The notes under the pieces were generated by a model. The model searched no databases. It was given only the letters and a program-made list of their open reading frames with translations, and was not told the origin of the DNA. The translations under genes were made by a program, and so were the position numbers. From positions 930,001-994,000 of the forward strand of contig NZ_MTSZ01000001.1 of NCBI RefSeq assembly GCF_002118315.1: a stretch of 64,000 nt of DNA. Reading direction: 5' to 3'. This DNA is from Kiloniella majae (GTDB lineage Bacteria; Pseudomonadota; Alphaproteobacteria; Kiloniellales; Kiloniellaceae). Each line of letters starts with the position of its first letter. Position 1 is the first letter of the stretch. Positions 1 to 64,000 of this stretch are shown piece after piece.

Positions 1-2
1 GT

Positions 3-962
3 CTGGACCCTCCCCCAATCAAAAACTTGCAAAAAATCCATTATGAGCAGGCATATGTCGCGATCGCTCTGACCGATAACAGCGGCATAGGATCGTCTCC
101 TGCCGTTCGATTGGATGGAAAAAAACTCGAACTCATGCCCGGCACAGGCCTGCGCACGGCTTATCTCCGCAGTGGTTTTTCCGCAAAACTTGATCCTTCA
201 CAGGATTTTTCAAACTTTTCCGTTCAGTTTGATACCACCTTGCGCGGCAGCAGGAATATCAGTGCTATTCCTTTAGGTATGAACACCCAGATTGAAATAT
301 CTGCAGACTGGCCCCACCCAAGCTTTCGACAGTTCCTGCCCAAAAGCCGGGATATCACCAACGACAGTTTTAGTGCTGCTTGGGAAGTCAGTCATCTATC
401 CCGCAACTACCCACAGGTTTTCCGGGATTCTGATAACCTGAACCTAGGTGAAATCATTGCCGAAGCTCAGCTTTTTGAACCCGTCTCCCATTACGGTACA
501 TCCATTCGTGCGGCAAAATACGGCATCATGTTCGTCGCCCTGACTTATCTGATGTTACTGGTCTTTGAATTTACCCGTGGCATACGATTGCATCTGGTGC
601 AGTATCTATTGGTGGGCGTTTCTCTTTCCGTATTCTACCTAATACTACTGACTTTGTCCGAGCATATCAGCTTTAGTTTGTCCTATTCCATCGCCGCAGC
701 TGTGACTGTCATATCGATTGCCAGTTATATCTTCGCAGCCACCAAAGGTCGCACCAACGGCCTCGCCATCGGCAGCCTGCTCGCGGTTCTTTATGGCTTC
801 CTCTACTCTATTCTACAAATGGAAGACTATGCCCTGACCATGGGTAGTAGTTTGTTACTGCTGGTTCTGTTGGTGATGATGTACATGACCCGCAATCTGA
901 ACAAAGGCTCAGATGAAAGCCCAACAGTAACAAGTTCTGATCAGGACATAATAGAAACATAG
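3..962 (+). CDS. creD: Inner membrane protein CreD (5' end outside window)
   Basis: C-terminal part of a CreD-family inner membrane protein. The reading frame is open to the left edge, so the true start lies upstream and an internal TTG at 27 should not be taken as the start. About 150 residues of extracytoplasmic beta-rich sequence are followed by a block of roughly five to six hydrophobic segments (from about residue 165 of the visible part). Family hallmarks are visible: a segment reading KYGIMFVALTYL, then LVQYLLVGVSLSVFYL, SEHISFSLSY, and the terminal YGFLYSILQMEDYAL block. CreD is induced by the CreBC two-component system in enterobacteria and affects envelope integrity; no creBC genes are visible here. 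A hairpin at 976-1008 may end the transcript. Confidence 0.9.
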   Translation: MDPPPIKNLQKIHYEQAYVAIALTDNSGIGSSPAVRLDGKKLELMPGTGLRTAYLRSGFSAKLDPSQDFSNFSVQFDTTLRGSRNISAIPLGMNTQIEISADWPHPSFRQFLPKSRDITNDSFSAAWEVSHLSRNYPQVFRDSDNLNLGEIIAEAQLFEPVSHYGTSIRAAKYGIMFVALTYLMLLVFEFTRGIRLHLVQYLLVGVSLSVFYLILLTLSEHISFSLSYSIAAAVTVISIASYIFAATKGRTNGLAIGSLLAVLYGFLYSILQMEDYALTMGSSLLLLVLLVMMYMTRNLNKGSDESPTVTSSDQDIIET

Positions 963-975
963 AGGGCTATCTGTG

Positions 976-1008
976 GGCAGAAGAGCCGCTTTGATTAGCT
1001 CTTCTGCC
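976..1008 (+). terminator. Hairpin after creD
   Basis: An 11-bp perfect inverted repeat (GGCAGAAGAGC at 976-986 and GCTCTTCTGCC at 998-1008) with an 11-nt loop lies 14 bases after the creD stop. No long T run follows, so it is a weak terminator or an mRNA 3'-end stabiliser. Confidence 0.5.
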
Positions 1009-1160
1009 TGACAGTATTTCTAACAACACCAACATTTAAGCGTCTCGAGAAATCTCCTAAAAGTAGTGCTTCATACTATTTTTACAAATCCAACCTACAC
1101 TGATAACAGAAGATTAATTATAAAAATTGAACCAAGTTATTCGTGTGAGGGGTTAATCTC

Positions 1161-3680
1161 ATGAGCTTTTCTTTCCTGAAGAAAAAGCCTGATTTTTTCA
1201 AGGAGAAGAACCAAAGCCTCGGCCTCAAAATAGCTTTAATATCTCTGGGCATATGTTTCATTGTCGGAAGTATTGTCTGTTGGTATATGGGGCAAAGCCT
1301 GACCAGAATTGCGCTTCAAGAGCAACAGGAAATGCTTAACAACAAAGCTGAACTGGCTTCATTTAGCGCCTCAGTTGCTTTATGGAACTTCGATGAAGAC
1401 GCAATAAACTCTTTGGTTACCGGCTTGATAGAAGATCCAGCCGTTCAATCCGTTACAATCCTCAACGAAGACAAAGAACTGATAGCTCAGAAATCAGCAT
1501 TAGATACGCCCCTGCAGGAACAAACCTTTTTCGATAAGCTCATCAGGGGCACAATTGTTACTTTTGCTTACCAGCATCAGGAACAGATATCGATTGATCT
1601 GTTCTATAAAACTCAAGCCGTCGACGGCCTATCAACTGAACCCGTGGGGACACTCATAATCGATGGCTCCATTGAATATCAAATCGAAGATATTACCGTT
1701 CTCGTCAGCTATCTCGCGCAATCAATCTTTACGATCAGCGCAATCATTTTCTTCACCACGCTTCTTGTTACCTATTTTTACGTTACCAAGCCTCTGTCAT
1801 TGATCAGTCGAAATATTCTTGCCCTGGATCCCGACACACCCTCAGAGTACAAACCTTTAAACGTCGGGCGTTTTAATAAAAGAGATGAAATTGCGCATAT
1901 TGCCAAAACCCTAAAAATGTTTGTCCGGCGACTGGTAACAAGCAACAAACAGATCCGATCGTCCGAACAACGTTTTAAAGATCTGCTGGAGAATTCATTA
2001 CAAGGCTTCGTAGTCACAGACAAAAACAACAAAATCGTCTATTCAAACACCGCTGCCGCCAAAATCTTTGGATACGAGTCCGCCCAGGAATTTATAGACC
2101 TCGGTGACTATGCAAAAACCTTTATCGATCCGAACGACCTGGTATCCCAGAAGAATATGCCCAAAACGGGCCATATACACTTTGCTGCAGAAAAACGCCT
2201 GCGCAAAGATGGCTCAACAATCTTCCTGGATACCAATATCAACACAATTGAATGGCATGGCTCTTTGAAAAAACAGGCCGTCATGCTGGATGTCAGCTAT
2301 CAAGTACAGGCAGAGAAAGAACTGAGATCCCTAGCGACACGAGACACTCTAACTAGCCTTCCTAACAGAACCTTGATTATTGAACACATCACCCAAAAGG
2401 CTCGCCTTTCTCATAAGCATAATTTCTATATCCTCTATTTTGATATTTCATCCTTTCACAAAATCAATGAACTTCTGAGCCGGGAAGTTGGTGATGAAAT
2501 ACTGATTAAAATAAGTCAGCGATTACAAAAATTACTTGGTGAGGATTGTACCCTTGGTCACCTTGGTGGTGGACACTTCATTCTGCTTTCCCCTCCTAAT
2601 CTATCTCATCGGCAGTTAAACTTTCTCCGTGATGAGATTCTTGAAACTCTCAAGTTCAAACACACCGCAGCTCACCCCGATACACCACAGGCAGAAACCA
2701 CTTATAATCTGGATCTGGAAGCAACATTCTCAGCTTGTGTTTACCCCAAAGACGGACAAGATGCCGAAGTACTCCTGAATAAGTGTGAGCAACTTAACAA
2801 ACATGCCAAACAGGAAAAACTCTCTGGTATTGAGGTCTTTGATCCTGAACTGGACAAGAAGTTGTTCGAAAATATCCAAATGGAAAAGAAGATATCTTCG
2901 GGTATTGAGAACAACGAATTCTTTCTTCTCTACCAGCCCAAAATTGATGCAAATACCGAGCAACCGGTTGGCTGTGAAGCTCTGGTCAGATGGCAAACGC
3001 CACAAGGGCCTATTTTCCCTGATCAGTTCATCCCGATTGCCGAGGAAAGCAGACAGATTATTCCGCTCGGGAAGAAAATCATGCACCTTGCCGGAGAACA
3101 GATTGCCAAATGGCGAGAACAGCACTTCACCCCAGGTCACGTAGCCATCAATGTCTCTGCCGTTCAACTACTCCACGGCAACGTCTATGGAGACTATCGG
3201 GAGGTGGTTGAGCGTTATAGCCTGAACCCCGGCGATATACAGATAGAAATCACCGAAAGTACCACTCTTCAGCAACTGGAACTTATCACCCCCATGCTGA
3301 CACAGTTAAGGGAGGCAGGGGCAACAATAGCCATTGATGATTTTGGCACAGGTTATTCTTCCCTGAGCTACCTAAAGGAATTGCCCGTCACTCACCTGAA
3401 ACTCGACAGATCTTTTGTGAAAGATTTACCCGAAAGTGATGCCCTCGCCATCGCAAAAGCGATTTCAGGTCTGGGCCATGCCCTCAATCTGACAATTATT
3501 GCAGAAGGCGTCGAGACCAAGGAACAAGCCGGCTATCTCAAATCACTGGGATACGATCAATTTCAAGGCTACCTCTATGCGAAGCCCCTGCATCCGGAAC
3601 AGTATTGCGACTTTTTAAACCGCATCTCCCAAAACGATAATCAAGCCATTACCGATACTGAGCAAGTGGTTGATGTTTGA
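1161..3680 (+). CDS. Membrane PAS-GGDEF-EAL protein, probable c-di-GMP phosphodiesterase
   Basis: An 839-residue membrane signalling protein. Order: a transmembrane helix (about 22-44), an extracytoplasmic sensor region (about 45-180), a second helix (about 183-207), HAMP-like linker, PAS domain (about 270-385), GGDEF domain (about 390-545) and EAL domain (about 575-815). The cyclase signature is degenerate: HLGGGHFIL stands where RxGGDEF is expected, so cyclase activity is unlikely. The EAL domain keeps its catalytic signs: EALVRW, the DDFGTGYSS metal loop, LKLDRSFV and IAEGVE. The likely activity is c-di-GMP hydrolysis gated by the periplasmic and PAS sensors, which would favour motility over attachment. 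It stands alone, with no partner genes next to it. The ATG at 1161 follows GTGAGGGG, a reasonable ribosome site. Confidence 0.9.
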   Translation: MSFSFLKKKPDFFKEKNQSLGLKIALISLGICFIVGSIVCWYMGQSLTRIALQEQQEMLNNKAELASFSASVALWNFDEDAINSLVTGLIEDPAVQSVTILNEDKELIAQKSALDTPLQEQTFFDKLIRGTIVTFAYQHQEQISIDLFYKTQAVDGLSTEPVGTLIIDGSIEYQIEDITVLVSYLAQSIFTISAIIFFTTLLVTYFYVTKPLSLISRNILALDPDTPSEYKPLNVGRFNKRDEIAHIAKTLKMFVRRLVTSNKQIRSSEQRFKDLLENSLQGFVVTDKNNKIVYSNTAAAKIFGYESAQEFIDLGDYAKTFIDPNDLVSQKNMPKTGHIHFAAEKRLRKDGSTIFLDTNINTIEWHGSLKKQAVMLDVSYQVQAEKELRSLATRDTLTSLPNRTLIIEHITQKARLSHKHNFYILYFDISSFHKINELLSREVGDEILIKISQRLQKLLGEDCTLGHLGGGHFILLSPPNLSHRQLNFLRDEILETLKFKHTAAHPDTPQAETTYNLDLEATFSACVYPKDGQDAEVLLNKCEQLNKHAKQEKLSGIEVFDPELDKKLFENIQMEKKISSGIENNEFFLLYQPKIDANTEQPVGCEALVRWQTPQGPIFPDQFIPIAEESRQIIPLGKKIMHLAGEQIAKWREQHFTPGHVAINVSAVQLLHGNVYGDYREVVERYSLNPGDIQIEITESTTLQQLELITPMLTQLREAGATIAIDDFGTGYSSLSYLKELPVTHLKLDRSFVKDLPESDALAIAKAISGLGHALNLTIIAEGVETKEQAGYLKSLGYDQFQGYLYAKPLHPEQYCDFLNRISQNDNQAITDTEQVVDV

Positions 3681-3833
3681 GATCACTCACCATAGATTTT
3701 CAGGTTAACCAAAACCAAGAATGAAAAAACTCAATCATTCATTTAATGTCCGTTTTCGGTGCTCTTTCAAACAACAATATCCTACAAATGAAATGCAGAG
3801 CGCGATATATAATTGATGACAACAGCGCAAAAG

Positions 3834-3859
3834 AAAGGCCCCGCAAATGCGAGGCCTTT
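3834..3859 (-). terminator. Terminator downstream of clpA
   Basis: An inverted repeat (3834-3844 against 3849-3859, one C/A mismatch) with loop AAAT lies 20 bases after the clpA stop. On the minus strand it is followed by CTTTTG, giving a short T run. Confidence 0.6.
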
Positions 3860-3879
3860 CATTAAGTCACCTAATCCTA

Positions 3880-6189
3880 TCAGGCTTTTTCTTTTCGCCT
3901 AGACTTCTTTGGACCAGATTTTTTAGTTTCATTCGGAAAACTGAAGCTTGGTTTGTTATCCTTGATATCAATACGGACAACACCGCCACGGGTCAGCTTG
4001 CCAAAGAGAAGCTCTTCAGCCAGTGGTTTCTTGATTTCGTTCTGGATAACACGGGCCAATGGCCGTGCCCCATAGAGCGGATCATAGCCTTCCGTTGCCA
4101 GCCACTTCTTCGCTTTTGGTGACAACTCAAAGGTAACCTGACGGTCAGCCAGTTGAGTTTCCAGTTCCATAATGAACTTGTCGACCACTTTGGCCATAAC
4201 AACCGGGGACAGGTTCTTAAAGGGAATGATCGCATCCAGACGGTTTCTGAACTCCGGCGTAAAGATCTTGTTCACCGCCTCTTCATCATCGCCAATACGT
4301 ACTTCACGCCCAAATCCAATCGCAGGCTTCGCCATATCTGCAGCGCCAGCGTTAGAAGTCATAATCAGGATCACGTTCCGGAAATCAATGGTCTTCCCGT
4401 TGTTATCGGTCAGGCGACCATTGTCCATAACCTGTAGCAGGATATTGAAGATATCCGGATGCGCCTTTTCAATTTCATCCAACAACAGAATGCAATGTGG
4501 CGTCTTATCAATGGCGTCAGTCAACAAGCCGCCCTGATCAAATCCAACATATCCCGGAGGGGCACCGATCAAACGAGAGACCGCGTGACGTTCCATATAT
4601 TCAGACATATCAAAACGCGTTAACTCGACACCCAGCGAATGGGATAGCTGTTTGGCCACCTCTGTCTTACCAACACCCGTCGGTCCGGTGAAAAGATAAC
4701 TACCAATTGGCTTTTCCGGAGTACGCAAGCCAGCACGAGCCAGCTTAATGGCTGAAGCAAGTGAGGTGATCACCTGATCCTGTCCGTAAACCATGGTTTT
4801 CAAATCGCGTTCAAGATTTTTGAGAACGGACTTGTCATCCTTCGAAACTGATTTTGGCGGGATACGGGCAATCTTGGCCACAACAGCTTCAACATCCTTC
4901 ACACCAAGAGATTTTTTGCGTTTATCTTCAGGCAACAGCATCTGTGATGCGCCAACCTCATCAATCACATCAATGGCTTTATCCGGTAATTTCCGGTCAC
5001 CAATATAGCGTGCCGAAAGCTCCACAGCCGTACGCAAAGCTTCGTTGGAGTACTTCACCGAGTGATGCTCTTCGTAATAAGGCTTCAGGCCCCGCAAAAT
5101 CTTGACCGCGTCTTCAATTGACGGTTCAGCCACATCAATTTTCTGGAAACGACGCACCAAGGCGCGATCTTTCTCAAAATGATTGCGATATTCTTTGTAG
5201 GTCGTTGACCCGATGCAACTCAAATCGCCGTTCTGCAACGCAGGTTTCAACAGGTTTGATGCGTCCATAGAACCACCAGACGTCGCCCCGGCACCAATGA
5301 CCGTGTGGATTTCATCAATGAAGAGAACGGCACCATCCATGGCTTCTACTTCTTTGACTACGCCCTTGAGACGCTCTTCAAAATCGCCGCGATACCGTGT
5401 TCCGGCCAAAAGAGAGCCCATATCAAGGGAGAAGATTTTGGTCTCTTTGAGAACGTCTGGAACCTCTCCATCAACAATCTTTTTGGCAAGACCTTCGGCA
5501 ATAGCTGTTTTACCAACACCGGGATCACCAACATACAATGGATTGTTTTTTGTCCTACGGCAAAGAACCTGAATTGTACGCTCCAACTCCTGCTCACGCC
5601 CGACCAACAGATCAATTTTACCGTCTTTGGCTTTCTGGTTCAGATCAACGCAATAAGCGTCGATGGCTTCACGTCCTTTGGTCGCTGGGCTTTCGCCATC
5701 TTCCATCAGGTCGTCGGTTCCGTGAATCGTGCGAGTTTCTTCCAACCCTTCGACCTTGGTTATACCGTGGCTGATATAGTTGACAGCATCCAGTCGGCTC
5801 ATTTCCTGCTCTTGCAAGAAAAAGACGGCATGACTTTCCCGTTCAGAGAACATGGCGACCAAAACATTAGCGCCCGTCACCTCTTCTCGCCCAGAAGACT
5901 GTACATGTATCGCAGCCCGTTGCAAAACGCGCTGGAAGCCTGCGGTTGGTTTGGCATCGCCCAGATGAATAGTGGTTAAATTCGAGAGATCGTTATCGAT
6001 GTAATCCAGCAGATCTTCACGGAGTGTTTCAATCTCCACACCGCAAGCTCTAAAGACTGAAATGCCATCCTGATCTTCTGTGAGCGACAGTAACAGATGC
6101 TCTAGCGTGGCGTATTCGTGCCTGCGCTCATTGGCATAAGCCAAGGCTCTGTGCAGTGTCTGTTCCAGATTGTTTGATAGCATTGCCAT
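3880..6189 (-). CDS. clpA: ATP-dependent Clp protease ATP-binding subunit ClpA
   Basis: AAA+ unfoldase that feeds substrates to ClpP. At 769 residues it has the normal family length. The N domain (about 1-145) starts with the typical [22 protein letters not shown]-like helix (given here in part). Two nucleotide-binding domains follow: Walker A GDPGVGKT near residue 220 and GPTGVGKT near residue 500, with Walker B LFIDEIH in the first and [11 protein letters not shown] in the second. The C terminus is a short Lys/Arg-rich tail. clpS lies 400 bases upstream on the same strand, the usual alphaproteobacterial order, and its product is the N-end-rule adaptor for this unfoldase. clpP is not in the window. 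Confidence 0.97.
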
Positions 6190-6589
6190 AAATTAACTTC
6201 CCTTCACAACCATCGTGATCAGATCGTTTGAGCTGACTTACCGGCGCCTCAAGATGTAAACATTCTACGTTTACGAAACATTGAGGCCCCAATACCCTAA
6301 TATCAACTCAATCTCTTTGACCATTGTTACAAACTATACCTAGGGAGAGTATGTTCGCTCAACAAGGCGTCGGATAAATAACAATTCCTTTATCGCCTGT
6401 AATCATGGCCAAAATAGGTACGTTTTCCCGAAATTATATATTTTTTCAGGATGTTACCTAAATCGTACAAAATTATTGTAGAGGCAAAAAAAAGAAGAAA
6501 GAGTAAAAATGCTGAGAGAAATTTGAATTTTTTCAAATTTTAGATAAATGGGGGGGCAAACAGCCCCCGCTAGAACATGAACAAGCTTC
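6190..6589. other. Intergenic region between clpS and clpA
   Basis: No gene seen in these 400 bases. Two adjacent hairpins sit just after clpS on the minus strand: GGGGGC/GCCCCC at 6552-6568 and AAATTTGA/TCAAATTT at 6519-6540. Together they may end or attenuate the clpS transcript, so clpA may also have its own promoter in the AT-rich remainder. Confidence 0.5.
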
Positions 6590-6916
6590 TTATTCTTTTT
6601 CGATTGTACATTGCAATGGGTGCTGATTTTTACGGGCAAAATCGACAACCTGTGTTGCTTTTGTCTCGGCGACATCATAGCTGAACACACCACAAATCCC
6701 AACGCCTTTTTGGTGTACCTGAAGCATGATACGGGTTGCATCATCCTGATCTTTGCCAAAAAACTGGGTCAGAACATGAATGACAAATTCCATCGGCGTG
6801 TAATCATCATTCAACAATAAAACTTTGTACATCGACGGACGTTTGGTCTTCTCGCGTGGTTTTACGAGAATGTCATCCGACGTGCCAAAATCATCATCAC
6901 GCTCTTTTCCACTCAT
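6590..6916 (-). CDS. clpS: ATP-dependent Clp protease adaptor ClpS
   Basis: Adaptor of 108 residues that delivers N-degron substrates to ClpA. After a flexible charged N-terminal tail the conserved core is visible: [16 protein letters not shown], where the Asn and Asp residues contact the substrate alpha-amino group, then the [19 protein letters not shown] segment and a C-terminal CTIEKE. The length and motifs are normal for the family. It precedes clpA on the same strand, separated by 400 bases with hairpins. Confidence 0.96.
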
Positions 6917-7248
6917 AGAGAAACTACCTAATCATTCCTGGTCTTCTGAAGATAAACTTTTCAGCGACATCACATAATTGCGTCAAGTATCTACAGCTTT
7001 ATTCTACATTGGTAAACAGGCGACAGAATTCAGCATCACAAAACCTCGTTATATGACAAAGCCTCGTAATGAATACTGTGGGCGAAAGTCGTAACTCTGC
7101 ACACCACAGACTAAACTCTATTACCAACAGCACTATATTATAAGGTGCCTGCATTCTCTCTTCAAGATGAAGAGCTATTTTCACACAAAAAGCCCTGCTA
7201 AATGCAGGGCTTCCGGCGTTACTTATATAAAAAAGCGTGTTTTGAAAC
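6917..7248. other. Intergenic region between clpS and the phasin gene
   Basis: No convincing gene is present. The stretch holds the clpS upstream region and, at its right end, the phasin terminator at 7190-7212. Short open frames here have no recognisable protein character. Confidence 0.5.
7190..7212 (-). terminator. Terminator of the phasin gene
   Basis: A perfect 9-bp stem, AAGCCCTGC and GCAGGGCTT, with a 5-nt loop, is followed on the minus strand by TTTTTGTGTG. It lies 36 bases beyond the phasin stop. Confidence 0.8.
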
Positions 7249-7812
7249 TTAAGCAGCTGCTTTTGTCATTTTCTCAACAGCTTCAGTAACCTGCTTGCGA
7301 ACTGGCTCAACAGCTTCAGTCGTCAACTTGGTTGTAAGTGTTGTCAACTCATTACCATTTTTAACCATCGCATCAAAAGATTCACGTGCAAAGTTAGACT
7401 GAATGTCTGTTACTTCATTGAAATCTTTTGCGCCAAGAAAAGCTTCTGCAACAGCAAAGTTCTTTTTCATAGCATCCTGTGCCATGCCCATGAACATTGA
7501 GTTCAGCTTTTGATAACCTTCAGAAATGCTGTTACCTGACTTTGCAGCCAGTTCAGCATTCTCTTTACTCAATTCAGCGGCACTTTCGCACTGCTTATAA
7601 AGAGTATCCATAACTTTTTCTGCCTGAGCTTGAGAAAAAGAAAAAGCCTGCTCATAGCCTTTAGCAGCAGCGTCCATACTTGATTTCATCATATTCTCCA
7701 CGGTTTCAGTTCCGTTAATGACAGCATCTTTACCAGAATTTTTTGCGTTAGCTTGTGTAGCCTTCGCCTTACTTTCGGTCGTATCTGCCAACTTTTTCTT
7801 AGTTGTTGTCAC
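7249..7812 (-). CDS. phaP: Phasin family protein
   Basis: A 187-residue phasin, a protein that coats polyhydroxyalkanoate granules. The sequence is almost wholly helical and amphipathic, rich in Ala, Lys, Glu and Gln. It starts with a Lys/Thr/Ala-rich tail, and the central phasin_2-type region includes AFSFSQAQAEKVMD and IQSNFARESFDAMVKNG. It ends in an Ala/Lys-rich helix with the heptad pattern AVEPVRKQVTEAVEKMT. AGGAG stands four bases before the ATG. Two copies of a dyad-symmetric TGCA-rich element lie upstream (7945-8017), which suggests control by a PhaR-type repressor. The synthase and depolymerase genes are not in the window. Confidence 0.88.
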   Translation of the reverse strand: MTTTKKKLADTTESKAKATQANAKNSGKDAVINGTETVENMMKSSMDAAAKGYEQAFSFSQAQAEKVMDTLYKQCESAAELSKENAELAAKSGNSISEGYQKLNSMFMGMAQDAMKKNFAVAEAFLGAKDFNEVTDIQSNFARESFDAMVKNGNELTTLTTKLTTEAVEPVRKQVTEAVEKMTKAAA

Positions 7813-7944
7813 ATTCGTCTCCTAGGATCAGTTCGTTTTCACAGCGTTCCACCTGCATTCACCTCTTTCGAAGCAAAGATTTAAGGCTGCCTTCGCTCTT
7901 AATTCAGGGCGGAACGTTCATCCTCCCCAACTGACAACTCACTC

Positions 7945-8017
7945 ATGCTGCAATGCAACATATCTAGTAACATACACATTTAATTTAAGATTTCAAGGGC
8001 AATGCTGCAATGCAACA
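7945..8017. promoter_or_regulatory. Tandem PhaR-like sites upstream of the phasin gene
   Basis: The 16-mer ATGCTGCAATGCAACA occurs exactly at 7945-7960 and again at 8002-8017, 57 bases apart. Each copy is a near-perfect dyad of the form TGY-TGCA-N-TGCA-RCA. PhaR repressors of PHA granule genes are known to bind TGC-rich dyads in phasin promoters, so these are probable PhaR operators. The rest of the 509-base gap 7813-8321 holds no gene; it also contains the leader of the RTX gene, whose ATG follows AGAGAGGAAG. Confidence 0.6.
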
Positions 8018-8321
8018 AACACATAACGCTATTGCAACCAAATTGAAACACAGCAACCTAGGCGAAAGTACTCAAAAATTCTTGACCTCTCTAGCTGTAT
8101 CCATGTCATGAAATGGACTTACCACAGCGTAACCATAAGAAATTATTAAGATTATTTAGCTTGTGGTATTGTTGTGACATCCCTGTTTATCCCCTCGCAT
8201 ACCCCGAATGGCGTATGACCTTCCCAACCCTTTTTACATATAATTTTCGGGCTTTACTCATTAAACCCTGAGTTTTTGGTGTGGTTTTTGAGTTGATTGG
8301 GAAATATAGAGAGGAAGCAAA

Positions 8322-11300
8322 ATGGGTGCGCCACAAGGACTTGATGGACGATTTTATTTTTTCGAAAGGGATATATATTCTCTTTCAGAAGCCAAAAGAT
8401 TGCGCGACGAACAGGGCTATGCAGAAGCAATCTTTACGGCGAGATCCCTAAATTACGGCGAAGGCACAGGCTGGGAGCCGACATCATTTAGTGATTTTCT
8501 TGGCAATGATATCGACAGCCTCTCAACCTGGGTCCCTAGCCAAAACCTCGATCACTTTATGGTATCCCTGACCGGGTATGTTTATCTTGATACCGGCACA
8601 TACAATTTTTCAGCTTACACAGATGATGGCTTTGAGTTAAAAATTGGCGGACAGGTAATTACGTCCTTTGAAGATCTTCGTGCACCCGGCCAAAGTGAAG
8701 GACAAGGCAGCTTTGAAAGCGGCTTATATGAAATAGAGATCACCTACTTCGATAACCGTGGTGGGAGTCTGTTACAAATAGACGCCCACAAAGACAATAC
8801 AACAGAAAATATTTTTGACGGTAGCGCTTTTTACAAAGTGCCAGAGCAGTATTTTGGTGATGAAAATCTGGAAGAGAAAACAGATGAACAGGGGCGTACT
8901 TACCTTACAAAAGCTCCAGACACCATACCAGTATTAACCGCCGATACAGCCACTGTTAATGAAGACGGCAGCGTTATCATTGATGTTCTTTCCAATGATC
9001 ATGATGCCGATGGCGATCAACTCTATCTCTCATACGCTTATCAGGCCGAACACGGAGAAGTAACCACGAACGACGATGGCACAATAACTTACACACCAGA
9101 TGCTGACTTTAATGGTCAGGATACTTTTCGTTATAAAGTGGTTGATGAGGACGGTAACTTTGTCCGCCAGAACGTCACCGTAAACGTCAATCCTGTGAAT
9201 GATGCCCCTGAGCTTTCGGCATCAGTCTCTGTTGATGAACTGGCAGAAGGGCAAAGTCTTGAAATTAATCTGGCAAGTTATTTTACCGACAAAGATGGTG
9301 ATCATCTAAGCTTCTCTGCTACAGGCGCTTCTTTTGCTCATATCGAAGGTAATATTCTACGGCTAACACCCGCTAAGGGGCAGCAAGGTGATTACAATAT
9401 CACCATCCAGGCACGAGATCCAAGTGGCGAAACAGCAGAAACCAACGTGACTTTTCAAGTAACGCCACAAACCATTGAAGATACAGTTCCGATCCTGATC
9501 CCTGACCACGCCGAAGTAGCAGAAGACACCTCTGTTATTATTGATCCACTGACGAATGACAGCGATGCAGACGGTGATGTTCTTTCTCTTATACAGGTCT
9601 TTCCTGCCGAAAACGGAACCGTTTCCATCAATCCAGACGGAACAGTTACCTATACCCCTGACGCTAATTTTAACGGCATAGATACCTTCCGCTATCAAGT
9701 ACAAGACGAAGATGGCAACCTCCTCGAACAGGATGTTTCCCTGACGGTTTCTCCCGTTAATGATGCGCCTGAGCTTACGGACATAATCCATATTCCAACA
9801 CTGGAAGCTGGAAACGATATCCTTATTGATCTTTCATCAAATTTCACAGATCCAGACGGCGATATTTTGACCTTCTCTGTTGAAGGAACTGACTTTGCTT
9901 CCGTAGAAGGATCCAACTTGCATCTTTCCCCATTACAAGGGCAGGAAGGACAGCACGACATTATTATCACAGCAACAGATAGTAGCGGCGCAAGTACGAC
10001 AGCATCCGTCGAATTTAACGTCGCAGAAGATCCTATTGACCCGGACCCGGACCCGAAACCCGATCTCGCTGAAGGTCTGCAACATCCATCAGTTGCCCTA
10101 AACCTGTCTGCAGTTCGAGATTGGGGATCGAACCTCCCCTTCCTCGATTTAATGAAACAAGCAAGAGAGTGGGTTGTCACCGAAGAAGGAAATTGGTGGG
10201 GCGGCATCGATATGCAAGAGGTACGGGATGCCGGCTTGGAAGATACCCATGGCTGGATTACCGAGATGCCCGATGGAGCCTGGCGCCTGACATCAATTGT
10301 CATGGATGTAAAGGCATCTGAACACAACCCGGACGTCACAGCAGGTGAATATACTTTACGCTATGAAGGCGAAGGAGAAATCAATCTTCAAGGTCATGGT
10401 TTGACCGTTCTGTCACGGCAGGATGGCGAGATTACTTTTGAACTTTCAGGAGATCAACATTCCATTCTTTTGCACGTTGATGGGACCGATCCACAGCAAA
10501 GCGGTGATTACATCAAGAACATTTCAGTAGTCAAAAGTGAATATCTGGAACTTTATGAAACTGGAGAGATCTTTAATCCACAATGGCTCGACCTGGTTGA
10601 AGACTTTCGGGTCCTTCGTTTCATGGAATGGATGAACACCAACGGATCAGCAGTCAAAGAATTGTCAGATCAACCTCAAATCGATGATCTCGCCTGGAAT
10701 CGTGATGCCGGTGTCCCGCTAGACGTTATGGTCGAACTTGCCAACCAAACGGGGACGGACCCATGGTTTACAATCCCCTTCCATGCCACAGATGAATACA
10801 TTCAGGAATTCGCCCTTTATGTAAAAGAGAACCTGGATCCCTCCTTAAAAGTTTATGTCGAATACTCCAACGAAGTATGGAATTACGGATATGGCTTCTC
10901 TCAGACAGAAGACGCAAACATTCTGGGTCGGGAACTCTTTGGGACAACATTCGGTGACCATCCCCATCGGGAATATTATGGCTATCGATCGGCACAGGTT
11001 CAGGATATTTTCCGGGATGCGTTCGGAGAAACAGCCGATGAACAGATGGTTAGTGTTCTAGCAACACAAACACGGAATGACGACTGGCCACTATACACTG
11101 CTGTACGCGGCGCAGAAGTTTACGCAGAAAGCGTTGGAAAATCAGTAGCAGAGCTATTCGATGAAGTTTCGACGACTTGGTATTTTGGCGGGGGCTTCGG
11201 GTCACCTGCTGCTCATGGCGGCTTTGCAGAACAGGTCATCGACTGGATTTCCACCTTCGGCGAAGCACGCGCCAAAGACATGATATTTGAACAGCTTTCC

Positions 11301-12221
11301 GGAACTGCCCAGCATGTGGACATGACCGGGCAACCAGATTGGACTTCTCCCCCAACCATACAAACGGCTCTGGATTACATTCGCGTACAGGCCGAATTTG
11401 CCGAGCAATACGGCTGGACCGTGAACTCCTATGAAGGCGGTTCACATATGGTCGGCACAACAACAGAAGTTATGGATGCTCTCTCTGAATTCTTCCAGGA
11501 TCTACACCTTGACCCAAGAATGGGGGATCTTTACGCGCAGGTTTACGAAGGATGGCTGGACATTGAAGGCACAACCCTTTTCAATCAGTTCCAGGAAGTC
11601 GGTGTACACAGTAATTGGGGAAGTTTCTCTGCCTTGCAGGATCTTCTTGATAACTCTCCGCGCTGGGATGCCTTGAAAGAATTTAACGAAGAGGCACCGG
11701 ATTGGGCACAAAGACCCGAAGGAACTTTTGATCAGGGCGTACGTGTCTTTGGAACCGAAGCACCTGAAACACTGACAGGCACCGTCGAAGAAGATTTTTT
11801 GATTGCAGGCGACGGTGACGATATTCTGATCGGAAATGCAGGCAACGATGGCTTACATGGTGGTGCTGGTAACGATATCCTGATCAGCGGTAGCGGTTCT
11901 GACACTGTCCTTGGTGGTAGTGGAGCAGATCAATTTGTTTTTAACTCTTTAGACCAAGGCCAGGATGTGATCAGGGATTTCAATCATGCTGACGGAGATA
12001 CCCTCGACATTTCTGATCTACTTACCTTTGGCAACGACGACACCATCATCCTTGAAAACTATATCAGATTGGATGAGGTCGATGGCGACACAGTATTAAT
12101 GATCAATAGCACCGGGAATCAACAAACGGAATATCAGGCAGTTGCGCGGTTAGAAGGGATTACAGAATTAGGCAGTATTGATGATCTCGTTCAAAATGAA
12201 GTTCTTCTGATAACCGACTAG
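8322..12221 (+). CDS. Large RTX secreted protein with PA14-like, cadherin-like and glycoside-hydrolase-like domains
   Basis: A 1299-residue modular protein without an N-terminal signal peptide. Residues about 1-170 resemble a PA14 carbohydrate-binding domain (DTGTYNFSAYTDDGFELKI). Residues about 200-570 hold two pairs of cadherin/tandem-95 type repeats, each with NDxDADGD and DADFNGxDTFRYxVxDEDGN motifs. A DPDPDPKPD linker near 573 leads to a unit of about 570 residues resembling a TIM-barrel glycoside hydrolase: VYVEYSNEVWN near 845 could carry the acid/base Glu and NSYEGGSHM near 1035 the nucleophile. Residues about 1150-1205 are nonapeptide calcium-binding repeats (GDGDDILIGNAGNDGL). The last 95 residues look like the type I secretion signal. 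Function is inferred as extracellular polysaccharide binding and possibly cleavage. No type I exporter genes are nearby. Confidence 0.85.
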   Translation: MGAPQGLDGRFYFFERDIYSLSEAKRLRDEQGYAEAIFTARSLNYGEGTGWEPTSFSDFLGNDIDSLSTWVPSQNLDHFMVSLTGYVYLDTGTYNFSAYTDDGFELKIGGQVITSFEDLRAPGQSEGQGSFESGLYEIEITYFDNRGGSLLQIDAHKDNTTENIFDGSAFYKVPEQYFGDENLEEKTDEQGRTYLTKAPDTIPVLTADTATVNEDGSVIIDVLSNDHDADGDQLYLSYAYQAEHGEVTTNDDGTITYTPDADFNGQDTFRYKVVDEDGNFVRQNVTVNVNPVNDAPELSASVSVDELAEGQSLEINLASYFTDKDGDHLSFSATGASFAHIEGNILRLTPAKGQQGDYNITIQARDPSGETAETNVTFQVTPQTIEDTVPILIPDHAEVAEDTSVIIDPLTNDSDADGDVLSLIQVFPAENGTVSINPDGTVTYTPDANFNGIDTFRYQVQDEDGNLLEQDVSLTVSPVNDAPELTDIIHIPTLEAGNDILIDLSSNFTDPDGDILTFSVEGTDFASVEGSNLHLSPLQGQEGQHDIIITATDSSGASTTASVEFNVAEDPIDPDPDPKPDLAEGLQHPSVALNLSAVRDWGSNLPFLDLMKQAREWVVTEEGNWWGGIDMQEVRDAGLEDTHGWITEMPDGAWRLTSIVMDVKASEHNPDVTAGEYTLRYEGEGEINLQGHGLTVLSRQDGEITFELSGDQHSILLHVDGTDPQQSGDYIKNISVVKSEYLELYETGEIFNPQWLDLVEDFRVLRFMEWMNTNGSAVKELSDQPQIDDLAWNRDAGVPLDVMVELANQTGTDPWFTIPFHATDEYIQEFALYVKENLDPSLKVYVEYSNEVWNYGYGFSQTEDANILGRELFGTTFGDHPHREYYGYRSAQVQDIFRDAFGETADEQMVSVLATQTRNDDWPLYTAVRGAEVYAESVGKSVAELFDEVSTTWYFGGGFGSPAAHGGFAEQVIDWISTFGEARAKDMIFEQLSGTAQHVDMTGQPDWTSPPTIQTALDYIRVQAEFAEQYGWTVNSYEGGSHMVGTTTEVMDALSEFFQDLHLDPRMGDLYAQVYEGWLDIEGTTLFNQFQEVGVHSNWGSFSALQDLLDNSPRWDALKEFNEEAPDWAQRPEGTFDQGVRVFGTEAPETLTGTVEEDFLIAGDGDDILIGNAGNDGLHGGAGNDILISGSGSDTVLGGSGADQFVFNSLDQGQDVIRDFNHADGDTLDISDLLTFGNDDTIILENYIRLDEVDGDTVLMINSTGNQQTEYQAVARLEGITELGSIDDLVQNEVLLITD

Positions 12222-12290
12222 CACATTAATGATAAAAGATACGTTTAACTGATCATACCGGTAAAAATCATCTTACTTAAAGTTTACATA

Positions 12291-12320
12291 AAACAGGCGG
12301 GCCAGATAACCCGCCTGTTT
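12291..12320. terminator. Bidirectional terminator
   Basis: A perfect 11-bp stem (AAACAGGCGGG and CCCGCCTGTTT) with an 8-nt loop ends in a T run on the plus strand and an A run on the other side. It sits between two convergent genes and can serve both. Confidence 0.85.
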
Positions 12321-12334
12321 TTATTCATACATCC

Positions 12335-13024
12335 TTAAAAACCTGTCAAAAGACCATTATCACCAACTTCAAGATCAAAGTGTTTCATCTTCTCCGCTTT
12401 GGATTGGTGCATACGTGCGGCATTTTTCGTTCCGACATCACGAACAGGATTTGGCTCAATCCCTGTTTCATCATGCTCTAATAAAAAAGGCATAAAAGCG
12501 AGATGTTCAAAACCTTCCGGTGTTCTCTCCCATCCATTGTAAACGAATGCACCATCATAACAAAGTGCTGAAACCCAATAAAAATCATCTGAACGAAGAC
12601 GGTTTCCTTTTGTATGTGGCTCGCCAGCACCAGATTGTTTCAACAGATTCTCAAATTCATTTACTTCAGATTGTGACAGCGTTTTTGTCGCTTTTTCCCA
12701 ACCAAACTGAGCCAAGGGATCTGAAAAGGAAATTTTAGACCCCCTAAGACCATGACCTTCCTGAACACGGGAGATCATTTCAGCTGGACCGCCAGGTTTC
12801 CCTGTTATTTCATAACTGCGAATCTGCTCGTCATAGACAGCATTATATATTAACCGATATTCCGTAAGCCCCGGCGCACAACGCGCACGGATGTCATCGC
12901 CACCAACATAACTGAACCAGGTTGCTTTCTGGGTATAGGGTTTGTCGATATCCCCTTGGTAGGTACACCCCGCTGCAAATAAAAGCGGAGAAAGTACGAA
13001 AGGTACAAATTGAGCTAGACGCAT
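12335..13024 (-). CDS. Putative lipoprotein of unknown function
   Basis: Not recognised beyond being a probable lipoprotein. The start at 13024 is chosen because it gives a classical signal peptide, MRLAQFVPFVLSPLLFAAGC, with a lipobox ending in GC at residues 19-20. A longer frame would place 16 extra residues before this signal. The mature part of about 210 residues contains three further Cys residues, a GGDDIRARC segment and a YWVSALCYDGAFVYNGW segment. It has no transmembrane helix after the signal. It is a single gene between a convergent RTX gene and a divergent carboxypeptidase gene. Confidence 0.7.
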   Translation of the reverse strand: MRLAQFVPFVLSPLLFAAGCTYQGDIDKPYTQKATWFSYVGGDDIRARCAPGLTEYRLIYNAVYDEQIRSYEITGKPGGPAEMISRVQEGHGLRGSKISFSDPLAQFGWEKATKTLSQSEVNEFENLLKQSGAGEPHTKGNRLRSDDFYWVSALCYDGAFVYNGWERTPEGFEHLAFMPFLLEHDETGIEPNPVRDVGTKNAARMHQSKAEKMKHFDLEVGDNGLLTGF

Positions 13025-13274
13025 TTTATCCTCAATGTATAAAATTAACCAATTTTCCGCCATTTTTGCCATTTATTAACATTGGCATTGTATCTTTACA
13101 CATTCTCAAGATAAATATGTCATCCTGATGGCAACTGGCTAATGGTAACTGGACAGAAGAATCGAATTTATGTAGAATCCTTCTGTTTTAAATGGTTAGT
13201 AGACGTATTTGAGTTATAACATTCGATAAGTCACCTAAGATTTATCTACAAGCCCATTTAAAAGGGGGGAATTA

Positions 13275-14498
13275 ATGAACCTAGGACTGAAGCTCATTAC
13301 CACTATGCTTCTGACCCTGTTCGTGCTTATGGCACCGGCACAGGCCAAGTATGCATCCCTAGTGATTGATGCACATACTGGCGAAGTTCTTTACAGTAGA
13401 AACGCAGATACGCGTAACTACCCAGCCTCTCTGACAAAGATGATGACCCTCTACATGGCATTCGATGCCTTGGAAAAGGGTAAGTTGACCATGAAACAAA
13501 GACTGCCTGTATCAAAACGGGCCGCCGGCATGGCGCCATCAAAACTTGGATTAAGATACAAGAGCACAATTTCGACCAAAGACGTGATTATGGCCTTGGT
13601 AACAAAATCTGCCAACGATGCGGCTGTTGTCATGGCCGAAGCCATTGGCGGAAAAGAAACAACGTTTGCCAGAATGATGACAAAAAAAGCACATTCTCTT
13701 GGTATGACAAGAACAACATTTCGCAATGCCTCTGGCTTACCGAACCGTGGACAATTAAGTACAGCCCGCGACATGTCAAAGTTGGCAATTGCACTGAAGC
13801 GTGACTTTCCACAGTACTATCATCTCTTCTCAACACAGAGCTACAAGTACAAAAATCGGTCTTACAGAAACCACAACAAGCTGTTGGCCAGCTATCAGGG
13901 CACAGATGGTGTAAAAACCGGCTACACTCGTGCCTCTGGCTTTAACCTAGTTGCCTCGGTTGTTCGTAATGATCGCCGCCTGATTGGCGTTGTGTTTGGC
14001 GGTAAAACAGGCCGTTCTCGTGATCGGCATATGAAAGAGATTCTGGACAAAAGCTTCAAACGTGTGGGCATTACACAGGTTGCAAAATCACCCGTAGCCC
14101 CAAAACGTAATCCTCGTCGGGAAAGCGTTTTTGTCTCCGCACCACCGCCACCAAAATCGCGCCCAACCTTAACAGCGTCAACCGATCTATCCTTACCAGG
14201 TCAGATTGCTGCTATCCAACCTGATAGCAGTGCAGTACAACCAATTTCTGACTGGGGCATTCAAGTCGGCGCCTTTAGAAAGTATGAACCAGCCAAAATG
14301 GCCGCAGATCAAGCCTTGGCACAAATCAAATCAACACCGACGGGCACACAGGTGCACATTCAGCAAGTAAACAAAGCAGATGGCTCTCTCTACCGGGCTC
14401 GCCTGAAAGGGCTTGATGAAGTTGCTGCACGCAATGCTTGTCGTGAACTCAAACAGCAACGCATGTCCTGCGTCGCTGTGCCACCTGCGTTATTTTAA
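13275..14498 (+). CDS. D-alanyl-D-alanine carboxypeptidase with C-terminal SPOR domain
   Basis: A penicillin-binding protein of the S11 (DacA/PBP5) family that trims the terminal D-Ala from peptidoglycan stem peptides in the periplasm. A signal peptide ends at about APAQA-K (residue 25). The three active-site motifs are present: SLTK at 52-55, SAN at 112-114 and KTG near residue 215 in DGVKTGYT. After a Pro-rich linker the last 75 residues or so form a SPOR domain (WGIQVGAFRKYEPAKMAADQ). Such domains bind glycan strands stripped of stem peptides and direct proteins to the division septum. The fusion of S11 peptidase and SPOR is common in alphaproteobacteria. The ATG is preceded by AAAGGGGGGAATTA. 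Confidence 0.95.
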   Translation: MNLGLKLITTMLLTLFVLMAPAQAKYASLVIDAHTGEVLYSRNADTRNYPASLTKMMTLYMAFDALEKGKLTMKQRLPVSKRAAGMAPSKLGLRYKSTISTKDVIMALVTKSANDAAVVMAEAIGGKETTFARMMTKKAHSLGMTRTTFRNASGLPNRGQLSTARDMSKLAIALKRDFPQYYHLFSTQSYKYKNRSYRNHNKLLASYQGTDGVKTGYTRASGFNLVASVVRNDRRLIGVVFGGKTGRSRDRHMKEILDKSFKRVGITQVAKSPVAPKRNPRRESVFVSAPPPPKSRPTLTASTDLSLPGQIAAIQPDSSAVQPISDWGIQVGAFRKYEPAKMAADQALAQIKSTPTGTQVHIQQVNKADGSLYRARLKGLDEVAARNACRELKQQRMSCVAVPPALF

Positions 14499-14557
14499 AA
14501 GATGACTTTAAGGCAACCAGAGTTCTAAATGTTAGCTGCTTTCTTGCAGAAACAAAA

Positions 14558-14583
14558 ACCGACACAAGTTATCTTGTGTCGGT
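14558..14583. terminator. Bidirectional terminator
   Basis: A perfect 11-bp stem (ACCGACACAAG and CTTGTGTCGGT) with loop TTAT is followed by a T run on the plus strand and preceded by an A run, so it can end both convergent genes. Confidence 0.9.
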
Positions 14584-14614
14584 TTTTTTATTATAAACAT
14601 CTTGGTTTTACGTA

Positions 14615-15988
14615 TTAATTCGGAATAGCAACATCACTTCTCAGAAGTTGATCAGCCAGTTGTTTCTGTAGCCGTTTCAAGCCATCTTCACTGGATGCTT
14701 CACAGCGAGCAACCAAAACGGCTTGCGTGTTTGATGCCCGCAAGAGCCACCAACCATCTTCAGTATTCACCCGAACGCCGTCTACAGACACGACATCAGC
14801 TTTTTCGTCTGCCAGACGTGCCGCCACCTCTTCTACGACGCTAAATTTGCGTGTATCCGCACACTCAAATCTCATCTCAGGCGTATTCACTGCCTTTGGT
14901 AGGGATTTTCTGAACTCAGCCAGCGACAGTCCTTCGTTTTCGATAATATTTAAAACACGAACCGCAGCATAAAGAGCATCATCATAGCCATAATAACGGT
15001 CAGCAAAGAAAAGGTGTGCTGACATCTCACCAGCAAAGGGCGCATTCAATTCAATCATCTTGGATTTGATATGTGAATGCCCCGTTTTCCACATGATAGG
15101 TTTACCACCCGCCTTTTCAACTTCGTTGAAAAGCACCTGGCTTGCCTTCACATCAGCAATAATGGTGGCTCCAGGAAGGTCTCTGAGAACACCCTTGGCA
15201 AGGAAGAGCATAATCTGATCTCCCCACAAGATCTCACCTTCGGCATCAACCAGCCCGATGCGATCACCATCGCCATCAAAAGCAATCCCTAAATCAGCTT
15301 TGCTCTCGGAAATTGCCTTTTGTAAATCAACAAGATTTTCCGGGACAGTCGGATCTGGATGATGATTGGGGAATGCACCATCAATGTCAGCGAACAATAG
15401 TTCGTGCCGTCCCGGTAATTTGGCTGTAAGCGATGACATCGCTTCACCAGCCGCCCCGTTCCCGGCGTCCCAAACAACCTTTAAGCTACTTTGTTTAAAC
15501 TGAACCTCTTCAAGAAGGCGCGCAACATAAGCGTCAAAGATAGGATGGTCGATATACTCACCTTCACCTTCTTCAAAATCGCCTGATTTGGCAATCCTGT
15601 CGATTTCCTTGATTTGCTCCCCAAAAAAGGCCTGTTTATTCTGAACCAGCTTAAATCCATTATGATTACCGGGATTATGAGATCCCGTGATCATAATGCC
15701 ACCGTCTACCGGTAATGTATAAGCCGCAAAATAAAGCATTGGTGTTGGGCCACGACCAACACCATAGACCGTGATACCAGACGCTCTCAGTCCTTGTGTA
15801 AGGGCCTCAGCCAAATCAGGTGACGACGTTCGTCCATCATACCCCACAGCAACCTTATCGCCGCCAGCACGTCGTATGATCGTACCAAAGGCACGTCCAA
15901 TGGCTGTGGCATCAGCAGAAGAAAGAGTTTCTCCGATAATACCGCGGATGTCGTATTCACGAATGATAGTCGGATCAAAATTATACAA
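14615..15988 (-). CDS. Phosphomannomutase/phosphoglucomutase
   Basis: Alpha-D-phosphohexomutase of 457 residues that interconverts hexose 6-phosphates and 1-phosphates. The N terminus is the usual FDPTIIREYDIRG. The phosphoserine loop ITGSHNP lies near residue 100, the metal loop DGDGDR near residue 240, the sugar-binding GEMSAHLFF near 320, and the phosphate-binding RASNTQ near 425. It is the last gene of a minus-strand run with ugd and galU, so it likely supplies glucose 1-phosphate or mannose 1-phosphate for surface polysaccharide. Which of the two substrates dominates cannot be told from sequence. Confidence 0.94.
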   Translation of the reverse strand: MYNFDPTIIREYDIRGIIGETLSSADATAIGRAFGTIIRRAGGDKVAVGYDGRTSSPDLAEALTQGLRASGITVYGVGRGPTPMLYFAAYTLPVDGGIMITGSHNPGNHNGFKLVQNKQAFFGEQIKEIDRIAKSGDFEEGEGEYIDHPIFDAYVARLLEEVQFKQSSLKVVWDAGNGAAGEAMSSLTAKLPGRHELLFADIDGAFPNHHPDPTVPENLVDLQKAISESKADLGIAFDGDGDRIGLVDAEGEILWGDQIMLFLAKGVLRDLPGATIIADVKASQVLFNEVEKAGGKPIMWKTGHSHIKSKMIELNAPFAGEMSAHLFFADRYYGYDDALYAAVRVLNIIENEGLSLAEFRKSLPKAVNTPEMRFECADTRKFSVVEEVAARLADEKADVVSVDGVRVNTEDGWWLLRASNTQAVLVARCEASSEDGLKRLQKQLADQLLRSDVAIPN

Positions 15989-16018
15989 AACGATCTCGTT
16001 TAGCTTAGAGTTTAAATT

Positions 16019-17344
16019 TTATTCAGCGATAAATGCAGACAGCGGACGACCAACACAAAGATAGTCAAAACCAGCTTCTTTCATCTCGTCCGGGTTATAG
16101 ATATTCCGCAGATCGATCATGACAGGAGATTTTAGTAATCCTTTGACGCGCTCAAGATCAAGACGGCGGAACTCGTTCCACTCCGTAATAATAACCAAAG
16201 CATCAGCGTCACTCATAATCTCATAGGCATTTTCGCCGTAAGACACATTAGGCAGGAGTTCTTCTGCTTCCCTCATCCCTTCTGGGTCATATGCACTGAT
16301 CTGTGCGCCCTTTTCTTGCAGAAACGGTATGATATCAAGGCTTGGAGAATCTCGCATGTCATCTGTATTGGGCTTAAAGGTAAGACCTAGGACTGCAATC
16401 TTTTTACCAGAAACAGAGCCACCGCATTGAGCAACAACCTTCTCGGCCATCTGACGCTTACGGGCACTATTATACGAAATAACATCTTCAACAAGGCTTA
16501 CGGGCGCATCATATTCTCGTGCTGTATAAGCAAGAGCCTGTGTATCTTTAGGAAAACAAGATCCACCATAGCCTGGCCCGGCGTGAAGAAATTTCCGCCC
16601 GATACGACCATCAAGACCAATGCCTTTGGCAACCTGATGGACATCAGCACCTACTTTTTCGCAAAGATCTGCCATCTGATTAATGAAGGAAATTTTCGTC
16701 GCAAGGAAAGCATTACCTGCATATTTAATAAGTTCGGATGTCTCAAGCTTCGTGAACAGGATCGGTGTTTCGATCAAATACAGAGGGCGATAGAGTTCCG
16801 CCATGACATCTTGTGCGCGTTTAGTCTCTGCACCAATGACAACCCGGTCTGGACGCATAAAATCATTAATTGCGGCCCCCTCGCGTAGGAATTCAGGATT
16901 GGAAACCACATCAAAATCTGCATCCGGTCTGGCTTCGCGGATAATACGCTCAACAGCACGTCCAGTTCCGACTGGTACAGTCGATTTGGTTATAATAACC
17001 TTATAACCATCAATGACTTCAGCAATTTCTTTTGCCGCCTGATAAACATAGGAAAGGTCCGCCTGACCATCATTTTCACCAGGCGGTGTACCAACAGCAA
17101 TAAAAATTGCATCGGCGTCTTTAGCAGCAGCGGCAAGGTCAGTAGAGAAGGTTAAACGTCCAGCTTCAGAATTATTTTTTACAAGCGTATCCAAACCAGG
17201 TTCGAAAATCGGGATTACACCTTTTTTAAGGCCTTCGATTTTGTTCACATCTTTATCGACACAAACAACGTCAGTCCCGAATTCAGAAAAGCATGTCCCA
17301 GATACCAGGCCAACATAACCTGTACCGATCATTGCAATACGCAT
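16019..17344 (-). CDS. ugd: UDP-glucose 6-dehydrogenase
   Basis: Oxidises UDP-glucose to UDP-glucuronate with two NAD+. The 441-residue chain has the N-terminal Rossmann motif GTGYVGLVSG at the start, the central helical dimer segment, and the catalytic Cys in GPGYGGSCFPKDT near residue 260. The C-terminal UDP-binding domain has GLTFKPNTDDMRDSPS. It lies between galU, which makes its substrate, and the phosphohexomutase, on the same strand, and so belongs to a UDP-sugar supply set. Confidence 0.96.
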   Translation of the reverse strand: MRIAMIGTGYVGLVSGTCFSEFGTDVVCVDKDVNKIEGLKKGVIPIFEPGLDTLVKNNSEAGRLTFSTDLAAAAKDADAIFIAVGTPPGENDGQADLSYVYQAAKEIAEVIDGYKVIITKSTVPVGTGRAVERIIREARPDADFDVVSNPEFLREGAAINDFMRPDRVVIGAETKRAQDVMAELYRPLYLIETPILFTKLETSELIKYAGNAFLATKISFINQMADLCEKVGADVHQVAKGIGLDGRIGRKFLHAGPGYGGSCFPKDTQALAYTAREYDAPVSLVEDVISYNSARKRQMAEKVVAQCGGSVSGKKIAVLGLTFKPNTDDMRDSPSLDIIPFLQEKGAQISAYDPEGMREAEELLPNVSYGENAYEIMSDADALVIITEWNEFRRLDLERVKGLLKSPVMIDLRNIYNPDEMKEAGFDYLCVGRPLSAFIAE

Positions 17345-17405
17345 CTAATACTCCTTAAGATGCCCAAGAGCAGAAAAACACTCCGCAACAGGCATATTTA
17401 TCTTT

Positions 17406-18278
17406 TTATCTTGTATACTTGTTTAAAATATCGCGCATCCGACCACCAAGATCTTCACGCTCCAGAGCAAAGGCAATCGTAGCTTCCAGGAACCCGGCTT
17501 TACTGCCACAATCAAATCTTGTTCCGTCAAACCTTAGCCCGTGAAAATCAACATTCTCAAGTGTCGCAGCCAGAGCATCTGTAAGTTGTATCTCACCACC
17601 TGCGCCACGTTCTTTTTTATCAAGTTCAGCAAAAACAGATGGATCCAAGACATAACGCCCAATAATAGAAAGGGTCGATGGCGCAACTTCTGGTGCTGGT
17701 TTCTCGACAAGACTCTTTGCTTTTGCCAATGGGCCATTTTCAGAAACGACGTCCAAAATACCATAACGGTTTGTCTGTTCCCTCGGAACGTCCATGACCG
17801 CAACCAAATGTCCACCTGTGTCCTGATAACTATCAATCATTTGTTTTAGGCAAGGTGTCCCGGCCTGTATAAGATCATCCGCGAGCAAAACCGCAAAAGG
17901 CTCATCCCCAATCGCATTTCTGGCACACCAGACAGCGTGGCCTAATCCCAATGGTTCTTGCTGGCGCATATAGGTCACACTTCCCGCTTCCAGAAGCAGA
18001 CTTGCCAAGTCTTTCAGCTCTTTCTCTTTTCCGCGGCTTTCAAGTACAGCTTCCAGTTCATATTCACGATCAAAGTGATTCTCGATTGCTGTTTTTCCAC
18101 GCCCGGTAACAAAAATAAACTCTTCTATCCCAGCAGCTTTTGCTTCTTCAACTGCATACTGAATCAAAGGCTTATCAACCACAGGCAACATCTCTTTTGG
18201 CATCGCCTTGGTTGCCGGTAAAAATCGGGTACCAAGGCCCCCGACAGGGAAAATCGCTTTACGAACGGGTCGGCGCAT
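17406..18278 (-). CDS. galU: UTP-glucose-1-phosphate uridylyltransferase
   Basis: Makes UDP-glucose from UTP and glucose 1-phosphate. The signature KAIFPVGGLGTRFLPATKA is followed by PKEMLPVVDKPLIQYAVEEA. The start at 18278 is chosen because GAGGAG stands ten bases upstream and the 290-residue product then begins MRRPVRKA, as in relatives. In-frame starts further up (18296, 18344) lack a ribosome site. It is followed by ugd with a 61-base gap. Confidence 0.96.
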   Translation of the reverse strand: MRRPVRKAIFPVGGLGTRFLPATKAMPKEMLPVVDKPLIQYAVEEAKAAGIEEFIFVTGRGKTAIENHFDREYELEAVLESRGKEKELKDLASLLLEAGSVTYMRQQEPLGLGHAVWCARNAIGDEPFAVLLADDLIQAGTPCLKQMIDSYQDTGGHLVAVMDVPREQTNRYGILDVVSENGPLAKAKSLVEKPAPEVAPSTLSIIGRYVLDPSVFAELDKKERGAGGEIQLTDALAATLENVDFHGLRFDGTRFDCGSKAGFLEATIAFALEREDLGGRMRDILNKYTR

Positions 18279-18340
18279 AGATGCCGCACTCCTCATTAAA
18301 TTAAAATCAGTTATGTCTTTGCCACAGTATAGATGGAAAC

Positions 18341-19087
18341 TCAACCAGAGCGGTTTAAAAGAACATCCTTGGCTCGATTAACCTGAGTTGCAAGGTAGGT
18401 ATTCCCCCCTTGATCCGGATGTAATTTTTGCATCAACTTCCTGTGCGCACTACGTATTTCATCATCCGATGGTGTTCCTGTTAATCCCAGAATTTCCAAT
18501 GCCTTCTTTCTGTTCATCTGATCATTAAGATCTTGTTCTTTGTCTTCATCGTCGCCCTTAAAATCAGCTTCGCCGCCATCATTCCAAGCGTCACCAAAAC
18601 GTCTTGAAGCATAAGCTGATAACAATTCAGCAGATTTTTCTTCTTCCACCAAATAGATACGATACAATTGCTCAATCGCCACAAGATCCAGCTCAGACAA
18701 CCAGCGTCCTTCCTGTTCACCAGTTAGGATCAAACCATCCATATCCCCACTATCATGATCCAGATTCATCCTAAGAAACCTGGTCAGCACCTCAGATCTT
18801 TGTCCTGATGTCCCCCCAGATGCAGCTTTCAAGCGAGAAAACAAAGCCTTCGATCGTAAGAGAAGAGGAAGCAATAAAGGTATTGCAGCGAGGACCAGAA
18901 ATATCCGCCCAGTGAATAGCAAAAATAGGGCAACAAAGAGACCAATTATGGCAGCGATAATTTTGATGGTTTTTACCACTACGGCCGGATTGGCACGGCT
19001 ATACCATTGAACCAGAAAAAGAGCCCCAAGGAACAATCCAACGCCGAGAATAAAATAGGCTATCACCTTAAAAGATCTCCATCTCAA
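18341..19087 (-). CDS. Membrane-anchored J-domain protein
   Basis: A 248-residue protein with two to three N-terminal membrane helices (about 8-27, 36-58 and 60-78) and a C-terminal J domain (about 190-246) holding the HPD motif in MQKLHPDQGGNTYLA. The middle region is acidic. The layout resembles the alphaproteobacterial relatives of mitochondrial Tim14/Pam18, with a membrane anchor and a C-terminal J domain, so it probably stimulates DnaK ATPase at the membrane. Its stop is 62 bases upstream of galU. Confidence 0.85.
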   Translation of the reverse strand: MRWRSFKVIAYFILGVGLFLGALFLVQWYSRANPAVVVKTIKIIAAIIGLFVALFLLFTGRIFLVLAAIPLLLPLLLRSKALFSRLKAASGGTSGQRSEVLTRFLRMNLDHDSGDMDGLILTGEQEGRWLSELDLVAIEQLYRIYLVEEEKSAELLSAYASRRFGDAWNDGGEADFKGDDEDKEQDLNDQMNRKKALEILGLTGTPSDDEIRSAHRKLMQKLHPDQGGNTYLATQVNRAKDVLLNRSG

Positions 19088-19133
19088 AAGAAAATTAACA
19101 ACTATAATTAATTAAATTATTTCATATCACCCA

Positions 19134-19862
19134 CTATTCCGGGATTTGCAAAAGCAACTTTGCCATCTTACCTTTATTTTTTCGCGAATAGTCAGCAAGG
19201 GCTTTTCGTCCCCCTGCAGCAAAAACGGCAACTGCTGTTAATAAATCTTTCAACTGTTGTGCTGCCCCCTCATCAAAAGGGCAATATGCACCGCCGGATA
19301 ATCTTGCAAACTGTTTAAAAGCAGTTGCCGCAATCGGATCCCCTCCTTCATGAAATATGAAACAAGGCATACCGTGCAATCCCAGTTGACCGGCTAGATG
19401 TCCCAGCGTATCGATATCTTCTTCCATGGCATCGCCAACAAAGACCATTGCGTTAACTTTTTTCTTGTTTGTCTCTTTGATGGCCCGCTTAAACACCTTC
19501 TCGATTTGCGTATTGCCCGCCAAACAGGTGACAGACGTCATCATCCGGGACAGATTATCAGTATCCTCCACCCAACTCGACGCCTTACAATCACGAAATC
19601 CCCGGTAAAAAATTAATTGAATTTCCAGGCCACCAACACTTCCCGCCTCTTCAAACATCATCGCCTGAATGTGACATGCCTGATCCCAAGTCATTTGCCG
19701 ACTTGCTGTCGCATCCAAAGCAAAGATCAAACGCCCTTTTGTCTGCCTCCCCTTGGGCATTTGTGATATCTTGCTCAGGAAGAGATCAACTTCTTTATCC
19801 GAAGATCTCTTGGCTGGCGCAGCCATTTTTTCTCTTTTTATAACGGGTTTCTTCTCGGACAC
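19134..19862 (-). CDS. VWA domain-containing protein
   Basis: A 242-residue cytoplasmic protein with a von Willebrand factor A fold. The basic N-terminal 30 residues are followed by the metal-site strand LIFALDATASRQMTWDQ, where DATAS replaces the more usual DxSxS. A GNTQIEKVF loop supplies the second metal-site Thr, and VFVGDAMEE the third acidic residue. Proteins of this type are common in alphaproteobacteria next to J-domain genes, but the role is not established. It lies between mipZ and the J-domain gene on the same strand. Confidence 0.8.
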   Translation of the reverse strand: MSEKKPVIKREKMAAPAKRSSDKEVDLFLSKISQMPKGRQTKGRLIFALDATASRQMTWDQACHIQAMMFEEAGSVGGLEIQLIFYRGFRDCKASSWVEDTDNLSRMMTSVTCLAGNTQIEKVFKRAIKETNKKKVNAMVFVGDAMEEDIDTLGHLAGQLGLHGMPCFIFHEGGDPIAATAFKQFARLSGGAYCPFDEGAAQQLKDLLTAVAVFAAGGRKALADYSRKNKGKMAKLLLQIPE

Positions 19863-19956
19863 AGATAACTCCTTTGTCCTGTCGATCCGTAAAATAAATC
19901 TTTATCACAACATAATATATAGGTGTACATAGATAGAAGCATAGTCTTCCGGCTAT

Positions 19957-20793
19957 TTAACTCGAGACGTTATCCTTATCCAAGCCAATTGCATTCAAAA
20001 GAGATCGCACTTCCTGACGGGCTGCAACATGGCTCATGCTCATGGTAATACCAGTCCCTTTTTCATCCAGATCAAGCAGGGTTAGCCCCTTTGGAAACAG
20101 TTCTCTAAAAATAACACGTTCACCAAAACCCGATGCTAACCTGAATTGCAAGCGCTTGGCCAAATGCTCGAGCAATACCCCCATATCCCGCTTATTCTTT
20201 GCATCAATATGGGATAGCCTGTTTCTCATCACGACCCAGTCAATTGGCTTTTTTCTTTGGATAGCGCGCTGTTGGCGCTGTTCCCAAACCATTTGGCTAT
20301 AGGTGCTTGGCGTTAATTTCAGCTCATCATTTTCAACTTCAACCTTCGCCAGCATATCCATATCCAGAAAACTGTCATTCAAGGGTGTAACGAGAATATC
20401 AGCATAACTATGCCCAAGACGTGAGAGATAGTTATCACTTCCGGGGGTGTCGAAGACGATAAAATCCCGGTCCCAGAGTTCTGTCATTGCCTTTTCTAGA
20501 TTATCTTTGTCTTCAGCTTCGCTTTTCTCTGTCGTCGATGCCTGAGATCGGTATACACGTCTGTGTTCCGGCATAGGAATAGAGCTGCTTGATCCCTTCG
20601 CAAAACTTGCTCTGTTCTCAAGATATCGAGATAAAGTTCCCTGCCTTGCATCCAGGTCAACCGTTCCGACCCGATAGCCTTCTTTGAGGAGAGAAACAAC
20701 AAGATGCATTGTCGTGGTGGACTTACCTGATCCTCCTTTTTCATTACCTATAACCACAATACGGGGGCGATGTTGCTGGTTCTGCTCAGTCAT
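19957..20793 (-). CDS. mipZ: Cell division inhibitor MipZ (ParA-family ATPase)
   Basis: In Caulobacter, MipZ forms a bipolar gradient from ParB-parS complexes and blocks FtsZ assembly away from midcell. The deviant Walker A motif GNEKGGSGKSTT lies at about 16-27, the switch region has VDLDARQGTLSRYL, and Walker B reads FIVFDTPG. The RPIDWVVMRNRLSHIDAKN-like segment (here KPIDWVV) is typical of MipZ and not of chromosomal ParA. The start at 20793 (ATG, MTEQNQQH) is preferred to a TTG six codons upstream. At 278 residues it has normal length. Confidence 0.9.
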   Translation of the reverse strand: MTEQNQQHRPRIVVIGNEKGGSGKSTTTMHLVVSLLKEGYRVGTVDLDARQGTLSRYLENRASFAKGSSSSIPMPEHRRVYRSQASTTEKSEAEDKDNLEKAMTELWDRDFIVFDTPGSDNYLSRLGHSYADILVTPLNDSFLDMDMLAKVEVENDELKLTPSTYSQMVWEQRQQRAIQRKKPIDWVVMRNRLSHIDAKNKRDMGVLLEHLAKRLQFRLASGFGERVIFRELFPKGLTLLDLDEKGTGITMSMSHVAARQEVRSLLNAIGLDKDNVSS

Positions 20794-21003
20794 AAAATGT
20801 ATCTGCTTCAAAATAATAACGCTAAAAGCCTATATGCACTTTAAGCATTAACAAGGCCATAACGAATAAAACGAATTCAATATATTTCTACACTTTATGT
20901 CCTGTGATTTCCCACAGAAATATTACAATTTTAAACTTTTCTCTTGCTGTTTTCTAACTGAAAGACGAATGCTGTCATTCAAGCAAAGTTATTATTGGAA
21001 TTT

Positions 21004-21900
21004 ATGATGCGAACACCAACCCTCTGGGATTTTGCCCTGCTAACGTCACTGGCAGCCATTTGGGGGTCCGCATTTTTGGCTATTAAGATCACCGTTGAAG
21101 ATATTCCCCCTGCGACCATTGCTGCCGGGCGTTTGCTAATCGCAAGTATTGTCATCTATATTTACATGCGTTCCAGATCTCTTTCCCTGCCAAGAGACAG
21201 GAAATTCTGGCATCAAATCATCCTGATTAGTTTTTTTAGTATGGCTGCCCCCTTTGCAATGATTAGTTGGGCAGAACAATTTATCAGTTCCGGTCTTACA
21301 GCAATTTTGATGGCAACAGGTCCCCTGATAGCGCTCATACTCTCTCATTTTTTCAGTACAGATGACCGTTTTACGCTGTTTAAACTCTTGGGTGTTTTAG
21401 TTGGTTTTTCTGGTGTGATCGTGGTTCTTGGGTTGGATATCTTTTCAAGCATCGGGGACAATTTTTATGCCCAAATTATCACAATGCTTGCTGCCATGTG
21501 CTATGCCTGCTCGGGGATTTTAGTGCGAAGAGTAACGGAGAAATCCAATACAGTTATCACGGCCTCTATTCTGATTTCGGCAACCCTTTTGATCCTTCCC
21601 GTCAGCCTGATTTTTGAAACCCCTTGGGAAGCAATCACCGCAAGCGAAACCAATTCTATTCTGGCTCTTCTATATCTCGGCATAATACCCACGGCTCTCG
21701 CTTTTATTTTGAGATTCTACCTCATCCGAGAAGTTGGGGTTACCTTTGCATCCTATGTTGGATACCTCGTCCCGTTTTTTGGCGTTTTGTGGGGAGCGCT
21801 ATTTCTCAACGAGCGATTACCGCCGGCCACAATGATCGGCCTGCTACTTATTTTAATGGGTATCGCTGTTAGCAGAGGAAAGCTTAAGAAGTCAGCGTAA
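21004..21900 (+). CDS. DMT-family (EamA) transporter
   Basis: Drug/metabolite transporter of about 298 residues with ten predicted membrane helices in two EamA repeats (about 5-140 and 150-290). Typical marks are LAAIWGSAFLAIK in the first helix, an inner WAEQFISSGLTAILMATGPL stretch, and ASYVGYLVPFFGVLWG in the second half. The substrate cannot be read from sequence; relatives export amino acids or other metabolites. An upstream in-frame TTG at 20995 is less likely as start. Confidence 0.9.
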   Translation: MMRTPTLWDFALLTSLAAIWGSAFLAIKITVEDIPPATIAAGRLLIASIVIYIYMRSRSLSLPRDRKFWHQIILISFFSMAAPFAMISWAEQFISSGLTAILMATGPLIALILSHFFSTDDRFTLFKLLGVLVGFSGVIVVLGLDIFSSIGDNFYAQIITMLAAMCYACSGILVRRVTEKSNTVITASILISATLLILPVSLIFETPWEAITASETNSILALLYLGIIPTALAFILRFYLIREVGVTFASYVGYLVPFFGVLWGALFLNERLPPATMIGLLLILMGIAVSRGKLKKSA

Positions 21901-21925
21901 AATTTATAAAAACTTTACCTATAAA

Positions 21926-21957
21926 AGATGCCGGGAGCCAAAAGGCTCCCGGCATCT
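21926..21957. terminator. Bidirectional terminator
   Basis: A perfect 14-bp stem (AGATGCCGGGAGCC and GGCTCCCGGCATCT) with loop AAAA lies between the convergent transporter and chemoreceptor genes. The flanking AT content is modest, with no long T run. Confidence 0.75.
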
Positions 21958-21980
21958 ACAAACAAAATCCTGTCAACCGC

Positions 21981-24263
21981 TTAAGCGCTTTGGATTTCCC
22001 GTAAGAAATTCTGCACTTGAGAGTTCAGACGATCACCTTGTGTTTTCAGCTCATCAACTGCTGTCATGACCTGATCAGAAGCCTGGCCCGACTTTTCAGC
22101 AGCCTGGCTCACACCGGAAATATTTGCAGAGACCTCTTGGGTACCCCGTGCAGCTTCCTGAGTATTACGAGCAATTTCTTGCGTTGCAGCGCCCTGCTCT
22201 TCTACCGCAGCAGAAATCCCCGACGCGATCTCATTAACCTGATTAATGATCTTGCTGATGCCCTCAATATCACTGACAGCTGAACCAGTCTGGCGTTGCA
22301 TCGTCGCAATTTGCTCAGAAATTTCTTCAGTTGCTTTACCTGTCTGATTAGCAAGAGACTTAACTTCAGAAGCAACAACAGCAAAACCTTTACCCGCTTC
22401 GCCAGCACGTGCAGCCTCAATTGTCGCGTTCAACGCAAGCAGGTTTGTCTGTTCAGCAATATCATTAATCAGATGAACAACTTCGCCAATTTTCTGGGCC
22501 GCATCAGATAGTTCTCGAACAGTCTGACTCGTTTTCGTTGCTTCATTAACAGCCCGGTTGGTTACATCAGCAGAATCCATAACCTGTCGACTGATCTCGT
22601 TAATAGATGCTGATAGTTCTTCAGCAGCGGAAGCTACAGTCTGCACATTCGTCGATGCCAAATCGGACGCTGAAGCAACCGCAGCAGACTGTGCTTTGGT
22701 TTCATCAGAAATAGTTGACATCGTCGAAGCCGTTTCACCCATACGACCGGTTGAGCTCTGAAGACCAGAGAGAACCTCTCTTACTTCACCATCGAAACGT
22801 TCCGCCAATTCTTCCAATCGTTTAGCACGGGCTTCTCGCTCCTGACGCTGTACGCGACGTTCGGCTTCGTTACGCTCGTTCTCGATCAGATTTTCTTTAA
22901 AGACAAGAAGTGACCGTGCCATTTCACCAACTTCATCACGATTATCCACGGCAGGAATATCTACGTCTTTATCCCCCTCTGACAGCCGTGTTGTTACGTT
23001 GGTAATCAAACGGATAGGTCCTGTCAGGCTTCGCAAAACAACAATCCCGATACCTACCATCAAAATGAAAATCACAATGGCTGCACCAATAATAAGGCTA
23101 CGAATAGAAGACGCATTGGCATCCGCTTCTTGTGACACCTTTTCAACATCAGCCGAAATTGCCTCAACATCAGCGGAGACTTTAGTAACACGCTCTGAAA
23201 TAGCCATGAGTTCTACTTTACTCAAATTAGCCATTTGACCAATTGGGCCCCTCAGTGTACCGAAAGCCTCAACCAAACGATCTGTTCCTCCATCAAAACT
23301 CAATGTAGTCTTCGCAAAATTTTCAAAATCCGTCAGGTAAACCTGAACCATTTCCTGGATTTTTTTCTTCTCTTTTTTCGAAAGCAAAGCATATTTAACA
23401 TTACGCAGGAATTTTTTGCCCTGCTTGAGGACGGCCTTCATATCGTCCTGTTCATGCGTAATTATAAATGTTTTCTCAACTGTCCTGATCGCCGTCATCT
23501 CACCAGCAAGCTTGACAAGATAAGGTGCCTTCAAGCTATCTTCGATCGCAAAAGCGGAATTGTTAAGCTTCCCTTTCAGACCAGCATTCTTTGTCATCCC
23601 CAAGGTTGACTTGTCCTGAACGACAACACCAAATCCATCTTCATAAGCCCTGAGTTTCTCTTCCAAATCCTTTGCTGCTGCCTTGATATCCTCGTTCGTT
23701 GCAAGTCCTTTCAGCTCTTTTATTTTGACATTAACGATATCCATTTCTCTAAAGAAGAGGTCTTCAAATTTAAGATCACTTTTCAAAAGAAAATCTTTTT
23801 CGTTCAATGCCAGGCGATTGATTACAACTTCAATCTCATCAACGAGCTTTTGTACATGTTGTGATTCTTCCAGCAGACTTTGGTCTTTTGCCAACAACTC
23901 CTGACTTTGAGCCAGTTTCACCTGGTTCTGTGCCAATTGCTCGCGGCTTTGAGACAGAAGAACATCACCAACAAAATAGATTGCACAGATAACCCCCAAC
24001 GCAATGATGCCCAACAACATCAACGCCGATATACGTGTGGTTAAAGAGAAGTTTCCTAGGAACGTTGTCCGAGGAGCTTCCTCCAACTCCGGCTCCAGCT
24101 CAGAATCTTCCGATCTATCCAGATCATCGATCTCGTTTTGAGCTTTCACTTCTTCCACACCCTCTTCAGGATTTTCTTCTGTTTGAGGAGCATCTGGATT
24201 GGCTTCATCAATGAGAGCTTCTTCTTGGCTTTCATCTGTATTTTTGTTTTGTTCTTCTGACAC
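21981..24263 (-). CDS. Methyl-accepting chemotaxis protein with acidic N-terminal extension
   Basis: A 760-residue chemoreceptor. A strongly acidic cytoplasmic tail (residues 1-64, over 25 Asp/Glu) precedes the first membrane helix (about 73-95). The periplasmic part (about 96-390) begins with a coiled-coil-like run of LAQNQ/LAQSQ/LAKDQ units and then forms a helical bundle. The second helix lies near 392-414, followed by HAMP and a long signalling hairpin whose tip reads [20 protein letters not shown]. The extended N terminus before the first helix is unusual for this family. No che genes are nearby, so it must signal to a distant array. Confidence 0.93.
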
Positions 24264-24409
24264 GACTTGACCCGACCTTGTTCACAAGTCTCTTTACGAG
24301 AGAATTATACTATTGCTTTTGTAGCAGTTAAGACGATTATTCGTGGTGAGCGTTAACATAAAGTATACCAAAAGCTAATAATTCCTGAATCTGCGAGATA
24401 AGTTATAAA

Positions 24410-25063
24410 ATGTTAAAAAAAGATCGCGTTATATACATAAATAAGCGTCTGAAAGAGATTTATCCGACATTACCGATTCCACTTGATCACACAGATCCCT
24501 ATACCTTGTTGGTCGCCGTTCTGCTTTCGGCACAGTGTACAGATGAGCGTGTTAATAAAATCACCCCCGCCCTCTTTGCACGCGCGGATAATCCTTTTGA
24601 CATGGCGAAAGTACCTGTTGAAGAAATCAGGGCAATTATTCGCCCCTGTGGCTTATCTCCTCGAAAGTCAAAAGCAATTTCAGAACTCTCCAAAATATTG
24701 ATTGAAAAATACAACGGTGCAGTCCCCCAATCGATGGAAGCACTGGAAGAACTGCCTGGTGTTGGACACAAAACAGCAGGCGTCGTGATGTCACAAGCCT
24801 TTGGTGTTCCCTCTTTTCCTGTAGACACGCACATCCATCGCCTTGCCCAACGTTGGGGACTGACCAATGGTAAAAATGTAGAACAAACCGAAAAAGATCT
24901 AAAACGACTATTTCCCAAAGACCGTTGGAATGATCTTCATTTAGAAATCATCTATTACGGTAGAGAATACTGTTCTGCCCGTGGATGTGATGGCACCAAA
25001 TGCGAAATTTGTACAACATGCTATCCAGATAGAACAAAGCCGATAAAAACAAAAAAACCTTAA
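24410..25063 (+). CDS. nth: Endonuclease III
   Basis: DNA glycosylase/AP lyase for oxidised pyrimidines. The helix-hairpin-helix LPGVGHKTAGVV has the catalytic Lys, and PVDTHIHRLAQRWGL has the catalytic Asp. The C-terminal iron-sulfur cluster loop is unusual: Cys residues fall as C-x4-C-x4-C-x2-C-x2-C in YCSARGCDGTKCEICTTC, not the C-x6-C-x2-C-x5-C of E. coli Nth. Some bacterial Nth groups have such a loop, so a cluster is still likely. At 217 residues the length is normal. Confidence 0.94.
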   Translation: MLKKDRVIYINKRLKEIYPTLPIPLDHTDPYTLLVAVLLSAQCTDERVNKITPALFARADNPFDMAKVPVEEIRAIIRPCGLSPRKSKAISELSKILIEKYNGAVPQSMEALEELPGVGHKTAGVVMSQAFGVPSFPVDTHIHRLAQRWGLTNGKNVEQTEKDLKRLFPKDRWNDLHLEIIYYGREYCSARGCDGTKCEICTTCYPDRTKPIKTKKP

Positions 25064-25225
25064 CGTCAGCAAGATTAAGGCAGCGAAAACCATCTAATGC
25101 AGTTTTAAGATTATCACTTGGCTTATAAGCTTGTGAATGCTTGATTTTCTCAAGAAAATACACAACTCTAAGCTTCAGGCTATCGCTTTAAAGCTCATCA
25201 AAGCATTTTATCCGTTGGGGGGATC

Positions 25226-25786
25226 ATGATTGAATATATTGTTCTTGGCGTTTGTGTAGTTGCCGGACTTTACGCCGTTTCCGTTTATAATGCACTCGTT
25301 GCTGGTCGTAATTCTGTTGAAAATGCTTGGAAGCAGATCGACGTACAGCTGAAACGCCGCCTGGATTTGATCCCCAACCTTATTGAAACCGTAAAGGGTT
25401 TTATGGCCCATGAAAAAGATGTCCTAACCCAAGTGACCGAGGCCAGAACCCGTGCCTACAATGCAGATTCCAAAAGCGAAGCGATCGAAAGCAATAATCT
25501 TCTTTCCAATGCAACGGCAAATTTGCTCGCCGTCATGGAGAACTATCCTGACATCAAGTCACAAGAGAGCGTCAGCGACCTTACGGAAGAGCTAACATCG
25601 ACCGAAAATAAAGTTGCTTTTGCCCGCCAGCACTACAACGATATCACAACGGCCCAGAACAACCGTATCCAACAGTTCCCTTCAAACATTTTTGCTTCCT
25701 TTTTCAAGTTCAAGCTTGAAGATCTTTGGGAGCTAGACGAGACCACGCGCAAAGCGGCTCAGGAGCCCCCCAAAGTATCCTTTTAG
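25226..25786 (+). CDS. lemA: LemA family protein
   Basis: A 186-residue protein with one N-terminal membrane helix (residues about 3-22) and a helical cytoplasmic or periplasmic body. The family signature is clear: YNALVAGRNSVENAWKQIDV, then RRLDLIPNLIETVKGF, and NNRIQQFPSNIFA near the end. LemA proteins are widespread with poorly known function. The M48 protease gene 27 bases downstream is its common neighbour. The start ATG follows TTGGGGGGATC. Confidence 0.95.
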   Translation: MIEYIVLGVCVVAGLYAVSVYNALVAGRNSVENAWKQIDVQLKRRLDLIPNLIETVKGFMAHEKDVLTQVTEARTRAYNADSKSEAIESNNLLSNATANLLAVMENYPDIKSQESVSDLTEELTSTENKVAFARQHYNDITTAQNNRIQQFPSNIFASFFKFKLEDLWELDETTRKAAQEPPKVSF

Positions 25787-25813
25787 GATATCACCTTCTC
25801 TCCAAGGTTTTGA

Positions 25814-26851
25814 TTGATGTCCTCAGATACTCTTGCTCTGATCTCAACTGATTTTAAATCTGCACAGGCACGGAACAAGCGAAATTCGTTTATTCTGTGC
25901 TTGATTATGATTTTTACAGCCACTTTTCTTGGTTATATTTCCGGTTGGGCAGCAGAAATTTTCACGGGCACACACCCCGCGTTAATCGTGGCCCCTTATG
26001 ATGCCAGTGTTATTGAGCTATTGAAATTAACAGCAATAAGCGATTGGGGGATATCTGCCGCCGCCGGAATGATTGTTTTTTCTATACTGGCCTTGATCTG
26101 GACCTACTTTGCCGCCGACCAAACTTTGCTTAGTATGAATGGTGCAATTGAAGCAGATACCAGAGCTTATGAAGATTTGCACAACGTGGTTGAGGAGATG
26201 GCAATTGCCTCTGGCCTGCCCAAACCTGCCGTTTATATAATACAAGACGCTGGAATAAACGCCTTTGCAACCGGGTTACGTCCTGACAAAGCATCAGTAA
26301 CAGTGACCACAGGCCTATATGATGTGATGTCTCGCGATGAGCTTCAAGGCGTCATCGCGCACGAGATGGCACATATCCTGAACCGGGATGTACAATATGC
26401 GGTCCTCGTCGCTGTTGGTGCTGGGTTAATTGCCGTTTTTGCCGAAATTATGCTGAGGATCAGTAGACTGTTCTTTTATTCCGGTGCTTCATCAAGTTCC
26501 AGAAAAGGTAAGAAAGGCAACCAAGGCGCACTGATTCTAATTGTTGGCGTGGTCTGGCTACTTGCTGCTATTCTTGCCCCCCTTGTCGCCTATCTTGTTA
26601 GAATGGCAATCTCGCGAGAACGGGAATACCTCGCCGATGCGACAGCGGCGCAGTTAACGCGAAACCCAAAAGGATTAGCTTCTGCCCTGAGTAAAATTGA
26701 GGGACACGCACATCTAAAAGAAAAGAATGCCGCGACTGAGCACCTTTTTATTATAAACCCCAACAGATCTTTCAGCGAGCTTGCAAGCGACCTTACGTCA
26801 ACACATCCGGCAACATCACTCCGTATTGAACGCTTGATGAACCTTAAGTAA
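25814..26851 (+). CDS. M48 family membrane metalloprotease (HtpX-like)
   Basis: A 345-residue zinc protease of the inner membrane. Membrane helices lie near residues 25-47, 75-97, about 195-215 and 240-262. The zinc site is HEMAH in VIAHEMAHILNRD, and the third ligand Glu is in REREYLADATAA. HtpX-type proteases degrade damaged membrane proteins. It is the second gene of a lemA-M48 pair, an arrangement found in many bacteria. No HtpX-specific regulatory site is apparent. Confidence 0.93.
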   Translation: MMSSDTLALISTDFKSAQARNKRNSFILCLIMIFTATFLGYISGWAAEIFTGTHPALIVAPYDASVIELLKLTAISDWGISAAAGMIVFSILALIWTYFAADQTLLSMNGAIEADTRAYEDLHNVVEEMAIASGLPKPAVYIIQDAGINAFATGLRPDKASVTVTTGLYDVMSRDELQGVIAHEMAHILNRDVQYAVLVAVGAGLIAVFAEIMLRISRLFFYSGASSSSRKGKKGNQGALILIVGVVWLLAAILAPLVAYLVRMAISREREYLADATAAQLTRNPKGLASALSKIEGHAHLKEKNAATEHLFIINPNRSFSELASDLTSTHPATSLRIERLMNLK

Positions 26852-26948
26852 GTCGTCTTGACCATAAGGCTTTACAGCACGACAAGAAGCTCTTATGCGT
26901 CAGAAAAACAAAGTTTTCCAAACTCAACCACTATTTGATGGGATCCCT

Positions 26949-27704
26949 ATGAGCTTTTCAGGAAAAACAGCCATTGTCACAGGTGCCGCCGGTGGTATGG
27001 GGCTAAATATTGCCCTCAATCTCGCGGATAAGGGAGCGCATGTTGTTCTTATAGATATCAAACCTGCCTCTACCAACCTCAAGAAACACATCAACAAAGA
27101 CTTGATTTCCTTTGAACAAGGCGATGTAACTGATTCCGGCTTTATTAAAGGCGTCATCGGGAATGCTTATACAAAAACCGGACGTATAGATTACCTTGTA
27201 AATGCAGCTGGCGTTCTATGGTTTGATAAAGATCGCTCGACAGAAGAAGTCGATTTGGACGCTTGGGATCGCGTCATGGAAATTAACCTGAAATCTATGA
27301 TTATTACTTGTCGTCACGCGCTTCCTTACATGCGAAAAAAAGGATCGGGTGCAATGGTTCACATAGCCTCTGTTCAGGCTATGCGTGGAGATGACAAACC
27401 ACAAGTCGCCTATCAAGCATCAAAAGCCGGTATTATTTCCCTCTCCAAAACAGTTGCATTGGAAGGTGCCAAAGATCGCATCAGGTCAAATTCAATCCTG
27501 CCAGGTCCCACAGTATCACCGATGCAGGAGAGGTGGGTTAAAAACCCTGATATTCAGCGCCTGACCGAAAGCATTATTCCGCTTGGACGTGCAGGAACAA
27601 CCCAGGATATAGCTGATGCAACACTCTTTCTTCTATCGGATAAAGCCAGTTATATCACCGGCACAGAACTGGTTGTGGATGGAGGGTTATTAGCAAGGCC
27701 CTGA
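26949..27704 (+). CDS. SDR family oxidoreductase
   Basis: Classical short-chain dehydrogenase/reductase of about 251 residues. The cofactor motif TGAAGGMG lies close to the N terminus, NAAGV at the fourth strand, the catalytic Ser in VHIASVQ, and the YxxxK pair in AYQASKAG. An Asp follows the second strand (LIDIK), which favours NAD over NADP. The start at 26949 gives the normal family N terminus; an in-frame ATG at 26895 would add 18 unusual residues, and neither has a strong ribosome site. The substrate is unknown. Confidence 0.9.
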   Translation: MSFSGKTAIVTGAAGGMGLNIALNLADKGAHVVLIDIKPASTNLKKHINKDLISFEQGDVTDSGFIKGVIGNAYTKTGRIDYLVNAAGVLWFDKDRSTEEVDLDAWDRVMEINLKSMIITCRHALPYMRKKGSGAMVHIASVQAMRGDDKPQVAYQASKAGIISLSKTVALEGAKDRIRSNSILPGPTVSPMQERWVKNPDIQRLTESIIPLGRAGTTQDIADATLFLLSDKASYITGTELVVDGGLLARP

Positions 27705-27725
27705 ATTTTTATTAGGCTAACAATA

Positions 27726-27756
27726 ATCAAGGGACTGAAACAAACAGCCCCTTGAT
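27726..27756 (+). terminator. Terminator after the SDR gene
   Basis: Imperfect 12-bp stem (ATCAAGGG-A-CTG with CAG-C-CCCTTGAT, one A/C mismatch) and a 7-nt loop. It lies about 20 bases past the SDR stop and is followed by TT only. Confidence 0.5.
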
Positions 27757-27817
27757 TTGCCCATAGGTGCACAACACATGCACACTGCTTCCCGGGATTT
27801 CTCCCGAAACTTATTAT

Positions 27818-28825
27818 TCAGGCATTAACATCCGTTCTATTGTTATCGCCACCAAAGGTTTCAGCAAGAAGCTGCCGAACACCGTCTTTCCCTTCAAATT
27901 CAGGGCCGCGAGGTCCGTTAAAGAGTTGACCGATCGGTACCAGTAAATCCGCTTTCAAACGAGTTAGTGCATCCGCTCCATTTTCTTTTGCCGGAATTTC
28001 TTCCCGGTCACGAATTGTCAGCAGCGGACCGTCTTTAAAGAGAGGTTCGAGCACATTTTCGTTCTCTTTCTCTATGTCCTTCTGCGGCGGAGCAACCAGT
28101 TTACTAATCAACTCACCAAGACCCTGTCCTTGATTATCAAGCAACAGATTTTCTCCGGCTTCGAGAAGGTTACCTCCTTCCAATCCGTTCATAACTTTTC
28201 CAAGCAGAGCATTTGCCCCAGCGGCAGAACCAGACTGCGCCACTACCGTTGTGCGCGTGATTTCTGCTTGCACAGATGCAAAGTTAAACGACAATTCGCC
28301 TGACGTATTATTTACATAAATATCTAGAGACTGGACAGCCAGATAACTTTGTTCTCTGGTGCCTGACGCAACACCATCAGCCCCAGCGTAGGAAATTGCT
28401 GTTCTTGAGCTTGAAGCAACAGACTGTTCAAAAGAGAAACTAAACTCATCAGAATTTTTTGCTGACTCTTTAATTGAATTCACGAGATTCTGTGCAAATT
28501 CCAAAGCAGCTTCTTTTGTATTGCCTAACCGCTCGAACACTTCTGCAAGTGTTCCCACGATAGAATCAAGTGCGGCCCCTAAAGTGCGCTGAACAGTTTC
28601 TGAGGGAGACAAGGCGCCTGATTGTGCACCATCCCCTTGATCACTGTTTCGCAAAAAATTTTGTGGGACATCAATAGGATCATCAATCACAGGGCGAGAT
28701 GACTGCCCGGTAGCGTTTTCAGCATTCTTGCCTTTAGCTCCGTTCTGGTCAGCGAGTTCCTGTCCCCGAAGACCACGAAGGGTTTCAAGACCTTGTTGTA
28801 GTAAGCCTAGTGCGGAAAGAGCCAT
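27818..28825 (-). CDS. Hypothetical protein
   Basis: I do not recognise this 335-residue protein. It has no signal peptide or membrane helix. It begins with a helical segment ALSALGLLQQGLETLRGLRG, followed by a disordered, Asn/Gln/Asp-rich stretch to about residue 75. A helical region follows (about 80-125), then a Ser/Thr-rich beta-like section with repeated alternation (FSFSFEQSVASSSRTAISY, then LDIYVNNTSGELSFNFASV), and an acidic C-terminal half. The initial AAATGGCTC start is preceded by TCAGGAGGAGAAA, a very strong ribosome site. That and the coding-like composition indicate a real gene. It stands alone between AT-rich spacers. Confidence 0.75.
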   Translation of the reverse strand: MALSALGLLQQGLETLRGLRGQELADQNGAKGKNAENATGQSSRPVIDDPIDVPQNFLRNSDQGDGAQSGALSPSETVQRTLGAALDSIVGTLAEVFERLGNTKEAALEFAQNLVNSIKESAKNSDEFSFSFEQSVASSSRTAISYAGADGVASGTREQSYLAVQSLDIYVNNTSGELSFNFASVQAEITRTTVVAQSGSAAGANALLGKVMNGLEGGNLLEAGENLLLDNQGQGLGELISKLVAPPQKDIEKENENVLEPLFKDGPLLTIRDREEIPAKENGADALTRLKADLLVPIGQLFNGPRGPEFEGKDGVRQLLAETFGGDNNRTDVNA

Positions 28826-29366
28826 TTTCTCCTCCTGAGGTCGTCCGAATCTTGAATTTCAAAGTCAAGAATGCGGATAGAGCTACATGCTCCGACAATA
28901 TATTTTCTTAATTTAACATAAATCTTTATCATTAACGATTTATTAATTCTTAAAATTTTCAAAATTTTCCTTTTATAACAATATAATAAAATATGCTCTA
29001 AATAAAAATATCTCTATCCACTATAGAAACTCACGAAACATTTCTGAGCACCACATCACTGTTATTTAGAGAGCTTCCCAGTCCTTTGAATATCCCCTGC
29101 GGTTGCGCCTTTCATGGACGCCGTCCTCACGCTACTCAAAGAAAATCCACATTAAAAAGGCGAACAGAAACTCCTGATAATATAATTTCATAAACGATAA
29201 AAAATTAAATAATTGCGGTTACATGCCAATTTAGCCATGCATTTTTTGCGTAGAGCCATGCATAAAACGCATATCTGGGCTTCCTCTGGCACATCTTGTC
29301 GCAGGCTCAACTTCCCTTTAATAAGGTCTCACAAAATACTCCACAACACCAAGGAGAGCCCCTTCC
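28826..29366. other. AT-rich intergenic region
   Basis: About 540 bases without a credible gene. The first 180 bases are very AT-rich with poly-A and poly-T tracts, which suits a promoter region for the divergent genes on both sides. A short open frame from 29213 runs into the next gene and shows no protein character. Confidence 0.5.
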
Positions 29367-30758
29367 ATGAGCCAATTGTTAAAATGTATCTCCCCCGTAG
29401 ACGGATCTGTTTACGTGGAACGTCCGCTATCAAACGATAGCAAAATTCAGACCGCGCTGGATAAAGCCGTTGCGGCCCAAAGAAGCTGGCGCAAAGTACC
29501 TATCAATGAAAAACAAGCCCTATTAAGCAAGGCAGTTGATTACTTCGTTGCCAACAAAGATGCCATTGCCGAAGAAATCACATGGCAGATTGGTCGCCCG
29601 ATCTCTCAATCCCCCGGTGAAATTGGTGGTTTTGAAGAACGTGCGCGCTATATGATCGATATTGCCCCGGAATCACTGGCTGATCAGAATGTTGGAGATA
29701 AAGAAGGCTTCACACGCTTTATCCGCAAAGAAGCCCTCGGTGTTGTTTTTGTTGTTGCACCATGGAACTTCCCATTGATGACAGCAGTTAACTGTATTGT
29801 TCCTGCCCTTTTGGCTGGCAACACAGTTCTTCTGAAGCATGCAGCCCAAACACCACTTTGTGCAGAACGTTTTAGTGAAGCCTTCAAAGCAGCTGGATTG
29901 CCAGACGGTGTCTTCCAGCACCTTCATATGAGCCATGATAGTGCCGCTAAACTAATCGGTTCTGATGGTGTTGATTTTGTCAACTTCACTGGTTCAGTCC
30001 CTGCCGGGCACGCCATCCAAAAAGCAGCTTCCGGGCGTTTCATTGCCACAGGTCTTGAGCTTGGCGGTAAAGATCCGGGCTATGTGCGTGCGGATGCAAA
30101 TGTTGCCTATGCAGTCGAAAGCCTTGTCGATGGTGCCATGTTTAACTCTGGCCAATCCTGTTGTGGTATCGAGCGCATTTACGTACACGATTCTGTCTAT
30201 GATGACTTCGTATCCGGTGCTGTTGACCTCCTCAAGCAATATAAACTTGGCAACCCGACAGATACCAACACCAACATGGGTCCAGTGGTTAAAACAAGCG
30301 CAGCTGAATTTGTACGTGGCCAAGTTGCAGAAGCTGTTAAATCAGGTGCAGAAGCCCTGATTGACCCAGGTTTCTTTGCTGCTAATAAAGAAGGCACTCC
30401 ATATCTCGCACCTCAACTCGTCGTTGGCGTTGACCATTCCATGCGTGTCATGAACGAAGAGAGCTTTGGACCGGTTGTCGGCGTGATGAAAGTCTCATCC
30501 GATGAAGAGGCTATCAAATTGATGAATGACAGCGAATTCGGTTTGACCGCTTCTATCTGGACCGAAGATGCAGACGCTGCCTTGGCAATCGGTGATGATA
30601 TTAATACAGGTACGTGGTTCATGAACAGGTGTGATTATCTTGATCCAGCCCTTGCCTGGACTGGTGTTAAGAACTCTGGCCGCGGTTGTAGCCTGTCAAA
30701 GGTCGCATACGAGCATCTGACCCGTCCGAAATCTTTCCACCTGCGGACAAAGATTTAA
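29367..30758 (+). CDS. NAD(P)-dependent aldehyde dehydrogenase
   Basis: A 463-residue member of the aldehyde dehydrogenase superfamily, which oxidises aldehydes to acids. Visible motifs: VAPWNFPLMTA at the cofactor site, the FTGSVPAG glycine loop, the general base Glu in GLELGGKDPGYV, and the nucleophile in NSGQSCCGIERIYV (two adjacent Cys). ESFGPVVGVM occurs near the C terminus. The GQSCCGIERIYVH form is found in relatives annotated as succinate-semialdehyde or general aldehyde dehydrogenases, so the substrate is unsure. AAGGAGAG precedes the ATG. It is a single gene closed by a terminator. Confidence 0.92.
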   Translation: MSQLLKCISPVDGSVYVERPLSNDSKIQTALDKAVAAQRSWRKVPINEKQALLSKAVDYFVANKDAIAEEITWQIGRPISQSPGEIGGFEERARYMIDIAPESLADQNVGDKEGFTRFIRKEALGVVFVVAPWNFPLMTAVNCIVPALLAGNTVLLKHAAQTPLCAERFSEAFKAAGLPDGVFQHLHMSHDSAAKLIGSDGVDFVNFTGSVPAGHAIQKAASGRFIATGLELGGKDPGYVRADANVAYAVESLVDGAMFNSGQSCCGIERIYVHDSVYDDFVSGAVDLLKQYKLGNPTDTNTNMGPVVKTSAAEFVRGQVAEAVKSGAEALIDPGFFAANKEGTPYLAPQLVVGVDHSMRVMNEESFGPVVGVMKVSSDEEAIKLMNDSEFGLTASIWTEDADAALAIGDDINTGTWFMNRCDYLDPALAWTGVKNSGRGCSLSKVAYEHLTRPKSFHLRTKI

Positions 30759-30761
30759 AGC

Positions 30762-30790
30762 AAAAGCCCGGGTCTGTGATCCGGGCTTTT
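30762..30790. terminator. Bidirectional terminator
   Basis: A perfect 10-bp stem (AAAAGCCCGG and CCGGGCTTTT) with a 9-nt loop separates the aldehyde dehydrogenase gene from the convergent acetyltransferase gene. Confidence 0.9.
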
Positions 30791-30799
30791 TGATTCTGG

Positions 30800-31384
30800 T
30801 TAACTTCCTCTATGGCGTTCTAAAAAATCTTCCACAGGACCATAGAAAAACTCTTCCTCGGCGTGTATTTTTTCATCTGGCCAATCCCACCATTTAATGT
30901 CCAGAAATTCTTTGATTTTGTCTTCACTGAAACGATATTTAATTACCTTGCATGGGTTTCCGACGACAATTGCATAAGCTGGAATATCTTTTGCTACAAC
31001 GGCTCCTGCACCGATAATCGCTCCATCGCCAATCGTCACGCCGGACATAATCAAAGCTCGTGCTCCGACCCAAACATCATTACCAACCGTTATCCCACCT
31101 TTTGTAACTGCATCTCTGTTACCTTTTGCAGGATCAATCATCAGCGTTTTAAAAGGAAACGTCGATACGAGGTCAGTGGGATGATCAACTTTTGCAAAGA
31201 AAGAAACATCAGGACCAACTGAGCAAAAAGCACCAAAAACTACAGGAGCATCATCAGATGCGCCTGCAATGATATTTTTATTCACCCCATAGGTGTGCCG
31301 CCCAACAGAGATACTATTGTGTAGACGATCCCGCTTCCTCTTAAGACCAAATATCTTGCGAATTTTGTTCTTCAGCCGGCGCAA
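30800..31384 (-). CDS. Hexapeptide O-acetyltransferase (CatB/xenobiotic type)
   Basis: A 194-residue left-handed beta-helix acyltransferase. A basic N terminus ([18 protein letters not shown]) is followed by hexapeptide turns, including [10 protein letters not shown], and the catalytic His in KVDHPTDL. Then come [48 protein letters not shown]. The family transfers acetyl from acetyl-CoA to sugars or antibiotics. Here its gene overlaps the upstream epimerase gene by 13 bases and is the last member of a deoxysugar set, so acetylation of a surface sugar is most likely. Confidence 0.88.
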
Positions 31385-32304
31385 AATTTATCTCCTTTCT
31401 GCAATTCTTTTTTCAAAGATTGAACCGTATCAAACAATCCCTCTTCAAGAGAATATACAGGAACAAAACCAACATCACCCCTTAAGCGTTGATTTACACC
31501 AACCAGATTAAGAGGCTCACCAAGTCTGTCAGGAAAGGCACCGGGCTTTAACAAGTCTGACTTGCCAATGAGCTCTCCGATAATCCGTGCAACATCAATT
31601 AGCCGAATGCCTGTACCACTTGAAATGTTAACAGCTCCTTCAACATTCGCCATCGTTAAAGCAGCAAAAGCACGCCCGACATCTCTGCTATCCAAAAAAT
31701 CTCTAACTTGAGAGCCAGATGACATCTTAGCTTCATGGTCCCGAAGTAAGGCCGTAATAATAGAAGGCACAAATCGTGTGTGTATCTCTCCTCGCCCATA
31801 AAGCAAGAATACTCGCCCCCACGCAAAACTGTGATCCTCGTCACTTAAACCTTCAAGCGTATGATAACAATCTACCTTACATTGCCCGTAAACAGTATTT
31901 GGAAGCAAGGGGCTATGGTACTCATCCAAAGGACTTGCCGAGGTTTCCTCGGACCAATCATATTCCGCACAACTGCCCGCACAAACAGCACGGCGTCCAC
32001 CCTCTTCCCAAAAAGAAGTAACAAGATCTATACTTTGATTTTTCCAGAGATAATTGCTTTCCGCATTCCAAAAGTGGCCGTGCTCAGTCTCCCAAGCCAG
32101 ATGAAGTAAATACTCAGCTTGTGCTTCCTTGACTATTCTCTCTGGCTCACCCTTTTTAAGAAGATCACCATATAAAACACTCGGTAACTTCGTTCCGGTT
32201 TCCTTTCGGGTAACGAGAATCAGTTCATGCCCTGCAGCTTCCAATGCCTTGACTGCATGTTGGCCGATAAATCCCATCCCACCTGTGACAAGAATACGGC
32301 TCAT
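31372..32304 (-). CDS. NAD-dependent epimerase/dehydratase family protein
   Basis: Extended SDR of 310 residues acting on nucleotide sugars. Cofactor motif GGMGFIGQ at residues about 8-15, the YxxxK pair in TVYGQCK near residue 140, and the substrate-binding [12 protein letters not shown] segment in the C-terminal half. Relatives sit in dTDP-deoxysugar pathways as 4-ketoreductases. It overlaps the RmlC-like gene by four bases (ATGA) and the acetyltransferase gene by 13, so the three are translationally coupled. The exact sugar cannot be inferred because rmlA and rmlB are missing. Confidence 0.87.
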
Positions 32305-32834
32305 GAAACAATATAATCAGGGTAATTTGCGTCACGGTCGGCAATAATCTTTGGTTCAAAAGGCCATTCAATCGCAAATGCCGGATCGTTCCATCGCTGT
32401 CCGCCAGCCAAATCGGCCACAAACTCCTCGCCCATTAAATAGAGTAGTTCGCTATCATCCTCTAAGGTCAAAAATCCGTGGACGCAGCCGCCGGGTATTA
32501 CCAAAGCCTTGCGATTTTCTGCGGTCAGTTCTTCCCCATACCATTTGAGATACGTCGGGGATTTTTGTCTCAAGTCAACAACAACATCCCATACCGCACC
32601 ACGGATACAGCGAACCACTTTGGGGTCTGGCTTAGGGGCGGTTTGATAGTGAAGCCCCCTAAGGGTGCCTTGAGACGTGTTTCCAGATAAATTAATTTGT
32701 CGAACTGAAAACTCTATTCCGTTCTCGGCAAACATTTGGTCACAAAAGGCTCGTGCAAAAAAACCTCTTTCGTCTCCAAAAGACGTAAGCTCAGTTAATA
32801 AGAGCCCTTCAACATCTGTTTGCTCAAACTTCAA
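32301..32834 (-). CDS. dTDP-4-dehydrorhamnose 3,5-epimerase-like protein
   Basis: Cupin-fold sugar epimerase of 177 residues (RmlC/RfbC family), which epimerises dTDP-4-keto-6-deoxyhexoses at C3 and/or C5. Family residues: DERGFFAR near residue 22, the catalytic His in TLRGLHYQ, VWDVVVDLR with the paired Asp, and the IPGGCVHGFLTL core. It overlaps the truncated methyltransferase by four bases (ATGA) and the epimerase downstream by four. It may be a 3-epimerase only, since the neighbourhood suggests a branched or methylated deoxysugar instead of rhamnose. Confidence 0.9.
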   Translation of the reverse strand: MKFEQTDVEGLLLTELTSFGDERGFFARAFCDQMFAENGIEFSVRQINLSGNTSQGTLRGLHYQTAPKPDPKVVRCIRGAVWDVVVDLRQKSPTYLKWYGEELTAENRKALVIPGGCVHGFLTLEDDSELLYLMGEEFVADLAGGQRWNDPAFAIEWPFEPKIIADRDANYPDYIVS

Positions 32835-33124
32835 GAAATCACCTCTGTCGTTGGTACAGGTATAACGAATTTACATCCCCAATCACTTACATAGGATAGA
32901 GACGATGATATTTCATCCTTGAGATTCCAAGGCAGTATCAAGATATAATCCGGTTTGAATTTCGCGATTTCTGTTGGCGCAATAACGGGGATACGACTTC
33001 CGGGTAACAAAGTATTTTGTTTATGCGGATTAAGATCAGCAACATGGGAAATCAGGTTCGCCCCCACACCACAATAATTCAACAGCTCTTCGCACAATTT
33101 AGAAACCTTCCCTTGTGATAGCAA
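32831..33124 (-). pseudogene. Truncated sugar C-methyltransferase (C-terminal remnant)
   Basis: Only the last 80 or so codons of a TDP-sugar C-methyltransferase (NovU/TylCIII type, normally about 410 residues) remain. The family's C-terminal motifs are clear: LLNYCGVG, ADLNPHKQ, LPGSRIPV, and KPDYILILPWNLKDEI. Recognisable similarity begins near position 33085. Above that the frame carries unrelated codons and a stop at 33128-33130, and only a TTG could start it. The SAM-binding and zinc-binding N-terminal parts are gone. The remnant still overlaps the RmlC-like gene by four bases, as it would have in the intact operon. The call as a deletion remnant is firm; whether the stub is translated is unknown. 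Confidence 0.8.
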
Positions 33125-33224
33125 GAATTATTCCGTGTTCAATATAGCTATGGATAACAAAATAACGTATAGGTAAATCTTAGGAAAAGAGCTTTGGTAA
33201 CCTATAAACACGGATTTTATCAGA

Positions 33225-33800
33225 TTGAGTAACGATCCATTGGAACGCGCCCGTTCCGAACTTATTGAGAATGAACAACTGATTTGGGCGGATCGCCCAG
33301 TAAGCGAGCGTTTTTACAGAAAGAAAATCAAAGCCGCAATTGCCGGAAAAGTTATAATCAGTTTGATCGTTTTATGGATACTCGGCGTCATATACACAAG
33401 CTTCTCCAGTGGGAATTTACCCGCACTCGCACTCGTCTTTTTTGCATTACCGCTTCTTTTCATAGCCCGAAAGCTCTTGAATAAACCAGTTGAAGCCAGA
33501 CAACGTGCGGAACAAACCTACTACGCAATTACGGACAAGCGATTGTTGATTATCAACGATTACAAAGACAAATCTGTTGAAAGTTATGATCTGGATAAAC
33601 TGGAATTTGTAGAAAACGCCGAAAACAGCGACGGAACCGGGAATGTCTATTTCACAAAAACATTAATTACGACCATTTCCAACAATGATCGAAACGGGAA
33701 TTCGTCAGGCAAGAGATCCGTTCACGAAGTAAAAAAAGGCTTCAAAGGGATATACGACGCAGAGAAAGTCGAGGTAGAAATAACCAAGAGAATGACATAG
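33225..33800 (+). CDS. PH-like domain membrane protein
   Basis: A 191-residue protein with two adjacent membrane helices (about 40-60 and 66-86) placed between an N-terminal motif ENEQLIWADRP and a C-terminal domain with TYYAITDKRLLIIN, typical of bacterial PH-like membrane proteins. The C-terminal half is soluble and ends in charged residues. The only possible start is the TTG at 33225, since no other in-frame start exists before residue 190. The protein at 37154-37672 has the same layout. Function is unknown. Confidence 0.75.
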   Translation: MSNDPLERARSELIENEQLIWADRPVSERFYRKKIKAAIAGKVIISLIVLWILGVIYTSFSSGNLPALALVFFALPLLFIARKLLNKPVEARQRAEQTYYAITDKRLLIINDYKDKSVESYDLDKLEFVENAENSDGTGNVYFTKTLITTISNNDRNGNSSGKRSVHEVKKGFKGIYDAEKVEVEITKRMT

Positions 33801-34050
33801 CTAACAGAGTTACGTACGACGAACACAGCACAAATACATTCGCGCTTCTACCCTTTAAAGATCCACATCAAAACACATGATCATTAAATAAAATACGGCA
33901 CGTTATAAATACTATCTTAAATATCTTCTGCTAAATATTAGAAAATTTGCACAGAAAAGACTTAGCCAAATCTTGGTATTTTTTTTTGCTGTAAGAATAT
34001 TAAACAAACTGGTCCAGATGACCGGAATGGATGATGAAAGTGTGTTCGTG

Positions 34051-34284
34051 ATGAATTATTCCAAGGCCCTGCAATTGGTAGGATTTTTTGTTGTATTCTT
34101 GAATACTGCACAACCTGCTTATGCTTACCTTGATCCTGGGACAGGCAGCATTATCATTCAATCCATCATCGGAGGGATTGCAGCCGCAGCAACTTTTGGT
34201 GCGCTATACTGGGCAAAAGTAAAAGCCTTTTTCAATCGAATTTTTCACAAAGAACCAAACGATAGCAACAGCAATACCAAGTGA
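34051..34284 (+). CDS. Small YLDPGTG-motif membrane protein
   Basis: A 77-residue protein. A signal-like helix (residues about 5-25) ends in AQPAYA, followed at once by YLDPGTGSIIIQSIIGG, a membrane helix (about 35-55) and WAKVKAFFNRIFHK, then a polar tail. The start ATG at 34051 is chosen because it gives the signal sequence; ATGs at 34018 and 34027 and a TTG at 33973 are possible alternatives. The YLDPGTG small proteins are, in my knowledge, common beside surface-sugar genes but have no described role. Its stop overlaps the GTG start of the methyltransferase gene (34281), so the two are coupled. Confidence 0.75.
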   Translation: MNYSKALQLVGFFVVFLNTAQPAYAYLDPGTGSIIIQSIIGGIAAAATFGALYWAKVKAFFNRIFHKEPNDSNSNTK

Positions 34285-35681
34285 CAAAACCAGCCATACT
34301 TGACGGATCTTTTCGTGACCCTGCCGGGCAGGTTCATGAGTTAGGAGGCCGTATATTCCGAACGGTAACCCAATACGGGGCGTCTGCATTCTCGAAAGTT
34401 CATGCGACAGGCTTTTTGACAGCTTTGGCTGATGCAGGAGATCTTGTGCCTTATGAAATTGTTCACGATCCAGAGATAACCAAACTATTCCCCCACGCCG
34501 AATATGTTTTGGAACACAAGCGTTTGGATTACATATCTTACCCTTACGAGTGGCCTTTTAGCCTTTTAAAAGAGGCTGCTTTATTGCACCTCTCTATTGC
34601 CATACAAGCCTTGGAAAAAGATATCGTTCTTACAGATGCTAGCGCATATAATGTTCAATTTGTAAGCTCGAAACCTATCTTCATTGATCACCTCTCCTTT
34701 AAACCCTATACGGACAGGGAATATTGGGTTGGGCACCGTCAGTTTTGTGAGCAGTTCTTAAATCCTTTATTACTAAGAGCGAAATTAGATATTCCCCATA
34801 ACTCTTGGTTTCGGGGAGCACAGGAAGGTATCACCAACGAGGACCTGTCCAAGATTCTTCGGCTACGACATAAGTTTTCGCTTAATATCCTCAGCCATGT
34901 CGTGCTCCCGGCTCGTTTTCAAACACGCGCAAGAAACACACAACTATCAGGTACTAAAAAGATAAGTGAGCGAAAAGGAATCGCGAAAGCAACCTACAAA
35001 AGCTTACTAGTCCAACTTAAAAAATGGATATCTACTCTTCAACCAAAGAATATGAATAACAGCACATGGGGTAGTTATGCTGAAGACAACACCTACGACG
35101 ACAATGAGAATAAACTCAAAGCAGAATTCATTACCGAATTCATCCAATCAACCAAGCCAGAACTCATCTATGATATTGGCTGTAACAGTGGTGCATTCTC
35201 GGAGGTAGCGCTCAAGGCAGGCGCACATCAAAGCATCGGATTTGATTTTGACAAAATAGCAATTGAGAAAGCTTTCAAACGGGCAACAGACAAATCACTA
35301 AACCTATTGCCCCTATATCTGGATGCCGCTAATCCAAGCCCCAATCAAGGTTGGCAACAATCGGAAAGAGTGGGATTTGCTGAACGCGCAAGCCCGGATG
35401 CAATTTTAGCTCTCGCATTTGAGCATCATCTCGCCATAGGGAAGAATATTCCATTACCACAAGTTATCAACTGGCTTGTATCTCTTGCCCCAAATGGGAT
35501 TATAGAGTTTGTAGATAAATCGGATCCAACTGTTCAGGCCATGCTTTCAATGAGGGAAGATATATTTCCGCATTACACACAATCATCTTTTGAAAGTGCA
35601 CTATCTGATTGTGCTGCAATCGTAAAGACAAACGAAATCACAAAAAATGGTCGAACATTATACTGGTACAAACGAGTCTAA
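34281..35681 (+). CDS. NoeA-like SAM-dependent methyltransferase
   Basis: A 466-residue two-part protein. The N-terminal 200 residues include EHKRLDYISYPYEWPFSLL, VLTDASAYNVQF and PIFIDHLSF, which resemble the kinase-fold-like half of NoeA-type proteins. The C-terminal part from about residue 285 is a class I methyltransferase with the SAM motif IYDIGCNSGAFSEVALKAGA and GFDFDK. NoeA of rhizobia is a host-specificity nodulation protein with a presumed methyltransferase role in surface or Nod factor chemistry. It starts at a GTG overlapping the preceding stop (GTGA) and ends two bases before the next gene. Confidence 0.82.
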   Translation: MTKPAILDGSFRDPAGQVHELGGRIFRTVTQYGASAFSKVHATGFLTALADAGDLVPYEIVHDPEITKLFPHAEYVLEHKRLDYISYPYEWPFSLLKEAALLHLSIAIQALEKDIVLTDASAYNVQFVSSKPIFIDHLSFKPYTDREYWVGHRQFCEQFLNPLLLRAKLDIPHNSWFRGAQEGITNEDLSKILRLRHKFSLNILSHVVLPARFQTRARNTQLSGTKKISERKGIAKATYKSLLVQLKKWISTLQPKNMNNSTWGSYAEDNTYDDNENKLKAEFITEFIQSTKPELIYDIGCNSGAFSEVALKAGAHQSIGFDFDKIAIEKAFKRATDKSLNLLPLYLDAANPSPNQGWQQSERVGFAERASPDAILALAFEHHLAIGKNIPLPQVINWLVSLAPNGIIEFVDKSDPTVQAMLSMREDIFPHYTQSSFESALSDCAAIVKTNEITKNGRTLYWYKRV

Positions 35682-35683
35682 AA

Positions 35684-37144
35684 GTGCAGCGAATTCTCTT
35701 ACTCCCTATAGGACCAGCGCTGCTTCTTGCATGCATCCCTTATATGAGATTTTCTGGAATTTATCCAATAGAAGAAGCACACAGAGCAGCTTTGGTAATC
35801 CTAGGTATTGTCGTTAGTTTATTCTGGATAACGGGCAAATTCATTCGACAGAATAATATTCCAGCAATGATTATTGTTATTCTTTCTGCCTTTGGTTTAA
35901 AATTATTTAGCGGCCCGATATATCCATCCATATTGATCGTATCACTCTTTGTTTTTTGGATACTAGACCGCCAAATTCCATTCAAAAAAATAGTCATCCT
36001 GTCCAATATTCTGGGCATATTTCTTTTTCCGACCGTTCTTTATCCCGTTTTAAAGAATGTTTATGCCCATGGCGGGATTGTCGAAACATCCTCACCATCG
36101 CTAGAGAAAATATCGATAAAACAACAGCCCTCAATTATCCATATTGTACTTGATGGATACGGATCTTCAAAAATTTTGAACGACCTTTACGGCCATGACA
36201 ATCAAAGCTTTCATGATGAATTAACACGACGGGGCTTTCAGATTTTCCCAAAGGCCATAACACCGTTCAATCAAACACTGTTCACTATGGCGTCGATTAT
36301 GTCTGGCGGCTACATCGACTTACCAAATAAGGGTGATAATCCGCAGCATTATCGTTACCGTTTGGGAGAAACCATAACAAATGGCCCTACACATCAGATA
36401 CTACGCAGTAACGGATATGATTATACCTATACCAAATCAGGGTATGCGTACGTCGACTTTGACAATGCAACAGAGTTAAATCCGGATCATCAATGGCTAA
36501 CAGGCTTGGAAACCAGTTTGGTGAGGCATAGACCAGACCTGCTTGCAGATATACACAATCAACAACTCAGATCTGCCTTGAAGCCAGAAAACTTACAAAA
36601 TCTGATACCGCCTTTTTATTACTATCAACATCTTTTAGCCCCTCATCCTCCTTTTACCATTTCAAGAGACGGCACATCGATAAAAACGTCCGCAGTATAT
36701 CTGAGCGATGGTTCTCACTACACCAAAGGATCGAAAAAGAAACAGAAAACTTACATTAACGGATACCGTGAAAAGGCCCTATACGTAGAAAAAGCACTGC
36801 TGAAGCAACTCACAGACATTCCGAGTGACCAGCCGTTGATCGTGCTTATACATGGCGACCATGGCCCCGGTGCCCATATGCATCAAGAAAGTAGTAGTTT
36901 ATCCTGCTTACCCGAAAGAATGACGACTTTCTTTGCAGTTTATACAAACGTTGCAAGCATCCGATTAGCATTTGCAAAGTACGAGAAGACGGAATTCAAT
37001 ATCGTAAATATTTACCGGGAAATCTTTTCTGCAATTTCCGACAAAACATTCCCACCTCTACCAAGCGAATCAAGATTCATAGAATGGTCAGCCCCCTCAC
37101 AGGCAACTAAAATCACCCAAGAAATGTTAAATTCCAGTTGCTAG
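35684..37144 (+). CDS. Sulfatase/phosphoethanolamine-transferase-like membrane hydrolase
   Basis: A 486-residue inner-membrane protein of the alkaline phosphatase superfamily. Four or five N-terminal membrane helices (to about residue 125) are followed by an extracytoplasmic catalytic domain. Metal and nucleophile motifs: HIVLDGYGSS with the first Asp, NQTLFTMASIMSGGY with the likely Thr nucleophile, and LIHGDHGPGAHMH with the second metal pair. The family includes phosphoethanolamine and phosphoglycerol transferases. The GTG at 35684 is preferred, two bases after the methyltransferase stop. A TTG at 35609 inside the upstream gene gives an implausible Lys/Asn/Cys-rich extension. Confidence 0.8.
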   Translation: MQRILLLPIGPALLLACIPYMRFSGIYPIEEAHRAALVILGIVVSLFWITGKFIRQNNIPAMIIVILSAFGLKLFSGPIYPSILIVSLFVFWILDRQIPFKKIVILSNILGIFLFPTVLYPVLKNVYAHGGIVETSSPSLEKISIKQQPSIIHIVLDGYGSSKILNDLYGHDNQSFHDELTRRGFQIFPKAITPFNQTLFTMASIMSGGYIDLPNKGDNPQHYRYRLGETITNGPTHQILRSNGYDYTYTKSGYAYVDFDNATELNPDHQWLTGLETSLVRHRPDLLADIHNQQLRSALKPENLQNLIPPFYYYQHLLAPHPPFTISRDGTSIKTSAVYLSDGSHYTKGSKKKQKTYINGYREKALYVEKALLKQLTDIPSDQPLIVLIHGDHGPGAHMHQESSSLSCLPERMTTFFAVYTNVASIRLAFAKYEKTEFNIVNIYREIFSAISDKTFPPLPSESRFIEWSAPSQATKITQEMLNSSC

Positions 37145-37153
37145 CATAAGAGG

Positions 37154-37672
37154 TTACGAGTGTTGATGATCGGCGATCAAACTCTCAACCGCATCACCTT
37201 CAGATACGCCCAACAAACGGTCCTGAATGCCTGGCAGAATAACATCGTCATATCCATCAATGCCTTTGATGCGTTCCGATGTTCCAATAGCGTTCAATAG
37301 ATAGGATTTGTATTCAATCGGCTTTGCTGATTCTAGAAAGAAAACCAGACGTTTGGTAGTCACTACATAAACCAATCTACGCCCTAAATAATAGATCCAG
37401 CAAAGCCTGAGGATAATGCCGCCCAGGGTAACAGCCATGACAATACTCATCAGCGTCGACAGACCCAAAAAAATGAAGATAAGAACGTTCAGCGAGGCAG
37501 CAATTATCATGCCGTATAGAAAAAACTTTGTGATTGCAGATACGTATTCTTGTTTCCAAACATGGGAAAATCGAGGTTGAGCAAACCAGAGAGGCTTCTC
37601 ATCCGCACGAATAGCAGCTTGTACAAACTCTGTCAGATCATCTTCGTGCAAATTGCGTATCCGTTTCTTCAT
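37154..37672 (-). CDS. PH-like domain membrane protein
   Basis: A 172-residue protein, assuming the start MKKRIRNLHEDDL at 37672; an ATG at 37708 would add 12 residues. It has ADEKPLWFAQPR, two membrane helices in the middle (about 62-84 and 88-110), then RRLVYVVTTKRLVFFLE, the strand pair typical of bacterial PH-like proteins. Its C-terminal part ends with a possible degradation-type tail HQHS. It is convergent with the sulfatase-like gene and has the same architecture as the protein at 33225-33800. Function is unknown. Confidence 0.72.
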   Translation of the reverse strand: MKKRIRNLHEDDLTEFVQAAIRADEKPLWFAQPRFSHVWKQEYVSAITKFFLYGMIIAASLNVLIFIFLGLSTLMSIVMAVTLGGIILRLCWIYYLGRRLVYVVTTKRLVFFLESAKPIEYKSYLLNAIGTSERIKGIDGYDDVILPGIQDRLLGVSEGDAVESLIADHQHS

Positions 37673-37789
37673 GCGCGCTATGGAAAAAGCAACACCAAGA
37701 TAGTTCATAAGATACGTAAGGCAATAGAAAACCCGGCAACCATCCAGATAAGGACAACAACCGGGCTTTCGATCGCTAATGTAAAAACA

Positions 37790-40700
37790 TCAAAGCGTCA
37801 TGAGCGAGGTATTTCCGCCCGCTGCTGTTGTATCAATCGATATCGAATGTTCCGTTGCGAAGCGATGCAGATAGCGTGGTCCCCCGGCTTTTGGTCCCGT
37901 ACCGGATAACCCCATTCCCCCAAAAGGTTGCACCCCAACGATCGCACCGATCTGATTTCGGTTCACGTAAGTATTTCCCACCCGGACACGACGCGCAATA
38001 TAGTCCACTGTCTCGTCAATACGACTGTGAATACCCAGTGTTAGGCCAAAGCCGGAATTATTAATCTGATCAATAATGCTATCCAGTTCTGACGCCTTGT
38101 AGCGAATAACATGCAGGACCGGCCCAAAGACTTCTTGCTTGAGCTGATGAAGCCCTTCTATCTCGAACGCAACTGGTGCAACAAATGATCCGTTTGACGT
38201 ACTCGGTGGCAAAGATAATTCCCGAATAACTTTTGCCTGAGTTTTCATATGCGAAATATGTGCATTCAGCATAGCCAAGGCATCTTCGTCAATCACGGGC
38301 CCCACATCTGTTGAAAGCTGAACCGAATTTCCCACGGTCAATTCATCCATTGCCCCGGCAAGCATGGTAAGAATCTTATCAGCGACATCCTCTTGCAAAA
38401 ATAAAACACGCAAAGCAGAGCAGCGCTGCCCTGCCGATTGGAAAGAAGATGCCAACACATCCCGGACAATCTGCTCGGGCAATGCTGTTGAATCAACAAT
38501 CATCGCATTCTGCCCGCCAGTTTCTGCAATAAGGGGCACAATTTCCCCCTCCCGGGCGGCAAGGGCTCGCTGGATGAGCTTTGCAGTCTCTGTTGATCCG
38601 GTAAAGGCAACACCCTTAACACGATCATCAGCCAATAGTGGCCCTGCAACGGTTGGACCATCGCCAGGTAAGAGATGCAGAACATCACCAGGAACGCCAG
38701 CCTGGTGAAAGAGTTTGATCGCTTTTGCAGCAACCAGTCCTGTTTGTTCCGCAGGCTTGGCAATCACGGCATTACCCGCAGCCAAGGCAGCAGACACCTG
38801 CCCCAGAAAGATTGCCAGCGGGAAGTTCCACGGGCTAATACACAGAAAGACGCCCCGTCCGTGCATAGACAGTTCATTTCGCTCGCCTGTTGGTCCAGGC
38901 ATCACGAGAGGGTCCCCAAAATCCTGGCGACATTTCACGGCATAGTAGCGGCAAAAATCAACAGCTTCGCGGATTTCAGCAATAGCATCCGCCGTTGTTT
39001 TACCCGCTTCACGCATGCATAATGCGATTAATTCTGCGGTATTTTCTTCCAGTAAATCTGCCATTCGGTCCAGGCAATCACCGCGCTTTGTTGCAGGGGT
39101 TTGATCCCACCCCCACCAGGCACGATCTGCCCGGGCCAACGCGTTCTCAGCTTGCTCCGTAGAAGCCCAGGCAATTTCACCAACTTTGTTTCGCCGATCA
39201 TTTGGCGACGTTACAGGATGAGTAACACCTGTTTGCTCAACACCACCAATAATCGGGGCTCCGTGCCATCCTTCGTTTGCAAACTTCTGAACTTCTTTAC
39301 CAATTTCTGACAGTTGAACAGCATCTGACAAATCCAGCCCTTTTGAGTTTAAACGCTCGGTACCAAAAAGGTGCAACGGCAAAGGAATTTGTGGATGTGG
39401 AATGTTAAACAGGTTACGTGCTTTCAGAATTGGATCAGCTATGATTTCATCAATTGGAAGTTTTTCATCCTGAATTCTGTTCACAAAAGATGAGTTAGCT
39501 CCGTTTTCTAATAAACGCCGAACAAGATAAGCCAATAGGTCTTCATGACTACCCACAGGGGCATAAATTCGAACCGGATAACCTTTTCCTGCTTTGCCAA
39601 CAACCTGATCGTAAAGAGCTTCGCCCATACCGTGCAAGCGCTGGAATTCAAAATCCTGTTCCGGCCCGGCCATTTCCATAATCGAAGCAACGGTATGCGC
39701 ATTGTGTGACGCAAATTGGGGATAAAAAGCTTCCGGGTCGTTGAGCATCTTACGCGCACAGGCCAAATAGGAAACATCCGTGGAAACCTTGCGGGTGTAA
39801 ACAGGGTAACCTTCCTGCCCCTCTTCCTGTGCCACTTTAATTTCTGTATCCCAATAAGCACCTTTGACCAGACGAACCATCAAGCGACGTCCATGACGAT
39901 GAGCCATGTCAGCTAACCAATCAATCACAAAAGGCGCTCGTTTTTGATAAGCCTGTACCGCCAAACCAAGACCGTTCCATCCTTTAAGTTCCGGATCGCC
40001 GGAAACTGCCTCTAGAACGTCCAGTGAAATTTCAAGACGATCAGCTTCTTCTGCATCGACGGTTAAGCCAATGTCATAACGCTTGGCATCCAGAGCCAGT
40101 TCTTTCAGACGCGGAACGACTTCGCTCATTACCCGCGCACGGTGCGTAAATTCATAACGAGGATGAATAGCCGATAGCTTGATAGAAATACCGGGTGAAT
40201 TGATAGCACCCCGGCCAGCTGCTGCTTTTCCAATTTCGGAAATAGCGGTGCGATAGGCTTCAAAATAACGATCAGCATCAGGCATCGTACGTGCGCCTTC
40301 ACCAAGCATATCGTACGAATAACGATAGCCCTTTTTCTCATCATCAACAGCCCGATCCAACGCTTCTTTAATGCCCCGCCCCATAACAAACTGACGGCCC
40401 AATATTTTCATCGCCTGTCGCACAGCCTTGCGAATAACTGGCTCACCACTTTTTTGAACCATCCGTTGGAACAAACCAGAAAAATCATTGTTTTCTTCTG
40501 TTTTGATCTTCACTACACGGCCTGTCAGCATCAAGGCCCAAGTCGAAGCGTTCACAAACATGGAATCACTGTGCCCGAGGTGCGCTTCCCAGTCTGCCGA
40601 CGAAAGCTTGTCACGAATAAGTTTATCGATTGTCCCGCTATCTGGAACCCGAAGCAATGCCTCGGCCAGACACATCAGAACAACACCTTCCTTAGAAGAG

Positions 40701-40927
40701 AGTTCAAATTCGTGCATGAAAGCATCGATACCGCCCTGCCCGACACGGGACTTGCGAACTTCCTTTACAAGATCACGAGCCCTTGCCGAAATTCTATCCA
40801 GCGCATCACTCGGTAAATCCAGTGCACTGACAAGATCTGTTACGGCTTGCGTTTCATCCATACGATAAGCAAGACGTAGGGCCGTCATTAAAGGCGTGGC
40901 ATTTGCCAGTTCTTTATCGATAATCAT
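37790..40927 (-). CDS. putA: Bifunctional proline dehydrogenase/L-glutamate gamma-semialdehyde dehydrogenase PutA
   Basis: Oxidises proline to glutamate in two channelled steps at the membrane. The 1045-residue protein has no N-terminal ribbon-helix-helix domain, so it is a type A PutA without autoregulation. The proline dehydrogenase half (about 60-500) has LVKGAYWDTEIK and RIYAPVGSHEDLLAYLVRRL with FAD-binding Arg residues. The aldehyde dehydrogenase half (about 560-1030) has CISPWNFPLAIF, the FTGST loop, the general base in ETGGQNAM, and the nucleophile in SAGQRCSALRV. The C terminus is a normal PutA tail (GLSGTGPKAGGPRYL). An Lrp-type gene is divergent. Confidence 0.97.
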   Translation of the reverse strand: MIIDKELANATPLMTALRLAYRMDETQAVTDLVSALDLPSDALDRISARARDLVKEVRKSRVGQGGIDAFMHEFELSSKEGVVLMCLAEALLRVPDSGTIDKLIRDKLSSADWEAHLGHSDSMFVNASTWALMLTGRVVKIKTEENNDFSGLFQRMVQKSGEPVIRKAVRQAMKILGRQFVMGRGIKEALDRAVDDEKKGYRYSYDMLGEGARTMPDADRYFEAYRTAISEIGKAAAGRGAINSPGISIKLSAIHPRYEFTHRARVMSEVVPRLKELALDAKRYDIGLTVDAEEADRLEISLDVLEAVSGDPELKGWNGLGLAVQAYQKRAPFVIDWLADMAHRHGRRLMVRLVKGAYWDTEIKVAQEEGQEGYPVYTRKVSTDVSYLACARKMLNDPEAFYPQFASHNAHTVASIMEMAGPEQDFEFQRLHGMGEALYDQVVGKAGKGYPVRIYAPVGSHEDLLAYLVRRLLENGANSSFVNRIQDEKLPIDEIIADPILKARNLFNIPHPQIPLPLHLFGTERLNSKGLDLSDAVQLSEIGKEVQKFANEGWHGAPIIGGVEQTGVTHPVTSPNDRRNKVGEIAWASTEQAENALARADRAWWGWDQTPATKRGDCLDRMADLLEENTAELIALCMREAGKTTADAIAEIREAVDFCRYYAVKCRQDFGDPLVMPGPTGERNELSMHGRGVFLCISPWNFPLAIFLGQVSAALAAGNAVIAKPAEQTGLVAAKAIKLFHQAGVPGDVLHLLPGDGPTVAGPLLADDRVKGVAFTGSTETAKLIQRALAAREGEIVPLIAETGGQNAMIVDSTALPEQIVRDVLASSFQSAGQRCSALRVLFLQEDVADKILTMLAGAMDELTVGNSVQLSTDVGPVIDEDALAMLNAHISHMKTQAKVIRELSLPPSTSNGSFVAPVAFEIEGLHQLKQEVFGPVLHVIRYKASELDSIIDQINNSGFGLTLGIHSRIDETVDYIARRVRVGNTYVNRNQIGAIVGVQPFGGMGLSGTGPKAGGPRYLHRFATEHSISIDTTAAGGNTSLMTL

Positions 40928-41045
40928 TTCATTAATCCCAGATATCGCGTTCAGGCGCGCATTTCATATTCATATCTGAGATGAATCTACACCATATACA
41001 GCGATATATGCTGCCATTTTAACATAATATACAATATTTTCTCTA

Positions 41046-41062
41046 GAAAATTTCACATTTTC
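41046..41062. promoter_or_regulatory. Lrp-type operator candidate between putA and its regulator
   Basis: A perfect inverted repeat GAAAAT-N5-ATTTTC lies in the divergent putA/regulator interval, 16 bases before the regulator ATG. PutR-type Lrp regulators of alphaproteobacteria control putA from such intervals. The size and AT-rich dyad fit an Lrp site; the assignment is inferred. Confidence 0.45.
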
Positions 41063-41078
41063 CAGATATATAATCTAC

Positions 41079-41558
41079 ATGAGTGAAAAAAAGCTGGATC
41101 GAATAGATAGAAACATACTGCGTGTTTTGCAGGAAGACGGGCGGGTCTCAAACGTAGAGCTTGCCCGACGTGTAAACTTAAGCCCAACGCCCTGTCTTGA
41201 GAGGGTAAAAAGGTTAGAGCAAAGCAACTATATCAAAGGATATATGGCAACGCTCAATCCGGTAAAGATTAATGCAAGCCTATTGGTTTATGTCCAGATC
41301 ACACTTGAGCGAACAACATCTGCTGCCTTCGAAGAGTTCAAAAAATCCATGATGGAGATCCCAGAAGTTCTGGAATGTCATATGGTTTCTGGCGGGTTTG
41401 ATTACCTGATAAAAGTACGCGCTGCTGACATGGCTGAATACCGAGGAATTTTGGGTGATAAACTCGCTGCAACCCCTTGGGTTTCTCAAACCCATAGCTA
41501 CGTTGTTATGGAAGAAGTGAAAAATACGAACATCCTGCCCGTAAAAGATAATTTTTAA
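41079..41558 (+). CDS. putR: Lrp/AsnC family regulator, probable proline-responsive activator of putA
   Basis: A 159-residue feast/famine regulator. The N-terminal helix-turn-helix reads LDRIDRNILRVLQEDGR then NVELARRVNLSPTPCLERVKRL, and the C-terminal RAM domain has VQITLERTT and YLIKVRAADMAEY. Divergent placement next to a DNA-binding-less PutA is the typical alphaproteobacterial arrangement in which PutR activates putA in the presence of proline. The gene symbol rests on that context. Confidence 0.85.
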   Translation: MSEKKLDRIDRNILRVLQEDGRVSNVELARRVNLSPTPCLERVKRLEQSNYIKGYMATLNPVKINASLLVYVQITLERTTSAAFEEFKKSMMEIPEVLECHMVSGGFDYLIKVRAADMAEYRGILGDKLAATPWVSQTHSYVVMEEVKNTNILPVKDNF

Positions 41559-41600
41559 CCGACACACCTCTTCAAAATACATTTCATAAAAGAGACAGCT

Positions 41601-41999
41601 ATGAGCACATCAGATACGCAAGAAAGCATCAGTAACTTCGGACAACACATGGGCTATAGTCTTGCCGAATGGGCTGAAGAATCAGCCAGTATTGCGCTGA
41701 CAATTGCAGATTGTCATCTGAACAGTGCCGGCATCATGCATGGCGGTGTTCTTGCAACTCTGATTGACACAGCCTGCGGTTATACCCTCATTCACAATCC
41801 AGATCCCGCAAAACGCCGTCGCGCCGTAACACTTTCACTCAATACACAGTTTACTGCCGCAGCCAACGTTGGGGATAAATTACTCGCAACAGGCATCCTG
41901 AAAGGTGGCGGAAAGCATATCAAGTTCTTATCATGTGATGTCAAAAACCAGCATGGGCAGCTGATCGGTCACGGCGAAGCCGTTATGAAAATATTATAA
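41601..41999 (+). CDS. PaaI family hot-dog thioesterase
   Basis: A 132-residue hot-dog-fold acyl-CoA thioesterase. The family motif IMHGGVLATLIDTACGYTL carries the HGG and Asp that place and attack the thioester; LNTQFTAAANVGDKLLATG follows on the next strands. It lies 42 bases after the Lrp-type gene, on the same strand, so cotranscription is possible. The acyl substrate is not evident. Confidence 0.9.
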   Translation: MSTSDTQESISNFGQHMGYSLAEWAEESASIALTIADCHLNSAGIMHGGVLATLIDTACGYTLIHNPDPAKRRRAVTLSLNTQFTAAANVGDKLLATGILKGGGKHIKFLSCDVKNQHGQLIGHGEAVMKIL

Positions 42000-42010
42000 A
42001 AAATCTCAAA

Positions 42011-42502
42011 CTACCGAACGATATCGTTTAAAGGCGCAATAATAATCACCAAGCGGCAAACATCGCCCTGCTCATCGCAGAAGGGGAAACATCCACGATA
42101 GAGGTCAATAAAGGATCGGTCTGATCTGGGAACGGGGCTAAGCGTGAAAGATGTACAACGTTGCTGCGCAACGTCTTCCATTTCCCGCCATTTAATTTCA
42201 GCCATATCTGGATCAAAGGCCTCGGCCAGACTCTGCCCCATAGAATTAACACCCGAGGCTTCAATTATTCTTTCACCCTCAAGTTTAATGATATGACCGG
42301 ATGGGCTGGCGCCATCCCGCTGGATAACCATCGTCCAGGGCAATATTTTACGCACTTCAAGCGGATTAAAATCAGACCATTGAGGTAAAGGAATTTGATC
42401 AGAATCTTTTAGCTGTAATTTTGGCAACCCTTCATAATAGGAAGCCATATAGGATACCGGAGAATTCTCTGGGATCTCTTCCAGATCCAGAACTTGATAC
42501 AT
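42011..42502 (-). CDS. PAS domain-containing protein
   Basis: A 163-residue single-domain protein of the PAS_5 type common in alphaproteobacteria: no membrane helix and no output domain. Motifs of that family are visible: LPQWSDFNPLEVRKILPWTMVI near residue 50 (given in part as NPLEVRKILPW), then GSGxxI-like positions and SLAEAFDPD. The last part forms PAS core strands with YRGCFPFCDEQGDVCRLVIII. The start at 42502 is preferred over a longer frame that begins with Cys-rich hydrophobic residues. Ligand and role are unknown. Confidence 0.78.
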   Translation of the reverse strand: MYQVLDLEEIPENSPVSYMASYYEGLPKLQLKDSDQIPLPQWSDFNPLEVRKILPWTMVIQRDGASPSGHIIKLEGERIIEASGVNSMGQSLAEAFDPDMAEIKWREMEDVAQQRCTSFTLSPVPRSDRSFIDLYRGCFPFCDEQGDVCRLVIIIAPLNDIVR

Positions 42503-42670
42503 ACACACCAGCCAATTCAAAACACAAAAAACCGGAAAAGAACAACTTCCGATCAGGCCGATCAAGTATATACACTTTTATTGATATAAAGATAGAGACT
42601 AAAACTTGCACAACAGACTGATAGTACAATTAACCTCCTTGGCTCGAATACAACTCGCCTCTACGAACTT

Positions 42671-43486
42671 CTACTTTCCCTTAAATTGAGGCTTCCGTTT
42701 TTCAAGAAAAGCAGCAATGCCCTCTTTATAATCCTCGGTATCACAGCAAAGAAATGGTTGTGTCAATTCTTCTGCCGTCAACGGTGACGGGTTTTGTACC
42801 CGGGTCGCATGTTTCTTGTGCCACCGCGCAACCAACGGCGCGCCCTCGGCTATCCGTCGCGCTGAATTATATACTTCGGCTTCGGCGATATTATCTTCAA
42901 CGACCCTGCCAACAAGACCTTTTGTATAGGCTTCTTCTGCCGAGAAAATTCGCCCCTCCAAAAGGAGTTCCATCGTCACACTGCGCCCAACCAGATCAAC
43001 CAAAGCAATCATCGCTGGATAAGGCAGTACATTGCCAATTTTGTTGACCGGGATACCAAACTTGGCTGATTGATTGGCTATTCTAAGATCACACTGCGCC
43101 GCAATTTCCAACCCGCCGCCCATACAAGCCCCTTCAATGAAGGCTAAGGTAGGGTGTGGGCAATCACGAATAGCATCCGCAGCCCGATCCATTGGCTTAG
43201 AATAGTCAGCGGCCTGTTCTGACGAAAAGCGGACTTTTTTAAACTCTGCAATATCCGCTCCTGCCGCAAAGGCTCTCCCACCGGCACCGCGTAGAACAAC
43301 ACATCGCAAGGTTTCATCAGACCCGAGTTCAAGCATAACAGTCCCGAGATCCTGCCACATTGACAGATTAAAGGCATTAAGCTTCTCTGGACGGTTCAAA
43401 ACAACCGTCGCTACATCTCCATCGCGCCAGACAAGAACAGTATTTTTATTATTTTCCTGATTATCTTTTTGAGAACCTTGAGACAT
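42671..43486 (-). CDS. Enoyl-CoA hydratase/isomerase family protein
   Basis: Crotonase-fold protein of 271 residues. Oxyanion-hole segments are FAAGADIAEFK and the ACMGGGLEIAAQCDLRIA region, where the GG pair and Glu correspond to hydratase residues. KFGIPVNKIG and FLEKRKPQFKGK close the chain in family style. It acts on acyl-CoA thioesters, probably hydrating enoyl-CoA. It is a lone minus-strand gene, so the pathway is open. Confidence 0.92.
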   Translation of the reverse strand: MSQGSQKDNQENNKNTVLVWRDGDVATVVLNRPEKLNAFNLSMWQDLGTVMLELGSDETLRCVVLRGAGGRAFAAGADIAEFKKVRFSSEQAADYSKPMDRAADAIRDCPHPTLAFIEGACMGGGLEIAAQCDLRIANQSAKFGIPVNKIGNVLPYPAMIALVDLVGRSVTMELLLEGRIFSAEEAYTKGLVGRVVEDNIAEAEVYNSARRIAEGAPLVARWHKKHATRVQNPSPLTAEELTQPFLCCDTEDYKEGIAAFLEKRKPQFKGK

Positions 43487-43705
43487 TTTCCCTCACCAAC
43501 AGGACTATTTTGACAAACACGGCTTGATAACAGGATAACCAGTCACATCATATGGCGCCATGGCTTACATTAATGTTTTTTGACCAACCTCATCCAAACG
43601 GGAAAAATATTGCAGCAAGGCTAAGCAAGAGGTAAATAGGTCCGAATTATTCGTGTAGCGATGAAGCAAAAGCTATTGGCAACTGACCCAAGGACCGGAC
43701 AAGCG

Positions 43706-44377
43706 ATGAGCAAGATCACCGAAACCGCCAGAACAACAGCCTCAATTCTAATGGAAATAGAAGCTGTTCTCTTCCGCCCGGAAGATCCATTTACTTTTAC
43801 ATCTGGTCGTATCAGTCCCGTCTATGTTGATTGCCGAAAAATTATTTCCTTTCCCCGCGCACGTGCCAAACTGATGGATATGGCAGTCGAGCTGATCCAA
43901 CGCGATATTGGCTATGAATCCATCGATGCCATTGCTGGCGGCGAAACAGCTGGTATCCCCTTTGCTGCAATGATCGCAGAACGTATGGGTCTGCCCATGC
44001 TTTATGTCCGTAAAAAACCAAAAGGTTTTGGACGTGATGCCCAGATCGAAGGCTACATGGCAGAAGGCAGCCGTGTTCTTCTGGTTGAAGACCTAGCAAC
44101 AGATGGCGGCTCAAAACTTAACTTTGTTGAAGCCATCCGCAATGCTGGCGGCAAATGCGATCATACTTTTGTTTTCTTCCACTATGGTATCTACCCACAG
44201 TCTGTGAGTGATCTGGCAAAAGAAGGCGTGACACTTCATGCTCTCGCCACATGGTGGGACGCCCTGAAGGTCGCCGAAGAAAAAGGCTATCTGGAGAGTG
44301 ACAACCTTGTCACCGTGCGGTCATTCCTGAGCAACCCAAATGAGTGGTCCAGCAAACGCGGTGGAAAAGCAGACTAA
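43706..44377 (+). CDS. pyrE: Orotate phosphoribosyltransferase
   Basis: Joins orotate to PRPP to give orotidine 5'-phosphate in pyrimidine synthesis. The type I phosphoribosyltransferase fold has the PRPP loop RVLLVEDLATDGGSK near residue 130 and the FTFTSGRISPVYVDCR N-terminal hood. YVRKKPKGFGR carries the flexible Lys/Arg. The ATG at 43706 is chosen since AAGGA stands about ten bases upstream, giving 223 residues; an ATG at 43661 would add 15. Its downstream hairpin at about 44404-44429 overlaps the end of the next gene. Confidence 0.94.
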   Translation: MSKITETARTTASILMEIEAVLFRPEDPFTFTSGRISPVYVDCRKIISFPRARAKLMDMAVELIQRDIGYESIDAIAGGETAGIPFAAMIAERMGLPMLYVRKKPKGFGRDAQIEGYMAEGSRVLLVEDLATDGGSKLNFVEAIRNAGGKCDHTFVFFHYGIYPQSVSDLAKEGVTLHALATWWDALKVAEEKGYLESDNLVTVRSFLSNPNEWSSKRGGKAD

Positions 44378-44419
44378 TCTCTCAGAGATTTTCATTTTTG
44401 AGCAAAGGGCGGCCATTGG

Positions 44420-45457
44420 CTACCCTTTGTTTTCATAATATCTTTCCACCTTTGACTGCGCATTATGCCAATCTCGCCACTGTTCTTGCTCCTCGGCATA
44501 CATTTGAGCATTAACAACTCTTGGCCTAATTTTCAAAACATCATCTTCTATTTCACTTGAAATGATCATTCGATGCGCAGCTTCAATAATAAACTTACGA
44601 ATCAACAATGATGTTTTAAAGTTAAAGCGATTTCCTTTTGTTGGAGGCTTTTCACCTATTTTTGTGTAGATAATATGCTGTGGACTGATCGGAAATAAAA
44701 TTTCTGTCCCAGAACTTCCCCATCCGCCCTTAAAATCATAATTACCTTCACTATAATAATTCAGCTTAATAACAGGATTATCACTTGTAGGCCATGTCAC
44801 TCCCTCGGCCGGACGCATAACTGTCCATTTATGAGTGTGTAAAACTTTAGATGTTTTCTCGAGTAAATGATTGATTGAATGTAACCATGTTCCTCGTCCC
44901 GGAGTAACCTCTACACCTATATTGATTAAATCCGGATTTTCATGAGGCGTTTTGAGTACCTTCATTGGTAAATCAACTAACCCATACTCACGATTAGTTC
45001 TTTTTCTTGGCTCTATTAACTCTCTTTGCCTTAGTTTACCTTCAAGCTTTCCTAGTACATTTTCCATAATCGAAGGTAGAGATTGATGTAATCGCTCAAG
45101 ATGCTCAGTTAATCTGGCTGGTGTACGAACATCTTGCATGGCAAGGTAGTTAATAATATTTGACCAATCTTCATAAGTTAAAGCCTTACCAGCAATTGCT
45201 TTGGATATTGATTCAGCGGATAAATCTTCAAAGTTTTTATCAAACCATTGTTCAATATCATCATTATCAAAATCAGATTGCACACGTGTATATAAATCTC
45301 TTTGACGTGCTAATACATTAGGCGGATAATCTTTCCAGAGGCGAACATTTTCATGAGGCACTAAAAGGTTGTAACGCCATAAGACATTTTTACCATTAGC
45401 CCAATTATCTAAATAAAATTTTGATACATAATGATTATTTCGCTTTAATTTCTCCAA
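44420..45457 (-). CDS. DUF4238 domain-containing protein
   Basis: A 345-residue soluble protein of the DUF4238 family. The defining N-terminal motif is NNHYVSKFYLDNWAN, with an RDLYTRV segment near residue 53. A WPTSDNPV segment lies near residue 225 and LFPISPQHIIYTKIG near residue 255. The DNP and P-rich core around 225-260 is the conserved part of the family. No catalytic assignment exists. Members are frequent in accessory and sometimes defence-related regions. The gene is more AT-rich than pyrE next to it and uses more AAT/ATT/TTA codons, suggesting transfer. It stands alone. Confidence 0.82.
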   Translation of the reverse strand: MEKLKRNNHYVSKFYLDNWANGKNVLWRYNLLVPHENVRLWKDYPPNVLARQRDLYTRVQSDFDNDDIEQWFDKNFEDLSAESISKAIAGKALTYEDWSNIINYLAMQDVRTPARLTEHLERLHQSLPSIMENVLGKLEGKLRQRELIEPRKRTNREYGLVDLPMKVLKTPHENPDLINIGVEVTPGRGTWLHSINHLLEKTSKVLHTHKWTVMRPAEGVTWPTSDNPVIKLNYYSEGNYDFKGGWGSSGTEILFPISPQHIIYTKIGEKPPTKGNRFNFKTSLLIRKFIIEAAHRMIISSEIEDDVLKIRPRVVNAQMYAEEQEQWRDWHNAQSKVERYYENKG

Positions 45458-45533
45458 AATAGTTGTCCTGCCCCAGATTTAAAATGAAAACCTCTTAGAT
45501 ATCTGCTTTAGCTACCCATTGTTATGACAATTT

Positions 45534-46445
45534 CTACGGCTCTATTCGATAATCCGTTTCCCAATATGGAGGCGATCCATATTTTTCGCGAAGGAAATCG
45601 ATAAAGGCCGTAATCTTTGGTGGTGTGAAATTACCCGGAGGATAAACAGCCCAAATTTCTCCACTACGTGCTACCGGATAATCTGTCATCAACTCCACAA
45701 GACGCCCGTCGCGTAGATCTTCCCATACATGGGCCACGGATTTCACAGTTAAGCCCATACCATACAGCGCTGCATCATAGGCGTAATCACCTGAATCTCC
45801 CATGATGGAAGAGGTCGCATCAAAACTAATCTCTCCTTTTGGGCCTTCGAAATACCAATAAGGCATAAAACTCACCCCCACGAAATCATGTTCATTCAAA
45901 TCACTCGGTGTTTTCGGTTCTCCCTTACGAGCAATATATTCAGGAGAAGCACACAGCACTCTCGGATTTCCCGCCAATTTTCTGGCACGTAAGGTTGAAT
46001 CCGGTAACTTTGCCCCACGAATAGCAAGATCATACCCCTCTTCAATCAGATCCACCAAACGGTCAGAAAAACTCATCTCCAAAGTAATTTTGGGGTAAAG
46101 ATCCCTAAACTCATTGAGATAAGGCAGGATATGTTTCCGGCCAAAAAACATATTGCAGGATATTCGTAGAGAACCACTGGGCTCTGCAGCCTTTTCATCG
46201 AGCTGACAGAGAGCTGCATCAATCTCTTTAAGCGCAGCCAGAGCATGCTCTTTAAAAATATGCCCTGCTTCAGTCAGAGCTAGGGATCTGGTAGTCCGCG
46301 ACATCAACTGACTGCCAACAGATTTTTCCAACGTAACCAGCCGGGCACTGGCTGCAGAAGGAGACAGACCGAACTCCCGCCCTGCGGCAGAAAGATTAGC
46401 CAACGTTGCCACACGTACAAAAAACCTGAGATCATCAAGACGCAT
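45534..46445 (-). CDS. LysR family transcriptional regulator
   Basis: A 303-residue LysR regulator. The N-terminal helix-turn-helix spans about 1-60 (RLDDLRFFVRVATLANLSAA, then SARLVTLEKSVGSQLMSRTTRSLALTEAG). The C-terminal part is a periplasmic-binding-like effector domain. The start at 46445 gives the standard N terminus; a longer frame from 46493 would add 16 residues. A short gene is divergent at 46541, which would be a typical target arrangement, but the region beyond is decayed. Confidence 0.92.
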   Translation of the reverse strand: MRLDDLRFFVRVATLANLSAAGREFGLSPSAASARLVTLEKSVGSQLMSRTTRSLALTEAGHIFKEHALAALKEIDAALCQLDEKAAEPSGSLRISCNMFFGRKHILPYLNEFRDLYPKITLEMSFSDRLVDLIEEGYDLAIRGAKLPDSTLRARKLAGNPRVLCASPEYIARKGEPKTPSDLNEHDFVGVSFMPYWYFEGPKGEISFDATSSIMGDSGDYAYDAALYGMGLTVKSVAHVWEDLRDGRLVELMTDYPVARSGEIWAVYPPGNFTPPKITAFIDFLREKYGSPPYWETDYRIEP

Positions 46446-46540
46446 TATACAAAAACTTTGAAAAGTGTTATTCAAACTACGCCAATTATACAAACAAATT
46501 AATCATGGGATAGTTCTTTTTAAGGAAAAAGGAGATCCTC

Positions 46541-46693
46541 ATGTTACATACAAGAAATCAATTCGAAACTCATGCCCGCATTGAACGCAGTAAAGCCGCC
46601 CACAGCTTAATCGCCTTACTCTCGAACACATTCATGTCCTTGTTCACTACAACATCATCAAGAAAACCCTGCCATTTGGACAAATTAAACTGA
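46541..46693 (+). CDS. Small protein of unknown function
   Basis: A 50-residue frame with a strong ribosome site (AAGGAG eight to ten bases before the ATG), divergent from the LysR gene. The product begins MLHTRNQFETHARIERSKAA and continues with a short hydrophobic run (LIALLSNTFMSLF), a layout seen in small alphaproteobacterial proteins. No function can be given. The last third may be read-through into unrelated decayed sequence, so it could be a truncated gene. Confidence 0.5.
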   Translation: MLHTRNQFETHARIERSKAAHSLIALLSNTFMSLFTTTSSRKPCHLDKLN

Positions 46694-46894
46694 TGGCCTC
46701 GAAGGTCTTCAAATACAGAAAACTTCAAAACAAGATTACTTAATTCACCTGGTTCACGAAGCTCATGATCAACCGGTCAAACACAATCCTGAGCCAGGTG
46801 ATGCCCCTTATCACAACTATTCCGATCTTTTCGACCAGTGAACTGGATATCTGGTGAATTGGGTATATAGAGCTCTGAAAGCGCATGATCGCAG
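46694..46894. other. Decayed coding-like stretch
   Basis: No intact gene. One plus-strand frame from about 46689 to 46842 reads as protein-like sequence, including KHNPEPGDAPYHNYSDLF, but has no start or ribosome site and ends at a stop. Together with the broken TetR gene next to it this suggests gene debris. Confidence 0.3.
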
Positions 46895-47198
46895 GTGACG
46901 CAGGAGGTCTATGGCGCGTATCCAGCTATCCGAGATGCCTGCGTAACAAGTATCTTCAATCACGCTGCAACGTTCGAACCCGATATTAATGCAGCGATGA
47001 GGGCAAAAGGTATCAAAGCTGACTGGACATCTGCCAGCCTCGCCGCTTACACTCAAGCAGTACTTGCAGGGTACCTTCATACTTGCAAAGGCAACAGGCG
47101 ATCTCGCGATTGCACGCAAAAGCGTCGACCATCTAAAGAGATATTTGTTGCACCTGTTCGAAACAAAATCGACCCAAAAGCACTTTTACGAACAATAG
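46895..47198 (+). pseudogene. Frameshifted TetR-family regulator remnant
   Basis: Only the ligand-binding half of a TetR-family regulator remains. The frame from 46895 reads VYGAYPAIRDACVTSIFNHA and DWTSASLAAYTQAVL, as in the C-terminal domain of such regulators. At about 47066 the frame shifts by one base, and the other frame continues with QGTFILAKATGDLAIA and SVDHLKRYLLHLF to a stop at 47196-47198. The N-terminal DNA-binding domain is missing. TetR genes of this type are often next to genes for GFA-type proteins, as here (47416), so it was probably that gene's regulator. Confidence 0.8.
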
Positions 47199-47415
47199 AG
47201 GCGATGAAAGAAACAATACCTCTGGAGTATATCAATCGCCGCTTGGCCGATTGAGCCTGCCCCACCATTGCCGAAAAAGAACGAAGCCAAGCGGACTATC
47301 GATTGGAAACAAAACGACAACAATCGACCTCATTTATGAGCTGAAAATTAGAGGAAACCCTTGCTTCTCGTGGATCATCTTAATGATCAGGCACTGATAA
47401 AAAGGAGTAGAGAAA

Positions 47416-47769
47416 ATGGAAAAACACTATTCTGGTGGCTGCCAATGCGGTGCAGTATTGTTCGAAGTTGACGTTAATCTCGATCAATCGATCACATGTA
47501 ACTGTTCAAGATGCCAACCACTGGGTGTCGTGTTGGCCTTTGCTCCACGGGACAAATTCATCCTGCATAACGGCGCAGAAAACTTGACCGAATACCGGTT
47601 TAACAAACGTGAAATTGCTCACTTATTCTGTAAAATATGTGGAATTCAGAGCTTCTCTTACGGTCAAATGCCGGACGGAACCAAGATAGCGGCGATTAAT
47701 GTGAACACCCTCAAAGATGTTAAGCCTTCTGAATTGTCGCCAACGCATTTCGACGGCCGTTCAATTTAA
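47416..47769 (+). CDS. GFA family (CENP-V/GFA domain) protein
   Basis: A 117-residue zinc protein with the glutathione-dependent formaldehyde-activating fold. Zinc ligands: SGGCQCGAV near residue 9, CNCSRC near residue 29, and FCKICGI near residue 73. AAAGGAG precedes the ATG by eight bases. The name comes from GfaS, though most members have no tested activity. At 117 residues it is complete, with a normal C terminus (INVNTLKDV). The decayed TetR gene upstream leaves it without an obvious local regulator. Confidence 0.88.
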   Translation: MEKHYSGGCQCGAVLFEVDVNLDQSITCNCSRCQPLGVVLAFAPRDKFILHNGAENLTEYRFNKREIAHLFCKICGIQSFSYGQMPDGTKIAAINVNTLKDVKPSELSPTHFDGRSI

Positions 47770-47841
47770 TTTGAATATGGTGAGGTAAAACCTCAGTCAC
47801 CATAAATGAAAGAACTTTAATTCCGCATATGCGGATAGTTC

Positions 47842-47992
47842 CTGCCGGGACGAAGGGATGCTGACCTAGTAAGGATCGTTGAGACTTATTATTCAATCTT
47901 GTGGAGTGACAATGAGGCAGTTTCCCAACGAAGCCCATAATGTGGCGGTGTATACCGACCCCGTAAGGAACCATGTACACGGTGGAGATTAA
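47842..47992 (+). pseudogene. Decayed coding fragment in the gap after the GFA gene
   Basis: The 398-base gap 47770-48167 has no intact gene. Within it the plus strand reads DADLVRIVETYYSILWSDNE from 47857. After a one-base shift near 47925 it reads NEAHNVAVYTDPVRNHVHGG to a stop at 47990-47992. Both halves look like real protein, suggesting a frameshifted remnant of a small, possibly NTF2/SnoaL-like, protein. The family is a guess. Confidence 0.35.
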
Positions 47993-48167
47993 TAAAATAG
48001 AAATGATAAGCACCTAACAAGTGAACGATTTTGCTTGCCTTCTCCTAAGCAGCCGTTCGAGAAAATATGACGAATACGGGCATTGAGCCCAATGTGGGCA
48101 TGATTTTGATTTTTGCCTTCCATTTTTGTCACAATCAAAACTTAGAATATGGGTGACTTGAAATACT

Positions 48168-49043
48168 ATGACACAACGACAAAAGGATGAAACTATTATC
48201 CATCGACCGCAGATTGTTGCAGTTGATGATGATTGGTTCGATGTTCAGAAAGTCAGTAATAGGCTATATACTATATCTGAGCCGCGACACTATGAGCACA
48301 CCGTCATGAATTTGTTGGTCGGCAAGCAACACGCCGTACTTATTGATACCGGTTGTGGAATTGGAAATTTAAGCAGAGTCGTTGAACAACTCACTAATCT
48401 TCCTGTTACAGTTGTTAACACACATACACATCTTGATCACCTCGGTAGCAATCATCAGTTTTCCGATATCATTATGTTCGATCACCCAAACTCGCGAAAT
48501 GTTTCGCAGAATGGTGCGCTTAAAGAAGATTTTGTCAGAGAGCTTCTCGACGAGAAATTCGTGACCCCGCCATGGCCGCGCAGCTTTGAACTTGCAAGCA
48601 CAACATTGCCACCATTCAAGGTATCACGGTGGATTAAGCATGAAGATATATTAGAACTCGGCGATATTTGCTTGAAGGTTTTACATACACCCGGCGAGGC
48701 ATCAGACCATATATGTTTACTGGAGCAGAATGACCGCATCCTTTTTACAGGTGACATATTGCTTCATGGTGCTGTTTGGTCGCATCTGGATGGTGGGGAT
48801 ATAGAAGAATTGTCTCATAGCTATGAACTGCTCATGCAATATTACGACGAAATCGATTTTCTTATGCCGTCTCATAACACTTCTTGTTTGGAGAAAAACC
48901 TTCTCCCTATAGCCTTGGCGGGTGTGAAGGAGATATTGGATGGAAATGTAGTACCAAGGCAAGGAAAGGATGCTTGGGGCAGATTTTATAATGAGTATGA
49001 TTTTGGACGAATTTCAATTTTAACAAGGCAATTATCTCGTTAA
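48168..49043 (+). CDS. MBL-fold metallo-hydrolase
   Basis: A 291-residue metallo-beta-lactamase-fold protein. The metal motif is THTHLDHLG (HxHxDH) near residue 86. The other ligands are in HTPGEASDHICLL, FTGDILLHG with the bridging Asp, and PSHNTSC with the last His. The gene is AT-rich and its neighbours are decayed, in keeping with a transferred or relict region. The substrate is unknown; thioesters, lactones and phosphoesters are all possible in this family. Confidence 0.88.
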   Translation: MTQRQKDETIIHRPQIVAVDDDWFDVQKVSNRLYTISEPRHYEHTVMNLLVGKQHAVLIDTGCGIGNLSRVVEQLTNLPVTVVNTHTHLDHLGSNHQFSDIIMFDHPNSRNVSQNGALKEDFVRELLDEKFVTPPWPRSFELASTTLPPFKVSRWIKHEDILELGDICLKVLHTPGEASDHICLLEQNDRILFTGDILLHGAVWSHLDGGDIEELSHSYELLMQYYDEIDFLMPSHNTSCLEKNLLPIALAGVKEILDGNVVPRQGKDAWGRFYNEYDFGRISILTRQLSR

Positions 49044-49346
49044 CCGAAAGTGTCTGCCAGTAGGCTGAGAATAGCTTATCCGCGACTGGCCGAACTTGGT
49101 CGGTTTGTCCCAACACCTGCCGTTAATTAAGGCTTTCTTTGAAGTCTGCTTTACTTAAATACTCCCACTTGACAATAGGATCGTTGTCAAGGAACTATGG
49201 CTATAGCCAATAAGATCAATTTACACCGTGTCTTCACAGAAAAACGCGAAAAAAAATCTGTTGAGCCTTCGTCGAGCCCGATGCTATTGCCAGTTGGTTA
49301 CCACCTTTTGGTTTCATCTGCACTGAACATGAGCTTGACAAACAGT

Positions 49347-49390
49347 CCCTCAGACATTATTTCGATAAATGCAGAAATAATGTCTGAGGG
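49347..49390. promoter_or_regulatory. Palindromic operator of the ArsR gene
   Basis: A perfect 17-bp inverted repeat, CCCTCAGACATTATTTC at 49347-49363 and GAAATAATGTCTGAGGG at 49374-49390, with a 10-base spacer. It ends four bases before the chosen ATG of the ArsR gene and includes its ribosome site (GAGGG). A 23-base core at 49358-49380 recurs with two changes at 49767-49789 in front of the permease gene. It is most simply the autoregulatory operator; as RNA it would also form a hairpin over the ribosome site. Confidence 0.75.
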
Positions 49391-49394
49391 TGAT

Positions 49395-49691
49395 ATGGAA
49401 CTGGATAAAGCAGCAGTCTGTCTTTCAAAACTAGGTAACCCGGCACGCCTGGCAATGTTCCGTCTGTTGGTTAAAGCCGGGGACGAAGGGCTTGCTGTTG
49501 GCGACATTCAAAAAGAACTGGATATGCCGCATTCCACACTCTCACACCATATCTCCCACATGATGACATCTGGCCTTTTGATCCAGTCGCGCGAAGGTCG
49601 GGTTTTGCGTTGCCGACTGGATTATCAACTGACAAACAGTCTGTTGGAGTATCTGATGGAAGATTGCTGCAAAGGGCTTCAAGAAGCTTAG
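49395..49691 (+). CDS. ArsR/SmtB family metal(loid)-responsive repressor
   Basis: A winged-helix repressor of 98 residues. The start at 49395 is chosen because family similarity begins there (LSKLGNPARLAMFRLL) and GAGGG precedes it. A longer frame from 49197 would run through the operator palindrome. The recognition helix is MPHSTLSHHISHMMTSGLL. The chain ends in a Cys pair (MEDCCKG), as in the arsenic-responsive ArsR group with C-terminal Cys-Cys, plus Cys residues near positions 9 and 73. It probably represses itself and the permease gene through the shared operator. The inducer is likely a thiophilic metal(loid), but this is untested. Confidence 0.88.
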   Translation: MELDKAAVCLSKLGNPARLAMFRLLVKAGDEGLAVGDIQKELDMPHSTLSHHISHMMTSGLLIQSREGRVLRCRLDYQLTNSLLEYLMEDCCKGLQEA

Positions 49692-49766
49692 CCTCAGAGC
49701 TTAAGCCCGGAACGAATAAGAATATAATTTAAAAGAAGAGATCATGTTGAATAAAGCTTGTGAAAA

Positions 49767-49789
49767 TATTTCGATAATTACAGAAATAA
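49767..49789. promoter_or_regulatory. Second copy of the ArsR operator, upstream of the permease gene
   Basis: TATTTCGATAATTACAG followed by AAATAA matches the core of the palindrome at 49358-49380 at 21 of 23 positions and lies 10 bases before the permease ATG. The half-sites TATTTC and GAAATA are kept, so it should bind the same repressor. Confidence 0.7.
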
Positions 49790-49798
49790 GGTAATGTA

Positions 49799-50860
49799 AT
49801 GTCTTTCCTTGAAATCACAAAATGGAACAGCTTGCGGCTGGATAAGGTTATCCTCGCATTTTTTCTCACCCTCGCGTTGATTGCCATTCTTGATCAAAAC
49901 CAGCTATGGCCTTCGATCGTCTTTGCCGTAAAGAACATTGTTGCCATCCTTCCCTTTATTGCTCTTTCTATTGGTGTTGCGGCCTATACAAAGGCAAGTA
50001 ACCTCGACAGTAAGATCAATACAACAACATCAGGAAACCCCTTAGTCAGCATTGGCATTGCTGCATTATTTGGCACACTATCTCCCTTTTGCTCCTGTGG
50101 AGTTATTCCTTTAATTGCCGGCCTACTCCGTGCCGGTGTTCCTCTGGCTCCTGTTATGGCATTCTGGATCTCCTCTCCCCTGATGGATCCGGAAATGTTT
50201 ATTCTGACCAGCGCCGTTTTTGGTCTGGAGTTCACAACTTTCAAAACCATCGCTGCCTTTTTGATGGGAACGACAGGCGGCATTATTGCCTATTTGATGG
50301 TTCGGGCAGGTTATTTTCAGGAAATCATGCGTCCGCAAACAGCAAGTGGATGTGGATCATCATGCGCCACAAGTTGTGGCGACGATCAAAAAGATGGTGA
50401 CAAAAAACCAAACACAACTGTTTATTGGAAATTCTGGCAGGATCCCAAACGAACTGAAGCCTTTAAGACCGAGGCCATGACCAATGGTTGGTTCCTTTTC
50501 AAATGGTTGGCACTCGCTTTCTTATTCGAAAGCCTGATGGTCGCTTATTTGCCTGTTGATAAAGTTGCCCTTCTTTTTGGGGATGAGCAATGGTGGTCTA
50601 TTCCACTTGGGGCTCTCATCGGTATTCCGGCATATCTGAACGGCTATGCCGCTATCCCAACCATCAACAGCCTGATTGAACTCGGTATGGGCGCAGGCAC
50701 AGGCATGACCTTTATGCTTGCAGGATCAGTCTCGTCAATTCCGGCCGCAATGGGGGTATACGCACTGGTCAAAAAGCCAGTCTTCATCCTCTATCTTCTG
50801 CTCGGCCTTTTTGGGGCAATCCTATCGGGGTATGCTTTTACGGCTTGGTTAACCCTCTAG
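49799..50860 (+). CDS. Permease of the ArsP/YraQ/SO_0444 family
   Basis: A 353-residue inner-membrane permease (PF03773 type) with about eight helices. The family signature SPFCSCGVIPLIAGLLRAGV lies near residue 100. The central cytoplasmic loop (about 180-205) carries a Cys cluster, SGCGSSCATSCGD, likely to bind metal, as in SO_0444-type efflux proteins. A second conserved half reads GIPAYLNGYAAIPTI. Members export methylarsenite, arsenite or copper-type toxic ions. It follows the ArsR gene, which supports efflux of a thiophilic metal(loid). Confidence 0.88.
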   Translation: MSFLEITKWNSLRLDKVILAFFLTLALIAILDQNQLWPSIVFAVKNIVAILPFIALSIGVAAYTKASNLDSKINTTTSGNPLVSIGIAALFGTLSPFCSCGVIPLIAGLLRAGVPLAPVMAFWISSPLMDPEMFILTSAVFGLEFTTFKTIAAFLMGTTGGIIAYLMVRAGYFQEIMRPQTASGCGSSCATSCGDDQKDGDKKPNTTVYWKFWQDPKRTEAFKTEAMTNGWFLFKWLALAFLFESLMVAYLPVDKVALLFGDEQWWSIPLGALIGIPAYLNGYAAIPTINSLIELGMGAGTGMTFMLAGSVSSIPAAMGVYALVKKPVFILYLLLGLFGAILSGYAFTAWLTL

Positions 50861-50877
50861 GGTTTCCGAACAAGAAC

Positions 50878-50905
50878 AAGGGCCTTAGTTCCAGCTAAGG
50901 CCCTT
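50878..50905 (+). terminator. Terminator after the permease gene
   Basis: A perfect 11-bp stem (AAGGGCCTTAG and CTAAGGCCCTT) with a 6-nt loop is followed by ATTC. It separates the permease transcript from the chrB promoter. Confidence 0.75.
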
Positions 50906-50942
50906 ATTCAATTTCCAAACTTAAAATTTCATCAAAGCACGA

Positions 50943-50970
50943 TTGACCTTAGTAAATAACCGCGTAGAAT
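50943..50970 (+). promoter_or_regulatory. Sigma-70-like promoter of chrB-chrA
   Basis: TTGACC at 50943-50948 and TAGAAT at 50965-50970 are 16 bases apart. Transcription would begin near 50977, which is the first base pair of the leader hairpin. The fit to consensus is good for an alphaproteobacterium but is inferred. Confidence 0.55.
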
Positions 50971-50975
50971 TATGA

Positions 50976-51056
50976 CATGGGGTTGCGAACACCCCGTGAG
51001 GCGACAGCCTAAGTTTCGCATCCTAATTCAACACCTAATGTGTGAGAGGATGCGCT
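50976..51056 (+). promoter_or_regulatory. Structured leader RNA of chrB, candidate riboswitch
   Basis: The 80-base leader has four pairing elements. Hairpin 1 is CATGGGGT/ACCCCGTG (50976-50998) with loop TGCGAAC. Hairpin 2 is AGGC/GCCT (50999-51010) with loop GACA. Bases TGCGAA of loop 1 (50984-50989) can pair with TTCGCA at 51015-51020, giving a pseudoknot. CGCATCCT (51017-51024) can pair perfectly with AGGATGCG (51047-51054), hiding the ribosome site AGAGGA of chrB. The last two pairings share CGCA and exclude each other. This is the layout of a translational switch. It may belong to the bioinformatically described chrB RNA motif, which I recall but cannot verify here. Confidence 0.7.
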
Positions 51057-51890
51057 ATGCCATCACCGAATGAAATTAAAATATCTCAATTGTCACGTCT
51101 CGTCGGCACACCGGACTCTCCGGTTATTATCGACTTGCGGATTGACGAAGACTTTGCAGAAGATCCACGATTAATTCCTCAATCTTTTCGTTACCCTTTT
51201 CAGAATATCGCTGCCTTGGCACCATCCCTGCATAATCAGCATGTGGTCGTAAGCTGTCACAAAGGAAAAAAGATCAGTCAGGGAACGGCCGCTATCTTGC
51301 GTGACCATGGTGTACGAACGGAAAGTCTGGAAGGAGGATTTCTCGGCTGGAAAGAAGCAAACAATCCGCTGGTTCCTATAGACAAGATTCCCGACCGAAA
51401 CATCGATGGACGAACCGTATGGGTGACCAGATTACGCCCAAAGATTGACCGCTTGGCTTGCCCCTGGTTAATCCGCCGCTTTATCGACCGCAATGCCCAA
51501 ATTCTCTATGTAACAGCCTCTGAAGTTTTGGACGTCGCAGAAAAGTTCAATGCCACTCCCTTTGATGTTGAAGATGTATATTGGAGCCATCGTGGCCAGA
51601 AATGCACATTCGATACGATGATTGAGGAGTTCTGCCTTGAAATAGAATCTCTCAAGCGACTGGCAACAATAGTCCGCGGCGCAGATACAAACCGACATGA
51701 TCTGGCCCCGGAAGCTGCGGGACTTCTCGCCGCATCACTGGGATTATCGCGTATGTATCGCGACGACCTCCAACAACTGGATGCTGGCATGGCACTCTAT
51801 GACGCCTTTTACCGCTGGGCACGGGATGCCACCGATGAAAGCCACGATTGGCCAGCCCCTAATTCCCAACGCCCCTCAAAGGGGGACTAA
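51057..51890 (+). CDS. chrB: Rhodanese-ChrB chromate resistance protein
   Basis: A 277-residue fusion. Residues about 8-115 are a rhodanese-like domain with the active-site loop VVSCHKGKKISQG (catalytic Cys) and a GGFLGWKEA end. Residues about 125-270 are the ChrB C-terminal domain (VTRLRPKIDRLACPWLIRRFID, shown here in part, then TPFDVEDVYWSHRG). The ATG at 51057 has AGAGGA eight bases upstream; an overlapping GTG at 51042 would destroy the leader arrangement. ChrB acts as a chromate-sensing regulator or accessory protein of ChrA. chrA follows after three bases. The start lies behind the structured leader, so translational control is likely. Confidence 0.9.
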   Translation: MPSPNEIKISQLSRLVGTPDSPVIIDLRIDEDFAEDPRLIPQSFRYPFQNIAALAPSLHNQHVVVSCHKGKKISQGTAAILRDHGVRTESLEGGFLGWKEANNPLVPIDKIPDRNIDGRTVWVTRLRPKIDRLACPWLIRRFIDRNAQILYVTASEVLDVAEKFNATPFDVEDVYWSHRGQKCTFDTMIEEFCLEIESLKRLATIVRGADTNRHDLAPEAAGLLAASLGLSRMYRDDLQQLDAGMALYDAFYRWARDATDESHDWPAPNSQRPSKGD

Positions 51891-51893
51891 GCC

Positions 51894-53246
51894 ATGTCTT
51901 CAATAGAAAATAATATGTCAAAAAATAGCAGTACATCACCCGAGCTCCCCTCTCATGAGGCTGTACCAGCGACCTCTGCTCATCCATCAATGGGGGAACT
52001 ATTTCATGTCTGGCTTAAAATTGGGCTGCTGTCATTCGGCGGTCCAACAGCTCAAATTGCGTTAATGCATCGCATGATTGTCGAAGAACGGAGTTGGTTA
52101 AGCGAACGCCAATATCTCAATGCCCTCAGCTTTTGCATGCTGCTGCCCGGACCAGAAGCCATGCAGCTTGCCACCTATACAGGGTGGCGCTTGCACGGCT
52201 TTCTTGGGGGCTTATTGGCAGGATTACTTTTTGTTATCCCCGGTGCGCTGGTCGTGCTGGCCTTTGCCACGATCTATGCCCTTTTTGGAGATGTTCCGCT
52301 TGTAAACGCTTTATTCCTTGGCGTGAAAGCCTGTGTCTTGATTATTGTTATCGAGGCCCTTCATCGCGTCGCCAAAAAAGTCCTGCATTTACCAGAACAC
52401 TGGATTATTGCAGGACTGGCGTTTATCGGTATTTTCTTTTTAAATCTTCCCTTCCCCGCAATCATCATCGTTGCAGCCTTGTTTGGTTTATTGCGTAACA
52501 ATGCTGATACCACCGCCACTGAAGAAATCAAGAAGCGTACCCGTAATCTTAAGCAAACTTTTGCCACCATTACGCTGTGGCTTGCCATATGGGCGATCCC
52601 GCTTGTCCTGCTAGACGTCTTCGCGCCACAGTCAATCCTCAATGATATCGGAATCTTCTTTTCCAAACTCGCAGTGGTTACATTCGGTGGCGCTTATGCT
52701 GTTCTTGCCTATATGTCACAGGACGTCGTCATTCATTTTGGCTGGTTAACAGCAGGAGAAATGATGGATGGACTGGGGCTAGCTGAAACCACCCCCGGCC
52801 CCTTGATTTTGGTGACAGAGTTTGTCGGGTTCATAGCCGCTTTCCGTGAAGGCGGGTTAGGCCTTGGCCTCCTCGGCGCCCTGGTGACACTGTGGGTGAC
52901 CTTTGCCCCCTGTTTCCTCTGGATCTTTGTCGGTGCCCCTTACATCGACTGGATCGGGAATCAACCAAGATTACGTAGTGCCTTGAGTGGCATTGCAGCC
53001 GCAGTCGTTGGCGTAATCTTAAACCTGTCTATCTGGTTTGGCTTACATGTTTTCTTCTCCAAAGTAGAAGCCGAACCATACGGTCCCTTCACTGTCTGGA
53101 TGCCTGATTTAAGTTCACTGGACTGGCGGGTTATTTTACTCTCGTCAGTTTGTGGCCTACTAATCCTCAAGCTTCATTGGAGCCTCACCCGGGTTTTACT
53201 GATCTCGGCTCTCAGCGGAGCTGGCTTGGTCTGGATTGGGGCATAA
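51894..53246 (+). CDS. chrA: Chromate efflux transporter ChrA
   Basis: Long-chain ChrA of 450 residues with two homologous CHR halves. First half: SFGGPTAQIALMHRMIVEE, LLPGPEAMQLATYTGW and the GWRLHG turn. Second half: TFGGAYAVLAYM and GLAETTPGPLILVTEFVGF. About 11-12 membrane helices are likely. The N-terminal 30 residues are polar and variable. It pumps chromate (and perhaps sulfate-like anions) out with proton coupling. It is cotranscribed with chrB. Its last 11 codons lie inside a 119-bp direct repeat. Confidence 0.95.
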   Translation: MSSIENNMSKNSSTSPELPSHEAVPATSAHPSMGELFHVWLKIGLLSFGGPTAQIALMHRMIVEERSWLSERQYLNALSFCMLLPGPEAMQLATYTGWRLHGFLGGLLAGLLFVIPGALVVLAFATIYALFGDVPLVNALFLGVKACVLIIVIEALHRVAKKVLHLPEHWIIAGLAFIGIFFLNLPFPAIIIVAALFGLLRNNADTTATEEIKKRTRNLKQTFATITLWLAIWAIPLVLLDVFAPQSILNDIGIFFSKLAVVTFGGAYAVLAYMSQDVVIHFGWLTAGEMMDGLGLAETTPGPLILVTEFVGFIAAFREGGLGLGLLGALVTLWVTFAPCFLWIFVGAPYIDWIGNQPRLRSALSGIAAAVVGVILNLSIWFGLHVFFSKVEAEPYGPFTVWMPDLSSLDWRVILLSSVCGLLILKLHWSLTRVLLISALSGAGLVWIGA

Positions 53247-53328
53247 TAAATACCTCAACAAATCTAAGGCCGATGCTCTATGACAAATGAACATCGGCCT
53301 TTGATAAATGCCCCAAAAGATCTGAAAT
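53210..53328. repeat. Copy 1 of a 119-bp imperfect direct repeat
   Basis: Differs at about 13 positions from 55346-55464. It contains the last 11 codons of chrA, the terminator and, on the minus strand, a relict LysR tail reading ISDLLGHLSKADVHLS before a stop. The NmrA/LysR pair lies between the two copies. Confidence 0.9.
53266..53303 (+). terminator. Terminator of chrB-chrA
   Basis: AAGGCCGATG (53266-53275) pairs with CATCGGCCTT (53292-53301) over a 16-base loop and ends in TT. The corresponding stem in copy 2 has a mismatch. Confidence 0.6.
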
Positions 53329-53419
53329 TATGTGCCAAAAATTATACAATTGTGCCTGAGCATAAAAAGCTGAAACCATTGATCAAGCGCATTCTGGGTT
53401 TCAAATCAATGAAACAAGC

Positions 53420-54304
53420 TTATGAGAATATTTGAGTCACGATCTCCTCAAGAGTAATACTGCCTTTCCGGCGATCAACTTTAGTGCTCTCGGAAAAATC
53501 AATGTGGCCCGAATTAAGAGCTTGAGTCATTGTAATAAAACCATCTATAGCTGCTGCAGACATTCCTGAACCCAATAGCGCCTTGGCCCAGTCTGATTCA
53601 GCAATAGCTTTTACATCCACAGCTTTCCCCAAGCTTTGAGTTAAGCTATTTGATAAATCATTGGGAGAGTATGGCCTCGGACCTTCCAGTTCAATTACTC
53701 GTACTTTGTCCCAATGCTCACTTAAAGCTTCGGCAGCAATACGGCCTATGTCATCAGTTGCGATCATAGGAATTTTTCTGTTCAATGGTGCGAGGAAACT
53801 GGACAAACTCCCCTGTTTTAATGCCGATTCAATCATAGGGATCCAATTCTCCATAAAATAGGCTGCGCGAAGAAACGTGACGGGTAATCCTGTTTGTTTT
53901 AAGCTTTGCTCTAGTGTTCTGTTCATGCTTATCAACCCGACACCTTTTGATCTGTCAGCTCCAATAGAGGATAAGGCAACCAGTTTTGGTAACTGTGCTT
54001 TAATTGATGCTTTGGCAATAGTATCAGCCATAATCTCAGCTTGTTTAAAAAGATCATCCTGTGAATATTGTGGTGGGCTAATAATGTAGGCCCCCTCAAC
54101 ACCCGACAGTGCGTTACTTAATGTTGATATATCTGTAAGGTTTGCGACAGCGACCTCAGCGCCCTGATTGGCCCAAACAGCACCATTGGCTGGGGTGCGT
54201 ACTATCACTCGCACACGTTTACCCGCAGCTAATAAAGTGCGAGCAACGGCAGCTCCGGTACGCCCGGTAACGCCAGTCACCGCATATAATTCAGTTTTAA
54301 TCAT
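53420..54304 (-). CDS. NmrA-like NAD(P)-binding protein
   Basis: A 294-residue atypical SDR of the NmrA/HSCARG group. The cofactor loop is VTGVTGRTGAAVA at residues about 9-21, followed by RVIVRTPA for NADP preference. There is no canonical YxxxK pair, as in redox-sensing NmrA proteins. FLRAAYFMENW and DDIGRIAAEAL are family segments. The divergent LysR gene 97 bases away is a likely regulator. Both lie inside the repeat-bounded insert. Function is probably a quinone or NADPH-linked reductase or a sensor. Confidence 0.9.
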   Translation of the reverse strand: MIKTELYAVTGVTGRTGAAVARTLLAAGKRVRVIVRTPANGAVWANQGAEVAVANLTDISTLSNALSGVEGAYIISPPQYSQDDLFKQAEIMADTIAKASIKAQLPKLVALSSIGADRSKGVGLISMNRTLEQSLKQTGLPVTFLRAAYFMENWIPMIESALKQGSLSSFLAPLNRKIPMIATDDIGRIAAEALSEHWDKVRVIELEGPRPYSPNDLSNSLTQSLGKAVDVKAIAESDWAKALLGSGMSAAAIDGFITMTQALNSGHIDFSESTKVDRRKGSITLEEIVTQIFS

Positions 54305-54401
54305 GATTTTCTCTCAATATGATATAATCGTAATAGATTTCGTTTTAAAAAACATATAGATAATACCCCTATTACCCTAATGCATAGAATGAATACCAAA
54401 A

Positions 54402-55313
54402 ATGCGCGAAGTGAATTTCTCTCATGTTGACCTTAATCTTCTCAAGTTATTTGACGCTTTAATAAAAGAGCGCAGTGTCACGCGAGCAGGTCAAAAACTT
54501 GGCCTCAGTCAACCAGCTGCAAGTCGTGGCTTGGGGCGTCTTCGACGTATGCTGGGAGATAAGCTGGTTATTCCCACAGCTCAGGGTTTAGAGTTGACGC
54601 CACGGGCCGCGTTCTTATCAGAGCCTGTAGCAAAATTACTAGAGGAAGCGAAACAAATCGTTGCCCCATCAACTTTTTTGCCTAGTGAGGCTTCTGGCCA
54701 TATCTCCATTGCGACTACTGACCATATGACATTGTTACTAATGCCAAAATTACTGTCAAAGTTGGTACAGTCTGCACCAAAGCTTAATTTAGAAATTTCC
54801 GCACCCTCAGGTGATAATGTAAAATTGGTTACGAAAGGAGAGGTAGATTTAGCAATTGGAGTTTATGATAAATTACCCGCTCGTTTCCATCAGCGATCAC
54901 TATACAATGAAGATTTTGTTTGCCTTGTTCGACGTGATCATCCTGTACTTGCCAAGCACTGGAATTTGGAATACTTCATCGCTTTATCACATATATCAGT
55001 AATAATTACAGGCCATGGTAAAAATGTCGTGGATGAAGCTCTAGAGCAGCTAAATCTGAGTCGGAGAATAGCAGTACGGCTCCCTCACTTTCTTGCCGCC
55101 CCGATGTTAGTTACCGAAAGCGATATGATTTTATCTCTTCCACGTCGTCTCGCCTATCGAATTGCAATGTCAATGCCAGTAGAAGTACTTGAATTACCGC
55201 TAGAAATAGAGAGTTTTAGCCCATCAATAATCTGGAGTGAGAGACGACACAATGATCCGGCCCATATTTGGTTACGTAACTTGATCATCGAAATAAGCTC
55301 TAAAATGAATTGA
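54402..55313 (+). CDS. LysR family transcriptional regulator
   Basis: A 303-residue LysR regulator of the NodD-like subgroup, judged by VDLNLLKLFDALIKERSVTRAG at the start (shown in part) and GLSQPAASRGLGRLR in the recognition helix region. The effector domain starts near residue 92 (SGHISIATTDHMTLLL). It is divergent from the NmrA-like gene, and the 97-base interval is AT-rich with ATAGATTT/AAAACATATAG half-site-like sequence. It probably controls that gene. Confidence 0.92.
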   Translation: MREVNFSHVDLNLLKLFDALIKERSVTRAGQKLGLSQPAASRGLGRLRRMLGDKLVIPTAQGLELTPRAAFLSEPVAKLLEEAKQIVAPSTFLPSEASGHISIATTDHMTLLLMPKLLSKLVQSAPKLNLEISAPSGDNVKLVTKGEVDLAIGVYDKLPARFHQRSLYNEDFVCLVRRDHPVLAKHWNLEYFIALSHISVIITGHGKNVVDEALEQLNLSRRIAVRLPHFLAAPMLVTESDMILSLPRRLAYRIAMSMPVEVLELPLEIESFSPSIIWSERRHNDPAHIWLRNLIIEISSKMN

Positions 55314-55345
55314 CCCACAAATTGCCCAATAGCAAAAATATCAAT

Positions 55346-55464
55346 TCTCAGCAGGGCTGGATTGGTATGGATTAGGGTATAATAAATACCTCAATAAATC
55401 TAAGGCCAATGCTCTATGACAAATGAGTATCGGCCTTTAATAAATGCCGTAAAAGATCTGAAAT
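55346..55464. repeat. Copy 2 of the 119-bp imperfect direct repeat
   Basis: About 89 percent identical to 53210-53328. It holds a second, headless chrA tail (LSRAGLVWIRV then stop) and the live 3' end of the LysR gene 55414-56313. The chrA-like part is no longer connected to a coding sequence. Confidence 0.9.
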
Positions 55465-56313
55465 AAAATCAGAGATCCTGACTAGATTAGCATCGCGCAA
55501 AGATGTTTTGCTCACAGCCAGTTCAATCGGATATGGCTTCAAAGGGACAGGACAGTCAGAAAGAAATAAGCGGGACCTCTGCACCAAAACCCGGGCCGCA
55601 TGTGCAGGAATAGTCGCAACATAGTCCGTGCCAGCCAGTAAAAGATCTGTCGTTGCGAAATGTGTTGTTGAAGCGGCAATTTTACGTCGTCCTCCAGTTA
55701 CCTTTAAAGCTTCATCAACGGCCCCCACCAGACCTCCAGAAGAGATCAAGAGATGCTCGCGTTCCAAAAACTCCTCTCTGGTGAAACTACTGCCGTTTGC
55801 TGCCGGAGTTTCACTTATTGTCAAATAACATGACTGCCCAACGGATTGGCGCTGAAGACGTGAATTTGAAAGTCCGCCAGAACCGATGGCAATATCAAAC
55901 GATTTATCCAACAGCAAAGTCGCCGTCACATCGCTGAAAGACTGTTTTATAATGGGGCGTATTTCAGGAAACTCTTCTCTCAATGCTTTGATAATTATAG
56001 CCCCATAGGCAATTTCAATATCATCTGACATCCCCAGTTTAATAAAGCCAATCGCTTTATCAGCTTGAGACAATTCCAGACTTTTAGAGACCGAGTTTAA
56101 AACATCCTGTACATGAGGTTTAATTTCTATTGCCCGCGATGTTGGTGTCAATCCACCTTGGACGCGAACAAATAGTGGATCATTATAAACACCACGCAAC
56201 CGCCCCAAAGCAGCACTTACCGCCGATTGACTTATGCCAAGCTTCACTGCTGCGCGTGACGCATTTTCCTCTTCGATCAATGCATCAAAGACTTTGAAGA
56301 GATTCAGGTCCAT
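55414..56313 (-). CDS. LysR family transcriptional regulator, probable nitrile hydratase regulator
   Basis: A 299-residue LysR regulator: MDLNLFKVFDALIEEENASR and AVKLGISQSAVSAALGRLRG in the DNA-binding part, then an effector domain (IGFIKLGMSDDIEIAYG). It belongs to the same subgroup as the gene at 54402 but is clearly divergent. Its last 17 codons lie in repeat copy 2. It is divergent from the nitrile hydratase operon with a 147-base AT-rich interval, so regulation of that operon is the simplest reading. Confidence 0.9.
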   Translation of the reverse strand: MDLNLFKVFDALIEEENASRAAVKLGISQSAVSAALGRLRGVYNDPLFVRVQGGLTPTSRAIEIKPHVQDVLNSVSKSLELSQADKAIGFIKLGMSDDIEIAYGAIIIKALREEFPEIRPIIKQSFSDVTATLLLDKSFDIAIGSGGLSNSRLQRQSVGQSCYLTISETPAANGSSFTREEFLEREHLLISSGGLVGAVDEALKVTGGRRKIAASTTHFATTDLLLAGTDYVATIPAHAARVLVQRSRLFLSDCPVPLKPYPIELAVSKTSLRDANLVRISDFISDLLRHLLKADTHLS

Positions 56314-56460
56314 GATTTAAACTTCACATTATAAATCAAATTAATAATAGTTATTTACCACAGTTGTTGTATTTGTGAAAATTTTCTCCGCATACTTTCA
56401 CCAGCTTTATCCCGAAAACAAAAAACCAATACCATAAAACACAGTTAAACAGGATGTACT

Positions 56461-57105
56461 ATGGGGCACGATCACTCACACGACCATACCGATCCACCTT
56501 CTGATCCCGCACTCAGAGTCAAAGCCCTTGAATCCCTTCTTGTGGAAAAAGGGTTGGTTAATCCAGCTGCAATAGATGAGATTATTGAGACTTATGAGAC
56601 CAAAGTCGGGCCAAGAAATGGTGCCAAAGTTGTTGTTCGTGCCTGGACAGACCCAGACTTTAAATCCCTGTTACTCTCGGATGCGAACAAAGCCATTCAT
56701 TCAATGGGTTATACAGGTCGTCAGGGAGAACATATGAAAGTGGTTGAAAACACAGCCACTCAGCATAACCTCGTCGTATGTACTCTTTGTTCTTGTTATC
56801 CTTGGACAGTTCTTGGCTTGCCACCTGTTTGGTATAAGTCTGCCCCCTATCGCGCACGAGCTGTATCTGACCCCAAAGGCGTTCTGGCCGAATTTGGAAC
56901 AACACTTCCCAAAGGTATGAAAATTTCCGTCTGGGATTCAACGTCAGAAATGCGTTTTCTTGTTCTTCCCCAGCGCCCGGAAGGCACGGATGGCTGGACA
57001 GCAGAAGAGCTTGAAAAATTAGTATCACGTAATTCTATGATAGGTGTCGAACAAGCGTTAACTCCCGAAAAACTGCAAGCTATAGAAGCAAACGAAAAGT
57101 TCTGA
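56461..57105 (+). CDS. nthA: Nitrile hydratase subunit alpha, cobalt type
   Basis: Catalytic metal-binding subunit of 214 residues that hydrates nitriles to amides. The metal site [10 protein letters not shown] near residue 108 has the Cys-Thr-Leu-Cys-Ser-Cys form typical of cobalt enzymes (iron enzymes have Ser in place of Thr). The His-rich start [13 protein letters not shown] is common in the family. [21 protein letters not shown] residues (here [13 protein letters not shown]) and [16 protein letters not shown] are conserved. The beta subunit gene follows after 46 bases. Confidence 0.95.
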
Positions 57106-57151
57106 TCATAAACATGCAAAAACCAGAAATATTCATGACAGGAGAAACTTT

Positions 57152-57814
57152 ATGAACGGCGCACACGATCTGGGTGGGATGCATGGATTAGGACCAATCA
57201 ATCCGGAACCAGAACGGGAAGAACCTATTTTCCATGAAGAATGGGAGAAACGTGCCCTTGGCTTAACCTTAACGGCGGGTTGGCTTGGTCAGTGGAACAT
57301 CGACATTTCCCGCTTTGCCCGTGAACGCCAACACCCCGTGGCTTATCTTTCAAACAGTTATTATGAGAACTGGCTAACTGGTCTGGAAACACTACTGGTG
57401 GAACGCGGTGTTATCTCACCTGAAGAACTGGCACAAGGAAAAGCACTTAAGCCAACACCCGTAGAGCTTAAAGAGAAATGCGCCCCCGCTTCAGCGGTTC
57501 AGAGTATCCTTTCATCCGGGGGGCCATGCGATATGGCAACTGATGATCTTCAAGAATTTCAGATCGGCGATAAAATCAAAGTCGTACAATTCAACCCCAC
57601 AGGTCATACGCGCGTACCAAGATATATTCGTGGACATGAAGGTATGATTACCAACTACTACGGCAGCTTTATTTTTCCAGATGAAAATGTGCAAGATAAC
57701 AAAATAGGCCAGCACCTCTATAATGTATCTTTTGACGGCAACCAATTGTGGGGTAAGGGCAACGATACAACCATACACGTTGATCTCTGGCAAAGTTACA
57801 TGGAACCAGCATGA
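57152..57814 (+). CDS. nthB: Nitrile hydratase subunit beta
   Basis: A 220-residue beta subunit. The N terminus MNGAHDLGGMHGLGPI is the family hallmark, then FHEEWEKRALGLTLTAG, RFARERQHPVAYLSNSYYEN and the C-terminal SH3-like fold with GHTRVPRYIRGHEGMI, where Arg contacts the oxidised Cys of the alpha subunit. ACAGGAG precedes the ATG by seven bases. Its stop overlaps the activator start by four bases (ATGA). Confidence 0.95.
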   Translation: MNGAHDLGGMHGLGPINPEPEREEPIFHEEWEKRALGLTLTAGWLGQWNIDISRFARERQHPVAYLSNSYYENWLTGLETLLVERGVISPEELAQGKALKPTPVELKEKCAPASAVQSILSSGGPCDMATDDLQEFQIGDKIKVVQFNPTGHTRVPRYIRGHEGMITNYYGSFIFPDENVQDNKIGQHLYNVSFDGNQLWGKGNDTTIHVDLWQSYMEPA

Positions 57815-58167
57815 GTAATACAACCCAACACTTTTGTAGCAATCTTCCGCAAATTCCAACAGACGAAGATGGGCCTGTTTTTGCCGAACCTTGGCAAGCA
57901 CAGGCCTTTGCCCTAGCTGTCCGCCTTTGTGACGAAGGCCACTTCACTTGGTCAGAATGGGTAGATATATTCAGTCAGGAAATCAAACTTGCACAAGCAA
58001 ATGGTGACCCCGATCTAGGTAATACCTATTACAATCATTGGCTCAATGTACTAGAGAAAATTGTCACGCAAAAACAAGCGATAAAGTCAGAAGAAATGAT
58101 CGCTCGCAAAGAAGAATGGCGACAAGCATACCTTCGCACACCACACGGACATCCTGTTGAATTATAG
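57811..58167 (+). CDS. Nitrile hydratase accessory (activator) protein
   Basis: A 118-residue P14K-type activator. Cobalt-type nitrile hydratases use such a protein for alpha-subunit exchange and cobalt insertion. DGPVFAEPWQAQAFALAVRL and HFTWSEWVDIFSQEI are family segments that also resemble the N-terminal part of the beta subunit. The C-terminal flexible tail is RTPHGHPVEL. The gene overlaps nthB by four bases. No amidase or nitrilase gene is nearby, so the amide product is handled elsewhere. Confidence 0.92.
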   Translation: MSNTTQHFCSNLPQIPTDEDGPVFAEPWQAQAFALAVRLCDEGHFTWSEWVDIFSQEIKLAQANGDPDLGNTYYNHWLNVLEKIVTQKQAIKSEEMIARKEEWRQAYLRTPHGHPVEL

Positions 58168-58184
58168 TGCCCTATATATAGGTT

Positions 58185-59348
58185 TTAAGTCGGCTTTTCC
58201 TCTGTCGCCATGGCTTCGCGCCTGTTAAGAGCACCATCAATAATGGCAGGAACAATACAAAGAGCTGAGAGCAAAGCACAAATTGAAAAGCCAACACTGT
58301 CAAAAACAGGTTTGAAAGAAACAGCTCCGATAAAAACACAAAGATATGTCACAGATGAGTTCATTCCAAGAATTGCGCCCTGTTGTGTTTTATCCAAGGC
58401 AACCAAACGCCCGACGACAAGGTTTAACCCAAGGTGGTTAACCCCTCCCCAAACAAGACACAGGAACACAAGAGCATAAAAAGAGTATGAAACGAAGGCT
58501 AGGGATAAATAAGTCAAAGCCAAACCTGTAAAGACATAAAGAGCAATACGATCTGCTCCATAGCGATCAATAAACCTATCAAACAAAACGGCGCCACCAA
58601 AACCGATACCATAAAAGAGAGTTGTAAGTCCTGATGCTGCAGTTGATCGCCCCAAGGCTTCCTGTAGGTGTCCACCAAGATATGTATAAAGACCATAAAA
58701 GGCGACCATGTAAGAAGCGCAAACTAATAATCCCCGGCCGATACCGGGAACCCTAAGTGCCGTCAAAGGAGAGGTCGGCAATCCTTTGACGGCAGGGTTT
58801 CCCCAAGCTTTTGTTGCAAAAATGCTCAAGGTAACCAAAGCTGCCAGAACAGCCATAAACGTATAGACACCACGCCAATGTACATACTGGGCAATGACAG
58901 CTGAAATACTCACCCCCACAATCAAACTGAGTGTCCATCCAGTCAGGATCACACCAAGAGTTTCACTTTCTTTTCCCTTAGGAGCCACCAGTGTTGCCAG
59001 GCCATAAGCAGCAGGAAGCGCCATTCCGGCTGCAACACCAGAAAGCCCTTGGGCAAAACACAAAATGGTAAGGGTCGGCGCCATTGCCGATACACCCAAT
59101 GCTACAGAAAGCAGCAACAAGGACAGCATCAACATCAACTTGCCACCAAACCGATCAACTAATGGCGCAAGAAAAAGCGCTGAAATTGCGGTAAAAACAC
59201 CATAAACAGCAGAGGCTATCATCACCTCTGAAGCTGTTGCTCCGTCATATGATTGTGCCACCGATCCCGCAATTGGGCTCAAGACCAGGGAATTTGCCCC
59301 CACAATCGCCACAGACAGCATAAGGAGTAAAATTGGAAGAGTAAGCAT
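58185..59348 (-). CDS. MFS transporter
   Basis: A 387-residue major facilitator with 12 predicted helices. DRFGGKLMLMLSLLLL is the loop 2-3 motif, and FGGAVLFDRFIDRYGADRIALYV the matching loop in the second half. It is closest in look to sugar or drug efflux carriers of the DHA type. It is convergent with the nitrile hydratase operon and divergent from an Lrp-type gene that likely controls it. Confidence 0.9.
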   Translation of the reverse strand: MLTLPILLLMLSVAIVGANSLVLSPIAGSVAQSYDGATASEVMIASAVYGVFTAISALFLAPLVDRFGGKLMLMLSLLLLSVALGVSAMAPTLTILCFAQGLSGVAAGMALPAAYGLATLVAPKGKESETLGVILTGWTLSLIVGVSISAVIAQYVHWRGVYTFMAVLAALVTLSIFATKAWGNPAVKGLPTSPLTALRVPGIGRGLLVCASYMVAFYGLYTYLGGHLQEALGRSTAASGLTTLFYGIGFGGAVLFDRFIDRYGADRIALYVFTGLALTYLSLAFVSYSFYALVFLCLVWGGVNHLGLNLVVGRLVALDKTQQGAILGMNSSVTYLCVFIGAVSFKPVFDSVGFSICALLSALCIVPAIIDGALNRREAMATEEKPT

Positions 59349-59380
59349 AATTCCAAATCCTTGATAAATAATCTGCTATG

Positions 59381-59408
59381 AACAATAATTGCAGAATAAT
59401 TTATTGTT
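59381..59408. promoter_or_regulatory. Operator candidate between the MFS and Lrp-type genes
   Basis: Perfect inverted repeat AACAATAA / TTATTGTT with a 12-base spacer, 11 bases before the Lrp-type ATG and 32 bases from the MFS start. Size and AT-rich composition suit an Lrp/AsnC dimer site. Confidence 0.45.
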
Positions 59409-59419
59409 AAGAGGTCAAA

Positions 59420-59941
59420 ATGCAGAATGAAGAAAAAACAGATAAAATTCAGAATTCTACCCAACCTACTCGTGCTCTCGATGTAATTGACCGAAAAATA
59501 TTAAGCGAATTAACAAAAGATGCCGATACCAGTTACGCTGATTTAAGCACAAAAGTCGGTTTATCAGCCCCAGCTGTTCATGAAAGAGTGAAGCGTCTCC
59601 GTTCTTCTGGACGCATAAAGCAAACAGCGGCCTTATTGGATGGGTCAGCAGTAGGAAAACCTCTGCTAGCATTTGTGCATCTGGATACAGAAGGATGGGG
59701 CAAAACAGAAGAACTAATGGCTCTCGGCAACCTCCCCGAATTAGAAGAAATGCATTCTATAACGGGCGATTCCTGTATGCTTCTAAAAGTTCGGCTTGAA
59801 AACAGTCAGGCTTTAGAAGGTTTCTTAGCGAAACTATATCAGCTACCCGGCGTTCGAAGCACAAAAAGTTACGTTGTTTTAAGTACATACCTCGAACGCC
59901 CTGTTCAAGCTGACATCTCAAAAGAGCTAGTAACAACTTAG
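59420..59941 (+). CDS. Lrp/AsnC family transcriptional regulator
   Basis: A 173-residue regulator with a 20-residue polar N-terminal tail before the helix-turn-helix (LDVIDRKILSELTKDADTSY; LSAPAVHERVKRLRSSGRI) and a RAM domain (LLKVRLENSQALEGFL). The divergent MFS transporter is its likely target. The stop overlaps the convergent membrane-protein gene by four bases. Confidence 0.9.
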   Translation: MQNEEKTDKIQNSTQPTRALDVIDRKILSELTKDADTSYADLSTKVGLSAPAVHERVKRLRSSGRIKQTAALLDGSAVGKPLLAFVHLDTEGWGKTEELMALGNLPELEEMHSITGDSCMLLKVRLENSQALEGFLAKLYQLPGVRSTKSYVVLSTYLERPVQADISKELVTT

Positions 59942-60339
59942 GCAAGTGCAGTTACCCGTGCCCCCATAAATTGGCCTAGGGCAAAAATGGAGACAAAAAT
60001 ATTCACCCCAACAATAATAGCCACACCTTTAAGCGCGAGAAAATCGTTGAACAGTAGTACGACAACACAGCTGCTCACTACCCACCCAACATCGGCAGCA
60101 GAAATAGACATGATTTTTGGTTTGGACAAATATCGGTCCCGAATCAAAACAATCAGACTAATGGCAAAACCCAACAGCAAAACACCCAGTCCGATAAAAA
60201 CTTCGGTGATCCAGGACACTTCTTTTGTCAACATTGTCTCGGCGATAAGGCCTGGAAAGAAAATCAGAACCAATCCAGTTAAAATAGAAAAACCAGCATT
60301 AAGTCCCAAAAAGATACGGGCCCATAAATAGTTTGGCAT
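59938..60339 (-). CDS. Small four-helix membrane protein
   Basis: A 133-residue protein with four predicted membrane helices (about 8-28, 45-66, 80-100 and 105-127). The first reads ARIFLGLNAGFSILTGLVLIF. No family assignment is safe. It overlaps the convergent Lrp-type gene by four bases at their stops and has an AGGAGA ribosome site seven bases before its ATG. Confidence 0.7.
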   Translation of the reverse strand: MPNYLWARIFLGLNAGFSILTGLVLIFFPGLIAETMLTKEVSWITEVFIGLGVLLLGFAISLIVLIRDRYLSKPKIMSISAADVGWVVSSCVVVLLFNDFLALKGVAIIVGVNIFVSIFALGQFMGARVTALA

Positions 60340-60446
60340 TTATCTTCTCCTAAATTTATTTCTGCCAACCATTCATGATCTGAAAACAGGATTCAATTAC
60401 CTCAGAAGTAATAGACTTTAGGTTATTATCCCGAAATAATGCCATC

Positions 60447-61253
60447 ATGAGTTACCAAGCCCCCCATACCTCACAAGCTTTTCCCGAGCTATTAAAAAAC
60501 TGGCGCAAGAAAAGCCGGTTCAGTCAACTTGATCTGGCGTTAGAAGCAGGTCTGTCACAAAGGCATGTAAGTTTTCTGGAAACCGGAAGGTCAAAACCAA
60601 GCCGCTATTCGATCCAACAGCTTGGGCAAGCAATGAATTTACCCGCATCCGAAATCGATATTCTGATGCTAACGGCTGGCTTTGCCCCACGTACAAACAA
60701 CCGAAACTGGTCAGAGGCAACACGTACCGCTGTCAATTCATCTATCGATCATATTCTGGCAAGCCATAACCCCTACCCGGCTGTTGCCGTTGACCGGATA
60801 TGGAACCTGCAAAAAGCAAACTCTGCAGCAGGTGTTTTCTTTCAGATGCTTGGCCATGATGGCGACCCCAATATGCTAAGGGCCCTTCTAAAACCGGGAA
60901 AGGTGCGCGACAGTCTGAATAACTGGAAGGAAAAAATACAAAGCCTGATGCGCTTGTTTGAACTGGAAGTAGCTCGCCGCCCAAATGACCACGAAGCTTT
61001 CGAACTTCTTCAGGAACTAAAGAACCTTCCTGATGTCAATGCCGCTTTGGATCTAAAGACCAAAGAAGATCCACCGCCCCTGCTGACCATGCAATTTAAA
61101 CTTGAGGAGAACGACATCACATTATTTTCAATGATTACCACCGTCGGCCTGTCAAACGATGCCACGATAGAGGATATTCGAATGGAGACCTTTTTCCCTG
61201 CAGATAAGCCAACGGAACAGTGGTTTCAACACAACATCGCACCGCATTTATAA
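60447..61253 (+). CDS. XRE-type regulator with MmyB-like ligand-binding domain
   Basis: A 268-residue regulator. The N-terminal Cro/CI helix-turn-helix spans about 10-70 (FSQLDLALEAGLSQRHVSFLETGRSKPSR, shown by its key part SQRHVSFLETGRSKP). From about residue 95 the chain is an MmyB-like domain with ASHNPYPAVAVDRIWNLQKAN, which binds fatty-acid-like ligands in structurally known relatives. It sits divergent from the small membrane-protein gene, a possible target. Confidence 0.9.
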   Translation: MSYQAPHTSQAFPELLKNWRKKSRFSQLDLALEAGLSQRHVSFLETGRSKPSRYSIQQLGQAMNLPASEIDILMLTAGFAPRTNNRNWSEATRTAVNSSIDHILASHNPYPAVAVDRIWNLQKANSAAGVFFQMLGHDGDPNMLRALLKPGKVRDSLNNWKEKIQSLMRLFELEVARRPNDHEAFELLQELKNLPDVNAALDLKTKEDPPPLLTMQFKLEENDITLFSMITTVGLSNDATIEDIRMETFFPADKPTEQWFQHNIAPHL

Positions 61254-61400
61254 AGCACAATACTTTCAACACTACATTTAACTAATGGGAATAGCTAAAT
61301 CTATCCAGAGCAGACATTGATTTCAGAGACAAAAGATCATTGAAATTTTGAACGGCAGGCATAGATATAGATTTCAACTCTCATACCTACAGCTAATCTT

Positions 61401-61919
61401 TTGATAACAAATCACGTTTTTCTTTCCGAGAACTCAAATATTCAACTGCTGGCCCCACGAGAGCAGCTCAATTTTTATGATGCACAATCTGTCGTTCTGC
61501 CCGAGGAAATTACGGTGTCAGATGCATGGCGGATGATTGTCTCAAATCCTCTCCCGATAATGAAACTTGCCTTTCAAATTCGTGACAGAATATCGTCCTG
61601 TTTTGGCGTCAAACCAATCAAAGGTTTTTCAGGTCAATGGCCGGATAACTTACAAGTCGGTGACCAACTCGACTTCTTTCTGGTCGAGCACATCTCGCTA
61701 AGTGTTTTGACGTTAACCGCAAGAGACAAACATCTCGATGTGATGACCTGCATAACAACGGATAAAACCGAACTAACCATTACATCATCAGTTAAAACCC
61801 ATAACCTGTTTGGGCGTCTGTATATGTTACCAGTCGCTATTGCTCACAGATTGATTGTTCGGTCAGATCTAAAGCGTCTAAAACATAAAATGATTAAAGA
61901 TCAAAGTCCGCTGGCGTAG
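61401..61919 (+). CDS. DUF2867 domain-containing protein
   Basis: A 172-residue protein of the DUF2867 group. Motifs: DAWRMIVSNPLPIMKLAFQIRD, VGDQLDFFLVEHI and LTLTARDKHLDVMTCI, shown here in pieces. No catalytic role is known. The start is a TTG at 61401 with no good ribosome site. Its 3' end overlaps the convergent AEC transporter gene by 19 bases. Confidence 0.78.
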   Translation: MITNHVFLSENSNIQLLAPREQLNFYDAQSVVLPEEITVSDAWRMIVSNPLPIMKLAFQIRDRISSCFGVKPIKGFSGQWPDNLQVGDQLDFFLVEHISLSVLTLTARDKHLDVMTCITTDKTELTITSSVKTHNLFGRLYMLPVAIAHRLIVRSDLKRLKHKMIKDQSPLA

Positions 61920-62854
61920 GTTTTAGCCAACCATAAAACCAGAGGAATACTAAAGAAGGATACGACAGTCTGTACCGTTGACGTCGCCGCGTAGAGATCC
62001 GCATCACCCCCCATTTTCTTGGCCAACAAATAACCGTTCATTGCTGTTGGTACGGATGCGCAGACCATAAGGACGGAGAACGACAGGCCAGAGATTCCGA
62101 ACCACAAAGCCCAACCAGCCATAACAACCGGCGTGATAAACAGCTTGCCAATCAATCCCACCAGTAACTCTCTTGAGGGCTTGAGAGCGGCCTTTAGACT
62201 TAACCCGGCCCCCAAAGCCAATAGCGACATGCTCAAAGCAGCACGCCCCAGAAGGTCCGCCATTGTCATCGCGGGCTCCCAAACCGTTACATCAAGCAGG
62301 TTAAGAACAAGACCAGTCAAGACCCCCCATAGAATAGGATTAATGACGATTGTTTTTGTAATTTTTGAAAGTGACGGTCCGGACTGACCATCTGAATCTG
62401 AAAAGGTAGCCAGAATAAAAATATTCGTAATCTGTAGAAATGGCACCATGATCGCCATTGCCAGCGCAATCAAGGCACCGCCTTCTTGTCCGTAAAGCTT
62501 CAGAACAATTGCCAACGCAATAAAACCATGCCAGCGGGTTGCCGTCTGATAGACCGTGGAAAATTGCCCTCGCCTAGTTCCCCATAATCTTTGAAGTATC
62601 GGCCAAAGAGCAAGCGTAAAAAGGCCAAGACTTACCATCATGGCAAGTGCTGTAAAGACATAAGGGCCTAACTCAATCGCAGAAAGATCAGCCTTGATCA
62701 GCGTTGTTGCCAGAATACACGGGAAGAATATCCAAAAACACAGTTCTTCGAGAACCCGCCAGTGTTCCTTGGGAACAAAGTTACTTTTGCGCAGGCCAAA
62801 TCCAAGCAGAATAATTGCGAAGATCGGAAAAATACTCTCGAAAACAACTAGCAT
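61901..62854 (-). CDS. AEC family transporter
   Basis: A 317-residue permease of the auxin efflux carrier family with about ten helices. The first helix region reads FESIFPIFAIILLGFGLRK and the last part NGYLLAKKMGGDADLYAATSTVQT, a conserved broken-helix segment. Bacterial members move malonate or other organic acids. It is convergent with the DUF2867 gene, and no partner enzyme is adjacent. Confidence 0.9.
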   Translation of the reverse strand: MLVVFESIFPIFAIILLGFGLRKSNFVPKEHWRVLEELCFWIFFPCILATTLIKADLSAIELGPYVFTALAMMVSLGLFTLALWPILQRLWGTRRGQFSTVYQTATRWHGFIALAIVLKLYGQEGGALIALAMAIMVPFLQITNIFILATFSDSDGQSGPSLSKITKTIVINPILWGVLTGLVLNLLDVTVWEPAMTMADLLGRAALSMSLLALGAGLSLKAALKPSRELLVGLIGKLFITPVVMAGWALWFGISGLSFSVLMVCASVPTAMNGYLLAKKMGGDADLYAATSTVQTVVSFFSIPLVLWLAKTYASGL

Positions 62855-62969
62855 AGAGAAAGCCTGAATCGTGCGACAGGGGAAAAGAATACCCCTAACC
62901 TTAGATCAGCTTTTCATTTTCACTTCAACCACTTCCAGAATATCCCGACATTAAGAGAATATCCGCACG

Positions 62970-63701
62970 TTAAGAGCTTCCCGGAAGATACCCTCTAAGA
63001 CGTTCAGCCATAACATCCCCCTTGGTATCGTAAGGGAAGAGCGTCAGGAACTTACCGTCCCGATCCATCAGGTATGTGAGCGTACTGTGCACAGCGTCAT
63101 AATTAATCTCAGTATCATGCCCAGATCCATGATTGGTCCCGTGATTAGAATGATCTTCTTCAGACAACAAAATCTTGTGACGCTGTACCCGATAGCTTTT
63201 GGCGACCTGACTGATCTTTTCTTCTGTACCAGTCAAACCAACCAAATTTGGGTGAAACGCTGTAACATAATCAGCGAGAACTTCCTGTGTATCTCTTTCA
63301 GGATCAACCGTAATAAAGATTGGCTGAATATCCTTGGCAGACTCCCCCAATAGATCTAGGGCATCCGTAATATCGCCTAAAGTTGTCGGGCATATCGCCG
63401 GACAGTTTGTATAGCCAAAGAAGATTAACTTAAACTGACCGTCCCAATCACTATCGCGTCTCGTTTTGCCCGTGTGATCTTCAAGCTCAAAAGGACCGCC
63501 AAACAAAGCATCCAAGGCTGCAGGCCCTTTGAGGACTTTCTTATCATGTGATGTTGGCTTTTCTTGTGTTGTTGAATGACTTTCGTGGGTCACACTGGTT
63601 TCAGCAGCAAAGGTAAAACCTGTAGTCATAACCAATACTGAAAAAGCTGACACAACAGAATATTTCCAACAGGAATATCCCGATATAGAACTACGTTTCA
63701 T
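62970..63701 (-). CDS. SCO family copper chaperone-like protein
   Basis: A 243-residue thioredoxin-fold protein of the SCO1/SenC/PrrC family, which helps build the copper-A site of cytochrome oxidase. An N-terminal signal or anchor helix spans about 13-33. The metal-binding CPAIC (CxxxC) lies in FFGYTNCPAICPTTLGD, and the family His is in DAVHSTLTYLMD. FITVDPERDT is conserved. Two His-rich inserts are unusual: THESHSTTQEKPTSHDK after the anchor and EEDHSNHGTNHGSGHD near residue 190. The ATG at 63701 follows the stop of the upstream gene by three bases. Confidence 0.92.
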   Translation of the reverse strand: MKRSSISGYSCWKYSVVSAFSVLVMTTGFTFAAETSVTHESHSTTQEKPTSHDKKVLKGPAALDALFGGPFELEDHTGKTRRDSDWDGQFKLIFFGYTNCPAICPTTLGDITDALDLLGESAKDIQPIFITVDPERDTQEVLADYVTAFHPNLVGLTGTEEKISQVAKSYRVQRHKILLSEEDHSNHGTNHGSGHDTEINYDAVHSTLTYLMDRDGKFLTLFPYDTKGDVMAERLRGYLPGSS

Positions 63702-63704
63702 CAA

Positions 63705-64000
63705 TCACTCTTCCACATAAACCAAACCGGGAATGCCAAGCTTGCCGCTTTTCTCAACAATCTTTGCAACGCGAGGATCTTCACGAAACCAGCGCCCAAG
63801 CTTTTTGCCCGGATTGGCTGCTTTCCAATTTTTGCCCCATTGGTTGGCTTTCGACCACTCGCCTGTTTCTTCGGATCTGACACGCTGGACAAAATAGATG
63901 GTCATCAGAGGATCTTTGATCAAAAGACCATCCACATGCACCATCTTACCGCACTGACCAATCAAATCATCGGTTCCACCGGCAAAGTTTGTTCCGCCTT
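63705..64000 (-). CDS. Unidentified protein, C-terminal part (runs off right edge)
   Basis: The frame is open to the right edge; its visible C-terminal 98 or so residues begin GGTNFAGGTDDLIGQCGKMV. They include NQWGKNWKAANPGKKLGRWF and end in IPGLVYVEE. I do not recognise the family. Its stop lies three bases before the SCO ATG, so the two are cotranscribed and it may work in the same periplasmic copper or respiratory context. Confidence 0.7.
   Translation of the reverse strand, partial: GGTNFAGGTDDLIGQCGKMVHVDGLLIKDPLMTIYFVQRVRSEETGEWSKANQWGKNWKAANPGKKLGRWFREDPRVAKIVEKSGKLGIPGLVYVEE

Follow-up and report, generated by a model that had tools for sequence, protein, structure and literature searches.

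The closest described relatives of the RNA treated here are the chrB RNAs, for which the discovery paper is reportedly Weinberg 2017 and which Rfam holds as two families, chrB-a (RF03078) and chrB-b (RF03086). By mechanism they recall the preQ1 and SAM-II riboswitches, small pseudoknot riboswitches which act on ribosome sites; the likeness lies in a pseudoknot strand beside or overlapping the anti-ribosome-site strand, and is one of mechanism. The fluoride riboswitch is one of the few RNA sensors of anions. A "chrB RNA", the a or b type being unstated, was named by Rivas 2020 (PMC7657543) as a pseudoknot revealed by covariation. Among the matches listed by a literature search, no paper on the chrB ligand was found, and by term count "chrB" does not occur in the main text of a review of former orphan riboswitches (PMC7266159).

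ChrB of Ochrobactrum tritici is described as a chromate-induced regulator in which the authors assign DNA binding to the N-terminal half and the detection of chromate to the C-terminal half; the purified protein stayed on DNA at the chromate levels tested (PMC3817168). This repressor of TnOtChr (ChrB_N plus ChrB_C) shares with the system described here a controlled chr operon containing chrA and a homologous C-terminal domain, but according to its authors it acts on DNA through the N-terminal half, which the RNA-linked ChrB proteins do not have.

The chrB leader of Kiloniella majae

A covariance search against Rfam gave a single match above cut-off within the window, i.e. the whole 64-kb stretch of Kiloniella majae DNA that was analyzed. 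The leader of chrB (Table 1) scored 69.9 bits against RF03078 (cut-off 43.9), with the whole model (1-80) matched, and this is the one RF03078 match in the genome. Against the chrB-b model RF03086 the same bases scored 19.7 bits, under the cut-off of 36.5. Weak matches to BjrC68, on the upstream terminator-like hairpin, and to sR3 fell below cut-off and were set aside. A sequence-only reading of this DNA had pointed to a chrB RNA motif class and proposed the covariance search; the suggestion was right, the class being chrB-a, and the fallback that a non-member would constitute a new class does not apply to a match so far above the cut-off. The promoter, hairpins and pairings that it had named were all found in place when the letters were read back.

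The leader aligns to P1 and the ribosome-site stem of the model, both of which are supported by covariation, and is located directly 5' of chrB, the match ending at the chrB ATG and ChrB_C being found in the product. The structure line shown for RF03078 marks neither P2 nor the pseudoknot, and both are present in the majae leader. Nothing essential differs from the family; two pairs are added locally to the majae ribosome-site stem. The model match ends on a start codon, its last three bases, in 43 of the 44 loci L002-L045, and the frame that begins there is at least 240 codons long. The majae leader is a sound member of an already catalogued RNA class, and what is new here is the context evidence on the signal of chrB-a RNA.

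No match to ChrB_N (PF20229) was found in the majae genome at E 0.001, the ChrB of the window consisting of rhodanese and ChrB_C only, and a comparison of this protein with solved structures gave no match at E 0.01. The segment 50977-51059 folds better than its shuffles (z -3.74), 2 of 200 shuffles being equally good. The promoter claimed from position 50943 onward is present, with 10 of 12 matches, though 0.7 such sites are expected by chance in 401 bases. A separate promoter for the chrB leader is suggested by the terminator-like hairpin after the ArsP_1 gene; the scan gave one promoter-like and one terminator-like site, numbers close to those expected by chance (0.7 and 0.4). Further upstream, at 48168-50860, are genes for a metallo-beta-lactamase-fold protein, an ArsR-type regulator and the ArsP_1 permease, separated from the chrB leader by this hairpin.

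Table 1. Features of the chrB-chrA leader region and flanking genes (positions in the window)
Feature	Position	Strand	Remarks
Terminator-like hairpin 3' of the ArsP_1 permease gene	50878..50905	+	12 pairs; chance expectation 0.4 sites
Sigma-70-type promoter TTGACC-16-TAGAAT	50943..50970	+	TTGACC 50943-50948, 16-nt spacer, TAGAAT 50965-50970; 10/12 matches; fixed distance to P1
chrB-a RNA (RF03078), whole match	50974..51059	+	69.9 bits; final three bases are the chrB start codon
Hairpin P1	50978..50996	+	supported core 50979-50983/50991-50995; weakly supported pair 50978-50996
Pseudoknot 5' strand GCGAA in P1 loop	50985..50989	+	covariation
Hairpin P2 (AGGC GACA GCCT)	50999..51010	+	three near-constant G-C pairs; no conservation of the outer A-T pair
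Pseudoknot 3' strand TTCGC	51015..51019	+	covariation; last two bases also in ribosome-site stem
Anti-ribosome-site strand GCATCC	51018..51023	+	conserved 6; locally 8, 51017-51024
Ribosome-site strand GGATGC	51048..51053	+	conserved 6; locally 8, 51047-51054
chrB: rhodanese + ChrB_C	51057..51890	+	ATG at 51057; ChrB_N DNA-binding domain not found
chrA: chromate transporter family	51894..53246	+	family match

Conservation of the pairing elements

Seventeen of 58 relatives, the majae genome included, carry RF03078, as do 30 of the 385 class genomes. Named genomes were also scanned with a pattern, which gave at least 118 stretches, reduced to 80 loci. By the titles of their records, 74 of the 80 listed loci are from alphaproteobacteria and six are from others (L177, L188, L194, L206, L232, L243); records titled Mucilaginibacter, Acidiferrobacterales, Gammaproteobacteria and Arthrobacter are among the latter (L177, L188, L232, L243) and may reflect transfer or misassigned contigs. 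Among the matches listed, 45 covariance-model matches and the 80 pattern matches together made 125 chrB-a leaders. Six were unparsed (L016, L017, L038, L042, L043, L044), some of which (L016, L042, L044) lack GCGA or TCGC; 119 were parsed, and after removal of five duplicates 114 distinct leaders were retained. Because GCGA, CCCC, AGGC and TCGC are set by the scan pattern itself, their constancy carries no weight, and the tests were confined to free positions. Alignment A1 (43 leaders, made without structure) leaves out L017 and L038; alignment A2 leaves out L004, L005, L006, L009, L011, L017 and L038. A quick ChrB tree covered 95 of the 114 leaders.

Hairpin P1 had been read as eight pairs (50976-50983 with 50991-50998), of which five stand firmly and a sixth weakly. 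The innermost pair covaries, being paired in 95 of 114 leaders (shuffled mean 49.5, maximum 64), while support for the next pair, outside GGGG (50978-50996), is weak: its 91 of 114 equals the highest of 2000 shuffles (mean 86.4). The two outermost pairs (50976 and 50977 with 50998 and 50997) are at chance, with 57 against 58.2 and 90 against 90.9 (of 114), and were rejected as a conserved feature. The start of TTGAC is located 36-41 nt 5' of the P1 GGGG in 111 of 114 leaders, in a part outside the scan pattern. From this fixed distance, transcription would begin at the 5' strand of P1, and the lack of conservation in the outermost P1 pairs would then be accounted for.

Hairpin P2 is present where it had been read, with four pairs (50999-51002 with 51007-51010). 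Three of these are near-constant G-C pairs in the 114 leaders and hence uninformative for covariation; the fourth (A50999-T51010) is formed by 6 of the 114 and was rejected as a conserved feature. Within the P2 loop one more pair scored 58 of 114 (against a shuffled mean of 40.6 and a maximum of 56), but it comes from an ambiguous loop parse and is not claimed.

The pairing of the P1 loop with downstream bases had been read as six pairs (50984-50989 with 51015-51020). Five hold; the sixth (50984-51020) pairs in fewer leaders (79 of 114) than the shuffled mean (83.9) and was rejected as a conserved feature. The 114 leaders were chosen by their GCGA and TCGC, which leaves the fifth pair free; it is kept in 103 of them (shuffled mean 75.8, maximum 88), as T-A (79), A-T (13), T-G (7) and G-T (4). 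In the 43-leader alignment, pseudoknot and P2 together are paired in 97.3% of cells (pseudoknot alone 96.2%) against 23.6-41.6% for slid versions. Double-change cells number 15 against 6.1 in shuffles and double-change pairs 2 against 1.0; further pair types are not above shuffles (6 against 6.8). Downstream-region swaps among 60 of the 114 chrB-a leaders gave 0/20000 for the pseudoknot strand and 53/20000 for the P2-strand control, which is thus not clean, two P1 controls not being low; chrB-b gave 0/20000 permutations (pseudoknot strand) and 151/20000 (P2 strand), and with both strands conserved this is a weak test in either family.

The stem that buries the chrB ribosome site had been read as eight pairs (51017-51024 with 51047-51054). 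Its six-pair core was found in 109 of 114 leaders (permuted mean 81.0, maximum 88), and the remaining two pairs are local only. These counts are from a test that took all 114 leaders with no anchor; in a first test, 13 of the 114 were without an anchor. The five leaders without the core are L035, L045, L225, L248 and L253, and in some apparent exceptions the stem is changed yet still paired, for example as GCATGT with ACATGC in L179, L195, L202 and L205. In the 43-leader alignment 95.7% of its cells are paired (slid 24.3-53.1%), with 17 double-change cells against 5.1 in shuffles. The RF03078 model already contains this stem. On the ChrB tree (95 leaders), the fifth pseudoknot pair needs six changes among standard states and yields one supported independent pair, which agrees in 0.4 of random pairings; the tested stem pair needs eight changes and yields two, both agreeing. 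Both numbers are too few for a sign test.

Covariation in all four stems had been named beforehand as the check on the proposed structure. It was found in the pseudoknot, the ribosome-site stem and the core of P1, and P2 hardly varies and gives no test; among the 114 leaders covariation thus supports the architecture of a translational switch in which a pseudoknot is combined with a hidden ribosome site. The further claim that pseudoknot and stem share four bases, so that only one can form, was correct as to an overlap, but the conserved cores share only the GC at 51018-51019 and strict exclusion is too strong, since the five-pair pseudoknot and a shortened stem (51020-51024 with 51047-51051) could in principle coexist. 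Computed energies were -34.7 kcal/mol for the best fold, -18.3 for P1 with P2, -28.8 with the eight-pair stem added and -20.7 with the pseudoknot-compatible five-pair stem instead; the pseudoknot, taken as a plain duplex, adds about -4.6 to the -18.3 of P1 with P2. The closed state is strongly favoured and would thus be the default once the ribosome site is transcribed, so the open state would need a ligand or folding kinetics to hold the pseudoknot.

Gene context, signal and alternatives

RNA matches in the 385 genomes of the class were compared with ChrB_C and ChrB_N matches, using strict RNA filters by which some RNAs may have been missed. All 31 chrB-a RNAs are located 343-378 bases 5' of a ChrB_C domain. 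The 83 ChrB_C matches comprise 43 with an RNA (30 chrB-a, 12 chrB-b, one both), 16 with ChrB_N upstream and 24 with neither, and several of these 24 adjoin ChrB_N operons. ChrB_N was found in none of the 43 RNA-linked matches. In 15 of the 16 cases with ChrB_N upstream it is fused to ChrB_C, and in one it is encoded by a neighbour gene (G123); an RNA was found at none of the 16, including none of the 15 fused. The split between RNA and ChrB_N has a Fisher p of 3e-6 (with the 15 fused), the relatedness of the genomes being uncorrected. Rhodanese and ChrB_C were identified in all 38 chrB-a-linked proteins scanned (of 45), ChrB_N not being among the families found. For four chrB-b-linked ChrB_C domains the distance from the RNA to the domain start is only 86-202 bases, too short for a rhodanese domain in between. 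A chrB-a RNA and, elsewhere, ChrB_N occur together in three genomes (G123, G301, G372), and ChrB_N and chrB-b in eight; the two kinds thus coexist.

The surroundings were compared for 15 of the 21 ChrB_N matches and 15 of the 31 chrB-a matches of the class. The ChrB_N regions contained ChrA (14), superoxide dismutase (SOD; 10), OCD (4), a beta-propeller protein (4, two of them weak) and an MFS protein (1). In the chrB-a regions ChrB and ChrA were found and none of the other reference proteins. Some accessory genes are common to both kinds of control: where one genome has them beside a ChrB_N protein, another has them after a chrB-b RNA.

These observations suggest that the regulating job done elsewhere by the DNA-binding ChrB is done here by an RNA, the simplest reading being one signal and two kinds of regulator. 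The RNA-linked ChrB proteins keep the C-terminal half, so the protein could still be a sensor. The operon split and the common accessory genes narrow the candidate signal to that of ChrB, and for chrB-a, an RNA class without a proven ligand in the literature found, the split makes the question of the ligand directly testable.

We consider it likely that the chrB-a leader controls the translation of chrB-chrA by setting the pseudoknot against the ribosome-site hairpin. As judged from gene context, the signal is probably the one answered by ChrB-type repressors, most simply chromate. Transcription would start at or near the 5' strand of P1, and P1, P2 and the loop-to-downstream pseudoknot would form first, as the receptor part. 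By sequence and covariation, the strand closing the pseudoknot ends in the GC which forms the first two bases of the strand hiding the chrB ribosome site. With no signal present, the ribosome-site hairpin would win and chrBA would be little translated. A ligand holding the pseudoknot would make that strand less available, and the ribosome site would open for the production of ChrB and the pump ChrA. The result would be an ON switch, as suits an efflux operon, and a riboswitch for a toxic oxyanion would, if this is true, join the fluoride riboswitch among the few RNA anion sensors.

A serious, if rather doubtful, alternative keeps the same RNA architecture and assigns it a ligand other than chromate, be it a naturally occurring oxyanion, of sulfur or otherwise, or a redox or metabolic cue; chromate efflux would then be a by-product. 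It would account for the rhodanese domain in all scanned chrB-a-linked ChrB proteins (38/38), for the occurrence of the RNAs in many genomes of the class (30/385) and for those chrB-b RNAs which precede transhydrogenase or OCD genes. The genes common with the ChrB_N regions (ChrA in 14 of 15, SOD in 10 of 15) fit chromate instead, the inducer described for ChrB (PMC3817168).

Autogenous control, in which the C-terminal domain of the rhodanese-ChrB_C protein detects chromate and the protein targets its own leader instead of DNA, appears unlikely. The co-occurrence of chrB-a RNA and ChrB_C (31/31) agrees with it, as does retention of the domain to which chromate detection was assigned (PMC3817168), but only 13 of the 45 chrB-b RNAs precede a ChrB_C match. 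The other 32, of which at least one is at a contig end, do not (MFS, OCD or ChrA following, for example), and ChrB would be needed there in trans.

It is highly improbable that P1 at the transcription start is an operator palindrome in DNA for a repressor, as its fixed distance from the promoter (111/114) might suggest; P1 pairing cannot tell DNA from RNA, but pseudoknot and ribosome-site stem covary in a manner that is meaningful for RNA only, and the conservation reaches the start codon. An RNA thermometer, or a plain ribosome-site hairpin without a ligand, can hardly be credited either, for although a stable hairpin covers the ribosome site, the conserved pseudoknot would be superfluous, and likewise G50998, A50999 and A51012, which lie outside the supported pairs and are at least 90% conserved in the 43 leaders.

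The chrB-b RNAs

The chrB-b RNAs (RF03086) share with chrB-a a P1 with GC in the loop seven bases before its 3' strand, P2, CCAAG, the pseudoknot, and a pseudoknot-strand GC which continues into a downstream stem. They differ in a pseudoknot which is mostly GCAG/CTGC, in a wider set of genes and in an often AUGGAC-like start region. L131, L152 and L159 were left out of the chrB-b tests, and 2 of the 65 RNAs were unparsed in the pseudoknot test. The 63 parsed pseudoknots include GCAG/CTGC (49), GCGG/CCGC (4) and GCCG/CGGC (3). Pair 3 is intact in 62 of 63 (at most 56 in shuffles) and pair 5 in 52 (at most 48); pair 4, at 62 of 63, is uninformative (shuffled mean 61.0, maximum 62). In the two families taken together, 176 of 177 RNAs keep pairs 3 and 4, but the 114 chrB-a rows do so by way of the parsing. 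The GC of the pseudoknot strand runs on into the downstream stem in 45 of 65 (permuted maximum 34).

ATGGA was found 10-80 bases after 37 of the 65 chrB-b RNAs, as compared with 3/63 and 3/65 in control stretches; the 49-base Rfam model stops short of this region, and some of these sites need not be real starts. The bases following ATGGA pair with the RNA strand 5' of CCAAG at the second (33/37, p 0.005), third (24/37, p 0.006) and fourth position (17/37, p 0.04); the first (34/37 paired) varies too little for a test. This complementarity, clear in L142 (GGTATCC with GGATACC), L147, L155 and L156, suggests a capture of the start region in chrB-b loci. The AUGGAC-like starts are complementary to a conserved strand 5' of CCAAG, and unrelated proteins thus begin with Met-Asp.

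Tentatively, chrB-a and chrB-b may form one riboswitch superclass which senses chromate, or an anion derived from it, directly and which replaces the DNA-binding half of ChrB; this is quite possible, though short of probable. In chrB-b the P2-closing strand GUCC could then pass to the start region AUGGAC, and the RNA would thus shape the second codon of unrelated genes.

The first gene after each chrB-b RNA was assigned by tblastn with reference proteins. For the 45 RNAs the first recognized gene was ChrB-like (15), ChrA (9), one MFS type (7), OCD (4), another MFS type or DUF2148 (3), the transhydrogenase PntA (2), or none (2), with single cases of SOD, a beta-propeller protein (named from a weak Pfam match) and DUF6815. 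In L116, L117, L149 and L154, the chrB-b RNA is located 5' of genes of the OCD/mu-crystallin family, and OCD-like genes also occur in 4 of the 15 ChrB_N regions. In L125 and L145 the RNA is followed by a small open frame and then by transhydrogenase-like genes, of which a PntA-like gene is the first.
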